A stretch of DNA of 64,000 nucleotides from positions 1 to 64,000 of the forward strand of contig JAHLKH010000071.1 in NCBI GenBank assembly GCA_025526915.1, given 5' to 3'. Position numbers and translations under genes: made by a program. Below, one piece after another: positions 1 to 64,000 of the stretch. Numbering within the stretch: the first letter of the stretch is position 1; the number at the start of each line of letters is the position of its first letter. This DNA is from Entophlyctis helioformis (Eukaryota > Chytridiomycota > Chytridiomycetes > Chytridiales > Chytriomycetaceae). The notes under the pieces are model-generated. The model was given only the letters and a program-made list of their open reading frames with translations, was not told the origin of the DNA and did not search any database.

Positions 1-366
1 GCTTGGCTGCTCAACGGCCCGGACAAGCTCGGCAATGTTGGTGACATGGCCGGCGGGCGAGTTGGCCTGGGCGAGCGCCTGTGCCTGCGCCTGTGCCTGC
101 GCTCTCTCCTGCGCCTCCTCCTTTGCCTTTTGCTGGTTCAGGATCAGCGTCTGACTGGCAGTCTGCTGCTGAGCCTGGCGCTGGAGCTCCAGCTGGTGTT
201 GCTGCTGCTGGCTGAGCTGCTGCTGCTGCTGCTGGAGCAGGCTCTGGACACCGACACTGAAGGGGGCAGCCATGCGGCCGGCAGCGGACGACAACGACGG
301 CAAGGCAGGCACAGGTGTCTGCGCTGCCGGGGGACGGCTCTGGCCAGGGAATGCAAAGGTGGTCAT
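1..366 (-). CDS. Gln-rich protein, N-terminal part only
   Basis: An open frame of 122 codons starts at an ATG at 366-364 and is still open at the window edge, so the gene is 3'-truncated here. The predicted N-terminus begins MTTFAFPGQ and is rich in Pro, Ala and Ser. It then enters a Gln-rich stretch (runs of 4-6 Gln with Leu) and an Ala-Gln dipeptide helix-like segment, and ends in a more ordinary sequence (HVTNIAELVRAVEQ). Such Q-rich tails occur in transcription or RNA-processing factors, but no family can be named. The gene is head-to-head with the tetraspanin gene at 567. The ATG was chosen because the Gln-rich frame opens directly from it and the upstream sequence looks like a leader. 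Confidence 0.6.
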   Translation of the reverse strand, partial: MTTFAFPGQSRPPAAQTPVPALPSLSSAAGRMAAPFSVGVQSLLQQQQQQLSQQQQHQLELQRQAQQQTASQTLILNQQKAKEEAQERAQAQAQAQALAQANSPAGHVTNIAELVRAVEQPS

Positions 367-566
367 GTTGGCTGTCTGCTGTCTGCTGTCTTGTCTGCCT
401 GCTGCTGCTGCTGCGTGTGCTGACTGAGGTGGCCCGTGGAGCCCTGACAAACAAATAATGCTGGTGGGGGAAAGCCCGAATTTGGGCCGCTCGCCTTTTT
501 ATGTTCGAAAATGCCAAACTCGCGCTCCGATTGGTCAACAAACGCACCTTGCCATAAAATCCAAAC
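367..566. promoter_or_regulatory. Bidirectional promoter spacer with inverted CCAAT box
   Basis: This is the 200-bp gap between two divergent start codons. An ATTGG (inverted CCAAT) lies at about 530-534 in the context cgattggtcaa, about 35 bp upstream of the tetraspanin ATG. The left part carries a CTG/GCA-rich tract, probably the 5' leader of the minus-strand gene. Use as a shared promoter is inferred from the geometry. Confidence 0.4.
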
Positions 567-1613
567 ATGGCAGACACGGGCAACAAGAAGACGTCGACGC
601 TCGTCTATGCAGCAACGGTCGTGCCCATTGTCGCAACGGTCGGCGCGCTTGTGTTTGCCTTCAAGGACTACGCCGTCAATGGGCCGGATCTGCCCATGGT
701 GGGCGAGCAGCCGACCTTCCACGCGTCGACTCAGTTTGCTCTCGTGTTTGACTGCTACTCTGTCGCCAAGAGCTCGCTGATTGTCGCTGTGTTTGCGGCC
801 AACTACCTCAAGAAATGGAAAGCTCTTCGTGCCGTGAGTCGCCCACCTGCCACCACCCTGCTCGTGCTGCCTGGCAAGGCTGCGTTTCTTTCCGTGCCGA
901 GCTGTGCTTTCTGTGCTTTGTTGTTGCAGTTGCTGACGGTCCTGCCTGACCAAACGCGTCCACCTGGCGTCGACCACGCATGATCCAAACGCGCGCAACA
1001 GACGGCCATCCTTCTTCTCGTCGTCTCAACAGCCCAGTTTACAGACTCGACCGTGGCATGGCTCTCGTCCCCAGAAACCCTCGTCAGCTCGCTCAGCCAG
1101 TCATGGGACCACAGCCTCGCATCAGACCCGCACACGCTCGTGCAGATCCAAAACTCGCTCGACTGCTGTGGGTTTGCCGATGCCGCCGACCGGCTCGTGC
1201 TGACGCCGTTCAACAACATCGACCCACACGCCCCGATTCCCGACAGCCTGCCCGAAGACGAAGCCAACTACTGCAACCTCGTGGCATTGGGCTCGTGGCA
1301 TTGCCGACGTGCCCGGCTGCCGCGACCCGCTCATCAACGCGTTTGGCGAGCGGCTGAGCCGCGTCGAGACGGCCATGTACATTGTACGCTTTGCCCAGTT
1401 TGTTTGTCTGGCACTCCTGTCATGCGCCGGCATCTGGCTGTCGTACCGCGAAGAAAAGATCGAGGCGTTGGTGAAGCGTGGCTGCTGTTGCCAGGCTCGC
1501 CGTTGCTGCAATGACGCAGATGCAGAGGATATGAGCGAAGACTCTCCGCTTCTGCTGGACTATGCCAAGACCGACGAGGAGATTTCAGTAACGGTGGTCA
1601 CGACCACCGCCTC

Positions 1614-1654
<41 letters not shown>

Positions 1655-1671
1655 AACGAATCGCGCCGTAA
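567..1671 (+). CDS. Tetraspanin family membrane protein (1)
   Basis: There are two coding exons, 567-833 and 1002-1671. The intron is phase 0, GTGAGT...CAG, 168 nt. The first exon gives TM1 (TLVYAATVVPIVATVGALVF) and TM2. The second opens with TM3 (TAILLLVVSTAQF), then a large extracellular loop with the tetraspanin hallmark DCCGF and further cysteines, then TM4 (FAQFVCLALLSCAGIWLSY). The cytosolic tail has a Cys-rich, palmitoylation-type stretch (KRGCCCQARRCC) and ends in about 13 alanines. Between about 1280 and 1296 the frame jumps by one base; removing one G from the GGG there restores a continuous loop (…LVALARGIADVPGC), so an assembly indel is likely. A second tetraspanin gene lies at 21592. 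Confidence 0.8.
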
Positions 1672-1807
1672 CTACGCCGCGTCAAGGCTGTGTTGCACCA
1701 ACTCCCCGTTCCCCTACACCTGCGTTCCTTGCTCTAGTTTTCGCGCTTTGATCACATACAATACAAGCAATAGACAATACTACAGCGTTTATTCAGGCCA
1801 GCTCAGC

Positions 1808-3452
1808 TCAGTTCAGGTCAAGGTCATTCAGCATCTGTGCAACAATGCCGCCAAACTGCGGCCCAGACTCTGAATGCACGTGGTCCATTTCACCCGCCTC
1901 GCTGCCCGCCCCGCTTTCGTCGTTGCCATCGCCATCGCCGCCGTCATCCAGCACGTCAAGCGTGAGCAACGGATCGTTTTCATACAGCGGGACAAGGAGC
2001 TGAGGATCGGTCCATAGCGCGTCGCTCTTGGGCGGTATGCCTAGCCCGCAGTCGCGGTCAGTGACATGCCGGCCGAGATCATCCATCGTGTCAAAGACCG
2101 CGGCGCATGAGAAACAGGTGGTCTGGCAGGTGCGTGAGCGGATATAGTTGATGAGACGGATCACGTCGTGGAAGCGGAGCCGGTGGTCGCGGGCTATAGA
2201 CCGCAGGTCAAAGCTGTGTGTCTGTTTCATGTGCTCGTGCGCGTCCTCTGGCGACGGATGCACCGTCTCGTCAAACAGACACATGGTTGGCTCTTCCGCA
2301 TCCGTGTCGTTCCAGTCTTCCCAGTCGCTATCCGTTCCAACGCGAGCCAGTGTCAGCCTTGCAGAACACAGACTGGACAGATACACGCAGGACTCACTCG
2401 TGTTCCTGTGGCTCTTCCTCGTCGCGGAGTGCCGTCGCGTCTGGCTCGGCATAGTTGATGATGTAATAGCGGTCATAGTACTGGTTACGCGGATTGATCT
2501 TGAAGTGCTTCTTCTTGCGCATATGTTTGCGCAGCACAATGTTCGACTTGAAAGTGCGCTCGCAGTAGAGACACTCCATTCTGCCGCAGAATGCATCATG
2601 TCAGTCAATGCGATGCGATGCGATGCCACGCCATCCAATCCAGCCTCCTCATGTCGTGACATACGCAGTCAGATGCCGTTGGAGCGTGTCGAGAAAGTCG
2701 CCAACATGCACGAGATTGTCCGGCAGCCCAATACTAAAGCTGTGCTCCTCAAACATGTGCTGGAACAGATCGGCTCGGTTGCTGAGCACATGTCTGCAGA
2801 ACAGACACTGCCGCGCAAGCTGTGCCTCGTCACGCCGCTCGCGTTCCTGTGCCCGCAGGACCGCTTCAAGCGTCTCCTGTCTGAACCGCGCACGCACGGC
2901 ATCGTCAAGCTCAAGCAAGCCGGGCCGACCCAGAAAGTAGCGCGGGCCGATCTTGCAGGGTGCGAGGACATCGACAGGGGACGATCGGTCGACCAGGTCG
3001 GCCCAGTGGGCGATGTAGGCGTCGAGGAACGGCATGACATGGCGGACCTGCTCAACGTGCACGTTGTGGACGGTGCGCAGATGGTCGAGGGCGGCTGTCG
3101 GGTCTCGCGTGGGGCGGGTGTCTGACGGGCAGCCTGGCCAGGGACACACAAACACGGAGCGGTTCCAGAAGAACTGCGGCCGCAGCCGTGCGGGCAGCTC
3201 GTCGCCGTCCTCTTCGTCGTCCTCTTCGTCGTCGTCATCGTCATCATCGTCGTCATCGCCCTGCTCGTTGCTGTTGTGGGTCTGTCTGCTGCCGTGCGCA
3301 TGCTCATGGGCGTGTGGAGCGGATAGAGTGCCGCTGCTGCTCTGGCGGGCCTCTTGTGTCTGCTGCGGCTGTATCTGTTGCCGCAGGCCGTCGGTAGGCA
3401 CAGCAAGCGTTGTCGATGTCGTCGTCGTTGTCGTCGTTGGTTTGCCGCGCAT
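1808..3452 (-). CDS. ZNF277: Zinc finger protein 277-like C2H2 protein
   Basis: There are three exons, 3452-2665, 2580-2398 and 2357-1808, with GT-AG introns whose phases join cleanly. The N-terminus is low complexity with a poly-Asp/Glu tract. Ordered C2H2-type units follow: CLFCRHVLSNRADLFQHM near the exon 1 end, ECLYCERTFKSNIVLRKHM in exon 2 followed by the KKKHFKINPRNQYYDRYYI block typical of ZNF277, then DSDWEDW and MCLFDETVHPSPEDAHEHM in exon 3. The order and the linker blocks match the ZNF277 family (a small-ribosomal-protein and PRC1-associated factor in animals; role here inferred). I prefer the ATG at 3452 (MRGKP), which leaves 27 bp to the divergent TTI2-like gene. An in-frame ATG at 3536 would overlap that gene. 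Confidence 0.8.
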
Positions 3453-3479
3453 CTCGATCAGCCGGAAAGCAGTCGGCGG
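3453..3479. promoter_or_regulatory. 27-bp head-to-head spacer between ZNF277 and TTI2-like
   Basis: If the preferred start codons are right, the two divergent coding regions are separated by only 27 bp. Promoter and 5' leader elements would then have to overlap coding sequence of the opposite gene. The start of the plus-strand gene is uncertain, so this distance is provisional. Confidence 0.3.
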
Positions 3480-6435
3480 ATGGACCTCGCCTTGAACGAC
3501 TCCAGCGAGCAGTGGACGGCCTGCTGGGCAGCACACACGGCACAGCGAGCACTGCCGGCCAGCAGAAGCTGCAGCGTCTGGCGCTCCATCTGCAGCATGC
3601 TGGAAGCCAGCCAGAGAGCCTTGCGGCGACGCTGGATACTGTTGCGGCGACTGTGGCCGAGCAGTGGCTCGACGAACCGCTCATTGCTGGACACCTGGCC
3701 GAGACGCTGGCTGTAAGTGGGCCGTGCTGCCGCCACTGCCTGTGCTGCTCCTGCTCGTACTCCTGCTTGTGCACTGGCTTCGGATCGTCCGCTGACATGC
3801 ATGTGTGCACTGTCGCAGGCCATCGCTGCTTGTCTACATCTCGGCGGAGTCTCTGCCAGCGACACCGTCTTGGATCTCGCTCGCCGTGCGTCTGGACATG
3901 CACACAGAGATGTCCGTGTAGCGGCCGTGCATCTGCTGGGTCGCTCGGTCGTGGCTCGTCTGTCGCACGGCCCTGCTCCGTCTCTGGATCGCTCAGCCGG
4001 TGCGTCAAGATCCTCGTTGGCCGATCAGTGCCGCCACTAACACTTGCGACAGAGACATGGATTCTTGCTGAAATACAGCGAGCATGCAGAGACGAGACCC
4101 ACGATCAGTTGGCGGCAGCTGGCGTTGCATCTCTGGTGGATGTGCATGCCGCCCACGGCATTTGGATCGACGAAGTTGTTCACGAATTCGCACGCTTGGC
4201 CGCCAAGAACCCACACGGACTGCCTGCAGATGCGCGAGAGCACCTTCTCAGATCTGGATCTCTCAGCGATCACGCCAAGCTGATCTATCGCAAGGTTTGT
4301 CCACTGTCGACGCCACCATGCACAAGCAACAACTGCTGACAGCATGTGCGCAGAGTATCACCAAGCTGCAGAGTGTGGACGAGAGCATGGATACCAGTGC
4401 CTGCACAGACTTGCGCGACTGATTGCAGGCATTCTGGAGGTGTATCCAATGCTGCTGGATGATCGGACAGATGCGTTGGATGCCATCCGCACCATCACAC
4501 TACTTCTTTCAGCCGATCCTTCCTCTGCAAGGTTTGCGCCAATCTTACTGGATGCAATGCCAGACTGGCTGCTAACAACAGTTTATGGATCAGGATTCTT
4601 GCTATTGCAGTGGCAACGCACATGCCAGCCAGCAAGCTGTGCTCCACATTCGCGTCCTTTATCGGCAGTGCACCCACATCACATCCAAGTCAGCATACGT
4701 TCAATGCTTGGACGGCATTTGACGAGACGATCCAGCACGTGCAACTCTCGGTGCCGTCCGACAAGGACACTACTGGAAACTTGCTTGATATCGACACAGT
4801 GCAGCTATGCATCAGAGTGCTGGACGTGCCATCGGCGTTTGCATCAGAGTCTGGCGCACAGTCGCCGGCCATGCAGCTCTTCACAAAGCAGTCGCCAGCC
4901 GTTCTGTCAGTCCTTGCCAAGCTGCTTGGCCTTGCAGGCGATGCCAGCAACCACCATGCAGTCAAGGCACGACTGCCAGACACGGTTGCACGCTCTATCC
5001 TCATAGCTTGCACGGGATACTTGGGCGACCCATCGATCGCCACGTGGTCGTCACCATCTGCTCGCGAGGCTGCATCCAAATCTCTCGAGGCACTGCGCCG
5101 CCTCAAAAATGCAGCTACCGTGTCTGACCTCGTCGCGTCACACGCCCAGTCCATCCTGACCGACTATATCAAGCCGCTGTTTGTGCATCCAAGCATCACG
5201 GCATCAGGAGCACGCGTGCCGACACGCACCACAGCCGCCAAAGCCGACACGCCTCGCGATACTTTGACCGGCAGACGCCATGGAAAGACTCGACACCGGC
5301 CGCGGTATCTGTGCTCCAGTTTTGTGCATCGCAGCTCACTGCACCACGGGTAGCACCCCTGCAGCACCTGCTCCTCCCGCCCGTCCTGAGTCTCCTTGAC
5401 GACCACGAGCCGAGGTACAAGCGTGTCGGCATCGCCCTGCTCCGCAAATGTTTTGTGCAAGAGTCTCGGCCCGAAGACGTGCGACGCACGGGACTTGGGC
5501 ACGTGTTCATGGACGCGCTGGGGATTTGTGTGTCGTACATGGGCGAGGATCCCGGGCTGATGGACGATGCGCTTGTTGCGATGCGCGAGATGGTCGACGT
5601 GGTGTGGGAGAAGGGGTCGGACGAGTGGGTGGCTGGTCTTGACAGGCACATCCGCGAGTTTGTGATGGGGCGGTTCGCATTTGCGATGGGCGGCTCTGTC
5701 AAAGCGCTGCGTGTGAGTCCAATGTGCGCTGCAAAGGGTTGTGACTACGTTGATAGCTCATGCCTGTTGTGCTGTGCGATAGATTCTGTTCAAGGAGATG
5801 CGGATGCTCGTGGGCCTGTGTCCGGTGCTCGTGTTCAAGACCCTCAAAGCAACTGTTGGAACGGTCTGCGAGGTGCTCGAGGTCCACCAACGGGACTTTG
5901 AATCACAGGTTGCTGCTGCCGATACTCTGATTGCAGCGATCCAAGTTGGTGGTTGGGCACGGTACGGCGACCGCTCTAGGCCACACAACGGCAGCGGTCT
6001 CGGCTGACTTGAGTTTCGATTGCAGGATGCACATGTACCAGGGACAGGTGCTCAAGTCTGTTGCGGAAACATGGCGGTTGCTGCAGATGCCGTTCCTTGC
6101 CGATGCTCGTCGCAATGGTGAGGCGAGCAGGCTTGTCGCAGTGGCATGGTGTGTGCATTCCGCTGACATGCGAGATGTAGATGCCAATGCGCGACTTCTG
6201 GGCGATCGACTGCAGCTGCTTGTCCAGCTGATGTGCCAATGCTGTCCAGACACCATCGAGGTGCGTCTTGTGTGCCGATGCTGATGCTGCTGCGCTGATG
6301 GATGCTGGCACTGACAAATGGATGTAGAACGACCTGCGTGTGCTGCTGATGATCGACAAGCCGCTGTTTGGGCCGCTGCTGCCGCGCAACCTTGCAGACA
6401 GGCTGGACCAGCCAGTGCCAGTGATCCAGCGGTGA
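3480..6435 (+). CDS. TTI2: TTI2-like HEAT-repeat protein (TTT complex)
   Basis: A multi-exon all-helical protein of about 800 residues. Good GT-AG joins are seen at 3713-3818, 4000-4052 (53 nt), 4295-4353, 4373-4428, 4532-4581 (50 nt), 5713-5782, about 5962-6025 and about 6260-6326. The conserved core lies around 5240-5712: YFDRQTPWKDSTP, then LLLPPVLSLLDDHEPRYKRV, which is the most recognisable Tti2-family block. The C-terminus is DLRVLLMIDKPLFGPLLPRN... TTI2 works with TELO2 and TTI1 to stabilise PIKK kinases (family knowledge). The start is uncertain: ATG 3480 (MDLAL) needs a one-base correction to reach the LERLQRAVDGLL frame, whereas ATG 3410 is in frame but overlaps ZNF277. Another one-base shift lies near 5235. 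Confidence 0.62.
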
Positions 6436-6547
6436 TGCGGCGACGACTAAGATGAACTGATCACTTGCAGGCAGACCGCCCCCACAATGAAGCGCGCGTC
6501 GCACGTTGAACGCACACTTGCCCGCACAGCGAAAGCCAAAACTCGCA

Positions 6548-8203
6548 ATGAGCGACGTGCTGGACAGCAAGGACGTCATCGTCGAGGAAGACAGCGGCCC
6601 AGAGCCCGTGCGTGTGCATGCAGCCAAGGGCGGTGCCGTCGAAGCCGTCCAGGTACCTGCAGCCGTCGAAGCCGAGGTGCTTGCCCACTTACCGCCGCCG
6701 CCGAGCGTCATCCCCGACAACTACATCTCGCCGACCGCCTCTGCGCTGGACGTGACGGCCGGCAGCGACCACCACCTTCAGACGCACACACAGATACAGA
6801 CGCAGACCCACACGCAGACACAGACGCAGACGCACACGCAGACACACACGCATGCCAGCACCATCGCCGCGTCAGACGACGAGCAGCCACACGCCAAACC
6901 GCTGCTCTCGCTCATCTTTGGCACTGGCATCGTCGCTTGCAAACGCCTTGCTGCGCTCGCCCGTCGACTCGGCATCCCCACCGCTCCCGTGCCGTCCTCG
7001 GCCACGTCCCCGCCGGCCGTGTCCTCATCGCCCACCGCGCTCGAGCCCATGCACACGCCCAGCATGGAGCCAATGCGCAGTGCTCCCATCTCCGTGGCAA
7101 CGGGCACGCCATCGCTCGGCTATGTGGCGTCCGGCCCGTTGTCGACGGCCGGCTCCGCGCCGGCATCGTCCGCGGCCCACATGGCAGAGCACGCCTCTCT
7201 CTCGTCGTTTATATGGGACTTTATTGGGCTGGGGACGGGATCCCTGTCGCCGCCTGGCCGAGGTGGCGGCCAAGCCCTTGAAGAAGGCGTACTGGATCTG
7301 CGGTCGTCGAGTGCAGCAGACGCGGCAGGCAGCGGCGTTGGCAGCTGGACGGACAGCAACACGGGCGGCGGATCAGAGGTGGTGGTGGGATCTGCGCCAT
7401 CGGATATCGATGCAGCGTATGCCATGCATGCGTTGACGCTCAACGGCCGGTCATCGACCGTTGATACCGTTGTCCTGACGTTTGATATCGCCAGCGAGGT
7501 AAGCGGCCCGCACCTTTCGTGTCGCCCCACGCGCTTTCTCTGCCAGACCCTGCGCTGACACACCAGAGGCAGATACACTCGTACTTGCCGCCGCTCGTCA
7601 GGGAAGCCAGCTCGCTCGATCTCGTGTACAGCATCGAGCAGCACGGCATCTCGCTGAACACGTTGTACGGCCGGTGTGCCGAGGTTGGCCCGTGTCTGGT
7701 GGCCATCCGCGACGAGAACGGCAACGTGTTTGGTGCATTTGGCAGCCAGGAGCTGGCAGTCGCGGCCGGGTATTTCGGCAACGGCAGCTGGTGAGTCCCT
7801 GTCTCTGCCCCCACGCCTTGTTGCACCGGCGATGATGCGCAGATGCGCGGTGCTCACGCGAGTCGAATGATGCAGTTTCCTGTGGAAGAAGAATAGCGAG
7901 ACTGGAGAAGTGAGCGTGTACCCGGCGACGGGCAAGAACGACTATCTGATGCTGTGCGAATCGCATTGCATTGCTTTGGTGGCGGGTACGTCTGCCCCAT
8001 CTTGGCGTGTCTGTAAGGCAACGATCCACTGATAATCACGGACATGGGATGCATGGCACAGCCAAGGACGGTTTGGTCTGTGGATCGACGACGAGCTGTA
8101 CAACGGACACAGCGAGCCGTGCGAGACGTTTGCAAACGAGGCCTTGTCAAGCACGCCAGACTTTCACATTTTTGCCCTCGAAGTCTGGGCGTTCCAGATC
8201 TAG
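6548..8203 (+). CDS. TLDc domain protein (OXR1/TLDC family)
   Basis: There are four exons: 6548-7498, 7567-7790, 7876-7985 and 8067-8203. The first encodes about 317 disordered residues with a His-Thr-Gln dipeptide tract from a CACA-rich microsatellite. It ends in LTFDIASE, the edge of the TLDc domain. The TLDc fold follows: HSYLPPLVREASSLDLVYSI, then GPCLVAIRDENGNVFGAFGS, CFLWKKNSETGEVSVYPATG, and finally GRFGLWIDDELYNGHSEPCE with FHIFALEVWAF at the end. The final intron acceptor (AAG at 8066) was picked because it gives the canonical VAGGRFGLW join. TLDc proteins protect against oxidative stress and bind or regulate the V-ATPase in several eukaryotes; the exact role here is unknown. Confidence 0.85.
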
Positions 8204-8564
8204 CACTCTGCGCTCAATACCATTGACCCAGATCGCACACTCCCATCAACTACATCTTGTAAATACAGCCCGGCAATACCCTTGCAGCCTTTGATGCGAA
8301 CGGGGGGAAACAATGGTTCTGTACAAGGCATTATTATTGGAAGAGCACTGCAAGAAAGGCGGGAGTTGTGCGGAGAGGATAGAGCGATGCGGCCGTGTGC
8401 ACATGCAGCAAGAGGGGATAGCGCCATCCAGAAGATCCAGCTTGTCGGCACTTCCCATTCCAGCTGTTCCTTGCATCGCGCATCGTTTGTCCATTTGGCC
8501 CATCTCGCACTCTGCACACCTCTGCAAGTCTCTTTCCGTGGATCCAGTCCGGCGGCAGGAGAGC
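8204..8564. other. Convergent spacer, no gene seen
   Basis: 361 bp separate the stops of the TLDc gene (+) and SmD1 (-). I see no open frame with family resemblance, no RNA gene and no repeat. It presumably holds the two 3' UTRs; no clear AATAAA was recognised. Confidence 0.5.
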
Positions 8565-9451
8565 TTATCGTCCCCGGCCCCGACCGCCGCCACGGCCACC
8601 ACCACGCGGCCCACCGCGTCCACGACCGCGTCCACGTCCAGGCGCACCGCCCTTTGAGTCTGCCTTCTTGTTGTCCTTGGGCCGACGCGCATCGTCAATG
8701 AGCAGCGTGTCGAGCGGCAGGGCATCCGGCAGGATAAAGTACCGGATGTTGTTGCCGCGGATGGAGAGCGTCTCAAGGTGCACGGGGTCCTTGGACCGCA
8801 CCGTCATCTTGACCGTCTTCAGGTGGGTGTTCATCTGGATGTCGACGCCGGTGATGGTGCCCTGCACGATGGTGCCGTTCTTGAGCTCAATGGTCACCGT
8901 CTCGTTCCAGCACTTCATCAGGAATCTGGTGGTGTCGGGAGAGGCGAGAGGAGCGCAGTGTGTCCGAGAGGTACATGTTGGAGTGTCACGGCAGGGGTTG
9001 TGTCAGTCTGTGTGTGGCTGAGTCGGCGAGCCAAGCGTGGCAGCCGTGCGTGGTGTGGCTGTGGAGTGGTGTGGCATGGCATGGCGTGACGTGGCGTGTG
9101 CCAGGCAGACAGGCAGCTGCTAGTCGTCTGCACTAGCAGCATGGGCACCAGCACCGACAGCACCAGCAGTAGCCAAGCGCAGCCCGCCGAGTGGGCGGCC
9201 AGGGTCTGTGCCGCGAGAGATCGATCATCTGGCTGCACAGCCCGCTGGGCCAGCCAGCCAGCTCGCCATCCATCTGCGCCGAGCCGGCCGAGCCAGCGAA
9301 GCCATCCCATCCAGCAGGCGACGTGGATGGGGCGGGACGCATCCATCCACATGCGCATGGCCGCCCGCTTGCCAGCCGTGGCCGCCACGCCCGGCTGCGA
9401 CGCACGCACGCTGCGTACGGCCGCCCGGCAGACGCACCTGACGAGTCTCAT
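8565..9451 (-). CDS. SNRPD1: Small nuclear ribonucleoprotein SmD1
   Basis: Two exons encode 124 residues. A 14-nt first exon (9451-9438) holds MRLV plus two bases of an Arg codon and is followed by a GTGCGT donor. A 512-nt intron ends in CACCAG, and exon 2 covers 8925-8565. The join gives [20 protein letters not shown], matching the SmD1 start. The Sm1 and Sm2 motifs are intact ([34 protein letters not shown]). The tail is an RG/GRG repeat, the usual symmetric-dimethylarginine substrate. SmD1 is one of seven Sm core proteins of the spliceosomal snRNPs. The tiny first exon was found by searching upstream for the conserved N-terminus. The gene is divergent from SRP14 (158 bp between starts). 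Confidence 0.93.
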
Positions 9452-9609
9452 TGGTGCGGTGGGGCGCGCTGCGTTGTTGCCTTGGCCGGCAGATTCGCTG
9501 GAAATCGCTTGAACCGAGATCGCCTGCTGCTGCTCCCCGCTGGCCTGCTGCTCAGCACCGACTCTGCTGCCCACCACTGCCCACACACAGTCACACACAC
9601 ACACACGCT
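9452..9609. promoter_or_regulatory. Bidirectional spacer SmD1 / SRP14
   Basis: 158 bp between divergent start codons of two RNP-protein genes, with a CA-rich run (about 9592-9604) next to the SRP14 ATG. A shared promoter is inferred from geometry. Confidence 0.35.
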
Positions 9610-10156
9610 ATGGGCCTGCTCACAAACGACCAGGTGCGTGCTTGCCACAAGACACCATGAGACACCGTGAGACACCAGAAGTCGCCGTCAGACTCTGCAC
9701 AGGCTGACTGCAGATACGCCACTGGCCCGCCAACCAGTTCCTCGCTCGGCTGGCCGACCTGTACGACCAGACACAGACCAAGGGCACTGTATATATCACC
9801 ATGAAGCGCTGTAAGCCGCCGCTGTCCGCTTGCCCGCTGTCAATCCATCGCCATGTCTCACGCCTGCGCATCCCCCCTCTCCTTGGACAGACGCATATCC
9901 GCTCGAACGCGCAGCCAAGAAAGACGCCACAGCCAAGGAGGCGTTGGCATCGCCCACCACGCTGTATCCGTCCATCATCCGCGCCGTGGCTGGCAACCGC
10001 AAGATCAGCTCGGTCGTCGAGGCGGACCAGCTGCTGGCCTTTACAGACGCGTTCACGGCGGTCGCGCGGTCGCGCATGACTGCCCTCAAGCGCAAGGACC
10101 GCAAGGCATCCAAGAAGGCGGCAAAGAAGGGATCAGGGAATGAAGCTGCCGTATAG
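9610..10156 (+). CDS. SRP14: Signal recognition particle subunit SRP14
   Basis: There are three exons, 9610-9633, 9714-9810 and 9891-10156, with consistent intron phases. The protein opens MGLLTNDQ, then NQFLARLADLYDQTQTKG followed by TVYITMKR, the first beta strand of the SRP Alu-domain fold. After a shorter loop it has NRKISSVVEADQLLAFTDAF and a Lys-rich C-terminus (LKRKDRKASKKAAKK). SRP14 pairs with SRP9 on the Alu domain of SRP RNA and mediates elongation arrest. Length (128 aa) and basic tail fit the family. The first coding exon is only eight codons, a pattern repeated in this window. Confidence 0.9.
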
Positions 10157-10247
10157 GGGCTGCTTGTTGTATACATGGCGTTTCTTTGGCCTGGTTTATT
10201 GGTCGGCGGGTCGGATCTGGACGGATCGGGGGAGGTTTGGAGGAAGG

Positions 10248-11516
10248 CTACAGACGCCGGCGCTTGCGCTTCTCTGCGTCGCGTGCTTTGGCGAGCTCCA
10301 GCTCGTGTCTGCGCGCGTCGCGTAGGAGGGACTGCTCGAGCCGCTTGGCGGCCTCGTCGGCCTCCTGTGCACACGCGCATGCCGGTATCTAGCCGTCAGC
10401 CCACCAGACACTGCCAGCACGATCGCTGTCGGTGTGGCACATACCTCGTCAACGGGCTCAATCACAGGCAGCTCCTGTCCCTCTGGCAGCGCGTCGCCAT
10501 CAACGGCACCAGCCTGCCCCCTGCCCTTGTCCGTGTCCCTGTGCAGCCAGCCGCTGCTTGCGCGCGTGTATGAGCCGCAGACTCGCCCGCAATCCTCGTT
10601 GGCGAGCAGCGTCTGCGGCAGTCCCTGCCCGCCCACTGGCTCAAACGGCGAATTCTGTAAAACGCCAGCCCACCAGCCAGCCCACGTCACGCCATACAGC
10701 CCGTGATCGCATTGGCCATGTCAGCAACTCTCCGTCCAACCCGACCCCGCACATGCACCCACCTTGTCGACGCCCGCCTCGTCAAACGCCTGCCGATCAA
10801 ACCCACCATCGGCAGCACTCCCACCCGCGGCCGTCCCCAATCGCTGGCGGATCGCTTGCAACTCCATGTCGCGGCTCTCGACCATGGCCATCAGTCTCCG
10901 CGTGCGATCCGCGTACAGCTGCAGCATCTCAAACATGGGCGACACGAGGCTCCGGAACAGCAGATCGCTGGCCACCGAGCCCGACTCGGCGTCTGGCCGT
11001 GCGAGCCGGCCGTCAAACTGCCACTCGAATGGGAGGCTGCCGATGCTGCCGCGGAACGACAGGTCGATTGCCTGGACGAGTGCCGCCAGATCAGTTGCAA
11101 GCAGCCGCAAGCAGCCGCAAGCAGTCCAAGCAGTCGCTAGTGTGCGAAAGAGGCACCCACATGGCCGGTGATGTGTGCGTCGTACTTGAAGGCGGGCGAG
11201 CCCTCGAGCGGCACAAGAAAGTTGCGCACGTAGGCGAGGATCTTGTCGAGCGGCGTCGCAGCCAGGTTGGGGTTCGATCGGCGCAGCTTGTCCCGCACGG
11301 CGTCCGTGTCCGCCTTCTCCCACCACACACGGCGAAAGTCCGAGACGAGCACAACGTACGAGTTGCGGGTGAATGCCGACTGCGTGTAGAGCTGCGGCGT
11401 GAGACGGGTGTGGAACGTGTGCGCAGACGACGGCAGCGTCTCGTTGTCCTTGTTGAGCGGTGTCCACGGCGTGCCTGCCAGCTGCGAACATCTGCCTCGC
11501 TGAGTGCCAGCGTCAT
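10248..11516 (-). CDS. NHEJ1: XLF/Cernunnos-like NHEJ factor
   Basis: An N-terminal head domain matches XLF: TPWTPLN, then TRNSYVVLVSDFRRVWWEKA, and NLAATPLDKILAYVRNFLVP. Next exons give GSIGSLPFEWQF, LLFRSLVSPMFEMLQLYADR and RRLMAMVESRDMELQAIRQR, which is the start of the XLF coiled-coil stalk (compare the LIRPL... and MKDLEIQ blocks of vertebrate XLF). The last exons carry a variable linker and end in a basic AEKRKRRRL terminus, placed like the Ku-binding motif of XLF. Introns are seen at about 11166-11069 and 10763-10657, then the GTATGT donor at about 10443. The ATG at 11516 requires a one-base shift soon after. XLF stimulates XRCC4-ligase IV in end joining (family knowledge). Confidence 0.78.
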
Positions 11517-11572
11517 CTGAACGACGTCTGTGGCACTGCAGGCAAGGACAGAAAGAATCCGTCGAGGCTGGT

Positions 11573-13857
11573 TCATTGCAAGGTACATGGACTGCTGCAG
11601 AGGCCGTTGCAGAGGCCGTTGCAGTGGCTACTACAGACGATCCACCGCCAGATGGACCGACAAACACTGGTGCGATGCGGCGCTTCTTGGCCGCTGGCGT
11701 CGCCGCACCTGCCACGACAGCCGGCTGTCCTGGCTGATCTGGCTGCACAGACGGCACAGACGGCAAGGCGGCACAGATGCAGGCTGCTGCGATTGTTGCT
11801 CGTCAGCCATGGCGACATCCATCGTCTCGTCCTTGTCGTCCGCGTCCTTGCCAGCAGCAAGCCCCGCATCGGCTTCAACACAGCATCACTGACAGCATCG
11901 CTGACGGCAGGCCCTTCGTACACGGCCCCCACTCGCCGTCCTCAAACTCGACCATGGAGCAGAACCCGTCCGACGACGACATGACCAGAACGCGGCCACA
12001 CGCAGACCACGCCACATCCGTCAGCGTCGTGTAGTGCATGTTGGCCAGAACCGCGATGGGACGCGTGTGCTGCGTGTCGTAGACCACAACAGAGTCTTGC
12101 GTGGCGACCGCAAAGATGTAGCGGTAGGGTAAGCGGATGACGGGTGGGATGCCGCGGTCCAGCGTGGGCTGGTGCAGCCGGTACTGGAGCGGGTTGAAGC
12201 GGACGGCAATGGCCGGCGTCTTGTGTCCTGGCAGATGTGCAAGGGGATCGCTGCACCGTGGCCATGGAGGTCAGCCGGCAGTCTGCTGCGGCGATGAGAG
12301 CGAGGCACCTACCCAGACAGCTGCGTCCTGCCAAAAATGTACACAGTGTTGGTGGTCTGCGTGGACGACGGAGTTGCATCGCCCACCAAACCACCAGCAG
12401 TCGGCTGTCCGGTCTTTGTCGACGGTGCTGCTGGCGTGTCCTTGGAGGCTGCAATGCCAGCTGGCGCGATCAGAAGGGATCCGTCCGGCGAGAATGCCAG
12501 ACGGCGGAAGAAAGAAGTGAGGTTCTCGTTGCAGAACAGCGCGCTGACTTTGTCTGATGCGTCCGGTTCCTTTTCTTCCAGCGCGGTGGATGTGCCGGCA
12601 GACTCTATAGATGCAGCCAATGAGTCTGCTATGGGTGCTGCTGCTGCTGCTTCAGGTGGCGCAGAGCCACCAGACATCTTTGCCGTGTCGATCCTAGAGT
12701 GCTTGCAAGCACCTTTGTTGTGATGCTGCCGGTCTTTGATAAGCTGATCGAGTACGTGTTGACGGATCTGCGCAGCAGTGTCAATGCATATCCAATGTGT
12801 CAACCAGACACGATGCCCTGCAATACCTGTCACTGCTCTGCGTGGCAATAAACTGAGACAGAGGGTCCCACGCAACACCCTGGACGAAATGCTGGTGGTC
12901 CGTAAGCACATGAATGCACTTGTCTGCCGGTCCATGCACGATCGGCGTGTTAGCTGCACAGATGGTGCACACGTTGGGGACGCACAGACAGCTGCAAGGC
13001 AAGACCACATGCTTTCTTGGACGTCGTAGATGCGGCAGGTGTTGTCGATGCAGGCAGACAGAATGTAGCGTCCGTTGGGCGACCACGCCAGATCGTACAG
13101 CTCGACGGTTGTGCCACTGGACCATTGGACATTGCAGGCTGTCAGAGCCAGGCCAGCAGTCGACAGCCAGATGGAGCGATGGATCAGTGATCGCCTACCG
13201 CAGCAAGGTGGAGACCCGCCAGGTCTCCTTGGCATCGTCGTCGTTGGCGTCTCCCAGCGCGGGCATGTCGGGTCTGCCCGACACGCTCTGCTGCCAGATC
13301 AGAATAGCGCCGTCTGTGGCGGCCGTCCAGGAGCGTCAGTGCAGCAATGGATGCAGTCAAAGGCGGGCGAGTGCACGCACCATCGCCGCCGGTCGCCAGC
13401 AGGCTTCCTGTGAGACAAGCGACGCACCGAGCAGGGCACGGTCAGTGGCGAGACACACACGCACACGAGACAGAGCGAGACGCACCAGACGGACACCAGC
13501 GCACGCAGTTGACGGCTGCCGAGTGGCGAGACAGCGTCGCCAGATACTCCATGGCCGGCGGCTGGCCGTGCGAGCGCAGCACTCGCCATATCTGCACAAG
13601 GCGGCCAGTCCATCGGTCAGCACATCGGTCAGTCCATCAGCCAGCACATCAGCCGCCTGCAGCACCGATCGCCCACAACCGCAGTGTCCGAAAGGCCTCA
13701 CCCGCGCATGCTGGTCGCCGCCGGCCGTCGCCATCCGCCCAAGCACGGCGTCGGCCGTTCCTGCAGCGGCTGCACGGCACGCAGACGCATGCTCAAAGTC
13801 GACCGAGAAGATGGGCTGGCGCTCGTGCCAGAGGATCTGTAGTGTCTTGGCTCGCAT
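11573..13857 (-). CDS. CHAF1B: Chromatin assembly factor 1 subunit p60 (CAF-1B/Cac2)
   Basis: A WD40 protein in about seven exons. It starts at ATG 13857 with MRAKTLQILWHERQPIFSVD, the diagnostic p60 N-terminus. WD blocks follow: EYLATLSRHSAAVNCVRWCP, GSLLATGGD/DGAILIWQQ, ELYDLAWSPNGRYILSACID, TDHQHFVQGVAWDPLSQFIA, then FFRRLAFSPDGSLLIAPAG, FAVATQDSVVVYDTQHTRPI and HYTTLTDVAWSACGRVLVMS. The C-terminal tail holds a B-domain-like basic motif (AAKKRRIAPVFVG), which in p60 and HIRA binds the histone chaperone ASF1. CAF-1 deposits H3-H4 on replicated DNA. In the tail (about 11720-11960) at least three one-base shifts are needed to keep the natural frame, so the stop (about 11573) is approximate. 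Only about 60 bp separate it from the XLF start on the same strand. Confidence 0.85.
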
Positions 13858-13931
13858 GATGCCCTTGTGGACAAGTGGGCAGGTGTCCGATTCGGCCACT
13901 TGAACGGTAAGCGCTCCACGATCACGCCGAG
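13858..13931. promoter_or_regulatory. Bidirectional spacer CHAF1B / INCENP
   Basis: There are 73-74 bp between the divergent ATGs of CAF-1 p60 and INCENP, both S-phase or mitotic functions. A shared cell-cycle promoter is an inference from spacing only; no motif is claimed. Confidence 0.3.
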
Positions 13932-14060
13932 ATGGTCGAGACTGCCACTGCGACGACGGCGACGGCGAGGGGCGGCACGGCTGGCAAGACGGCCGCCAAG
14001 ACGGCCGCCGCAGCAAAGAGAAGGGCGGTCAAGCCCAAGGAGCAGCCGGGCCATGAGCAG

Positions 14061-14093
<33 letters not shown>

Positions 14094-17000
14094 GCGCTGA
14101 GCGGGCTGATGCTCGCCTTCCACGCCGCCCTGCACACAGCCAACCAGCGATCGGAGGATGCGCTGTCGCAGCGTCTGGCGCTGCTCAAGGCCAGTCTGCA
14201 GGCCATGGCCACCAAGAAGCAGCAGCAGCAGCAGCAGGATAAGGAGCACCCTCAGGAGCAGCAGCAGCAGCCACTGGAACAGCCACTGGAACAGCCACTG
14301 GAACAGCCTCAGGAACAGCCTGTGCAAGAGCAGATGCTCGTTGAGCAAGCAGCCGCCAGCAGCACGGCCGAGAACAGCGTCGAGACTGCGGCTGCTGACG
14401 ACGTGGACATGGACGCCGTCGACCTATCCGCTGCTGTCCAGCCAGCGAGCGACGCCTGTGCCGAGGAAGTGTCCGAGCAGCCTCCCCAGCCGCAGACTGC
14501 AAAGGGCAAGGTGCGTGCGGCCAAGAAACCGCGCGCCAAGGCCGCCAAGGCGGACTCGAGCGGCGTCGCTGCCTCGCCTGCAACGACGGCCGACCCTGCC
14601 GATCAGCTGCCGTCGGACGCTTTGGCTGCACCAGACACGTCCGAAGCAGCTGCCGCCTCGTCTTCTCAGACGCGCGAGCCTGTAGAGCCGGCTTCCGAGA
14701 TGCTGCTCGATGCGTCCATCGACTCGAGTTCAGCCAGCCAGATCGACCTTGACACATCGAGCACCGCCGCGCCAGCTGCTGCCCCGTCCGACCCTGCTCG
14801 CAAGAGCAAGCGCACCAAGGTGGCGGCTGCTGCCGGACCACTGCCCTCTGCAGATCCTGCGGTCGCCCCAGCTCGCAAAGAACGTGCAACACGAGCCAAG
14901 CGTGGCAAGGCTGCTACGGCTCTTGAAGACGGCGATGCCGCGTCAGAGGGAACCAGCGCGTCCAATGCCGACGTCGAGACAGAGGCTGCGTCAGCACCAA
15001 GCGATACTCCGACTCCTCCAAACGAGCCTGTCCTAACTCCAGCTGCTCGCGATGACAGCACTGGTGTTGCCGTTGACGCGTCCATTCAGCAACCAGCGAC
15101 TGGTGGCGATGCCGGCGCTGCTGATGCCAACGAGACCCAAGAAACAGCAACAGAGCCGCAGGCCCGCAATCCGGCCGATGATGCTCGTGCTGCTACTGAG
15201 ACGCAGGTCGGCACTAGCTCTGCTGCCGATCAGCCTGACAAGCCAGCCTCGCCAGAAGCAGAGCCTGTTTTGCCCGTCGAGAAGACACCTGTGGATGCGT
15301 CGGTGGAGTCGGCTGCGGACTCGACGATGCCAGCCATCCCTGCTGCAGACGTCTCAGAGCCTGTACAGCCGCCAGTCGCACAAGAGCAGCCCATAGCAGC
15401 CGTCGCGGCCATACCAGAGCAGCCACAACAGCCAGAGCAACAGGCAACAACCACCGAGACAACAGCCACAAGGAAGCAGCCAACTCGATCACGTGTCGCA
15501 AAGATGGCCGGTCTCTCTGACCTGAGCATTGGCTCCGAGAGTGTCGTTGCACCGCTCAGCACCACGGGCATGATGGGCATGATGCAGAAGCTGCCCAAGC
15601 TTGGTCGCTCAACGCATTCCAAAGTCTCAGACGCGTCATCCACCTCGTCATCACTCGGACTCGCGGATAGGGCCGTGCAAGCCACGGCCAAGCGGTCGCT
15701 CGAGTCTGTCACCGAGGTCGAGGAGACTGGCGCAGTGTCAGCAATCAAGCGACCCAAGCCTGCCGATGTCCCTGCCGATGTCCCTGCCGATGCCCGGGTT
15801 GCGACGCCAGCTGTCGATCCGGTTGCACCTGCGCAGATCTCGTCTGCAGTCTCATCAGCCGTTCCACCAGCCCAACCATCGCAGTCCCAGCCATCGCAGT
15901 CGTTTGGTCCGCCAAGCATGCTCAAGCAGATTGCTTCTCAAGTCGATGCCAATCGAGAGATTAGCGATCTGCGCATGAAGACGGTGCACTCCATCTCGCT
16001 GGACATGCTCCGCAAAGGACTCAGCAAAACGACTGCGGTTCCTGCTTTACCGTCCTCTTCGGCTCCCGTCCCCATTCCCGTTCCCGCTCCAGCCACAGCT
16101 CACAACCTCCAACTGACGCGCCACTGCCCGCACCGGTCCCTGTGCCTGCTGTCGAGCCAACGGTCGTTGACGCGTTCGCAATCGCAGCAAGAGCAGAGGC
16201 TTGCATCGGCTGGGCCGATTGGAACCCCGATGGAGCCAGTGGTCACTGCCCATCCTGTTGTGGCCGATGTGGTTGACGCCAGCCTGGACGACGTCGAGAT
16301 GAACACGACCGTTGGATCTGTCCAGAAAGACACAACTGCTGACAGGGTTGTGGTTGGCAATGCGTCATCTACATCCACTGAGACCGTCGCTGATGCTGCG
16401 GATGATGCACCTGCACCTGCTGCCTCTGCTGAGACGGCAGGCTCGTCGCGATTGCTGCGTACTGGGTCGTTTGGGTCCATGGGCTCGACCACTTCGTCTG
16501 CATCTGCGACAACGAGTGCAAGTGCAAGTGCGGCTGTTGTGTCGCACATCCCTGTTGCGTTCAAGAGCGTCGCGGCTGGTGGGCCGACCGGGATCCCCAT
16601 TCCAGCACAGCATGCGACTGCATCTTCGATCCCATCAGCACCAAGCATGACCGGCTCAGCAGCTACAGCAATTGCTCCTGTGTCTGCTCCTGTGTCTGCT
16701 CCTGTGTCTGCTCCTGTGTCTGCTGCTGCGTCTGCTGCGTCTGCTGCGTCTTCTGCGTCTTCTGCGTCTGCTGCGTCTACTAAAGCCAAACCAAAGGCCA
16801 AGCCGGAGATCAAGTCGTTGCAAGCTGCTGCGCTGGCGGCTCAAAAGGTTTGCTTGCGGGCATGATCTGCCCGGCTCGTCGTGACTGTCATTGACAAGGC
16901 GCTGTGCAGGAGCAAGCGGAGAAGGAGAGACGGGCAGCCATGGCCAAGAAGCGAGAGAACGCCATCAAGGACCGCGAGGCTGCTGTTGCTGCCTCGTCAA

Positions 17001-18142
17001 CTGCTGCGCCGTCGGCATCGGGTGCAGGTGCAACCAACAAGCGACGCGTTGAAGACGACACGGCTGCCGGACACGCGCAGCCGACTGCCCCGACAGGGCT
17101 CTCTGGACTGTCTGGTCTGGTAAAGGCCAAGGCTGTGAGTGGATTGCCGCTGGATGCAGAAGAGCTGTGTATTGACAGCGTGGCATTGGCTGATGTGGAC
17201 AGGCCCAACAACAACAGCAACAGCAACAGCAACAATCAACAGCAGCAGCCCCGCCGGCCATCTCAACGCTCGTTTCTGCTGGCACATCAACAGGCGTGCC
17301 CAAGATCCTTTTAACGCTCAAGACCAATGCTGGCGATGCAAACCCAGTCATCAAGCCTGTACGAGTTGCGGGTCGTGGCAGTTGCAGTTGCCAAGTGCAG
17401 ATGTTTCTAACACGATCACTGCAATCGTGATGCACAGAAACTGCCACTGCTGGGTAGCTACCAGGGACCATCGACAGCCAAGGGATACGGCGGACCCAGC
17501 AACGCGCCAGCTGTGCCGTCATCAACATCCAGTCAGCTGCTCAAGGCGACGCTGACGAATCAGGCCAACAAGGCACTGTCTGCCAACCCGGCGCTTCCGG
17601 CGAATGCAGTGACGCCCAAGCCCAAGCCTGGCAAGGGACTGAATTCGATCGTGGGCGAGGACGGCGAGCTGCCATCTCCGGCGTCCGAGTACTCCGACTC
17701 TGGCTCAGATTCTGACGACGAGTACGGTGGCCATGATGCAGGCACCTCCAGAATCCTTGGCGGCGGCAACGGCGCATCGCGACACAAGAAGAAGGGCAAC
17801 CACAAGAAAGTGGCCGACTGGGCCAACACACCCGAAGTGCAACGGCTGCTGCTTGCCCAGCAGAGCAAAGACCCAGACCTTGTCTTTGCGGGCATGCGGA
17901 CCAAGATCGATCTCCACGAGGTCCTGGGCAATGTCGTTGATGTGTCGAGGCACCGTGTTCGCAAGGACACGGGCAACTGGGAGCTGGATGGATTGCGGCG
18001 CGAGGAGGACCTGGAGTACAAGCGCAAGATGGGGTTTGTGGGGCATGAGCAAGGCGGCAGTGGCAGCGGTGGAAGTGGCAGCGCCAGCAATGGCAGTGGC
18101 AGTGGGTTTGGCATGCACTACGATGGCGGCGACGATGAATGA
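13932..18142 (+). CDS. INCENP: Inner centromere protein (INCENP/Sli15)
   Basis: A large protein of about 1,340 aa. Exon 1 (13932-16847) is almost wholly disordered: poly-Gln, QPLE repeats, Ala/Thr/Ser-rich stretches and four tandem APVS units from a 12-bp repeat at about 16678-16725. Exon 2 starts at 16910 with EQAEKERRAAMAKKRENAIK, resembling the INCENP helical region. The last exon starts at about 17448. The C-terminus carries the Aurora-binding IN-box: GELPSPASEYSDSGSDSDDE, then KKVADWANTPEVQRLLLAQQ and SKDPDLVFAGM. INCENP is the scaffold of the chromosomal passenger complex with Aurora B. Residues after the IN-box are Gly/Ser rich. One-base shifts occur near 16100-16200 (compensated) and 17240. 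Confidence 0.82.
16678..16725 (+). repeat. 12-bp coding minisatellite (APVS x4)
   Basis: The 12-bp unit ctcctgtgtctg is repeated four times in tandem. It is followed by tgctgcgtctg-type variants and encodes Ala-Pro-Val-Ser repeats in the disordered region of INCENP. Confidence 0.8.
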
Positions 18143-18316
18143 AGCGTGGACTAAGCTTTCGCCTTGCGCCACCTTGGTCCCGTTGTGTGAGCAAAGATGG
18201 CTCACGAGGACTTCAGGGCTGATCATCTGATCCGCCGACTACCATAAAAACTGCAAGTACTTCGAGGGTTCCCTTCCATACCACACGAACACTCCGCGAA
18301 CCAACAACACACAAGC

Positions 18317-19547
18317 ATGACCAGCATTGCAGACGAACACGCAGCCGTCCTCGCCACCACGCCCCGCAACGCAGCAGGGATCCCCATCCCCGCCACGCTC
18401 GAGCAGCTCGTTGCAGCCATCCACGCCGAGCTCGACGGCGAAGGCCTGGACTCGGCCTCGGTCGACGTGGACCGCATCCAGACCATCATGGCCGGCTACA
18501 AGTCGAACCCGGACGACTGGGAGCGCTTTGCGCTGTTTGACGGCTCGAGGTACACCCGCAACCTCGTCGACGGCGGCAACGGCAAGTTCAATCTGATGAT
18601 TCTGTGCTGGGGCGCTGGACAGGCAAGGTAGGCCCTCACTCTTCTGCTCGCTCGCCTACCCTCTGCTCTGTGCTCTCTGCTTGCTGTGCTGCTTCTGGTG
18701 GACGCTGGGCGATGCTGTGTTGTGCTGTGCTGTGCTGTGTTGGCGGTGGACGCACGGCGTTCTGGTGAGCAGACAAGGCCAGCCTGCGGCAGGTGTGTGG
18801 GCAGCCACTATCGACTGCCTGCCCTATCAGTCTGTCTGCCTGTCTGCCTGTCTGCCTGCCCACCCGCCCGCTGCCGCCGTCGCCTTGCCACGGCCACTCC
18901 ACCTTCCCCACAGTCGCGCATTCTGATTGGTCGATTTGGCCCCACTGCCGTTCCGCCAGTCAGCTGTTCCTGCCGACACAGCATTGCTTCTGGCGGCAGC
19001 CCTGTGACCCCGCGTGTGACCCTGCCCTGTGGTGCCGCGTGACACGCACTAACGCCACCAACGCAGTCCCATCCACGACCACGCCAACTCGCACTGCGTG
19101 CTCAAGGTCCTTGACGGCAACATCTGTGAGACCCAGTACGAGTGGCCGGAGGCATCATCGCCCTCTGGCACATCCGCACCTGCGCCTGCACATGCACCCG
19201 ACGCGCACGGAAACTACTCGTCATCCGCCGGCATGCACGTCAAGCAGGAAGCCACCTACTCGACCGACGCCGTCACGTACATGCACGATAAGATCGGTCT
19301 GCACAAGGTGTGCAACCCCACATCCCGCGGCGCCGTCTCGCTGCATCTCTACACGCCGCCCATCGACACGTGCACCACGTTCTGCGAAAAGACGGGCACG
19401 AGCCGGCCCTCGGGCAAGTGCGTGTTCTACTCGAACCGCGGCGAGCGGTGCACGTACATTGACGACATCAAGGAGAGCCTGGGCCGCAAGGGGCTCGAGT
19501 GCTCGGCAGGATCTGGCATGGGTGCTGCGGCCAAGCGGATGGCATGA
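18317..19547 (+). CDS. CDO1: Cysteine dioxygenase
   Basis: There are two exons, 18317-18627 and 19067-19547, with a 439-nt intron whose acceptor follows cactaac...cgcag. The join recreates the cupin metal site [13 protein letters not shown]. The two His of HxH, the Cys of SHC (cross-link position in mammalian CDO), the third His ligand in KIGLHKV and the Tyr in SLHLYTPP are all present. YTRNLVD precedes the site. CDO oxidises L-cysteine to cysteine sulfinate with Fe(II) and O2. A loop between the second strand and the third ligand (about 60 residues, Pro/Ala/His rich) is longer than in the mammalian enzyme. The neighbour downstream on the same strand is a molybdate transporter, which could be functionally connected through sulfite oxidation. 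Confidence 0.9.
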
Positions 19548-19755
19548 TGTGCGTGGTCTGTTGTCTGACCACGGTTACCCTCTTTCCCTTTCCCTTTCTT
19601 TATCGTACCATTGAACAAAGCATCACACTCTGCATCGGTTTGTCGACACCTTCTGTAAGATAGTCGACCACAGTGGACCACTTTGCTTTCCGTCTTCCGG
19701 CTTCCGACCACTTGCCGGATTATTTCGGAACAACTCTTGCCTCACAAACATCACC

Positions 19756-21328
19756 ATGGCTGGCCAGCTCCGCAGCAAGGTTGGATTCGTTGTGTCTGAA
19801 GCGTCTGGCGCTCTTGGTGAGTGTGCCCATCATGTGTCTGCCAGCAACGACTGCTGCTGCCAGATGCTGCCAGGTGCTGACGGCACGGCTTGCTGATGCG
19901 GTGCACCTGAAGGCGACCTCGGCACTCTGCTGCCGATCCTGGTGTCGCTCGGCAGGACGGGGCAAATATCGCTCACCTCGTCGCTCGTCTTTGGCGGCGC
20001 CTTCAACATCATCACCGCACTCCTCTACAATGTCCCTGTGAGTAGCATGCGTCTGCTCGCTCGCTCGCACACCAATCACTCCATCCATGCACTCTGACAT
20101 GCCAATGGACGCCTTTGGCTCGAGCAAAGATGTGTGTGCAGCCCATGAAGGCCATCTCAGCCTCTGCGCTGGCATCGAACCTGTCGCAGGCAGAGATCGT
20201 CAGCGCCGGCATGACCGTGTCGGCAGTGGTCCTTTTCCTCGGCGCCACCGGGCTGATCAACGTCGTCAACAAGTACATCCCGCTCCCGCTTGTCCGCGGC
20301 ATCCAGCTCGGCGCCGGCCTGGCTCTGTTCATCAAGGGTGCCGAGTCCGTGCTCAAGGCCAGCCCCTTCTACTTTGGCGGTTACTCGTGGATGGACAACT
20401 ACCTCGTCGCGATGCTGTCGTTCATGCTCGTCATGGTGCTCTACCGATCCAAAGTCAATCCGGCCGCGCTCATCCTGTTTGCCATCGGCATCGCGTTCGC
20501 TGCTGTCCGGATGACGGGCACAGGCCTGCCGCTGCCCAAGACGGGTCTCGTGTTCCCGGCTCCCGCCGCACCGTCGTGGTCGCAGTTTGTGTCCGGCATG
20601 CTCAATGCGGGTCTCGGACAGCTGCCTCTGACGCTACTCAACTCGGTCATTGCCGTCTCCAAGCTCGCTGACGATCTGTACCCGACCCGCAACCATCCCG
20701 TCGCGTCTGTCACGTCGGTCGCCGTCTGTGTCGGTCTCATGAACCTGACCAGCGCTTGGTTTGGCTGTGTGCCGTACTGCCACGGTGTAAGCTACATCCT
20801 GCTATGTATTCCGCGCGCTCGCCTTGCTCACCATCCTGCCTGCCATCGTGCCTGCCATCCAACACGATCCTTCTCGCCTCTCTGCAGTCCGGCGGTCTGG
20901 CTGCTCAATACCGCTTTGGCGCTCGCACCGGCATCAGCATCACAGGTCTCGGCATCGCCAAGATTCTGTTTGGTCTCCTCTTTGGCAGCTCCCTCGTCCT
21001 CCTCTTCCAGACGATCCCAAACTCTATCCTCGGCGTCATGCTGGTCATTGCTGGCCTGGAGCTCTCCGCTTGCGTCCGCGACATTGGCGTCAACGCCACT
21101 CCAGACGAGCGTTCCGACGACTACACCATCATGCTCGTCACGGCCGGTGGCATTCTTGGCTTCAAGAACGACGGCGTTGGTTTCCTCATGGGTGTTGCTG
21201 CGTTCTTCCTTGTGCGTGTGAGCCGCGCGCTCGACAACGGCGAGAAGGTGTCGCTCGCCACATTCGTGTGCCAGGACAACACTGCCACCGCCAAGTCTCC
21301 GTCCGCAGACACGATCGTTGTTGTCTGA
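19756..21328 (+). CDS. MOT1-family molybdate transporter
   Basis: There are four exons: 19756-19816, 19913-20037, 20130-20786 and 20888-21328, with all phases consistent. The protein is about 427 aa with about ten hydrophobic helices. It carries both signatures of the MOT1 branch of the SulP-related family: GDLGTLLPILVSLG near the N-terminus with VQPMKAI in the next exon, and VPYCHG/SGGLAAQYRFGART across the third intron. MOT1 proteins import or move molybdate for molybdenum-cofactor synthesis and lack the STAS domain of sulfate carriers, as here. The C-terminus is short and ends in DTIVVV. The start is set by MAGQLRSKVGFVVSEASGAL directly before the DLGT motif. Confidence 0.85.
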
Positions 21329-21591
21329 ACGTTGACAAAGTGTGCAATAAATTCCCATTTGTGTCGATGATGTCATTGTGCCGCCTGGCCTCGCACGGAC
21401 AGGTGGGGGCGAGACGCGGCACAAAGGCACACGTCACTTCTCTTTATGTCATAAAGTGCAGCTGTCAGCGGTCGTCCTGTTTTCCTTGTCATTTACAAAC
21501 CAGTACAGCAACCAAATCGTACAGCACTCTCTCCTCCCACACACACAGTCCACAGCACGCACATTTCCGAACCCCGTCGATAACCAGAAAC

Positions 21592-22903
21592 ATGCCCCTC
21601 CTCTCGCGTCTGCAAGCCTTTTCTTTCAACACCGAGTCGTGGTTCTCCACGAGCAGCTTCATCATCGTGAAGAACCTGCTCCTGCTGATCAACTTTTTGT
21701 CCATGGTAAGCGCTGCATTTGCTGCCACCTTTGCCGTGTCTTGCTGCTGCCTGCTGCTGCCTGCTGCTGTTTCTGTGGCACTTTGTCCCTGCGATTGCCG
21801 TCAAGGCAACTCTCGCTCTCCCCCTTTCTGCCTTTCTGCATTCCCTGCCCGCTGCGACATTGCATCCTACACTCTCTTCTTTGCCAACTCTGCCCTTCTC
21901 TTTGACCCCCCATATCTGCGGGCTCTCTGCGCGTCGTCGTCCCTGCGATACGACACGACTGCCCAATAACGCGTCCGATCTGATATGGTCCTTGCTAACC
22001 CACCAAATCTCCGCGTTCTGCTCTCTCTCTCTCGTGCATCTTCCGCAATGCCCGTCTCGCCATCCCGGCTCGATCCTCGCTCACACAAATAGCTCGCCGG
22101 CATCATCCTGATTGCAACAGGCGGCTACATCAACTCGAGCGCGCCAGAAGACTTTGCAAACGTCGCTGGCAGCATCGCCGCCGCAGCCATTGTCATTGGC
22201 TCCATCATTGCCATCGTCTCGTTCCTCGGCTGCTTCGGTGCCGCCAACGAAAAGGGCCTGCTCCTCAAGACCTACTTCGCGCTTCTGCTCGTGCTCGTCA
22301 TCCTGGAGATCAGTGTCGGTGCTGCTGCGTACGCCAAGCGCGACACGGTGGGTGGTTCTGCGTGTGCTCATGTGTGCGTGTGTGTGAAGTAGGTACGATT
22401 GGCTTACATTGGGCAATGTGCTTTGCAGATTGATGGTACCCTCACGGCCGCGTGGCGCGACACTGCCATCTCCAACAACGCCACGATCCTCCGCATCGAA
22501 AAGGCTGTAAGTGCCTGTGTCCTCTCTGTTCTCGCTCTCCCGCTCTCCCGTTTTCTCGATGCCCCCGTCTCACACTTCCACCTCCGCTCGTCTCCCCCAG
22601 TTCAAATGCTGCGGCTACGCCACCGTGACCGACATGGCCGTCCCTGAAAACTGCGTGCAGGCACTCAACTTCACTTCGCCCTGCAGCGACCAGCTGCGCT
22701 CGACGGTGACCAACTCGCTGTCGACGATCGGCGGCGCGGGTGTGGCCATTGGCATCATCGAGCTCGTCGGCCTCGTCTTCTCGGCCATCCTCTTCCGCAA
22801 GATCGCCGCCAAGGAGAATGCCCAAAACTCGCTCCTCAACGAGGCCTGGAGAGTCAACCGCACAAAGGTGCAGTACGGCTACCAGAACTACCAATACGTC
22901 TGA
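21592..22903 (+). CDS. Tetraspanin family membrane protein (2)
   Basis: There are four exons: 21592-21705, 22093-22347, 22429-22506 and 22601-22903, with all introns phase 0. TM1 spans the first intron (SSFIIVKNLLLLINFLSM/LAGIILIATGG). TM2 and TM3 are in exon 2 (AAAIVIGSIIAIVSFLGCFG; FALLLVLVILEISVGAAA), with the typical GCFGAANE turn. The extracellular loop contains FKCCGYATV and two more Cys (ENC and PCS). TM4 is VAIGIIELVGLVFSAILF. The cytosolic tail ends YGYQNYQYV, with tyrosines that could act as sorting signals (inference). It is a better-preserved family member than the gene at 567 and free of frame breaks. A CT microsatellite follows the stop. Confidence 0.92.
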
Positions 22904-22921
22904 GCCTGGCCGGACCGCGTG

Positions 22922-22951
22922 TCGCTCTCTCTCTCTCTCTCTCTCTCTCTT
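22922..22951. repeat. (CT)n microsatellite
   Basis: An uninterrupted CT dinucleotide run of about 15 units in the 3' region of the second tetraspanin gene. Confidence 0.9.
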
Positions 22952-23103
22952 CCAAGCTCGTCTCGATCTGCTCTCCTTTTGTGCTTTCCCCCCGTTTCTT
23001 ATACTGTTCAAACCAACGCTATCCCTGTTCCCTGTTCCCTGCTCCCCCAGTACAACCTGTTCTGTTTGTTGAAATGACAGATGTAATGCCTACCCTTCAC
23101 TGT

Positions 23104-24542
23104 TCACACAAACTCGTCGTACACCTTGTCGTACTTGCCGACATACGAGATGTCAATCGCAAGCATGTTGGCGAGCTCTCCAAACGTCAGTGGCCGCGGC
23201 GCCATGTTCACAGCATAGTCGTCATCCTCATCCTCCTCTTGCTCGTCAATGTACTTCTTGTCCCACGACATGGCGTCGTTGGGATGGATGCCCGTTCCGC
23301 GTCGGCCGTCATTGCCGTCGTCAAAGAACGGGTTGCGCTCGGGCTTCTTGGACGGCTTGGGGATAGTGACGGCTCCGATCTGGTCGCGCATGAGTCGCAT
23401 CAAGTCTTGGCTGACGCCCTGCCACTTGGCAATGAGCTTATCGACAATCGCCACCTCGTCCTGCAGAGTGTGAGCACGCCAACGCCACGTCGCCACGCTC
23501 CGGCCGCCAAACAGCACCATACCTTCTCCTTGACCTTTTGGTACAACGTGTACTGCTCCTTAAGCTTCTCCAGCTCCGTGATCCGCGACTCCAGATCGAC
23601 CTGTTCCTTGGACTTGGTGTCGCGCACAAGCGGACTCTGGAACGGCTTCTTGGCTGACCCGATGCCTCGTTGCATGGCATTGCCGGCCGGTGTCCGCAAC
23701 CCCGACCGCGCTGCAAGAGGAGTGCGCGGCATGCCACCACCACTACCACCACCGGCGCGAAGACTGCTGCTGGCGCTCTGGAATCCAAGCATAGATGCAG
23801 ACGAGGACGGCACACCAGGCGTGAGCAAGCCTTCGGCCGCGGATGCTGCCGTCCTGAGCGATGATGCGCTTGTAAACCCAGCCGTTGGACGCACAGGCGT
23901 CGTTGCCGTGTTGGCCAATGCCGACGATCCTTCAGTGGCTGCTGCTGCATTGTATGGTGACGCCTTTGGGAATGCCGCAAGTCGAGTCGCCGCTGCTGTT
24001 TTGGTCCTGGACGGTGGTGGTGCACTGCCAGGCGTCCTGCCACCCGCTAATGGCGACTTGAACGGCGCATTGAACCCGAGTTTGCGCTTGAGTGGCAGCT
24101 TGACCGGTGTGTTCTCAGGCGGAGGCGCAGTAGCCTCGGCTGAAGGAGCTTCTTCAGATGGCTCGACGCGTGGCTGCGGCGGCTTTGTAGGTGTCTCGGA
24201 AACCGCCTTGATCTTGCTTGCCGACTGGAACCCAAGCATCATCACATCGTCGCTCACATCAACAGGACACTGTTCAGGGACATTTTCCTTGGCGCTATCC
24301 GCCTTCGAGCCGTTGCTGAGCGCACCAGCCGATGTGCTGCTGTCCATGCCGTCCGCAGAAACGGGGCGATCACGATCAAAGCGGCCAGATGCCGGTGCAG
24401 CTGGTGCTGGAGAGACATCCACAAACGCCGCAGACGCTGGCTTCTTTGGCGTCTCAAAGGTCATCCTACGCGCCGTCTGGAACCCAAACCCGGCTGGAAG
24501 TGCATCTCCATCCGTGTCGTCCGTGTGTGGTGCAAGCACAGA

Positions 24543-24573
<31 letters not shown>

Positions 24574-25252
24574 ATGCTCTCCAACAATGCTGCCGTCGAC
24601 ACTGCAATGGGCTTCAGAGGAGTCTTGGCCGTCGGTGTCTGCATGGACCTGCGCGCTGACTGGAACCCGAATCCAGCCATCGCAGACTGTCCAGCAGACG
24701 ATCCAGCAGACGATCCGGCAGACGATCCAGCAGACGACACTGATGCCGCAGGTCGAGATGCCATCGCCGGCTGCATGGACGTTCTGGCACTTGCAAACGA
24801 AAGCGATCCTGCACTTTGGGACTCCAAGCCACGACCGGCAGGGACAGCAGCGGCTGCGTTGGCACCAACAGCTGACGACGATGTGGCTGGCGAGTAGTAG
24901 AGCACGAGCTCGCCCGACGGTGGTGCGATGTAGGCGTGGGCAACAATCGTGCGGCTCTTGCACAGTCGCTCCACAACTTCTTTCTGTCGTTGGGACGCAG
25001 CAGCCGGGTCAGCACGGCAGCAGCCTCGCCTTGGCCTGCAGTGGAGCGAACAGGCGGCCTTGAACTCACCAGCGCCATGTCCGAATACCGCTGGTGCTTG
25101 GGATCAGACGGTGGTACTGACGGAGAGGCGGCTGCGGGTACGGCTGCGGCTGCCTTGAGAGCGGCATGCACCGACGACAGCGGCATCGGCAGGTCGCCCT
25201 CGGGTGTCTGGGCCAGCAGCGACCGCAGCGACCGTTCCGCCAGCGACTTCAT
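23104..25252 (-). CDS. Sfr1/Mei5-like recombination mediator with FxxA (BRC-like) repeats
   Basis: There are three phase-0 exons: 25252-25070, 24983-23523 and 23460-23104 (about 666 aa). The C-terminal 130 residues resemble SFR1/Mei5: a coiled coil (LESRITELEKLKEQYTLYQK), then DKLIAKWQGVSQDLMRLM, and a terminal TFGELANMLAIDISYVGKYD block. Family proteins pair with Swi5 and stimulate Rad51. The central region is disordered and carries repeated FxxA motifs at about residues 124 (FASA), 168 (FQSA), 229 (FQTA), 313 (FQSA), 431 (FTSA) and 462 (FQSA). Several sit in a longer repeated context such as GFGFQSARRSMQTPTAKTP and GFQSASKIKAVSETPTKPP. These resemble BRCA2 BRC repeats, which bind Rad51 through FxxA. 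The N-terminal 100 residues are unassigned. Confidence 0.68.
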
Positions 25253-25412
25253 CTGGCGTTGTTGGTTGGACGATGATTCGGAGTGTCTGTCTGGCTGATT
25301 CGGACGAGTTTATTGGTGCAGAGTGCGGATCTGCAGCGGGACAAGCGAGGCAAGCGAGGGAAGCGGACGCCGAGAGAAGGAGAAGGAGGAGACCAAGCCA
25401 GGTCAGGCCAGA

Positions 25413-26635
25413 TCAGATCATGAAGCCAATGTTGTGGTTCTTCTGGCCGGTGCCGTGGTAAAAGGACGAGAACTTGAGCGGTGCGGGCGAGTGCATAAAG
25501 GTGTAGCCGGGCCACAGCAGGCTGCGCACAATCGCAAGCGTGCCGCCCTGCTCGCTCTGCACCGACCACACGCCTGCCATTCATGGCCATCCGCGTGTCA
25601 GCACACGACCCCACTCGGCAGTATGGTTGCAAAGGGCATGGCACAGACGACCCACCACGCGGCTCGTCCGTGTCGATCGCCTCGAAAATGTCAATGGCGT
25701 CGTCGTACTTGTTGACACGCTCAGTCAGCGACCGCATCGTGACTTCAAACCCGTCACGGAAGTGCAGGTAGCTGTGGATGTGGCCCAGATCGTCGTTTGC
25801 AAGACCTGGTGTCGTTTGCAATCAGCCACGATGCACACGGCCATGGCCAGTGCCAGCGCTTACCCTTGAAGTTGGGGTTGGCGCGGATGTTTCGGTTGAG
25901 GTCGCGGTAGTACGCGCCGCGCGGTACAATCTGCGCGTCGTAGTTGATCGCACTGACGACTGCTGCCAGCCGCTTTTCTTCGCGCAGCTTGGCCTGCCAT
26001 GGTACAGGACGGTGAGCAGCCTGGCCGCTGCAAAAGCAAACGGTGATACAGCACGCGGCTTACATCCGGCGCGTCGGGGTCGGCCGCTGCAAGTCGGCCA
26101 GAATCCCATGGAAGCGGTTTCTGTTAGCAGGCCGTTGAATGGCGCATGACGGGCAGGTTGCCACTCACCGTTCTTTGGCACGGCGTGCTCGTACGATGGA
26201 TCGCCGTAGAAACGTCCCTGGATGGCGTCTGCCAGCTTGGCCTCTTCGGCAGTGACATCGGGCAGCAGGTACCAGTTGACGTTGTCAAGCCTGCTCCAAC
26301 ACACACCAACACACACCAAGGAGAGCCGTATCAGTCATTCCAGTCTGCCGTGTCCATACAGACAGCGACAAACACAAACACGCAAGAGCAGCCTGCCCGA
26401 CAACATGGACGTACGTGTAGTAGTACTTGCGCTGGAAGAGGTTGGTGTCCACCGACTGCGCGAGGAAGTAGTCCTGCTGGATGCCGAGAATCTTGCCCCA
26501 CAGGTACAGGTTGGTGAGCTTCTCCTGGTCCTTCTTGATGAGGAGAGACGAGAACAGCGTGGCACGCTCCTCGACGTTGAGAGCGAATCCCGCAAGCGTG
26601 AAGAGCGGAAGGTCGTCGCTGCTCAGAAAGGACAT
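25413..26635 (-). CDS. RSPH9: Radial spoke head protein 9
   Basis: Six short exons with matching phases. Exon 1 (26635-26415) gives LAGFALNVEERATLFSSLLI and LTNLYLWGKILGIQQDYFLA, both RSPH9 hallmarks. Exon 2 (26290-26169) gives NVNWYLLPDVTAEEAKLADA then GRFYGDPSYEHAV. A tiny exon (about 26099-26077) encodes ADPDAPD. The next gives LREEKRLAAVVSAINYDAQI then VPRGAYY. The fifth gives HIHSYLHFRDGFEV. The last gives GVWSVQSEQGGTLAIVRSLL, then WPGYTF and HGTGQKNHNIGFMI. RSPH9 is a radial-spoke head component needed for 9+2 ciliary motility, so the organism has, or recently had, motile flagella. It is divergent from the FHA gene. Confidence 0.92.
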
Positions 26636-27022
26636 GGTTCTGGCTGGTGTTTGCGAGATGGAAGCCAAGAGCCGGTGCTGCGTTTTGTGTTGCGTTTGAC
26701 CTCCAACACGTCGCGTCGATCTGGCCAGGCACCGACGCGCGGCTGGACTGGAACCACAAAACACAGTTCTCTGGCCGGCGAGTCGACGAGCAGCACCAGC
26801 CCGCACTCATAGACTGTTTCGCAGGCAGCCATGGCAGGTATGCGTCGTATCTTGGTCTGCGGCGCCCGATGCCTGTCTGGCCGCCTGCCCATCTCACTCG
26901 TGCCGTTGGCTGGATGCAACCCGGCCCGGTTCTTCTCGACATGCATCGGAATCGCACACGGCACGCCATTCGCCTCACTTCCAAAACTGCATCGCTGATC
27001 CAATCAAGACCAACTGCACCTG
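26636..27022. promoter_or_regulatory. Divergent spacer RSPH9 / FHA gene with X-box-like palindrome
   Basis: 387 bp without a convincing coding exon. Near 26824-26837 there is gcagccatggcagg, whose GCCATGGC core matches the centre of RFX X-box sites, but the outer bases deviate. A role as a ciliary promoter element is only a possibility. Confidence 0.25.
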
Positions 27023-28461
27023 ATGCTGCGGCCGCTGGAAGCCTCGTTTGAGGGCGACCGATCCATCACAGCATATCCAGACAATCCCATCCTGCTCGGC
27101 CGAGCCATCGACCCAAGCGACACCGCGCCACAGCCGACCGCGCTCAAGTTCGTGTCCAAAGTGGTGTCGCGCAAGCACGCACTGCTCGTTTACCAAGACC
27201 GCAAAGTACGAGCTCCATGCCGTGCTGGGATGTGGCGGTTCTGCTGACCATGTGCGACGGGCTGATTGACTGACTGGCTGACTGGCTGGCTGGCAGTTGT
27301 ACTTGCAAGACACCAAAAGTTCCAGCGGGACGTTTTTGAATGAGCAGCGGCTGTCGCCACAAGGCACAGAGAGCGCCAAAGTGGAGCTGCGATCGGGCGA
27401 CATCATCCGGATGGGCGAAGACTGCGAAGTCAATGGAGGTATGCATGCAGCTTGGCCTTGACGGTCGGCATCTGGCATTGACCTGGCGTGCATACAGTCA
27501 TGCACAAGAGTGTGGCCATGACCCTCTACTTTGTGGACGGAGAGAGCGCGGTAGGCTTGCCCAAGTCAACGATCCTGTCTCCGGGGCACGTGCGCATGTC
27601 GATGAACAGTTTGCCGCCAAGCGCAGGCGGTGGAGGCTTGAGCATGAGCACCAGCAACCTCAATCGCAGCGACGCATCGCTGAGCTCGGCACGCAGCAAC
27701 GACATGATCAACATGGGCGAAACGCAGATCGAGCCATACATGTGCGCATGCCATCGAATGTCTTGATCTCGTGCCTAGCGTCACACTGACTCTTGGCCAT
27801 GACTGGCGAGGTGTTCAGGGAAACGGGCGGCGATCTCCAGTTCAGACTGGACGTCGACAATGAGTTTAACGCGATCTGGACGAGTCTGACACAGGGTCTC
27901 GATTCCCAGTCGGTGCGGCACCTCAAGCACGTGTCCAAGGCACACGCACTGTCCATGATGACGCAAGGGATCTACGCCGCATACTCTGCCGGATCCGGCT
28001 CGGGAATCTACGGATCGCAGACGGAGCTGTCGTCGTCGAACCCGCGGCAGAGTTTCCAAAACTACTTGGGCTCGCCGCATAGCTCAGAGGGGACGGTGAC
28101 AGATACCAGCGGTGGCAGTGGCGGAGGCGGCGGGATTGGATTGGGACTCAGTGGACGGTTACAGACGGCGAGGATGTCGCGGCTGCCTGGATCACCAGGC
28201 AACCTGCTCCTCAACTCTTCACGGGTACGGCAAAGCAGTGCACTGAGCGCTTCTTCCAACACGTCTTCCACCACGCCTGCCTCGCCTGCACCATTGTCTG
28301 CGCCAGTCCTCGGCAGCAATCCGTCCTTGTCTCCAGGTAAACACGCATTTGCCACGCGTCTGCATGCCTCGTCTGACTGCCACACGCACGGCTGACTCTT
28401 GTGTTGACGGGTTGCAGGCCGCAACACGCATCACACTATCGCAAGGAGCCCGCTTGTCTAG
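27023..28461 (+). CDS. FHA-domain protein, SLMAP/Far10-like
   Basis: Exons 27023-27205, 27297-27438, 27498-about 27740, about 27790-28336 and about 28418-28461. The FHA domain spans exons 1-3: MLRPLEASFEGDRSI, GRAIDPSD, VVSRKHALLVYQDRK/LYLQ, DTKSSSGTFLNEQRLSPQGT and LRSGDIIRMGEDCEV. The order, including the RKHA and KSSSGTFLN phospho-Thr pocket elements, is that of SLMAP and fungal Far9/Far10 of STRIPAK complexes. The rest is Ser/Gly-rich apart from a helical stretch (EFNAIWTSLTQGLDSQSVRH). Unlike SLMAP, no C-terminal transmembrane helix is visible, and the last exon is short (RNTHHTIARSPLV). The junction near 27740-27790 does not join in phase, possibly because of a one-base error. Assignment beyond FHA is tentative. 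Confidence 0.65.
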
Positions 28462-28578
28462 GGCTTTGACGCAAAGAATGTATTGATTCCCGCCACATCC
28501 ACGCTGTGTATCATGCACCCGCCGCGAGCCAGCCCACTTGCTGCCCACCGTACACACGCGCGCACACACCTGTGGGCA

Positions 28579-29311
28579 TCAAGTGTTGAAATAAAGGCCC
28601 ATGAACTGGTTAAAGTTGAATGTGTCCTTGTCCGAGTTGGACGACACCTGGCGTATGAGTTCCTTGGCGTCGTCCATCGACAGCTTGTTATCAGGGTACT
28701 CGGTGAATGCCTTGATAAGCTCGGACATGGATATCTGGCCGGGCGGGTATGTCGACGGATCGTATCGCTGCAATCTGCGCGTGCATGGCGGGACTGTGAG
28801 ACATGGGTGCGCGAGCAAGGGCGGATGGATGGCTTACACGGCAAACGCGCGTCGGAGCTCGTTGGACGTGATGGATGTTTGCAGCTTCTTGGTGACCGTG
28901 AGGACAAAGGCTGTATGTGGATGCAGCAAACGTCGTTCAGCACGCCGCCAGCACACGGCCAATGGCAGCCAATGGCAGCCAATGCAGGCACAACAGCCCA
29001 TCCACTTGCACTCAAAGTCGATTTCGCCAGTGCCCTTGTCGATTTCGTTCATCATCTCGTCGAGCTCGTCCTGTTGGTCCAGTCCATGGTCAGAGCTGGC
29101 CGCAAAGCGCCTCGAGCCGCTTCGTGGCACCAACCCGTGACGCCTTGAAGCCAACTGTCGCCATGAGCGACTCGAGCTCTTGGCGCGAGATGGTGCCGCC
29201 ATGGTCCACATCCACCAGCGAGAAGATCTCGGCGAGCTCCTGCAGCTCAGCCTGGGTCAGACCCGACTTTTCCAGCAGCGCATCGTCGAACTTGATGCTG
29301 GATCGTTTCAT
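28579..29311 (-). CDS. EF-hand protein of the calmodulin/centrin superfamily
   Basis: Starts at ATG 29311 (MKRSSIKFDDALLEKSGLTQ) and runs through about four exons to the stop at 28579. The first EF-hand is canonical (EIFSLVDVDHGGTISRQELE, Ca ligands D, D, G, T, S, E). The second exon has a degenerate loop (MMNEIDKGTGEIDFE). The third exon gives FVLTVTKKLQTSITSNELRR. The last carries a third unit with an odd loop (YDPSTYPPGQISMSELIKAF) and a fourth (NSDKDTFNFNQFMGLYFNT). Only the first site looks fully able to bind calcium. Its place next to RSPH9 and the FHA gene does not define a role. The junction near 28900-29020 is not resolved cleanly. Confidence 0.7.
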
Positions 29312-29375
29312 TCGTTGTTGCAAGGCTTTAGACAAGAAGGGGTTGGTGCGGGTGGCGGTTCATCTAGTCGGCCCA

Positions 29376-30447
29376 TCACTCGGGCTGCGGAACAAACCCG
29401 AAGCGGGCCAGAACGTGTGGCAGCGCCGCGAGTTGGGCACCGTAGCGGCTTGCGTTTTCGTACAGCTCAAACAGAGGCACGGCTAACAGCTTCATGTTGC
29501 GCGGCACCGACAGGATCTCTGGGTTCGATGTGTGAATAGGCGAGCGACATTCATATGCAAGGATGGGCGGTTGGCGAGCCTTACTGTTGGGCGGCAGATG
29601 GACCAGGTAGACCTTTTCATCTCCTTGGCTCGCTGTTGGTGGCACGGCCAATGCACGCGCAGGTCAGTTCATTGCAGAGACCGATGCAGGCCACGATGCA
29701 GGACGACAGACGCGCCTTGATATGTGCAGGAAGGTATGGATACTGCGGCGATGCATGTGGGTATGAGTGGGCGGGTCATGATCACCGAGAAGCAGCAGCA
29801 GCAGCAGACAGACAGACAGACGGCTGATGCAGGCGCATACCATCATGTTGTCAAAGTTTGGACGCCACCACACAGAGAGCAGCTCGCCGACCTCAAAGTC
29901 GCCTTCGTCGGTGGCATCTTCTCCAGGCGGCGCAAGCTTCTCGTTGACGAGCCGCTTGAGGCCCTTGGCCACATCCTCGCCCAGCTTGAGCGTGCCGCCC
30001 GGCCTGTGTGTGCATGTGCATGTGTGATCCAGCAGTGGTCCGGCAAGAGACACGGCGCGAGGGTCAGTGCTGCAGGCGTCGCTCGGACAGCAGCAGCCCA
30101 ACGAGCACACGGCCACGCACAGCTTGTAGAAGGAGCCGCCGACCTGCAGCACGAGGACGTGCGGGTGGCCGTGCTCGTGCACCAGCAGCACGCCCTCGAC
30201 CGACTCGCGCATGCCCTTGGTCGAGAACTCGGACTGCAGCCGGGCCATGCGGGCCTGCACGCTGGGCTCGTCGTTGGCCTGCGCCTCCTTGATGCCGAAG
30301 CTGTACCCGGACAGCGGGTGCCTGTGCCATTGCAGCCTCGTCGTCAGTTGCGCTGCCATGCTGTGTGCTGCCATGCCATGCCATGCCGTGCGCTGCCATG
30401 CCATGCCGTGTGGCCACCTACAGCACGACCGTCGGTTGCGATGCCAT
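29376..30447 (-). CDS. NUDT21: Cleavage factor Im 25 kDa subunit (CPSF5)
   Basis: Starts at ATG 30447 with a 26-nt coding exon (MASQPTVVL...). Exon 2 continues HPLSGYSFGIKEAQANDEPS, RMARLQSEFSTKGMRESVEG and VLLVHEHGHPHVLVLQVGGS. Later exons give GGTLKLGEDVAKGLKRLVNE, the degenerate Nudix box, and VGELLSVWWRPNFDNMM, then EKVYLVHLPPN and a final VPRNMKLLAVPLFELYENAS with LPHVLARFGFVPQPE. Both ends align with human NUDT21. CFIm25 binds UGUA upstream of poly(A) sites and lacks hydrolase activity, as the degenerate Nudix box suggests here. Intron 1 contains repeats of ccatg. It is divergent from the EED gene with only 57 bp between starts. Confidence 0.9.
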
Positions 30448-30504
30448 TCAAGTGTTCGCTTTGCCGGCAACCCGCCAGCCCGGCCAGATCGATCGTCGCC
30501 GCCC
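30448..30504. promoter_or_regulatory. 57-bp bidirectional spacer NUDT21 / EED
   Basis: The start codons of CFIm25 (-) and EED (+) are only 57 bp apart, so transcription start sites or leaders probably overlap. No specific motif is claimed. Confidence 0.35.
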
Positions 30505-32555
30505 ATGAAGCGCAGTGCACCAGCCGCCGGCCTGTCGCTGCCACCGCGCAAGAGCCACCCGCTGCGCTCCTTCTTCCTGGGCACAGAGCCTGCGCCTGCC
30601 CTGTCGCCTGCCCTGTCGCCCACACAGCCTGCGGCGGCATCGCCTGCTGCGTCTGCGTCGACCGACGACCCGACGCACACGTCCCGAGGCTCGACGCCTG
30701 CATCGACAGACACTCCAGACCCGACGACAAGCCTGCATCTGCTGCCAGCTACAGCCACAGCAGCCACACCAACAGCTACGACAACAGCAGCCAGCAGCGG
30801 CAGCGTGCCAGACACAGACTCGGACTTCATCTCCTGCCGTCCATCCCCGTCGGCGTCACCGTGTCCGATTCGGCGCAGTCGTCCGTGTCCGAGTCCGTGC
30901 TCGCGTCCATCGCAGCTCCGTATCGGCATCCGCACACGCAGCAGGCCCCTACCAGCCCCTTTCCTCCACTCGGACGCCGCGCCATACGTGCCGCTGCCCG
31001 AGTCGGCCCAAGACCACATCTTCCGCAACCTGCGTCTGCGCCGTATCGTCAAGGAGAACCACGGGTCCGAGATCCAGCACTGCGTCTTCTTCACGCCTCC
31101 GCCGACCGACGACGAGGCTGGCGGCGGCAGGGGTCCAGCGGCGGGAACGGATGCGAGCAACGTGCTTGCAACAATCGGTGGGTCGCAGGTCAACTTTTAC
31201 GACAACGAGCATTGCGGCGACCATCTGGACATTATGGCACATTTTCGCTGGATGACGAGCCGGTGGCATCGGCGGCCGATACGTGCAGCCCGGCAAAGGT
31301 AGAGAGCCTGCATGCGATCACCCCGCTCCGTGTCTGTGGATCGCGACACGGCCTGACTTGGAGTGGTGCTAGGAAATCCTCGCGTGTTGCTGGTTGCGAT
31401 ATCCGGATGACGCGGTGCTGGCTGCAGCGGGCGGCGACAAACTCATCCATATCCTGAGTCTGGCCACGTCCTCTGAGATCAAGATCCTCGCTGGCCATGA
31501 AGGTAGTGTGGCCACACGCATGGTGGACGCTGTCGACGGTTGGCTGACGGTGTCGACAGGCAAAATCATGGATCTGCAGGCACATCCGCTGGATGACAAC
31601 CTGCTTCTATCGTGCTCGACCGACGGCACAGCGCGGCTGTGGCACCTGGATTCAGGACGATGCGTCTGCACGTACGCTGTGCATGCAACCGCACTCGTGA
31701 GTCGTCTCGTCACCTGCACGCTCACTTGACACGCGTTGACGGCAAGCTCACTCGTTTGCTCCAGTCGTTCCACCCCAGCGGCCAGTCCTTTGTCACGGGC
31801 TCGTTCTCCGGATCCGTGCACCAATGGCGCATCCCCGACACCCTCCTTTCCTCTCGACACCTGCCGCATCAGCGCTCGACACGATACGCGTGACCGACGG
31901 CGAGATGCTGACGGCACGCTCCATTCGAACCAGATTGACTGCATTCGGTTTGTCGGCGACTGCGTCCTGTCCAAATCCACGTCGGGCAAGATGGCCTTGT
32001 GGGATGCCGAGTCGAAGCAGACGATCCACAGCTTCCATCTGCGGGGCGGCAGCAACCGGTGCAGGTTTGATGTGACGTGAGTATGGCAGTGGGGGGCATG
32101 AGAGCCGGCGTGGCAGCGCGTTCCGGCTGGGTTGGGAATCTCACGCCGACTTGGACATGGCTGGATAGACGCGATGGCAGGTATGTGTGCGTGGGCACAG
32201 CGGTCGGCACGGTGTCCGTGTACAGCCTCGTGACGGGACGGCTCATTTCCGAGTTGCGGCACAAGCGGTCCAACAAGGCTGTTCGGTGCTGTGCCTTTTC
32301 GCGCCACCAGCGGTAAGCCTGCTGCATGCGTTCATGCCATCCTTCTTGGCGTGCTGGCTGGCTGAACCGGCTGTGCATCCAGGAACATTGTGTTTGCGGG
32401 CGAGGATTCCTTCATCTGGAGGTAAGCCACGGCACCGCGCGATGGGCTGCAGAACGCATGGCTGAGACAGTGATGCTTGTTCATTTGTGTCGGATGGACT
32501 GGGAAACGACAGATTTGATTACAGACCGGCCGACTCGGAATCGGTATCCCGATAA
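30505..32555 (+). CDS. EED: Polycomb EED/ESC-like WD40 protein
   Basis: The long N-terminus is disordered (Pro/Ala/Ser/Thr). WD blocks then follow EED in order: RRIVKENHGSEIQHCVFF, NVLATIGGSQVNFYDNE, EILACCWLRYPDDAVLAAAG, KILAGHEG/KIMDLQAHPLDD, NLLLSCSTDGTARLWHLDSG, QSFVTGSFSGSVHQWRI, QIDCIRFVGDCVLSKSTSGK, and finally AVRCCAFSRHQR/NIVFAGED with SFIWRFDYR. The DCIRFVGD...LSKS and FIWRFD blocks are characteristic of EED. EED is the H3K27me3-reading scaffold of PRC2. In my alignment the aromatic-cage Tyr of the TCAW block is replaced by Leu, and the WY pair is not seen, so methyl-lysine reading may differ. A one-base shift is needed at about 31200-31240 (to SLDDEPVASAADTCSPAK). Confidence 0.75.
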
Positions 32556-32627
32556 GACACACTCGGCACACTGGCAATAATGAAGGCCACCGGTCGGGCG
32601 ATCACAGTGCGACCAGTGTGTACGCAA

Positions 32628-34204
32628 TCAGAGCGTCATGCTCAGGGCAGCCGCCACGAATCGCATGTCGGGAAGCTGCGCGGTCGGAGAGACGGGCAGC
32701 AGGTTGTTGCGGTCTGGCGCGACGGGCTTCTTGATGGATGCCACGGCCGGCTCCGTCGCGTTGCTGGCATCCAGAGCGAAAGACGGCTGCAGCGTCTCGG
32801 CAATAGACTGCAGCTTGCCATCCGGCTGCTTGGCTGCGAGAGGGTATCTCGACTCGGTCAACTCGACGCTCTGGACACCGCCGAAGAAGTCTGTCACCAG
32901 CGTCTGTTTGTGGGAGGTTGCGGGTGATGCAAAGATGAGTTTGGAAAGGCAGACCAGCCGGACACGACAAGAAGCATACCTTGCTGAGTTGGCGCCGAAA
33001 CAGGTCTGATCGGATGCCTGCCGTCGAATGCATGAGGGCAGGATCATACGTCGCAAACTGCCCCAATCGAGCGTGATGCGTTGGACAGGTGAGAGAGCAG
33101 TCATGCATGGCCAACAAACAGCAGCCAGCAACGGCTCACCAGGTTGGCCAGATTCTCCTGGTCCTCACGGTGCAGACGCTCGAGAGTCTCGAGATTGTAG
33201 TAGGTGAAGCGATCAATGACCGAGACGCCGATATCGTAGTCGACATGATGCGAGTACGAGCTCTCGCCCGTGAGACTCGAAGCCGCTGCCAGCACGTTGG
33301 GCGAGTAGATGCGCGAGTACATGGACGCAGCCTGGCAGGTGTCGATGAGGAAGAAGATTCGTGGTAGCGCTTCTTCTCGTACATTTGCGCAAACGCATCT
33401 GCAATGTCCTGGGCACCAAGCTCCTCGGCGTCTTGGAACTTGAGGAAATCCTCGCCGCCGTGGCCGGTGAGGAACACGAGAATGTTGGAGCGATCGTCTG
33501 TGAGCAGACGCTTGGATCGAGGCACGTGGTCTTCGACACGACCCGTGAGCAGACGGATAAAGTTTTCGACAGTGACGTCGTAGCCGCGGTAGTCGACTTC
33601 GACGTTTGAGCCATAGAGGTCGAGAAGGCGGCGGTTGTTGTTGTAGACGGTGGCTGGGAAGCGGTTGCGGGCATTGCAGGCCACGTCGTCGGCAAGCATC
33701 AGGATGATGTTGGAGTCTGGGATGCCAAGGCGCTTGACGGTGCGGTACATGGACAGCGTGTTGGCAATGTGTCTGTCGCAGAGTGCTGCCCGTTAGTGCG
33801 GTTGCAGGCGTCGATGGATGGCAGAGCGGCAGCAGACCTGTAGTTGAACCAGAAGCGGGACGTGCAGACCTGCCCACAGACGGCAGACACGGATCAGACA
33901 CGGATCGCAACAGGAGGCATGCACGGCACGGCACGGCACACGAGCCACGCACCAGGACGGCCCAGTTGTTGGTGTGGCCGCTCTTGGAGAAGAAGCCGTC
34001 GACCTTGGCCTCGGTGTCCGCGTCGATGCCGCCCGAGGCGTCTGTTGTGGCCGACGAGAAGATGGAGCGCGACAGGCTGCTGAGCCGCAGCCCGGGGTCT
34101 CGAGCAGCGCCAGCTCGCTGCGCACCTGCTTCAGACGCCGCCGACGCAGAAGGCGAAGCAGCACCACTTGCAGCAGCAGCAGCCAGCGCCAGCAGGCTCG
34201 GCAT
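32628..34204 (-). CDS. PIGK: GPI-anchor transamidase catalytic subunit
   Basis: A C13-family cysteine protease fold. After a Ser/Ala-rich N-terminus comes [10 protein letters not shown], a tiny exon (about 33868-33832) encoding CTSRFWFNY, then [74 protein letters not shown] with [13 protein letters not shown] (catalytic His in TGHGG), then [20 protein letters not shown] (catalytic Cys) and [17 protein letters not shown]. It transfers GPI to proteins in the ER. A one-base shift lies between KKRYHE and IFFLID (near 33360), right before the Cys. The start is unsettled: ATG 34204 ([14 protein letters not shown]) is in frame, but MRGWLLTVAAVLVAACALLA at about 34290 in another frame is the better signal peptide. 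The C-terminus lacks an obvious membrane helix. Confidence 0.88.
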
Positions 34205-34369
34205 GTGCAAGCAGCGCAGCCTCGGGCACGGCCAGCAGAGCGCAGGCCGCCACCAGCACGGCCGCCACGGTCAGCAGCCAGCCCCGCATCTCTGGCGTTT
34301 GTTTGAGCATCTTGGTCAAGGCATTTGGAAGCACATTTTTTTTTTTTGAATCGCACTTTGCAAACGGCG
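34205..34369. promoter_or_regulatory. Divergent spacer PIGK / SURF6 with T-tract
   Basis: 165 bp with a run of about 13 T (34336-34348) upstream of the SURF6 ATG. Part of it may be PIGK coding sequence if the alternative signal-peptide start is right. Confidence 0.35.
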
Positions 34370-36318
34370 ATGAGCGCATCCACGTACAGCCTCGACGGCC
34401 TCAAGGTACGCACACGGACAGGCAGACAGGCAGACAGACAGGCAGGCAGATGCAGACAGGCAGCCGGAGAGTTGGGGCAGCGCAGCGCATGCAGACGCAC
34501 GTGGAGTCCTGCAGACGCTGCATCGCGGATTCCAGCAGCGCCATCACGACTGACGCTGTGTGTGTGCGTTCGTGTGGTTGCGTGCGGATGCCCACCACTA
34601 CAGGAGCGGCTGCTGGAGCACCAGAGCGCCTTTGATGCTCTGGTCGAGCTCATTCCTCCCAAGCACTACTTTGTCAAGGACAACGACAACGAGGACTACC
34701 AGGTATGCCTGCGTGCTCTGGCATGCTGCAATGCGCATGGGCAGGCTGGCTTGCATTGAACGTGGATTTGTTGCTGACGGTTGGTCTGCTGGCTGGCTGG
34801 TTGCTGGCTGGTTGCTGGTTGTGTGCACACAGGGCGGTCGTTTTGGACACAACAAGAAGAACAAGGCGCCCAAGCAGGTCATCAAGGAGGCGACCAAGAA
34901 GGCCAAGAAGCTCAAGGTGTGCATGGCTGCTGTTGCCAGATCTGGCCATGCTGTCGTTGTTGCTGCGTTGCTAACCATCGATCGCACATGTGCTCTGGGC
35001 TTGGATGGCTGGGATCGGCTGGTTGGGCTGGATGGGCTGGGATGGATGGGCTGAACGATGCACATATGGCAGTTGGACCCCGACGCACCAAAGTCTGTGA
35101 CCGACATCCAGGCAGCAATGGCCAAGGCATCCAGAGACGAGGATGACGAAGAGGGCGAGGGCGACGGCATGGAGGAAGAGGAGGAGAAGGAGGCCAAGCC
35201 TGTTTCAAGTCTGGCGCGAATGGATTCCGCCCCATGGCACCAGCCGTGTCGGGCGAAGAGCTGCAGTCGCGACTCAAGAGACGCATCGCCGAGCTCCGTG
35301 CACGCCGGTCTGGAGGTGCCGGCACATCGTCCAACAACACGGTCATTGGATCGGGTCTGGGACAAGGTGCAAACGGCGCTGCTGGCTCATCGGGTGCCTC
35401 GGCGGACGGTGCTGCAGCTGTGCCTGCGTCGCCTGCTGTGCCGCAGAGCCGACAGGAGATTATCGAGAAGCGGAAGCAGCGCAAAGAGGCTCGCAAGGAG
35501 GCGCTGCGCAAGAAGAAGGAGAACAGAAAAAAGTCGGACGATACCCTTGTACGTGTCCTGCCGCCATGGATCTGCGTCTCCTGGCGAATGCACGCGACTG
35601 ACTTGCACGGCTGTGCTGCTGTTTTGCTTTCAAGGGTATGGGTGTGGCTGGCAAGCCTGCACCGCATGCCGGCAAGGACAAGAGCTTGGAGGCCAATGTC
35701 ACGTTTGGTAAGCTTGATTTCGGCGAGGACCCCAACAAGAAGAAGAAGAAGGGCCCGACAGACGCCTTGGGTCTGCTGAAAAAGGTATGCAGTGCACCGC
35801 TTGCCGTGCATCGCTTGCTGTGCACGGGGACAGGCAGACATGCAGATGAGAGCAACAGCGGGCTGACGACGAACCACTCGACATCTGCAACGGCGTGGGC
35901 TGGTGGTCTCATGACAGGCTGAAGCCAAAAAGGCCAAGATCGAGAAGCTCAAGGAGACAGACGCAGACAAGGCCAAGGCGCTCGAAGAGAAGAGGCATGG
36001 AATGCACTCATCAAGCGCGCCGAGGGCACCAAGGTCAAGGACGACATTGGCATGCTCAAGAAGACGGTCAAGCGCAACCTCAAGGTCAAGTCCAAATCGT
36101 CGATGGAGTGGAAGGACCGCAAGGACAATGAGACGCGTCTCACGGAAGCCCGCCAGAACCGACGCGAGGAGAACATCAAGGCGCGTATTGATGCCAAGAA
36201 GAACAAGAAGCTCGGCAAGCGGAGTGCGGGCGGCAAGGTGGGCAAGAAGACCAAGCCGTCGGGCGGCAGCGGCAAGCGTCCTGGCTTCGAAGGCGGCATG
36301 CGCAAGTCCAAGAAATGA
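34370..36318 (+). CDS. SURF6: SURF6/Rrp14-family nucleolar protein
   Basis: Seven or so exons: 34370-34405, 34604-34702, 34833-34916, from 35073, from about 35636, and a final one from about 35921 to 36318. The N-terminus is ERLLEHQSAFDALVELIPPK, HYFVKDNDNEDYQ and the KKNKAPKQVIKEATKKAKKL block typical of SURF6. Later parts are GEELQSRLKRRIAELRARRS, QEIIEKRKQRKEARKEALRK, NVTFGKLDF, and the conserved C-terminal SURF6 domain NALIKRAEGTKVKDDIGMLK with KKTVKRNLKVKSKSSMEWKD. The protein is extremely Lys/Arg rich, fitting an rRNA- and ribosome-biogenesis factor of the nucleolus. One-base shifts are needed near 35210 and near 35993 (EEKRAWNAL). A run of about 13 T precedes the ATG. Confidence 0.85.
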
Positions 36319-36448
36319 AAAAGCACTGTGTAGTCTGCTGGCTAGTATGTCGAGTGTCCAGCACCATCCCATTCATTGCTCGGTGTCCGGCACGGCCATC
36401 TCTTTTTGGCCACTCGCACACCACAAGGAGGGGGAAGCGACGCAACCG

Positions 36449-38518
36449 TCACTCAATCTGCTCGAGAAGCTCCTGCAACACATCTGCCTGCAGAGGAATG
36501 TGGAGCACCTCGGTGCCGTCTCCGCCACGCCGCCCCCTGATGATCTGGTGGTCGCGGAACTCTGTGAGCTGTGTGCGGAACGTGAGCTCATTGCTGACCA
36601 GAAACTGTTCGTGCGCCTTTTGGAAGAACCGTTGGAACGTCAGTCCATGGTCTGCAGTGCCGCCGCGTGGCTTCCCGGCCCTCTCTCTGCCGTCGCCATC
36701 GTCATCGCCATCGTCGTCTCCATCGCCGCCGACACCATCGCCGCCGTCCACGGTAGCCGCCTGCACCTGATAGCTGGCCAGGATGCGGAAGATCTTGCGC
36801 GCATTGGTCGTGAGCGACCGCAGCACGTATATGACACCCTGCGGCCCACGGCCTCGCGCCGCAGCATCAGCGAGTTTTCAAAGCTCGTTTCGACGCGGTA
36901 CGGCACAAACGTTGTGGCGTCCTGCCACGCCCAGTTGAACCGCGTGAGCTTGACCGTGTCCCACATCATGGCCGCGTTGATGTGGTCGACCGACGCGACC
37001 ATGTGGATGTTGGCTGCAGACGCCAGCAGCGCGAGGCCGGCCTGTGTCTTGTCGTTGCGCAGGTGCGCGCCGTCGATATTGTGCACGACAATGTACAGCC
37101 GGTCGTGCTCGCGGTCCGCCCGTGCGAAATACGCCACGACAAGCGCAATCTGGTCTTGCAGCGTGCCGGCAGGACCCTTGTGGCCAACGACATCGGCGAG
37201 GAGCCGCGCGATGAGTGCTTTGAGCGTCACGGACGGGAAGAAGCCGTTGACAATGAGAACGGGGTGGTCTGGAGCCAGACACTCGACGGCAAAGTCTTGG
37301 AGCAGCTGGCGCTTGGAGCCAAAGCCGTAGAAGAGGAGGTTGAAGCCGGCGTCGAGCTCAAAGATCCATTGGCTGAACCGCTGGCGGTGGAGGGCGGCCA
37401 ACTGCTCCTTCTGCAGTTCGTGTTTCGGCACCACGCCAGACATGGCCGCATGAAAGTCTTTGGGCTCGAGCGTCTGCAGCTTGGCTAGCGTGTTGTTGGA
37501 TGTCGCGGATTTGGAGAAGCCTCGATGCAACGTGTCAAAGTACCGCGAATGAGATCCTGCTGCTGCCTCCAGTCCAGTCATGGCCCTCTGACCGCTTCTT
37601 CTTCCTCCTCCTCTTCCTTTCCTGTTCCTCGTCCTCATCGTCGGATGCATCGTCGTCTTCCTCTTCGTCGCTGTTGCTCTGTTCATCTGTTACAGACCTC
37701 AATCGCTTGTCAGCCACCTGCTTCCGTTGTGCACGGACAGCAGCAGGAGTCTGGACACGCGTCTCTGATCCTGCCAGCTCCTGGATGCGTTTGCCGTGCT
37801 TGCCACTTGTCGGTGTTGCTGCGGCTGTCAGTGGATCCATGTTGTCTTGGGCGTCTTGGCCTGCATTGGCGCCGGCGGTATCTGCAGACGAGAGGAGGCG
37901 GCTCATGAACTTGTCGAGCGACTTGTTCGTTTGGAAGGCAAACAGGGACGGGCTGCCTCGAGAAGGACTGGCTGCACGATCGTGACCACCGCCAGCCAGT
38001 GTGGATGCAGAGGCAGAAGCAGATGCATGGCGGCCTGCGCGAGCGCTCGTGGGCGTGCGAGAAGCCTCGCGCAAGGCCTGCTGCAGCTGCGGCGGAGCGT
38101 AGTGGCCAGACACCATGTCCTCGTCCCAAGCAGCGTCCATGTCGTCCAGTCCGGCTGCGTTGCCTGTGGCAGTGACCGAGTGCCGCAGCGGCGAGGCCAC
38201 TCTGGCCTTGGACGGCGACGACAGCGACGCCGCATCGACCGTCAGGCCGGTCTTGAGCCGCCGCACTCGGTCGTGCGAGGGCGTGCTGGGCTGCGACTGG
38301 CCCAGAGGCTGCTGCTGCTGCTGTGTCGTTGTCCGATCGCCCGGACTAGCCGGACTTGCCGGAGCTGGCCGCTTCCGAGACGGCGTTGGCGAGGCCGCAG
38401 CATCCGGCTTGCCGTGCACTGGCGTCTGCGGCTGCCTGCAGCTGCTGTTCTCCTTGTCGTCCATGTCTGCGCCGTCTGCGCCGTCTGCGCTTGCCGTCCT
38501 GCCGTTGCGCAGCTGCAT
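36449..38518 (-). CDS. ORC2: Origin recognition complex subunit 2
   Basis: It appears intronless. From ATG 38518 (MQLRNGRTASADGADGADMD) the first 300 residues are disordered with acidic, Ser/Pro and poly-Gln stretches and a KRRRKKKRSEGHD basic patch. The ORC2 core follows: SRYFDTLHRGFSKSATSNNT, RQRFSQWIFELDAGFNLLFY, GFGSKRQLLQDFA, HPVLIVNGFFPSVTLKALI, LYIVVHNIDGAHLRN, and HMVASVDHINAAMMWDTVKL. A winged-helix end gives VLRSLTTNARKIFRILASYQ and LTFQRFFQKAHEQFLVSNEL. ORC2 has an AAA-like fold without Walker motifs, as seen here. Two one-base shifts interrupt it, near 37575 (before the core) and near 36850. It is divergent from the membrane-protein gene at 165 bp. Confidence 0.88.
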
Positions 38519-38683
38519 GTGGTCGTCGTCAACGTCGCAAAAGTCGCCAAAGTCGCGCCAAAATGCCAGATCAGTCACGTGACTCTGCCACTCAGCTTCG
38601 TTTCTTGTCGGTCGCGGATCCGTCGCGAGTGCTGCTGTGATCCTCTGCGCGCGCTTTTCCAGCTTCTGACTCAGCCATAGACC
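38519..38683. promoter_or_regulatory. Bidirectional spacer ORC2 / membrane protein
   Basis: 165 bp between divergent ATGs. The ORC2 frame stays open through it, so an upstream ORC2 start cannot be excluded. Confidence 0.3.
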
Positions 38684-40666
38684 ATGCTGCCGCTGTTCAG
38701 TGGCTCTGCCCAGCCGCCCGTCCAGCTTGCCGACCGCCAGCCAGACAGCGAGACGCAGCGTCTCATGTACGGACTGCGAGCCAACAACAACAACGACGAC
38801 GATGACGATCGCCGTTCCAACCAAGGCGAGTCGCGCCATGAGCAACGGCACGTGTACAGGCCGCTGAACACCAGGCACTCAAAGCGTGCCAAGCGCTCTG
38901 CCAGGGAGTCTCGTTTCGACAGCATGGCGCACAAACAGCCTTCCAGCTCGTGGACGATCCAGTGCCGTGCCCTGTCGCTGTTTCTTGCGGTCGTCTGGAT
39001 CATGGGCATCGTGTTCGTGTTCAGCACAGCCGACTCGCACGTCTTTGAAACAACCCAGAGGGCCCTGCTGCGCATGGTCAGCCTGCTCTCGACCGACTCG
39101 CCGCTCGAGATCCACCAGGCGGCCATGGCCAACGCTAGCGACGCTCTGCATTTCCAGCAAGTGCGTCTGGCCCGCGACTCGTCGGACGCGTGGTGTCATT
39201 TACACGGTGCTGCGGTTGCGCCAGCGCCAGCGGACGAGCAGAGCACGTCGACATCCGACGTGACGTCATCACCATCCAATCCGGCGGCTGGATCTGGTGG
39301 TGCGCAGTCGACGGCAGCAGCGCCAAATACCCTTCATGCGCCATTCCATGCGGATCTTCCCAAAGCACGGCCAGTAGTCACGATCCCCATGACGGCGCTC
39401 TCGTCCAAGACATGCCAGACATATTTCAGCACGCTGGGCAAGTTCCGCCACGCGCCGCCGTCGGTCCAGGGCCCGCACTACGAGCTCATGAACCGCCGCG
39501 AGCTGATTGTGGTGCTGGTGCCGGCACAGACCGAGTTCACCATGGACGTTGTGTGGAACATCCGCGCGCTCATCTTTGAAGCCAGCCACTACGCCGGCCG
39601 TCATCTGGTCCTTGCTGTGCTGGGCTCCACTCTGCCACCGACCATGCCGCTGGATTTCGCGCCGTGGACCATGACCATTGCCAAGTCGGACATGCACGCC
39701 GCGTATCCTGGGTACCGCCACCACAGCTGGCCGACCGACCTCGTTGTCATGCTCGTCGATGATCGGTTTGGCCGCATGCACGACAGCATGTGGGCGGTTG
39801 AGCTGTCGGTGCGCGTCACGGGCTCATGGCACGATTTCTTTGAGAGCGTCGACCGTCTGGCGGGTGTTTCGAGCATCGATCAGATGGTGCGGCACGACAA
39901 GTCTGGCAAGGCAGAAGACCACCAGCCGCCGTCCCGCCGTGCCATCGACGAGCACGATCGCAACCTGCGTGTCCATGAGCACCACAGTGGCAGCGACAGG
40001 CACAGGCGGCATATCGAGTTTGTGCAGATGGACCAAGGCGAGGCGGATGCCGCGACGAGTGCGGGTGCATCACGTGCCGACCTCGTCGTCTTCCGAACAG
40101 TCAATGCCAGCCCGTCGTCGTCTGCGTCGTCGCACTCACCGCGGGACGAGCCGCTTGCCGCGCGTGCACCTCGAGACGCTGCCGACCAGACGCCAACGGA
40201 TCCGTTTGAGCGCGCCCCGCACGTCGGCCCGCGCCAAGCGCCAAGCCACCAAGGCAGCACCTGCCACGCACACCGCATGTTTGGCTACTCCTCGCGCGGC
40301 ATCATGGTTCTTTCGCGCAGGCTCGTGGACACGTACCACCAGCTGCTCCCGACCCTGCACCACAGCCACGCCGAGCGATCGCTGCTTCTCTACATTGCCG
40401 TGGCGAACCAGTACCGCGCGGTCGAGATGGTGCTTCCACAGGGCAGCCTGTTTGGCAGCGGGGGCAGCAGCAGCAGCAACGGCGGGGAGCGCCAGACCTG
40501 CGACGATGCCATGGACGCCAGCGTGCCAGAGTGCAAAACGACGGCCCTGTCCGGCGCGGACCAAGCGTATGCCGAATGGGGCGGATCGTGGGCATGCCGG
40601 CCGCCGACCGTGATGTTCCCCGTCGATCACACGCAGTGGTCCGAGACGACGCGCATCACGAGATGA
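38684..40666 (+). CDS. Type II membrane protein, possibly glycosyltransferase-like
   Basis: A single uninterrupted exon of 660 codons, unusual in this intron-rich window. The N-terminal 90 residues are polar with Asn/Asp runs and a basic stretch (KRAKRSARESR). One transmembrane helix follows (ALSLFLAVVWIMGIVFVFST), then a long lumenal region. This gives the short-cytosol, single-TM, large-lumen layout of Golgi enzymes. Later blocks such as RRELIVVLVPAQTEFTMDVV, YAGRHLVLAVLGSTLP, PTDLVVMLVDDRFGRMHDSM and MFGYSSRGIMVLSRRLVDTY look like alternating strands and helices of a nucleotide-sugar-dependent fold, but I cannot name a family. A His/Arg-rich insertion lies in the middle. A Cys cluster near the C-terminus may form disulfides. 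Confidence 0.6.
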   Translation: MLPLFSGSAQPPVQLADRQPDSETQRLMYGLRANNNNDDDDDRRSNQGESRHEQRHVYRPLNTRHSKRAKRSARESRFDSMAHKQPSSSWTIQCRALSLFLAVVWIMGIVFVFSTADSHVFETTQRALLRMVSLLSTDSPLEIHQAAMANASDALHFQQVRLARDSSDAWCHLHGAAVAPAPADEQSTSTSDVTSSPSNPAAGSGGAQSTAAAPNTLHAPFHADLPKARPVVTIPMTALSSKTCQTYFSTLGKFRHAPPSVQGPHYELMNRRELIVVLVPAQTEFTMDVVWNIRALIFEASHYAGRHLVLAVLGSTLPPTMPLDFAPWTMTIAKSDMHAAYPGYRHHSWPTDLVVMLVDDRFGRMHDSMWAVELSVRVTGSWHDFFESVDRLAGVSSIDQMVRHDKSGKAEDHQPPSRRAIDEHDRNLRVHEHHSGSDRHRRHIEFVQMDQGEADAATSAGASRADLVVFRTVNASPSSSASSHSPRDEPLAARAPRDAADQTPTDPFERAPHVGPRQAPSHQGSTCHAHRMFGYSSRGIMVLSRRLVDTYHQLLPTLHHSHAERSLLLYIAVANQYRAVEMVLPQGSLFGSGGSSSSNGGERQTCDDAMDASVPECKTTALSGADQAYAEWGGSWACRPPTVMFPVDHTQWSETTRITR

Positions 40667-40728
40667 TGGGTCCAAGCGCGCCTTGTCTGCTGCTACATAT
40701 CTGCTCGGCCGCGAATGAAAAACTTGCC

Positions 40729-43700
40729 ATGTTTTTGACGAAAATGGTCACGAAGATCAGTGTTTCGCTCAAGGCGACGCCTGCGTATGGTGGGTCCTCA
40801 AGTGCCGGCCGGTGCGCCGTGTTGGGCGGGACGGCGCATCTCGCTCTGCATCTCGCTCTGCGTGCCTGTGTGCCTGTGTGCCTGTGTGCCTGCCGACGCC
40901 CTCGATCACAGCCGGCTGACCGCTGCCTGCCCGCTGCCCGCCCGCTGCGTGCTGCCGTCAAACAGGAGCGCTTGCCGTGGCGCACGCCCTTGCGGCACAC
41001 AAGCCGGCCCTCGACGTGCAGACCGTCTTCTCGGCCACGCAGGACAAGGATGCCGTTCTGGCCACCAACGGGTGCGTGTCTGCTGTCTGCTGTCTTGTGG
41101 CCTGCTGGCTGCTGTCCGTCTTGCTTTCGTGCTGCCGGCCGCTCGGTCTGTGCAGCCAGCAGCACCTCGAGTGACGTTGCTGACTGATCTTCTGTTCCCA
41201 TCCCGGCCGGCACGTTTTCTGCAAACGCCGTTGCTCGCCGTCGGTCGACATCGCTCGGCATCGCACGGCGTTGTGCCTGCCTACCTGCCTGCCTGCCCGC
41301 GTGCGGCCCTGTCTGCGTTTATCGTACTGCCCTACAGTACCGAGATCGCCGGCTCCATCGCCGTGTCCCGTGCCCTCGCTGCCCAGTTCCCGGCAGCCGG
41401 TCTCTATGGCAAGAGCGCCGCCGATGCATCGCAGGTGCGTTGTGCCCCAGATCCACGAAGCCGACGATCGGCTACCCGCTGCTTGCTGCCATGACATCCA
41501 TGACACACATGACATCCATGACACACATGACATCCATGACACACATGACATCCATGACGATCCCATGTCACTCACACTCGTGCTGCGCATCCTTCCACGG
41601 ACAGATCGACTACTGGACCGACTTTTCGCTGGACAACATCCCGCCTGCCGGCGACTTCAAGCGCTTATCCGCCACTTTTGACAAGCTCAACAACCACCTG
41701 ACGCTCAAGACATTTATCGTCGGCTACTCGGTCTCTCTCGCCGACTATGCCGTCTGGGGTGCTCTCAAGAGTTCGTCATCTGCCCTGCATGATGGTTTGG
41801 GTTGACTGTGTGCCCAGACTGACGGCTGGCGACCCGGACAGGCAACGCCATCTTCAACAAGCAGCTCAAGGGCGGCAAGTACGATGGCGAGCACCTGATC
41901 CGCTGGTACAACTACGTCGGTGCGCTCGAGCCGGTCAAGACTGCCCTGCAGGCCCTTGAGCGCGCCAAGGATGCGGCCAAGGACCGTCGCGACCAGGGAT
42001 CGTTTGACATTGACCTCCCTGGCGCGTCCGACGGCAACGTGGTCACGCGGTTCCCTCCCGAGCCCAGTGGATACCTGCACATTGGCCACTCCAAGGCTGT
42101 GATCCTCAACGACCAGATCGCCCGTGCCTACAACGGCAAGCTCATTATGCGTTTCGACGACACCAACCCCAGCAAGGAGAAGGTGCGAATGCGCATCCAC
42201 GGGCATGCCAAGCACGCTGTGCACTGTTTGCTGACAGACTTGCTAATGGGTCATGCGATGGACCGGTGACAGGCCGAGTACGAGCAGAGCATTATCGAGG
42301 ATGTCGCGCTCCTTGGAGTCAAGGCCGACGTGATCACGCACACGTCGGACCACTTTGACACCATTTTCAAGTACGCCGAGACGCTCATCAAGATGCACAA
42401 GGCGTACGTGGACGACACCGACCAGGAGACGGTAAGCGCTTGCATGGCTGCCAGGACAGCAGACTGCCATACACTGACGACGGGATGAATTGTCGCCCTT
42501 TTTAGATGCGCGCCGAGCGTTTTGATGGCATCGAGTCCAAGAACCGCAACCTGTCTGTCGACGAGAACCTCCGACGCTTCGAGGAGATGAAGAAGGGCAC
42601 CGAGTTTGTGAGTTTGTTTCCTGCATTGCGCTGGCTGTGATTTTCGGGGCGAGCGAGCCACTAAGCCAGGCGTGGCGTCCATGTCTGCAGGGTCTTACGG
42701 CCTGCCTCCGCGCCAAGATTGACATGTCGGACAAGAACAAGGCCATGCGCGACCCCGTCATCTACCGCTGCAACCTCACGCCGCACCACTACACCGGCAC
42801 CAAGTACAAGGCGTACCCGACGTACGACTTTGCCTGCCCGATTGTGGACTCGCTCGAGGGCGTCACGCACGCTCTTCGCACGATCGAGTACCGCGACCGC
42901 AACGCGCAGTACGCGTGGTTCCTCAAGACGCTCAACCTGCGCTGGGTGCACGTGTGGGACTACAGCCGCCTCAACTTTGTGTACACGCTGCTGTCCAAGC
43001 GCAAGCTCGCGTGGTTTGTCGACGAGGGCCGCGTCACGGGCTGGGACGACCCGCGCTTCCCGACGGTCCGCGGCATCCGTCGCCGCGGCATGACCATTGA
43101 GGCGCTGCGCACGTACATTATCAGCCAGGGAGCGTCGCAGCGCGACATTATGCTCGAGTGGGACAAGCTGTGGGCCACGAACAAGAAGGTCATTGACCCG
43201 ATTGCGCCGCGCCACACGGCCCTTGTCAAGGAGAACCTGTACGTGTCGAGTGCGTGTTGCGTATGGGGGTGGGGTATCATGGCTTGGCGTGCATGGACTG
43301 ACTGGATTGGCTCAATGGATGGGCTTGAGCAGTGTCAAGGTCAAGGTCGTCGGCGAGACGTTTGGCGCGTACACCAAGGCCATGCCCAAGCACAAGAAGA
43401 ACCCCGATGTGGGCATGAAGACCACGACGTTCTCGACGGACCTGCTCATCGAGTACGACGACGCCAAGGACCTCGAGCTGCGCGAGGAGATTACGCTCAT
43501 GGACTGGGGCAACGTCATTGTCAAGTCGATCAGCTTTGGCGAGAGCGGCCGTGTCGAGACGATTGACGTGACGCTCAACCTCGAGGGCGACTTTAAGAAG
43601 ACCAAGAAGAAGATCACGTGGCTGTCGGGTGCGGCCACCAAGGCCGTCGACCAGACGCCGGTGCCGCTGACGCTCCTCGACTACGACTACCTCATCACGA

Positions 43701-44892
43701 AGAAGAAGATGGAGGAGGAGGACAACCTCGCTGACTATTTGACCGACGTCACCGAGTTCAAGGTGGACGCTGTGGGCGATGCCAACCTGCGGCTGTACCA
43801 GGTCGGCGACATCCTGCAGCTCGAGCGCAAGGGATACTACATTGTCGACCGCGCGTACGACCGCGCCAAGCCGACCGAGCCTGTGCACCTGATCTTTATC
43901 CCTGACGGCAAGGTCGCGTCGCTCGCTTCCAAGGCCAACGAGGCGTCTGCTGCTACTACTACGGCTGCGGCACCTGCCGCCAAGGAGCCCAAGGAGCCCA
44001 AGGCTGCCAAGGCCCGCTGCTGCACCCGCCAAGGCTGGCAAGCCGGCCCCTGCTGCTGCCCTGCTGCTGCCCGGCTGCGGCCAACGTGCAGCACGTCAGC
44101 ACCATGTACAAGCTCGACTCTGTGTATGGCAACCAGGAGCCCATCGACCCCACCAAGGTCACGAGCATGTACAAGCTGGACACGGTCTACGGCAAGCAGG
44201 ATGTTGTGTTTACGTCTGGCCCTGTTGCACCTGCAGCTGCACCTTCCGCAGCCAAGTCTGCACCCGCTGCTGCTGCTGCACCTGCGGCAGCACCTGCAAC
44301 GGCCGCAGTCAGCGCCGACGCCGCCGCCGCCGGCGACAAGAAAAAGGAGAAAAAGGTCAAGGGCGGCGCACCGGCACCGGCGGCCGCGCAGGAGGCGTCG
44401 ATCATCTCCAAGCTGGACATGGTGGTCGGCAAGATTGTGAGTGTGCGTAAGCACCCCGACGCCGACACGCTTTACGTGGAGCACATTGACGTGGGCGAGG
44501 AGCAGCCGCGCGAAGTCGTGTCGGGTCTCGTCAAGTTCATGAGCGAGGCCGACATGCTCGGCAAGACGATTCTCGTGCTCAAGAACCTCAAGCCCGTTGC
44601 GATGCGCGGCATCAAGTCGCACGCCATGGTGCTGTGCGCGTCGGATGCTGACCACACCAAGGTCGAGTTTCTCGTGCCGCCTGCCGGGTCGGTGCCTGGC
44701 GACCGCGTGTACTTTGAGGGCCATGAGGGCACGCCCGAGGCGGTGCTCAACCCCAAGAAGAAGGTGTGGGAGACGGTCCAGCCCATGTTCACGACGCGCG
44801 AGGATCTCGTCGCTGTGTGGGATGGCGTGCCGTTCCGCACGGCCAAGGGTCTGGTCAAGGCCGCGTCGCTCGCCAAGGCGACGATTAAATGA
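40729..44892 (+). CDS. Glutamyl-tRNA synthetase with C-terminal EMAPII/Arc1p-type domain
   Basis: About ten exons. The N-terminal part is a GST-like domain ([54 protein letters not shown]). The class I core has the HIGH motif in [20 protein letters not shown], then [34 protein letters not shown], and the KMSKS equivalent [20 protein letters not shown] followed by [20 protein letters not shown], which marks eukaryotic GluRS. The anticodon-binding domain continues to about 43915. After an Ala/Lys linker come two copies of a MYKLDxVYGxQ motif, a second linker, and a full EMAPII-type tRNA-binding fold ([60 protein letters not shown]). The two parts lie in different frames, joined by a one-base shift near 44010-44090, so fusion is likely but needs checking. 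Confidence 0.8.
41487..41564 (+). repeat. 18-bp minisatellite in a GluRS intron
   Basis: About four tandem copies of an 18-bp unit, catgacatccatgacacа-type in Latin bases: catgacatcc then atgacaca. They sit in the intron between the GST-like exons of the synthetase gene. Confidence 0.8.
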
Positions 44893-45096
44893 GCGGGAGT
44901 TGTTTTGTACACGCAAGCCTGTACGCACGGATGGATGTGTGGATGTGTGGATGTGTGGATCGATGGATGGCTTGTCCAGAGCAAGCCGGCTTTCAATACG
45001 ACGTACAATGAATGTCTGATTCGTTTGTTCATTGTTTCTGGAAAGAGAGAGAGCGGAGAGAGGAACGGAGAGGAGAGGAGAGAAGAGAGGGACAGA

Positions 45097-46637
45097 TCAG
45101 TCCTCGTCCATCTCGTTCGAGAGGGCGGCCTTGGCGAGCCGCTCGGCCTCCTCAGCAATGGCAGCGGGCACGACCTGGTGCTTGCCGCCCGACTCTTGGC
45201 AGATCCATGTGAGCTCGAGCTCAAACTCCTTGTCCTTGGCATCGTCGTGAACCATGTAGATACTGTACAGTGCAGTCAGCCAGCCAGTTAGTCAGCCATT
45301 CAGTTGGAGAGAGATGCGGAGGGATGAGGCTTCCTCCAGCAGGCAGCCGACGCGAATCACCCACATTCTTGCAGCCTCCTTGACAGCATCTCTGGCCGTG
45401 AGCGTTTCAAACTTGAGCTTCTCGAGCTCGGTCTTTGCAACCTGCTTGCCCTTGCCAACAGCGCTCGCGTGGTATCCCTGTCCATGCATTGGTCCTTGAG
45501 TCAACCAGTCCAATCCAAGCGATGGACAGAGTGAGAGAGAGCCAGAGCGCGCGACTCACGTAGTAGACGCCAGAGGGCTCGACCATGAACAGGGCAGGGC
45601 CCTCGTGGTCCATGACTGCAATGAGGGTCGACAGACCAAAGGGACGCACAGACGAGTAGAGCGTAAAGGCCGAGACGTAGGCAGCAACACGCTCAGCCAT
45701 CATCTACCAGACGCGCACAGACGCGGCACGGGCAGGCAGCGAGTTAGAGTGCGATCAACGGGCAGCCGAGGCAGGCAGATAGACAGACAAGGACGATGAG
45801 AGCGATGGCGTAAGAGGGATGCGAACCTTGGAAGGGATGGGCGACTTGTACGTGTCTCTGTAGTTGACGGCTTCTTCGCGGGCACGCGAGACGAGATGAC
45901 GCGAGTCTGCGAGCAGACCAGCACCGACCTGGACGCAGCTGGTTAGCAGCCAGACAGGGATCAGACGCCGAGACGGCGAGGGCAGACCGATAGAGCATAA
46001 GAGAGGGCATGAGAGGACACGCACCATGCCGACGTGCTGGTCGACGGTCTGGATGCGGCGGTTTGAGCCGGGGACGAGCAGCTTGGAGTGGACCAGCTTC
46101 TCGTGGGCGAGCACGACGCCGTCCTTTGTGCGGATGCCGATGCAAGTGCTGCAGGCGGGGCCCGTATGTGAGTTAGTGAGTGAGTTAGTAAGTGTACAGG
46201 TAAGGCGAGGCATAAGCAGCCGCCGCAGGCACGCACGCACGCACCCGCTGTTCTCGACGGCCTTGAGGGCGTACTCGACCTGGAAGATGCGGCCATCGGG
46301 CGAGTATGTCGAGGCCGAGAGGTCGTACTGGGGGGCGAGTGTGCGAGAGTGCGAGTGTGTGAGTAGGAGAGTGTGAGTAGGAGCGAGTGTGTAAGAGAGC
46401 GAGCGAGTGCCTGCCAGGCGAGCCCGGCCAGGGTGTGCATGCGACACGGCACGAGGCCGGCCCGACGCGCAGGCTGCAGCAAGCCTAGCAAGCCTAGCAA
46501 GCCTAGCAAGCTAGCACGGCGCAGCAGGCCGTAAGAAGGCACCCGCAGGCCCCGCACGGCCAGCTGTCCGTGGCAGGCACTCGTCGGAACAGCCGCTCGA
46601 GCAGCGGCCCACTCACGCCGGTGCCGATGGAGCCCAT
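45097..46637 (-). CDS. PSMA3: 20S proteasome subunit alpha-7 (PSMA3)
   Basis: Seven short exons. Exon 1 (46637-46617) is just MGSIGTG, followed by a GTGAGT donor. Exon 2 gives [20 protein letters not shown] then LKAVENSG, the proteasome alpha signature. Next come [54 protein letters not shown], then [20 protein letters not shown] with [10 protein letters not shown]. The end has [39 protein letters not shown] and a C-terminal acidic LSNEMDED. Order and tail match human PSMA3 rather than other alpha subunits. It forms the outer alpha ring. Introns contain simple repeats: gagtgtg-type near 46330-46400, and gcaagccta-type near 46480-46515. It is divergent from SMU1 with 99 bp between starts. Confidence 0.93.
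46477..46516 (-). repeat. 9-bp tandem repeat in PSMA3 intron 1
   Basis: Four or so copies of agcaagcct in tandem within the first intron of the proteasome gene. Confidence 0.7.
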
Positions 46638-46736
46638 TGCGTGCGCGTCTGGTGTTGGTGCTGGACGGAGAGTTGGACGGTTTGCGGGCGAGTTGGTCAA
46701 GTTGGCCTGAGCGCGAGATCCCGCTGCCGCCAGCAA
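46638..46736. promoter_or_regulatory. 99-bp bidirectional spacer PSMA3 / SMU1
   Basis: The divergent ATGs of a proteasome and a spliceosome gene are 99 bp apart. Both genes start with 21-26-nt coding exons followed directly by an intron. Confidence 0.35.
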
Positions 46737-48854
46737 ATGTCGCTCGAGATCGAGAGCGCCGAGTGAGTCTGTTGCGGGTTGGACGTGGTTGTGTGCGTGT
46801 GGTTGTGGGTGTGCACCTCGACTGTGCTTGTGGGTGTGCACGCCGTGTATGCCCCTTATATGCCCCTTATATACTCCTTGCATGCCCACGCCGTGGCTCA
46901 CTCTTGCCCTGCCGCCAGCGTCGTCCGGCTCATCCTGCAGTTTCTCAAGGAGAACAACCTGCTGCGCTCGCTCGCCACGCTGCAGGTGTGTCCGACGGTC
47001 CACTTGCCTGCCTGCCTGCCTGACTGACTGACTGACCATCGACGCAACCGCAGGACGAAACCAACGTCTCGTTCAACACCGTCGACAACGCAGACGCCTT
47101 CAAGGCCGACATCTGCGCCGGCCGCTGGGACGCAGTCCTCAAAACCCTGTCCGCCCTCTCCGTCTCGCCAAAGAAGCTCGTCGACCTGTACGAGCAGATC
47201 ATCCTGGAGCTGATCGAGCAGCGCGAGCTGGTGGCCGCCCGCTCGCTGCTGCGCCAGACAGACCCGTCGCAGATCCTCAAAGACATCTATCCAGACAGGT
47301 ACCTGCATCTCGAAGCGCTCCTGTCGCGCACCTTTTTCGATCCCAACGAGGCGTATCCGACCGGCACCACCAAGGAGAAGCGGCGAAAGGCCATTGCCGA
47401 TGGTACGCTTGTTCGTGCCATCGCTTCCCACTCCCTCCCTGACTCACTCACTTACTCTCCCGCGTCATCGCATCGCGTCGCTTCGCATCGCGTCGCAGCC
47501 CTCTGTGTCGAAGTCGCCGCGGTTCCACCGTCGCGGCTCATGACCATCATTGGCCAGTCAATCAAGTGGCAGACGAGCCAGGGCATCATCAAGGCCGACA
47601 CAGAGTTTGATCTGTTCAAGGGATCCGCACCTGCCGTACAGGTCGAGGAAGACGCCCTGCCTGCACAGTCGATTGCGACGATCAAGTTTCCTCGCAAGCA
47701 GCACGCCGAAGTCGCCGTGTTCTCGCCCGACGGCCAGTTTCTGGTGACTGGCACCGTGGACGGCCTGATTGAAGTGTGGAACTACACCACGGGAAAGCTG
47801 CGCAAGGATCTCAAGTACCAAGCAGAGGCATGCATCCTGTGCTTGCCCGCGTGTCTGGACCGGTGCTGTTGGCTGACGCGATTCAGCACAACAGGACGCC
47901 ATGATGCTCATGGACTCGGCCGTGCTGTCGCTGGCGTTCAACCGCGACAGCGACCTGCTTGCATCCGGCTCACAGGACGGCAAGATCACTGTCTGGAAGA
48001 TTCACACGGGACAGGTCCTCCGACGGTTCCCGACCGCACACAACCAGGGCGTGACGTCGCTGTGTTTTTCGCGCGACGGCTCGCAGGTCCTGTCGGCCAG
48101 TTTCGACACGACCATCAGGTGCGTTGCCATGGACGTGAGCATTCTCTGTGGATCTGACTCTTTGCCGTGGCGATGCCAGATTGCATGGTCTCAAGTCGGG
48201 CAAAACGCTCAAAGAGTTCCGTGGCCATACGTCGTTTGTCAACAAGGCCATCTTCTCGGCTGACGGCGGCCGTGTCATCAGCGGCAGCAGTGACGGCACT
48301 GTCAAGGTACGCACCCCATCCTCGCCTGTTCGCTGGCTCGACCCACCTTCGAAACCAGTCCATGCATCCATTGAAAATGCCCCCCACAGCACATGCCCTG
48401 ACACGCATGCGCGACTCGATGCCAGATCTGGGACACCAAGTCGGCCGACTGCCTGACGACCATTGGCCTGTACGAAGGCAAGGTGGCGCCGCTCGGTGCG
48501 CAGAGCCCGACCATCACCGCCCTTGCGCTCACGCCCAAGAACGACAACCACATCCTCGTGTCCAACCAGAGCCCGTTCCTGTACATCATCTCGCTCAAGG
48601 GCCAGGTGGTCAAGAGCATGACGGTCGAGGACGCCAAGCCGCCCGATATGACGTCGGCCGTCGTGTCCTCCAAGGGCGAGTTTGTCTACGGCTCCGCCGA
48701 GAACGGCCGCGTGTACGTGTTTGGCACCCTGAGCGGCAAGCCCGTGACGTCGCTGCCCGTGTCCAAGACCGAGATCATTGGCCTGGCGCACCACCCGGCA
48801 TCGAATATCCTGGCCGTCTATGCCGACGACGGGCTTGTGCACATTTGGAAATAA
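46737..48854 (+). CDS. SMU1: SMU1 spliceosomal WD40 protein
   Basis: About seven exons starting with a 26-nt exon (46737-46762, MSLEIESA). The LisH motif follows: [25 protein letters not shown]-type region gives [40 protein letters not shown] and [20 protein letters not shown], which is nearly diagnostic of SMU1. Then come [37 protein letters not shown], and WD repeats from [20 protein letters not shown] to [20 protein letters not shown] with a final LVHIWK. SMU1 (with RED/IK) is a B-complex splicing factor needed for efficient splicing of short introns in animals, interesting in a genome with 50-nt introns. No frame breaks are seen within the exons. Confidence 0.93.
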
Positions 48855-49416
48855 ACCCTCCCTCGCGATCCACTGTCTGTAAAACCCTGATACGAAAAGA
48901 CGACAACAGCGTGGAGGTTGGCCGCACAAGAAAAGCGATTCATTCAAGTACAGAGGATGGGCGGCGATCAGAGAGTAGTACAAAGCGAGCGAGAAAGTGA
49001 TGGTGATAGTGGTGGTGTGGCGTCGACGCTTGATGATACAGTTGGCAACCGGTCCGTGTGTGCAGAGAGTGTTGAATGTTTGGCCGTTTGCGGTGCATGC
49101 AAGTCGAGGGTGCTGGCTGTCCTTCCAGACCAAGACGCGGAACAAAGAGATTCAGAAACAGTAGGGGCGGTGTGGGCGGTACCAGAGTACGCAACGAGGT
49201 CGACGGTGGGAAAAAAGGCGGATGGATGGATGGCTGCTAGTGTGGTGCACAAACAGAAACGAGGTGGTGGTGGTGGTCTTGTGATAGGGATGGGGTCGGG
49301 AGTGATGAGGAGGGGGGGGATACGGGCGGGATTATTGAAACAGGTGGGTACGAGATACGTGATACGGGGACGGTGATAAAGGCGAGATGAGATCAGGTGA
49401 CGTCTCCCCCCTCCGA
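48855..49416. other. Convergent spacer, 562 bp, no gene seen
   Basis: It lies between the stop of SMU1 (+) and the stop of the giant repeat gene (-). It contains purine-rich and G-rich stretches near 49262-49320 and no reading frame with family resemblance. It probably holds the two 3' UTRs. Confidence 0.5.
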
Positions 49417-52400
49417 TTACAGGATGATGCAGGCGCAGCCGCCGTTCTTCTCGGTGGTGTCAACGACCTTGACAATCGTCTTGCCGCCAGCCGCCGCCGC
49501 CGTAGTGGTGGTGGTCGTGGTGGTGGTCGTCGTCGTGGCGGGGATCGCGGCCGGCTGGAGCTCAATGACCTCGGTGGTGGTGGTCGCGGTGACGGTCTTG
49601 GACGCGCTGGAAGCGTCAACGGCGACGGCGTCCACAGCGGCAACGGCGGACTTGGACTCGGACGTCTGCACGTCGACAGTCACCAGCTCCTCGCCGTCCA
49701 CGGTCGTGGTCGTGGTGATGGTCTTGGTCGTGACAGTGGTCGTCTCGACAGACTCTTCGATCGCGGCGTTGGCGGCGGCGGTGGCCATGGCGGCGTTGAC
49801 CTCGGCGAGGATCGAGTCTTCGGCAGACTTGGCCTCGGTGGTCGAGACAACAACAGTCTCCTCGGTGGTGGTCTCGGTGGTCGAGACAGCGACAGCGGCA
49901 GCGAGGGCAGCAGCGGCGACGGCATCAGCAGCATCCTGGACAGCCTTGGCCTGGGCAGCCTCGACGCGAACGCGCTCGGCCTCGGCCTCGGCAGCAGCAA
50001 GGGCAGCAGCCTCCTCCGCAAGACGGATACGCTCGGCCTCGGCAGCAGCAGCCGCAGCAATAGCGGCAGCCTCAGCCTCGACACGGAGACGCTCGGCCTC
50101 GACAGCGGCCTCAGCCTCAAGGCGGATGCGCTCAACCTCGGCGGCGGCGGCAGCCTCCTCCTCGAGACGGATACGTTCAGCCTCGGCAGCGGCAAAGGCG
50201 ATCGCCTCCAGACGGAGACGCTCAGCCTCTTCGGCAGCCTTTCTGCGGCGCTCCTTCTCGGCAAGGTAAGCCTCGCGCTCGGCCTGGCTCATTTTCTGTG
50301 ACAGCAACCCCCAGAGTCAGTTCACGGCACATCCAAACACATGCCACAACAAGCACAGCAACACAGGACGTACTCTGAGACGCTGCTCCTCCTCGAAGCG
50401 CTCCATGGCCTCGCGCTGCTTGGTGAGACGCTCCTCGCGAGCACGCTGCTCGTCGCGGAGACGCTGCTCCTCAGCCTCGCGGCGCTGACGCTCCTCCTCG
50501 GCCTTGATCTTCTTGGCGAGCTCAAGCTTGGCAAACGCCTCCTTCTCCTGGGCCTTGAGCGCAGCGTCGCGCTCAAGCTCGGCCTGGCGGGCAGCCTCGC
50601 GCTTGGTGATCTCAAACTGCGTCAGCACAGCCTCCTGGTGGACGAGACGGGCAACACGCTCGCGGTCCTCGCGCTCGCGGGCGAGACGCTGCTGCTCCTT
50701 GCGGAGAGCCTCCTCGCGCTCGAGAGACGCCTTGAGAATCTGCGCCTTTTCAAACGCCTCGGCCTCCTGCTTGCGGAGGGCAGCCTCCTGCTCCTGGCGG
50801 GCACGGGCAAGGTCCTCCTGCTTGCGGTGCTCAAACTCATCCATGGTCTTGGAGCGAGCAGCGTGGCTGTGTACAACACCGGCGTTGCCATGTCGAATGA
50901 TTGTGTTAGTTCATCCATACTACCAAAACGCGTCAAAATTGGTATGAATAGATAGCAACTGCACGTACATCTGGTCCTCAGAGGACACGGTGCGGACAAC
51001 CTGGACAACGGGCTCCTCCGAGCCGTAGCTGGTGGTCGTCGTGGTCGTCGTCTTGGACGAAGCAGCTGCGGAAGCAGCAGCGGCGGCGGCAGCGGCAGCA
51101 GCCTCGGCCTGCTCAGCAAAGAGAGCAGCATCCTTGGCAGCCTCAAAGGCAACCTGCTCAATTGCCTTGCCGTACTCTTCCGTGTCGCGGTCGACCTCGG
51201 ACTCGGTAACCGTCTCGACGCCGTTGACAATCGTGCGCGTGGTCTTGATGACCTTGGTGATCGGTGCAGAGCCGTCGTCGAACGTGGTCGTGAACGTCGT
51301 GTACGTGACAATCACAGTGGTCGTGACAGTCTCCTCAATCTCCTCGTACTCCTCCTCCTCCTCGGCGGCAGGGGCAGCAACGGCGACGGCGTACTGAGCA
51401 TCCGACGCGACAGCGGCAGCAACCTCGGTCTTGTCAATGGTGACATAGCCCTCCTCAATCGACTCGACAACAACCTCCTTGGTCTCGGTCGTCTCGATTG
51501 TCTCGGTGACGGTCGTCTCGGTGGTCTCGACAGCGATCGTCTCAACCTCAACGGCCTTGGTCTCAACAGCATCGATCGTCTCGACGGCGGCAACAACCTC
51601 GGTCTCGGTGACAGTGGTCTCCTCAACAGTGGTGGTCTCGACCTCGGTGACGGTCGTCTCGGTGGTCTCGACAGCGATCGCCTCAACCTCGACGGCCTTG
51701 GTCTCCACAGCCTCGATCGTCTCAACGGCGGCAACAACCTCGGTCGCGGTCGTCTCGATCGTCTCAGTGACGGTGGTCTCGACCTCGGTGACGGTCGTCT
51801 CGGTGGTCTCGACAGCGATCGCCTCAACCTCGACGGCCTTGGTAGCAGTCTCGGTCAGCTCGTCAACGTACTCGTCCTTAGGAATGTCCTTGGCATCAAC
51901 CTCCTTGGACCAGCCGAACAGCAGATCGTAGGCCTTGGTTCCAGCAGCGGCGACACCGTCGGCAACAACCTCGGCAGCATCGCCAAGAGCCTCAGCAACG
52001 TCTTCAGCGACATCGGCAACGGCCTCAGCAACGTCCTCGGCAACGTCAACGACCTTGTCAATGACCGTGTTGTCCTGCTCCTTGAGGTCAGCAGCGGCGA
52101 CGGCCTCGAGCTCAGTGACGGTGGTGGTCTCAACAACAACCTCCTTGGTCGACTCCTCAGTGGCAACGACCTCGACAACCTCGACAGTCTCGACAGTCTC
52201 GGTGGCAGTGGCGTCCGACGCGGTCTTGGCCTTGCCAAAGAACAGGTTGTACGCGGCAGAGCCAACAGCAGTCGCGCCAGCAGCAACACCACCGGCAACA
52301 GCGCCAGCAGCATCACCAACAGCCTCAACGGCATCGCCAGCAACGTCAACGACCTTCTCAATGATCGTGTCGTCCTCGACGGTCTCGGTGACAGTCGTGG

Positions 52401-55400
52401 TCGTCGTGGTGGTCTCGACAGCCTCGACAGCAACAGCCTCAACAGCGACAGTCTCGGTGGTCTCGACAGTCACGGTCTCGACGGCAGTCTCGACGGCAAC
52501 GACCTCGGTCTCGACAGTCTCGGTGGTGATCGTCTCGGTGGTGGTCTCGACAGCAACAGTCTCGACAGCCTCGACAACAACCTCCTTGGTCGACTCCTCA
52601 GTGGCAACGACCTCGACAACCTCGACAGTCTCGACAGTCTCGGTGGCAGTGGCGTCCGACGCGGTCTTGGCCTTGCCAAAGAACAGGTTGTACGCGGCAG
52701 AGCCAACGGCAGTCGCGCCAGCAGCAACACCACCGGCAACAGCGCCAGCAGCATCGCCAACAGCCTCGGCGACATCCTCGGCAACGTCAACGACCTTCTC
52801 GATGATCGTGTCCTCGTCGACGGTCTCGGTGACGGTCGTGGTGGTCGCGGTGGTGGTCTCGACAGCCTCAACAGCGACAGCCTCGACAGCGACAGTCTCG
52901 GTGGTCTCGACAGTCACGGTCTCGACAGTCACGGTCTCGACAGCAGTCTCGACAGCAACGACCTCGGTCTCGACAGTCTCGGTGGTGGTCTCGACAGCGA
53001 CAGTCTCGACAGCCTCGACAACAACCTCCTTGGTCGACTCCTCAGTGGCAACGACCTCGACAACCTCGACAGTCTCGACAGTCTCGGTGGCAGTGGCGTC
53101 CGACGCGGTCTTGGCCTTGCCAAAGAACAGGTTGTACGCGGCAGAGCCAACAGCAGTCGCGCCAGCAGCAACACCACCGGCAACAGCGCCAGCAGCATCA
53201 CCAACAGCCTCAACGGCATCGCCAGCAACGTCAACGACCTTCTCAATGATCGTGTCGTCCTCGACGGTCTCGGTGACAGTCGTGGTCGTCGTGGTGGTCT
53301 CGACAGCCTCGACAGCAACAGCCTCAACAGCGACAGTCTCGGTGGTCTCGACAGTCACGGTCTCGACGGCAGTCTCGACGGCAACGACCTCGGTCTCGAC
53401 AGTCTCGGTGGTGATCGTCTCGGTGGTGGTCTCGACAGCAACAGTCTCGACAGCCTCGACAACAACCTCCTTGGTCGACTCCTCAGTGGCAACGACCTCG
53501 ACAACCTCGACAGTCTCGACAGTCTCGGTGGCAGTGGCGTCCGACGCGGTCTTGGCCTTGCCAAAGAACAGGTTGTACGCGGCAGAGCCAACGGCAGTCG
53601 CGCCAGCAGCAACACCACCGGCAACAGCGCCAGCAGCATCGCCAACAGCCTCGGCGACATCCTCGCAACGTCAACGACCTTCTCAATGATCGTGTCGTCG
53701 TCGACGGTCTCGGTGACGGTCGTGGTCGTCGTGGTGGTGGTCTCGACAGCCTCGACAGCGACAGCCTCAACAGCGACAGTCTCGGTGGTCTCGACAGTCA
53801 CGGTCTCGACAGCAGTCTCGACAGCAACGACCTCGGTCTCGACAGTCTCGGTGGTGATCGTCTCGGTGGTGGTCTCGACAGCAACAGTCTCGACAGCCTC
53901 GACAACAACCTCCTTGGTCGACTCCTCAGTGGCAACGACCTCGACAACCTCGACAGTCTCGACAGTCTCGGTGGCAGTGGCGTCCGACGCGGTCTTGGCC
54001 TTGCCAAAGAACAGGTTGTACGCGGCAGAGCCAACGGCAGTCGCGCCAGCAGCAACACCACCGGCAACAGCGCCAGCAGCATCGCCAACAGCCTCGACGG
54101 CATCGCCAGCAACGTCAACGACCTTCTCAATGATCGTGTCGTCGTCGACGGTCTCGGTGACGGTCGTGGTCGTCGTGGTGGTGGTCTCGACAGCCTCAAC
54201 AGCGACAGCCTCAACGGCGACAGTCTCGGTGGTCTCGACAGTCACGGTCTCGACGCAGTCTCGACGGCAACGACCTCGGTCTCGACAGTCTCGGTGGTGA
54301 TCGTCTCGGTGGTGGTCTCGACAGCAACAGTCTCGACAGCCTCGACAACAACCTCCTTGGTCGACTCCTCGGTGGCAACGACCTCGACAACCTCGACAGT
54401 CTCGACAGTCTCGGTGGCAGTGGCGTCCGACGCGGTCTTGGCCTTGCCAAAGAACAGGTTGTACGCGGCAGAGCCAACAGCAGTCGCGCCAGCAGCAACA
54501 CCACCGGCAACAGCGCCAGCAGCATCGCCAACAGCCTCGACGGCATCGCCGGCAACGTCAACGACCTTCTCAATGATCGTGTCGTCCTCGACGGTCTCGG
54601 TGACAGTCGTGGTCGTCGTGGTGGTGGTCTCGACAGCCTCAACAGCGACAGCCTCAACAGCGACAGTCTCGGTGGTCTCGACAGTCACGGTCTCGACGGC
54701 AGTCTCGACGGCAACGACCTCGGTCTCGACAGTCTCGGTGGTGATCGTCTCGGTGGTGGTCTCGACAGCAACAGTCTCGACAGCCTCGACAACAACCTCC
54801 TTGGTCGACTCCTCAGTGGCAACAACCTCGACAGTCTCGACGGTCTCGACGGTCTCGGTGGCAGTGGCGTCCGACGCGGTCTTGGCCTTGCCAAAGAACA
54901 GGTTGTACGCGGCAGAGCCAACAGCAGTCGCGCCAGCAGCAACACCACCGGCAACAGCGCCAGCAGCATCGCCAACAGCCTCAACGGCATCGCCAGCAAC
55001 GTCAACGACCTTCTCAATGATCGTGTCTCCTCGACGGTCTCGGTGACAGTCGTGGTCGTCGTGGTGGTGGTCTCGACAGCCTCAACAGCGACAGCCTCAA
55101 CAGCGACAGTCTCGGTGGTCTCGACAGTCACGGTCTCGACGGCAGTCTCGACGGCAACGACCTCGGTCTCGACAGTCTCGGTGGTGATCGTCTCGGTGGT
55201 GGTCTCGACAGCAACAGTCTCGACAGCCTCGACAACAACCTCCTTGGTCGACTCCTCAGTGGCAACAACCTCGACAGTCTCGACGGTCTCGACGGTCTCG
55301 GTGGCAGTGGCGTCCGACGCGGTCTTGGCCTTGCCAAAGAACAGGTTGTACGCGGCAGAGCCAACAGCAGTCGCGCCAGCAGCAACACCGCCGGCAACAG

Positions 55401-58400
55401 CGCCAGCAGCATCGCCAACAGCCTCGGCGACATCCTCGGCAACGTCAACGACCTTCTCAATGATCGTGTCCTCGTCGACGGTCTCGGTGACGGTCGTGGT
55501 GGTCGTCGTGGTGGTCTCGACGGCCTCGACAGCGACAGCCTCAACAGCGACAGTCTCGGTGGTCTCGACAGTCACGGTCTCGACGGCAACGACCTCGGTC
55601 TCGACAGTCTCGGTGGTGATCGTCTCGGTGGTGGTCTCGACAGCAACAGTCTCGACAGCCTCGACAACAACCTCCTTGGTCGACTCCTCGGTGGCAACGA
55701 CCTCGACAGTCTCAGTGGTCTCGACGGTCTCGGTGGCAGTGGCGTCCGACGCGGTCTTGGCCTTGCCAAAGAACAGGTTGTACGCGGCAGAGCCAACAGC
55801 AGTCGCGCCAGCAGCAACACCGCCGGCAACAGCGCCAGCAGCATCGCCAACAGCCTCACGGCATCGCCAGCAACGTCAACGACCTTCTCAATGATCGTGT
55901 CGTCCTCGACGGTCTCGGTGACAGTCGTGGTCGTCGTGGTGGTGGTCTCGACAGCCTCGACAGCGACAGCCTCAACAGCGACAGTCTCGGTGGTCTCGAC
56001 AGTCACGGTCTCGACGGCAGTCTCGACAGCAACAACCTCGGTCTCGACAGTCTCGGTGGTGATCGTCTCGGTGGTGGTCTCGACAGCGACAGTCTCGACA
56101 GCCTCGACAACAACCTCCTTGGTCGACTCCTCAGTGGCAACGACCTCGACACCTCGACAGTCTCGACAGTCTCGGTGGCAGTGGCGTCCGACGCGGTCTT
56201 GGCCTTGCCAAAGAACAGGTTGTACGCGGCAGAGCCAACGGCAGTCGCGCCAGCAGCAACACCACCGGCAACAGCGCCAGCAGCATCGCCAACAGCCTCG
56301 GCGACATCCTCGGCAACGTCAACGACCTTCTCAATGATCGTGTCTCTCGACGGTCTCGGTGACAGTCGTGGTCGTCGTGGTGGTGGTCTCGACAGCCTCG
56401 ACAGCGACAGCCTCAACAGCGACAGTCTCGGTGGTCTCGACAGTCACGGTCTCGACGGCAGTCTCGACAGCAACGACCTCGGTCTCGACAGTCTCGGTGG
56501 TGATCGTCTCGGTGGTGGTCTCGACAGCAACAGTCTCGACAGCCTCGACAACAACCTCCTTGGTCGACTCCTCGGTGGCAACGACCTCGACAGTCTCAGT
56601 GGTCTCGACAGTCTCGGTGGCAGTGGCGTCCGACGCGGTCTTGGCCTTGCCAAAGAACAGGTTGTACGCGGCAGAGCCAACAGCAGTCGCGCCAGCAGCA
56701 ACACCACCGGCAACAGCGCCAGCAGCATCGCCAACAGCCTCGGCGACATCCTCGGCAACGTCAACGACCTTCTCAATGATCGTGTCGTCCTCGACGGTCT
56801 CGGTGACAGTCGTGGTCGTCGTGGTGGTGGTCTCGACAGCCTCGACAGCGACAGCCTCAACGGCGACAGTCTCGGTGGTCTCGACAGTCACGGTCTCGAC
56901 AGCAGTCTCGACAGCAACAACCTCGGTCTCGACAGTCTCGGTGGTGATCGTCTCGGTGGTGGTCTCGACAGCGACAGTCTCGACAGCCTCGACAACAACC
57001 TCCTTGGTCGACTCCTCGGTGGCAACAACCTCGACAGTCTCGACAGTCTCGGTGGCAGTGGCGTCCGACGCGGTCTTGGCCTTGCCAAAGAACAGGTTGT
57101 ACGCGGCAGAGCCAACGGCAGTCGCGCCAGCAGCAACACCACCGGCAACAGCGCCAGCAGCATCGCCAACAGCCTCGGCGACATCCTCGGCAACGTCAAC
57201 GACCTTCTCAATGATCGTGTCGTCCTCGACGGTCTCGGTGACAGTCGTGGTCGTCGTGGTGGTCTCGACAGCCTCGACAGCAACAGCCTCAACGGCGACA
57301 GTCTCGGTGGTCTCGACAGTCACGGTCTCGACAGCAGTCTCGACAGCAACAACCTCGGTCTCGACAGTCTCGGTGGTGATCGTCTCGGTGGTGGTCTCGA
57401 CAGCAACAGTCTCGACAGCCTCGACAACAACCTCCTTGGTCGACTCCTCAGTGGCAACGACCTCGACAACCTCGACAGTCTCGACAGTCTCGGTGGCAGT
57501 GGCGTCCGACGCGGTCTTGGCCTTGCCAAAGAACAGGTTGTACGCGGCAGAGCCAACGGCAGTCGCGCCAGCAGCAACACCACCGGCAACAGCGCCAGCA
57601 GCATCGCCAACAGCCTCGGCGACATCCTCGGCAACGTCAACGACCTTCTCAATGATCGTGTCGTCCTCGACGGTCTCGGTGACAGTCGTGGTCGTCGTGG
57701 TGGTGGTCTCGACAGCCTCGACAGCGACAGCCTCAACGGCGACAGTCTCGGTGGTCTCGACAGTCACGGTCTCGACAGCAGTCTCGACAGCAACAACCTC
57801 GGTCTCGACAGTCTCGGTGGTGATCGTCTCGGTGGTGGTCTCGACAGCACAGTCTCGACAGCCTCGACAACAACCTCCTTGGTCGACTCCTCGGTGGCAA
57901 CGACCTCGACAGTCTCCAGTCTCGACAGTCTCGGTGGCAGTGGCGTCCGACGCGGTCTTGGCCTTGCCAAAGAACAGGTTGTACGCGGCAGAGCCAACGG
58001 CAGTCGCGCCAGCAGCAACACCACCGGCAACAGCGCCAGCAGCATCACCAACAGCCTCGGCGACATCCTCGGCAACGTCAACGACCTTCTCAATGATCGT
58101 GTCGTCCTCGACGGTCTCGGTGACAGTCGTGGTCGTCGTGGTGGTCTCGACAGCCTCGACAGCAACAGCCTCAACAGCGACAGTCTCGGTGGTCTCGACA
58201 GTCACGGTCTCGACGGCAGTCTCGACGGCAACGACCTCGGTCTCGACAGTCTCGGTGGTGATCGTCTCGGTGGTGGTCTCGACAGCAACAGTCTCGACAG
58301 CCTCGACAACAACCTCCTTGGTCGACTCCTCAGTGGCAACGACCTCGACAACCTCGACAGTCTCGACAGTCTCGGTGGCAGTGGCGTCCGACGCGGTCTT

Positions 58401-60741
58401 GGCCTTGCCAAAGAACAGGTTGTACGCGGCAGAGCCAACGGCAGTCGCGCCAGCAGCAACACCACCGGCAACAGCGCCAGCAGCATCGCCAACAGCCTCG
58501 GCGACATCCTCGGCAACGTCAACGACCTTCTCAATGATCGTGTCGTCCTCGACGGTCTCGGTGACAGTCGTGGTCGTCGTGGTGGTGGTCTCGACAGCCT
58601 CGACAGCGACAGCCTCAACAGCGACAGTCTCGGTGGTCTCGACAGTCACGGTCTCGACGGCAGTCTCGACGGCAACAACCTCGGTCTCGACAGTCTCGGT
58701 GGTGATCGTCTCGGTGGTGGTCTCGACAGCGACAGTCTCGACAGCCTCGACAACAACCTCCTTGGTCGACTCCTCAGTGGCAACGACCTCGACAACCTCG
58801 ACAGTCTCGACGTCTCGGTGGCAGTGGCGTCCGACGCGGTCTTGGCCTTGCCAAAGAACAGGTTGTACGCGGCAGAGCCAACAGCAGTCGCGCCAGCAGC
58901 AACACCGCCGGCAACAGCGCCAGCAGCATCGCCAACAGCCTCGGCGACATCCTCGGCAACGTCAACGACCTTCTCAATGATCGTGTCCTCGTCGACGGTC
59001 TCGGTGACAGTCGTGGTGGTCGTGGTGGTGGTCTCGACAGCCTCGACAGCGACAGCCTCAACAGCGACAGTCTCGGTGGTCTCGACGGTCACAGCCTCGG
59101 CAGCGCCGTACGACTGGACAATGTCAAGCGTGGCGTCCTCGACAACAGTCTCGACGGCAACAGCCTCGGTGACAATCTCCTTGGTGGCAGTCTCGACAGC
59201 GACAGTCTCGACAGCGACAGCCGCAACGACCGTCTCGGTAGCAGTGGTGGTGTCAACAAGCTCGACCTTGGGAGCAAACGAGAACGTCACGTCAAACTTG
59301 GGGGCAGCCGACGCGACCGTCTCGACAGCCGTGTCCACAGCGGTGCTGACCGTCTCCGTGGCAACGCCATCAGCCGAGACAGCAGTGGTGGTGGTGGTGG
59401 TCGTAGTGGTGGTCGTGGTCACGTCCTCGCCAGCGACCGTCACAGTCTCGTAGGCAGACTCGACGTCGGCCGAGCCGATCGACGCGACCGAAGCCGCGAG
59501 AAGCGTCTCGTCGGCAATGAGCACCTCGGACGACGAATCGGCGTCGTTCTCGATGGTGGTAGCAGCCACGCCAGCGGTCGAGGTGGTGGTCGTGGTGGTG
59601 GTGGTGTAGGTGGTTTCATGAGGGATTTTTTCGGTTTTGTTCGACGTCTCAACGTTGACGGTGGTCACTGTTGGTGGGTGTGTGCGTGCGATTGGTGTGC
59701 ACCAGGACGACGGAGTGTGATGAGTCAGCAACCAATTGGATCACGCCATGGGTCCACACGGTGGCCAGCTGACCACGCCGGTCGGCTGGCCGGAGAAATG
59801 GATCATGCAGCAAAGGGCAGAGCAGCGAGGAGCACTTACGCGACGAAGCGCTCGAGGGGACGACGGTCTCGCCCTTGGCCTCCACCTCGCGCAGGACAGT
59901 ACGCGTGGTGGTGACGGGGACAAGGACCTTCTTCGAGCGAAGCGTCTTGATGGCAATCTTCTTGTTGCCAGCCTCGTCAACGGTGGTGGTCTTGATGGTC
60001 GTGACCTGTTCGTCGCCGTCCATGACGACGGTGGTCTCGACAAGAGGTTCAGGGATAGTAGCCTGGCAGCCGGCGGCGGTTCACGGCGGTTCACGGCGGT
60101 TCAAGGCAAGTCATGGGAGCGGCAGCGGGCACGGATCGTGGGCGTCGCAGGTGGTGGCCGCAACCAAGGAGCGGCAGCGGGCAGGAAGCGGCAGGAAGCG
60201 GCAGGAAGCGGCAGGGCAGATAAGCGGCCGACAGAAGCGAGTGTGGCAGCAGGAGTGGCCGGCGGACGGGCCAAAAGGGGGCGCAAAACAAAAAAATGAC
60301 GCCAGGGACAGGGCAGAGCGGCGCAGGGCGGGCGGGACGGTGAAGCGTAGATGTGTGAGCGCATGAAACAGGAGGTGGCGGCGGGCAGCGGGGGCGAGAG
60401 GGCAGCGGGGGCGAGAGGGCAGGCGGTCGGCAGGTGAGTGTGCAGCGCGTGTGCACCAGCGCACACTTGGTGCACACTGCGCTGACAGGCCGACAGGGCG
60501 ACAGGCAGACTCAACGAGCGCATGTGCGGATGCCGCCGGTCGCTGGCCGAGCCCACGCGGCAATACGCCGCAGTGCATGCCAGGGCAGATGCAGGGCGGC
60601 TGCCGGTGCGACGAGGGGCGGCCGGGCGGCCGGACGGGCAGGAACCGGAGCCGGTGCACAGCGGCAGAAGGCAACATGGCAGGCAAGCAAGCGAGCGAGC
60701 GGGCAGACAAGGCCGAGCGGTGCACTTACAGCGCCAAGCAT
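49417..60741 (-). CDS. Giant tandem-repeat protein with coiled coil and CaaX box
   Basis: Unrecognised family; about 3,400 residues inferred. A 12-nt first exon (60741-60730, MLGA), a 667-nt intron, then exon 2 (60062-about 59840: ATIPEPLVETTVVMDGDEQV...) and exon 3 from about 59670, which holds the repeats. The N-terminal part is Thr/Val rich (runs of Thr). Between about 59090 and 52090 lie 16 units of about 147 aa plus a diverged 17th at about 51990-51850. Each unit has an acidic Val/Glu/Thr stretch and an Ala/Gly-rich helix ending AAYNLFFGKAKTASD. After it come acidic VETT repeats, a Tyr/Thr block (VTYTTFTTTFDDGSAPITKV), a charged coiled coil (about 50870-50310; EEERQRREAEEQRLRDEQRA), an AEAERIRLEEE-type coil, and the terminus NGGCACIIL. 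The final CIIL is a CaaX box (Leu favours geranylgeranylation), with a nearby Cys for palmitoylation. It is probably a membrane-tethered cortical or filament protein (inference). One-base shifts occur in several units. Confidence 0.72.
52090..59090 (-). repeat. 16 near-identical ~444-bp tandem units (coding)
   Basis: The anchor aacaggttgtacgcggcag recurs at 52241, 52682, 53126, 53567, 54010, 54453, 54897, 55340, 55772, 56213, 56656, 57091, 57532, 57973, 58413 and 58857. Most spacings are 441 or 444 bp, with 432 and 435 as in-frame variants. Five spacings of 443 and one of 440 break the triplet count. Units differ at few positions, so the array looks recently expanded or homogenised. True copy number may differ from the assembly. 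Confidence 0.92.
60063..60729 (-). other. First intron of the giant repeat gene
   Basis: A 667-nt intron with donor GTAAGT and acceptor CTGCCAG, the longest seen in the window. It contains tandem gcaggaagcg copies near 60180-60215 and GC-rich simple sequence. No separate gene was recognised. Confidence 0.55.
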
Positions 60742-61258
60742 CTTGAACTATAGACAGTCTAGTGAGGGCGGGTTATGAGGTGGGTTTCTGTGTATGTGTT
60801 TGTGTGCACAGGGGAAACCCGCAGCGGAATTGGAGGTGTGCTCAACACGCGGCGGGCGAGTCTCGCCTTTAAAGGTTTCTGGCGGCCCAGGGCGGTTTCA
60901 GGGTGCGGTTTCAAGTGTTGGCGGAGCAAGGGTCGAGGGGAGTTGTTGCTGTTGTTGCCGTATCTGCATCTGTATCTGGGGCCCCGCATCTGGGCCTGCA
61001 TCTGCTGCTGTGCGCGCTGTGCCGGCGAGCATTGTTGCCGCAATCACGTCATGGCGGGGCGGCCGGGCGACATTGCCACCACCGCCATCGCCACCACCAC
61101 AACCACAACTCGGACCAGCCAGAAGACGGCGGCACGACTGCCGACGGGAGTGCCAAAGGGAATGCCAATGTGCTTGTATTTACGATATGAACCCACAACC
61201 CGCTCGACTGCCGGCCCGTCCAGCCAGTCCACCTTCCGGTGCCACGGACCCGACCCGC
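60742..61258. other. Spacer: 3' of ADA3 and promoter of giant gene
   Basis: 517 bp between the ADA3 stop and the giant gene's ATG, both on the minus strand. It holds a cctttaaagg palindrome near 60866-60875 and GC-rich sequence but no convincing coding exon. It presumably contains the ADA3 3' UTR and the promoter of the repeat gene. Confidence 0.4.
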
Positions 61259-64000
61259 TCACTCGTCGGACGGCGACGCGCTGCCGGGCAGATTCGGCGG
61301 TGCATCGCCGGCCGTTACAGCAGCAGCAAAGATGCTTGTCGACGGCGGCGCGCCAAAGCGCTCAACGGGAAAGAACACGGCACCCACCTCGTTGAGCAGC
61401 CGCTTGCGCGAGTCCATGGCCGTGATCAGGGTCTCGGACACGGGCCGGTGCTCCTTGACAATCTTCTTGCCCTTTTTCGACTTTGTTGCTTTCTGTGCGC
61501 CAGCAACGAGTATCCGTTTGGTTCATCATCCAGACATGTCGTTTGTTCATGCATGCGTCAGTGCCGTGCATCGCCTCCAGATCACAGTCGCGGGCCAGGG
61601 GCAATGTCACACTCACAAAGCGCTTGGCGTACGACTGCTCGATGCCGCGGTTGATCTCGTCCAGCAGACTGTTGTACTCTTGCCAGCCCATCCACTGCTC
61701 GGCCACATCCGCAAGGACGCGCTTGCGCGAGCTGTTGACGGCCACCTGCTCGCGCAGCTCCTCCTGCTTGCGCCGCAGCTCGACGAGCACCTCGTCGCCC
61801 GAGTCCTGCGTGTCCATGGGCGTGTAGCCGTGGTCGCCGTCGTCTTCGTCCTTGACCGGCACGGACCCAGGCACGGGCCCAAACATGGCCATCTCGGACT
61901 CGCTCAGCTCCATGAGCCCCAGGTGGCCGAGCTCGATGCGCAGCCGCTCTTCAAACACGGACAGATCGGTGCGTGTGCGTGGCTTGTGGGCAGCAGCCGC
62001 AGCAGCAGCCGCACCGGTTGTTCCGGCTGTTCCACCGGCGGCACCTGATCCAGACCCAGCGGCCCCTTTGCTCGACCCGCCAGAACCAGCGCCGCCACCG
62101 CCCATTGCCGATCCCGCCGCGCCAGCTGCACCACCCATGAGCAGGTGCGTGAGCGCCGACCCAGGCGTGCCGCTGACATCGTCGTCATCATCACCGTGCT
62201 TGGCATCGGGCACCACGCCTTCCTGCACAAGCGCAGACAGCAGACGCTCCGAGAGCGAGCCCATCATCATGTCGCCCTCGTAGACCACGTCGTCCATCTC
62301 GATAAACTCGCGGTTGGCCATGAGGGCGGGGTTGGTCGCGCCTTCTTCCAGCATGATGTACAGCCGGTGGTCTTCCTCGAGCCACTGCTTGGTGTAGTGG
62401 CGACCGAGGGGCGGGATGATGTACGGCGTGAGGTCGTCCCCCTGCAGGCCAAGACCGCAAGACACCGAAAGGACGTTGTGGGCAGGACAGGCATGTCAGC
62501 ATCGCATCCAGCTAGCAAGCCAAGCAGAACGATCCACGGCAAGGCACAGGCGGAAGCATGGACGCCTTACCTGGTGGTGCAAGCCCTGCAGATCGTCCTC
62601 GGTCAGGGGGCGGTAGAACTGCTCAAAGAAGGACCAAAACTGTGCAATGGGGATCTGGTTGGTGGGGGGCTTGAGCTTGGAGTAGTCGCCGTCCAGGTTG
62701 AAGACATCAGGCTCGGGAGTGCCGCGCGTGGTGGACGCGTCGTCGGCCACATGGGCAGCCGCACCCAGCGCCGCAGCGCCACTGGTACGGTCGCGGCGTC
62801 TGCGGTTGTTCTTGCTTCCCTTTTCCTGGCTCTGTTGCGGTGTCAGCGGTGTGAGACGCGGCAGAGCAGAACAGATCCAATCCAGCACGAGCATGATGCT
62901 TACCAGTTTCTTGTCGCGGCTGGCCGTCGATGCCGGGGTGGAAGGGGCGGCAGGAGTCGGCGCAGATGCAGGGGCAGGCATCGAGCCCGCGGCAGAGGGC
63001 AGCGGGGGATGATGGCCGTGCGAGCCTGACGCACCACCAGCCAGCAATGACGGCGCGTGGTGCGCGTCTGGCCCAAGCGACGCAGACGCCGAGATGGACG
63101 ACGAGGCAGAAGACGAGGCCGAGGGGGCCGGCGGGGTGATCTTGATGATGCCGTTCTGCATGATGGCTAGCTTGATCGAGCCGTTCTCGCCGCCGGTCTT
63201 GGCGAGCGGGCGGTCTGCGGTGTCGAGCACGGCGCGCTGCTTCTTGGTTGTGCTGGCACTGGCACTGGCGCTGGCAGCACTTGCACTTGAACCGGCAGGT
63301 GCACTTGCAGCCGAGCCCGCGTCAGCCGAGGCCAGCAACGACGCGGTCTGAAGGGAGTGTGCACCGGCGGCTGTTGCACGCGTTGAAGATGATGAGGGGA
63401 TCAGGCCGAGTGAGTCAGAATGCAGTCGCAATGCACTCGATGAATGCATCGTGGCCAGTCAGAGGCACACACAGACACACACACACGCGCGCGCACCTTC
63501 CATCTTGACTGCCGCGTCGGGCAGTGACGCGTGGCCAGAGACGGGGCTCGCACCGACGCTGCGCAGAGTGGACGAGCCGGCCGCTGCCGAGCCCGGGCCG
63601 GCGCGTCCTTGCGCAGATGCAGAAGCAGAAGCAGAAGCAGAAGCAGACGCAGACGAGGCAGCACTGGCGTTGTCAGTGGCAGCCACGGCTCCCAGAGAGA
63701 CGGCCTGCGGTGCGAGGGACACTGAGGCGGGCGATGCCGACGAGCCGGCAGCGGGCACGGGCAGAGAGGCGGGTGCACCGGTCGCAGACGCAGACGACGG
63801 CGCAGATCCCGTGCCTGAGCCGGTGGCTGTGCCTGTGCCTGTGGGATTCATCTTGAGGCGGATGGTCCTCGACGTCTTCTTGTCGACTTTCTCCTTTTCG
63901 ACATCGCGGCGCACGGAGCCCTGGGGATCGTACTTGCGCAGCCAGTCGGCCAGCGACGCCTGGTTTGCCTGCAGGCTCTTGAGGCGCGAGTCGGCCAGGA
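61259..64000 (-). CDS. TADA3: Transcriptional adaptor ADA3 (SAGA/ATAC), 5' end missing
   Basis: Runs from beyond 64000 to the stop at 61259 in five or more exons. The N-terminal visible part has LADSRLKSLQANQASLADWL and a long Ala/Ser-rich disordered stretch (AS dipeptides). Conserved ADA3 blocks follow: NQIPIAQFWSFFEQFYRPLT, TPYIIPPLGRHYTKQWLEED, MMMGSLSERLLSALVQEGVV, LSVFEERLRIELGHLGLMEL, GDEVLVELRRKQEELREQVA, and the C-terminal RPVSETLITAMDSRKRLLNE. ADA3 links ADA2-GCN5 to SAGA. The Gly/Ala-rich insertion between the PLGRHY and FEERL blocks (about 70 residues) is longer than usual. The gene is incomplete in the window. Confidence 0.85.

Follow-up and report, generated by a model that had tools for sequence, protein, structure and literature searches.

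An 11-kb gene in the 64,000-nucleotide stretch of Entophlyctis helioformis DNA analysed here (the window) raises the question of what kind of protein joins a long array of near-identical units to a coiled coil and a C-terminal CaaX box. The gene at 60741-49417 is genuine; as the first-pass annotation had proposed, it spans about 11 kb as a single gene, resolved here into five minus-strand exons separated by four GT-AG introns of 667, 172, 102 and 78 bp with consistent phases, and it encodes a protein of ~3,430 aa from a locus that is single in the genome. Exon 1 (60730..60741; MLGA) is placed by splice signals and phase, without support from any relative, whereas exon 2 (59840..60062), likewise delimited by GT-AG sites and phases, carries a conserved N-terminal module, MDGDEQVTTIKTTTVDEAGNKKIAIKTLRSKKVLVPV (~60023-59913), that aligns with Homolaphlyctis. 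Exon 3 (50969..59667) comprises a Thr-rich lead, the 16-unit array, a degenerate unit 17, V/T/E repeats and a beta module. The conserved module EEEYEEIEETVTTTVIVTYTTFTTTFDDGSAPITKVIKTTRTIVNGVETVTESEV (approximately 51195..51363) was aligned with Homolaphlyctis and Batrachochytrium salamandrivorans, and its counterpart in the latter is a beta sheet in a predicted model. Exon 4 (50374..50866), defined by alignments and the lag-73 test, holds the conserved helical core with its 73-aa tandem duplication, and exon 5 (49417..50295; gene model and alignments) the end of the core (KMSQAEREAYL), an Ala/Glu-rich helix and a Thr-rich tail. The protein ends in ...EKNGGCACIIL with the stop codon at 49419-49417; gene model and tail comparison place CACIIL and the stop at 49417..49437, bearing out the reported CIIL box and the additional Cys that precedes it by two residues. 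Relatives align straight over the exon 3/4 and 4/5 junctions, which assigns the CaaX exon to this gene rather than to another.

The first-pass annotation knew of no family with this layout, a statement now superseded: searching with a masked profile recovered eight uncharacterised chytrid relatives that have the helical core in common with this protein (8 of 8 matches at E <= 0.01). Seven come from six species in three orders of Chytridiomycota (Rhizophydiales, Spizellomycetales and Chytridiales), namely B. salamandrivorans (BASA60_000446 and BASA62_000208), Fimicolochytrium jonesii (EV422DRAFT_274179), Powellomyces hirtus (PhCBS80983_g05710), Geranomyces variabilis (HDU88_004377), Dinochytrium kinnereticum (HDU67_001898) and Homolaphlyctis polyrhiza (HPOL_004880-RA); the eighth is P0009. 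The core is 55% identical to that of B. salamandrivorans across 163 residues, and its duplication at lag 73 was detected in 8 of 8 cores, this gene included (26/73 identical here; 0/2000 shuffles each, P0005 not being scored separately). Coiled-coil cores are in general prone to chance similarity, which weighs against the grouping, although the profile matches have MSxxxREAYL in common as well as the tail. Seven of the eight relatives end in a CaaX box that one or two cysteines closely precede (the tail test, in which the P0005 tail is the same as that of P0004, was positive in 7/8 with this gene included), and CACIIL is identical in this protein and B. salamandrivorans, supporting the earlier suggestion of a CaaX-tailed structural protein. 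The Homolaphlyctis model lacks both CaaX (it ends FLSFFKKN) and array and is fused to Ada3. Its assembly is described in passages of PMC12204190 as short-read and fragmented; given this and the fusion, the gene model may be wrong, yet it still counts against a CaaX scaffold. Ada3 is also the upstream neighbour of the present gene, as it is of the Homolaphlyctis relative.

Pfam scans of this gene, run on five separate pieces instead of the full-length protein, returned no named family above cut-off, and none was returned in the seven relatives scanned, fused neighbours apart. Open-access literature gave nothing on the names of six relatives (HDU67_001898 not among them), nothing pairing CaaX with giant repeats, nothing on paralemmin terms and, judged by title, nothing on the family among papers on chytrid prenylation, CaaX or zoospores. 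Judged from sequence comparison, there is a chytrid coil-CaaX family without a Pfam entry, in which coil and tail are conserved and novelty lies in the array. The comparison thereby outlines an unnamed family that spans three orders and carries a conserved tail of the lipid-anchor type. The zoospores of chytrids lack a cell wall, and little is known of the scaffolds at their membranes.

The relatives measure 538-954 aa, as against ~3,430 aa here, and the array, which contributes ~2,295 residues, was seen in none of the eight. Repeat detection, alignment and model place it at 52102..58987: a unit anchor occurs 16 times at a spacing of 432-444 bp, and TRF reports a 443-bp period in 15.8 copies with a score (12557) far beyond chance. 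The claim of 16 near-identical 147-aa units therefore stands with 15 full units of 147-148 aa, the sixteenth following the unit sequence for ~90 aa; pairwise DNA identity among the full units has a median of 97.3% (105 pairs; range 88.5-100%, the minimum involving u14, which is misaligned across ~16 codons). A degenerate seventeenth unit follows (score 123 versus a shuffle mean of 34; 0/2000 shuffles reach 123). Each unit combines one Ala/Gly helix ending LFFG with ~100 aa of acidic V/T/E chain, confirming the acidic Val/Thr/Glu segment noted earlier: the 148-aa consensus contains V 34, T 34, E 26 and A 26 and has a net charge of -28. Among the eight relatives, a single likely copy of the Ala/Gly-helix-FFG module was found only in the two B. 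salamandrivorans proteins. The unit helix showed no clear match in the others (Homolaphlyctis, 28/300 shuffles; Powellomyces, 9/300; the other four, 112-246/300), and degenerate unit 17 matched the B. salamandrivorans N-terminus weakly (62/2000 shuffles). Homolaphlyctis shares the N-terminal and DDGSAP-type modules with this protein and B. salamandrivorans the DDGSAP-type module, and neither beta module nor helix-FFG module was seen in the eight relatives outside the Rhizophydiales matches. As to affinity, the set of relatives indicates Chytridiomycota, and the modules and tail in common indicate Rhizophydiales. The array probably arose when an older module was amplified in this lineage; B. 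salamandrivorans has the probable single-copy precursor of the homogenised giant, so that comparison between species offers a test of how the amplification arose and what it does.

Structure prediction of one unit, a check suggested in the first-pass annotation, does not support its picture of the array as a rod or spring. AlphaFold2 gives a single helix of 44-49 aa per unit at moderate confidence (helices 2-45 and 147-195 in the model, best blocks 66-78) and leaves the V/T/E segment at low confidence (blocks 32-54); the predicted rod lies in the downstream coil. In the predicted model of a B. salamandrivorans relative, a long helix spans residues 262-537 (blocks 271-530 at pLDDT 83-96, tail below 50), hinged into 262-433 and 436-537; at 0.15 nm per residue its length comes to ~41 nm. 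CIIL, with which the last exon ends, has Cys at -4, two aliphatic residues and Leu as X; CaaX boxes with X = Leu are substrates of GGTase-I. On these grounds we favour, at a probability of about 0.55, a cytosolic, lipid-anchored coiled-coil scaffold whose anchor-distal part has grown through a lineage-specific repeat array. The duplicated core and the segment after it would form one long hinged helix, a rod of ~40 nm, followed by a disordered tail. Given the conserved motif, the tail would be prenylated, here with geranylgeranyl because X is Leu, and the neighbouring cysteine may be palmitoylated; these putative modifications would place the protein at a membrane, on its cytosolic side. Each array unit, as modelled, would contribute one 44-49-aa helix and ~100 aa of acidic flexible chain, and together the units may make up a mostly disordered polymer brush or tether of strongly negative charge, bearing weak helical stickers (an amphipathic first half and a Gly/Ala-rich second half ending LFFG) that could set membrane spacing or gather partners and the protein's own copies. 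Counted against the scaffold are the oddity of an acidic array beside acidic membrane lipids and the nine breaks of the array frame in the assembly. A bolder version, which we regard as speculative, makes the protein a new kind of giant tether or coat for membranes: a chytrid scaffold with two lipid anchors and a ~40-nm rod, in which ~16-fold amplification and homogenisation of a single ancestral helix-FFG module produced a multivalent brush of helices, several hundred nm in contour length, organising a membrane compartment such as the zoospore cortex or the lipid-globule complex.

Lamins and paralemmins are also coiled-coil proteins with a C-terminal CaaX, and in paralemmins cysteines likewise neighbour the box. 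The present protein resembles them in coil and tail but differs in module order, in its large array and in having no Pfam match; scans of its pieces and of seven relatives contained neither a filament or lamin-tail domain nor a paralemmin domain.

How much of the array exists in the cell depends on the reading of its frame breaks. Alignment of the units with one another revealed nine deletions of 1-2 bases that break the frame; they fall in 8 of the 15 full units, two in u3 and one each in u1, u6, u7, u8, u9, u11 and u13. Because of them the array is spread over all three minus-strand frames, so that the single reading frame claimed for it does not survive in the assembly. The rest of the coding sequence, 3,420 bases, contains none (P = 0.027 if the nine events were uniform). 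It is conceivable, if doubtful, that the assembly greatly overstates the length of the array in the cell, or that splicing removes it, leaving an ordinary family member with one or few units; the confinement of the breaks to the array would fit, as would its absence from all eight relatives and the occurrence of the helix module once, in the two B. salamandrivorans proteins. However, synonymous variants are combined differently from unit to unit, which is expected of true copies, and no intron is needed for exon 3 to pass through the array into the conserved module.

Somewhat less probable is a lipid-surface coat. Like perilipin 4, the protein would cover a lipid droplet or bilayer with its 16 helices one after another, while its lipid tail would hold it to a membrane close by, such as that of the zoospore lipid-globule complex. 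The first half of the unit helix is indeed amphipathic (moment 0.54 for residues 1-21), but over the second half the moment is no higher than 0.2, and the net charge is negative (-5 over the first 18 residues). Perilipin 4, according to PMC5889406, is a giant repeated amphipathic helix built of many short, weak helices in tandem near-identical units, and by analogy the present protein is similarly long and repetitive; here, however, the helix takes up a third of the unit (44-49 of ~147 residues), the rest being acidic and flexible, and a coil and CaaX tail are added. A long continuous amphipathic helix over the repeat was accordingly not found, nor was a Pfam perilipin domain in the five pieces of this gene. 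Improbable, too, is a glycine-zipper array, in which the Ala/Gly-rich second half would enter the membrane or build large assemblies by packing against other helices: AGAVAGGVAAGATAVGSAAYNLFFG shows GxxxG spacing and includes windows without net charge, but mean hydrophobicity over this half (0.26-0.56, Fauchere-Pliska scale) is low for a transmembrane span and no partner or fold match was found.

The nine deletions as assembled would also suit a decaying gene whose frameshifts are real and whose protein stops in unit 1. We consider this very unlikely: the exons before and after the array are intact, the CaaX tail matches that of B. salamandrivorans, and column changes among units are biased towards synonymous ones (22 to 10; P = 1e-6 versus 27% expected; 14 of the 15 full units, u14 excluded, changes within four columns of a gap skipped). 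Since the units differ mostly synonymously, we read the deletions as consensus errors of the assembly. A first count, of 23 synonymous against 21 non-synonymous kinds of codon change, had included u14, which is misaligned by an in-frame rearrangement, and was replaced. The bias does not decide the coding strand, and one plus-strand frame gives 25 synonymous to 7, since it shares its wobble positions with the gene frame; that the array instead codes on the plus strand, where frames are open for up to 1,092 aa, as a Ser/Thr/Val-rich protein is the least credible reading of all, as a minus-strand frame runs for 916 codons from unit 13 to the conserved module and splice donor and the relatives match the minus strand.

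The repeat gene runs along the minus strand (60741-49417) in five exons, separated by GT-AG introns of 667, 172, 102 and 78 bp with consistent phases, and has a coding length of ~3,435 codons (stop counted, frame breaks disregarded). The tandem near-identical units reported in the first-pass annotation were confirmed as 16 anchors spaced 432-444 bp apart, with a median identity of 97.3% among fifteen full units; unit 16 departs from the pattern past ~90 aa and is followed by a degenerate unit 17. The net charge of the consensus unit is -28 per 148 aa. Mean differences between units (u14 excluded) were 9.4 at lag 1 versus 15.0 at lag 7 and 9.7 at lag 8, so that likeness falls with distance, but not steadily; units 2 and 13 differ by zero substitutions. 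This pattern fits unequal exchange or conversion across the entire array, and the assembled copy number may be inexact.

The annotation had treated the array as one gene; units and exons are present, but the array is spread over all three minus-strand frames as assembled, which it did not report. Compared with the rest of the units, eight units carry nine deletions of 1-2 bases that break the frame (units 1, 3, 6, 7, 8, 9, 11 and 13, with two in unit 3 that jointly restore it). The 3,420 coding bases beyond the array contain no such deletion (P=0.027 under uniform placing). Among 14 full units, 22 of the 32 column changes are synonymous and 10 are not in the gene frame (P=1 × 10−6 versus 27% expected; 5 × 10−5 versus 34%, transitions alone), P values that assume an independence lessened by the units' shared descent. 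Because decay through nine frameshifts should lose this bias, we infer that the breaks are consensus errors, polishing with short reads being impossible in such an array. Opposite the array, the plus strand (56175-59453) has open frames as long as 1,092 aa, partly rich in Ser/Thr/Val; one antisense frame of the array is open and scores the same changes as 25 synonymous to 7, since it shares its wobble positions with the gene frame. The relatives and flanking exons settle the strand as minus.

Junctions 3/4 and 4/5 are supported by relatives that align across them without interruption, and the CaaX exon accordingly belongs to the repeat gene, as first proposed; junction-spanning matches include DQIHAARSK against DDIHDVRAK in Homolaphlyctis and RFEEEQRLRKMSQAEREAYL against RFEEDQRLKKMSASDRKEYL in B. 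salamandrivorans. Exon 1 was assigned putatively from splice signals and phase. The unit, exon 5 and two relatives, used as queries against the species' own genome, matched this single locus and no second one. Directly upstream, a Pfam scan placed Ada3 (PF10198; 61259-62465, minus), which keeps its own C-terminus and a stop at about 61260. In Homolaphlyctis, Ada3 likewise adjoins the relative and the public gene model merges both; given the separate gene here, that fusion is probably a model error and the neighbourhood common to both species. Neighbours in 45755-49000 encode, on the minus strand, an alpha subunit of the proteasome and, on the plus strand, a WD40 protein that looks SMU1-like.

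Querying with a 900-residue piece of exon 3 retrieved one protein (E=0.01), the Homolaphlyctis polyrhiza model that fuses Ada3 to a relative lacking the array. Fimicolochytrium came in with a two-row profile, and a three-row profile with low complexity masked matched eight proteins (Homolaphlyctis, Fimicolochytrium, two from B. salamandrivorans, Powellomyces, Geranomyces, Dinochytrium and P0009, one further relative); the seven other than P0009 are from species assigned by taxonomy look-up to Rhizophydiales, Spizellomycetales and Chytridiales. The earlier view that no family is known is thus superseded: seven of the eight end in a CaaX box with an upstream cysteine (KCACIIL twice, CCKGCSIM, CGCIVM, CSCTIQ, CCEKCIVM and CAACAIL), the exception being Homolaphlyctis (FLSFFKKN, no CaaX). 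The helical core is duplicated, a lag of 73 being best among lags 60-89 in 8/8 cores tested; both this core and the CaaX with its neighbouring cysteine are conserved, while the units are repeated at one locus. Long array-bearing relatives may have escaped, because searches scored only the 7,989-7,992 candidates with most shared words and profile searches covered lengths of 432-1375 aa; within this scope no match came from B. dendrobatidis. Scans of this gene's pieces and of seven relatives showed no Pfam entry for the family, and the open-access literature searched did not contain it. The two B. salamandrivorans proteins (P0004 and P0005) carry three versus two copies of a 15-aa repeat, EKAYKEAEAEAAAAA, and differ in another stretch further on. 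In Dinochytrium kinnereticum, the predicted relative also includes an HCNGP domain (PF07818) at residues 143-231, which may again reflect fusion to a neighbour by gene prediction.

The unit helix, including its FFG end, can be aligned to the N-terminus of the relative in B. salamandrivorans, SGASAAAGTTLAAGAAVEGSSLFRKFFGYKTAAAAEALDG (score 60 versus 29.6 ± 5.6, 0/2000 shuffles; 0/300 for the helix against the whole protein), which makes a single-copy precursor of the unit, as in that species, likely though not proven by such comparison. In the six remaining relatives the helix had no clear counterpart and FFG is missing, and the match of SGASAAAGTTLAAGAAVEGSSLFRKFFGYKTAAAAEALDG to unit 17 was weak (62/2000 shuffles).

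AlphaFold2, run alignment-free on a pair of intact units (mean pLDDT 51), yielded helices at 2-45 and 147-195 (best blocks 66-78, each last block 45-50), in line with the Ala/Gly helix claimed for each unit; the remainder reached 32-54. In the B. salamandrivorans relative, modelled from a ten-row alignment (mean 59.5), residues 123-201 were predicted as a beta module (blocks 53-84) and residues 262-433 and 436-537 as helices (83-96 across 271 to 530), with a tail below 50; no confident fold matches were obtained for the predicted structures. The models predict a long rod, a flexible tail and one helix per unit. The tail would be prenylated, with geranylgeranyl in this species, and the neighbouring cysteine palmitoylated, placing the protein on the cytosolic face of a membrane with a rod of ~40 nm and the array as a brush or tether bearing 16 weak helical stickers. 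The array's contour length, estimated by counting residues, could be some 0.6-0.7 μm, though its actual shape would be far more compact. Binding of the unit helices to a lipid surface and helix-to-helix packing remain rivals, since the first half of the helix is amphipathic (moment 0.54) and the second is Gly/Ala-rich with near-zero charge. Coiled-coil proteins with a CaaX tail are a known kind; in this family the large homogenised array is, as far as the eight matches show, a new feature. Elsewhere in the window, a tandem-repeat scan found a perfect 18-bp repeat, CATGACATCCATGACACA, in 3.8 copies (41490-41558).
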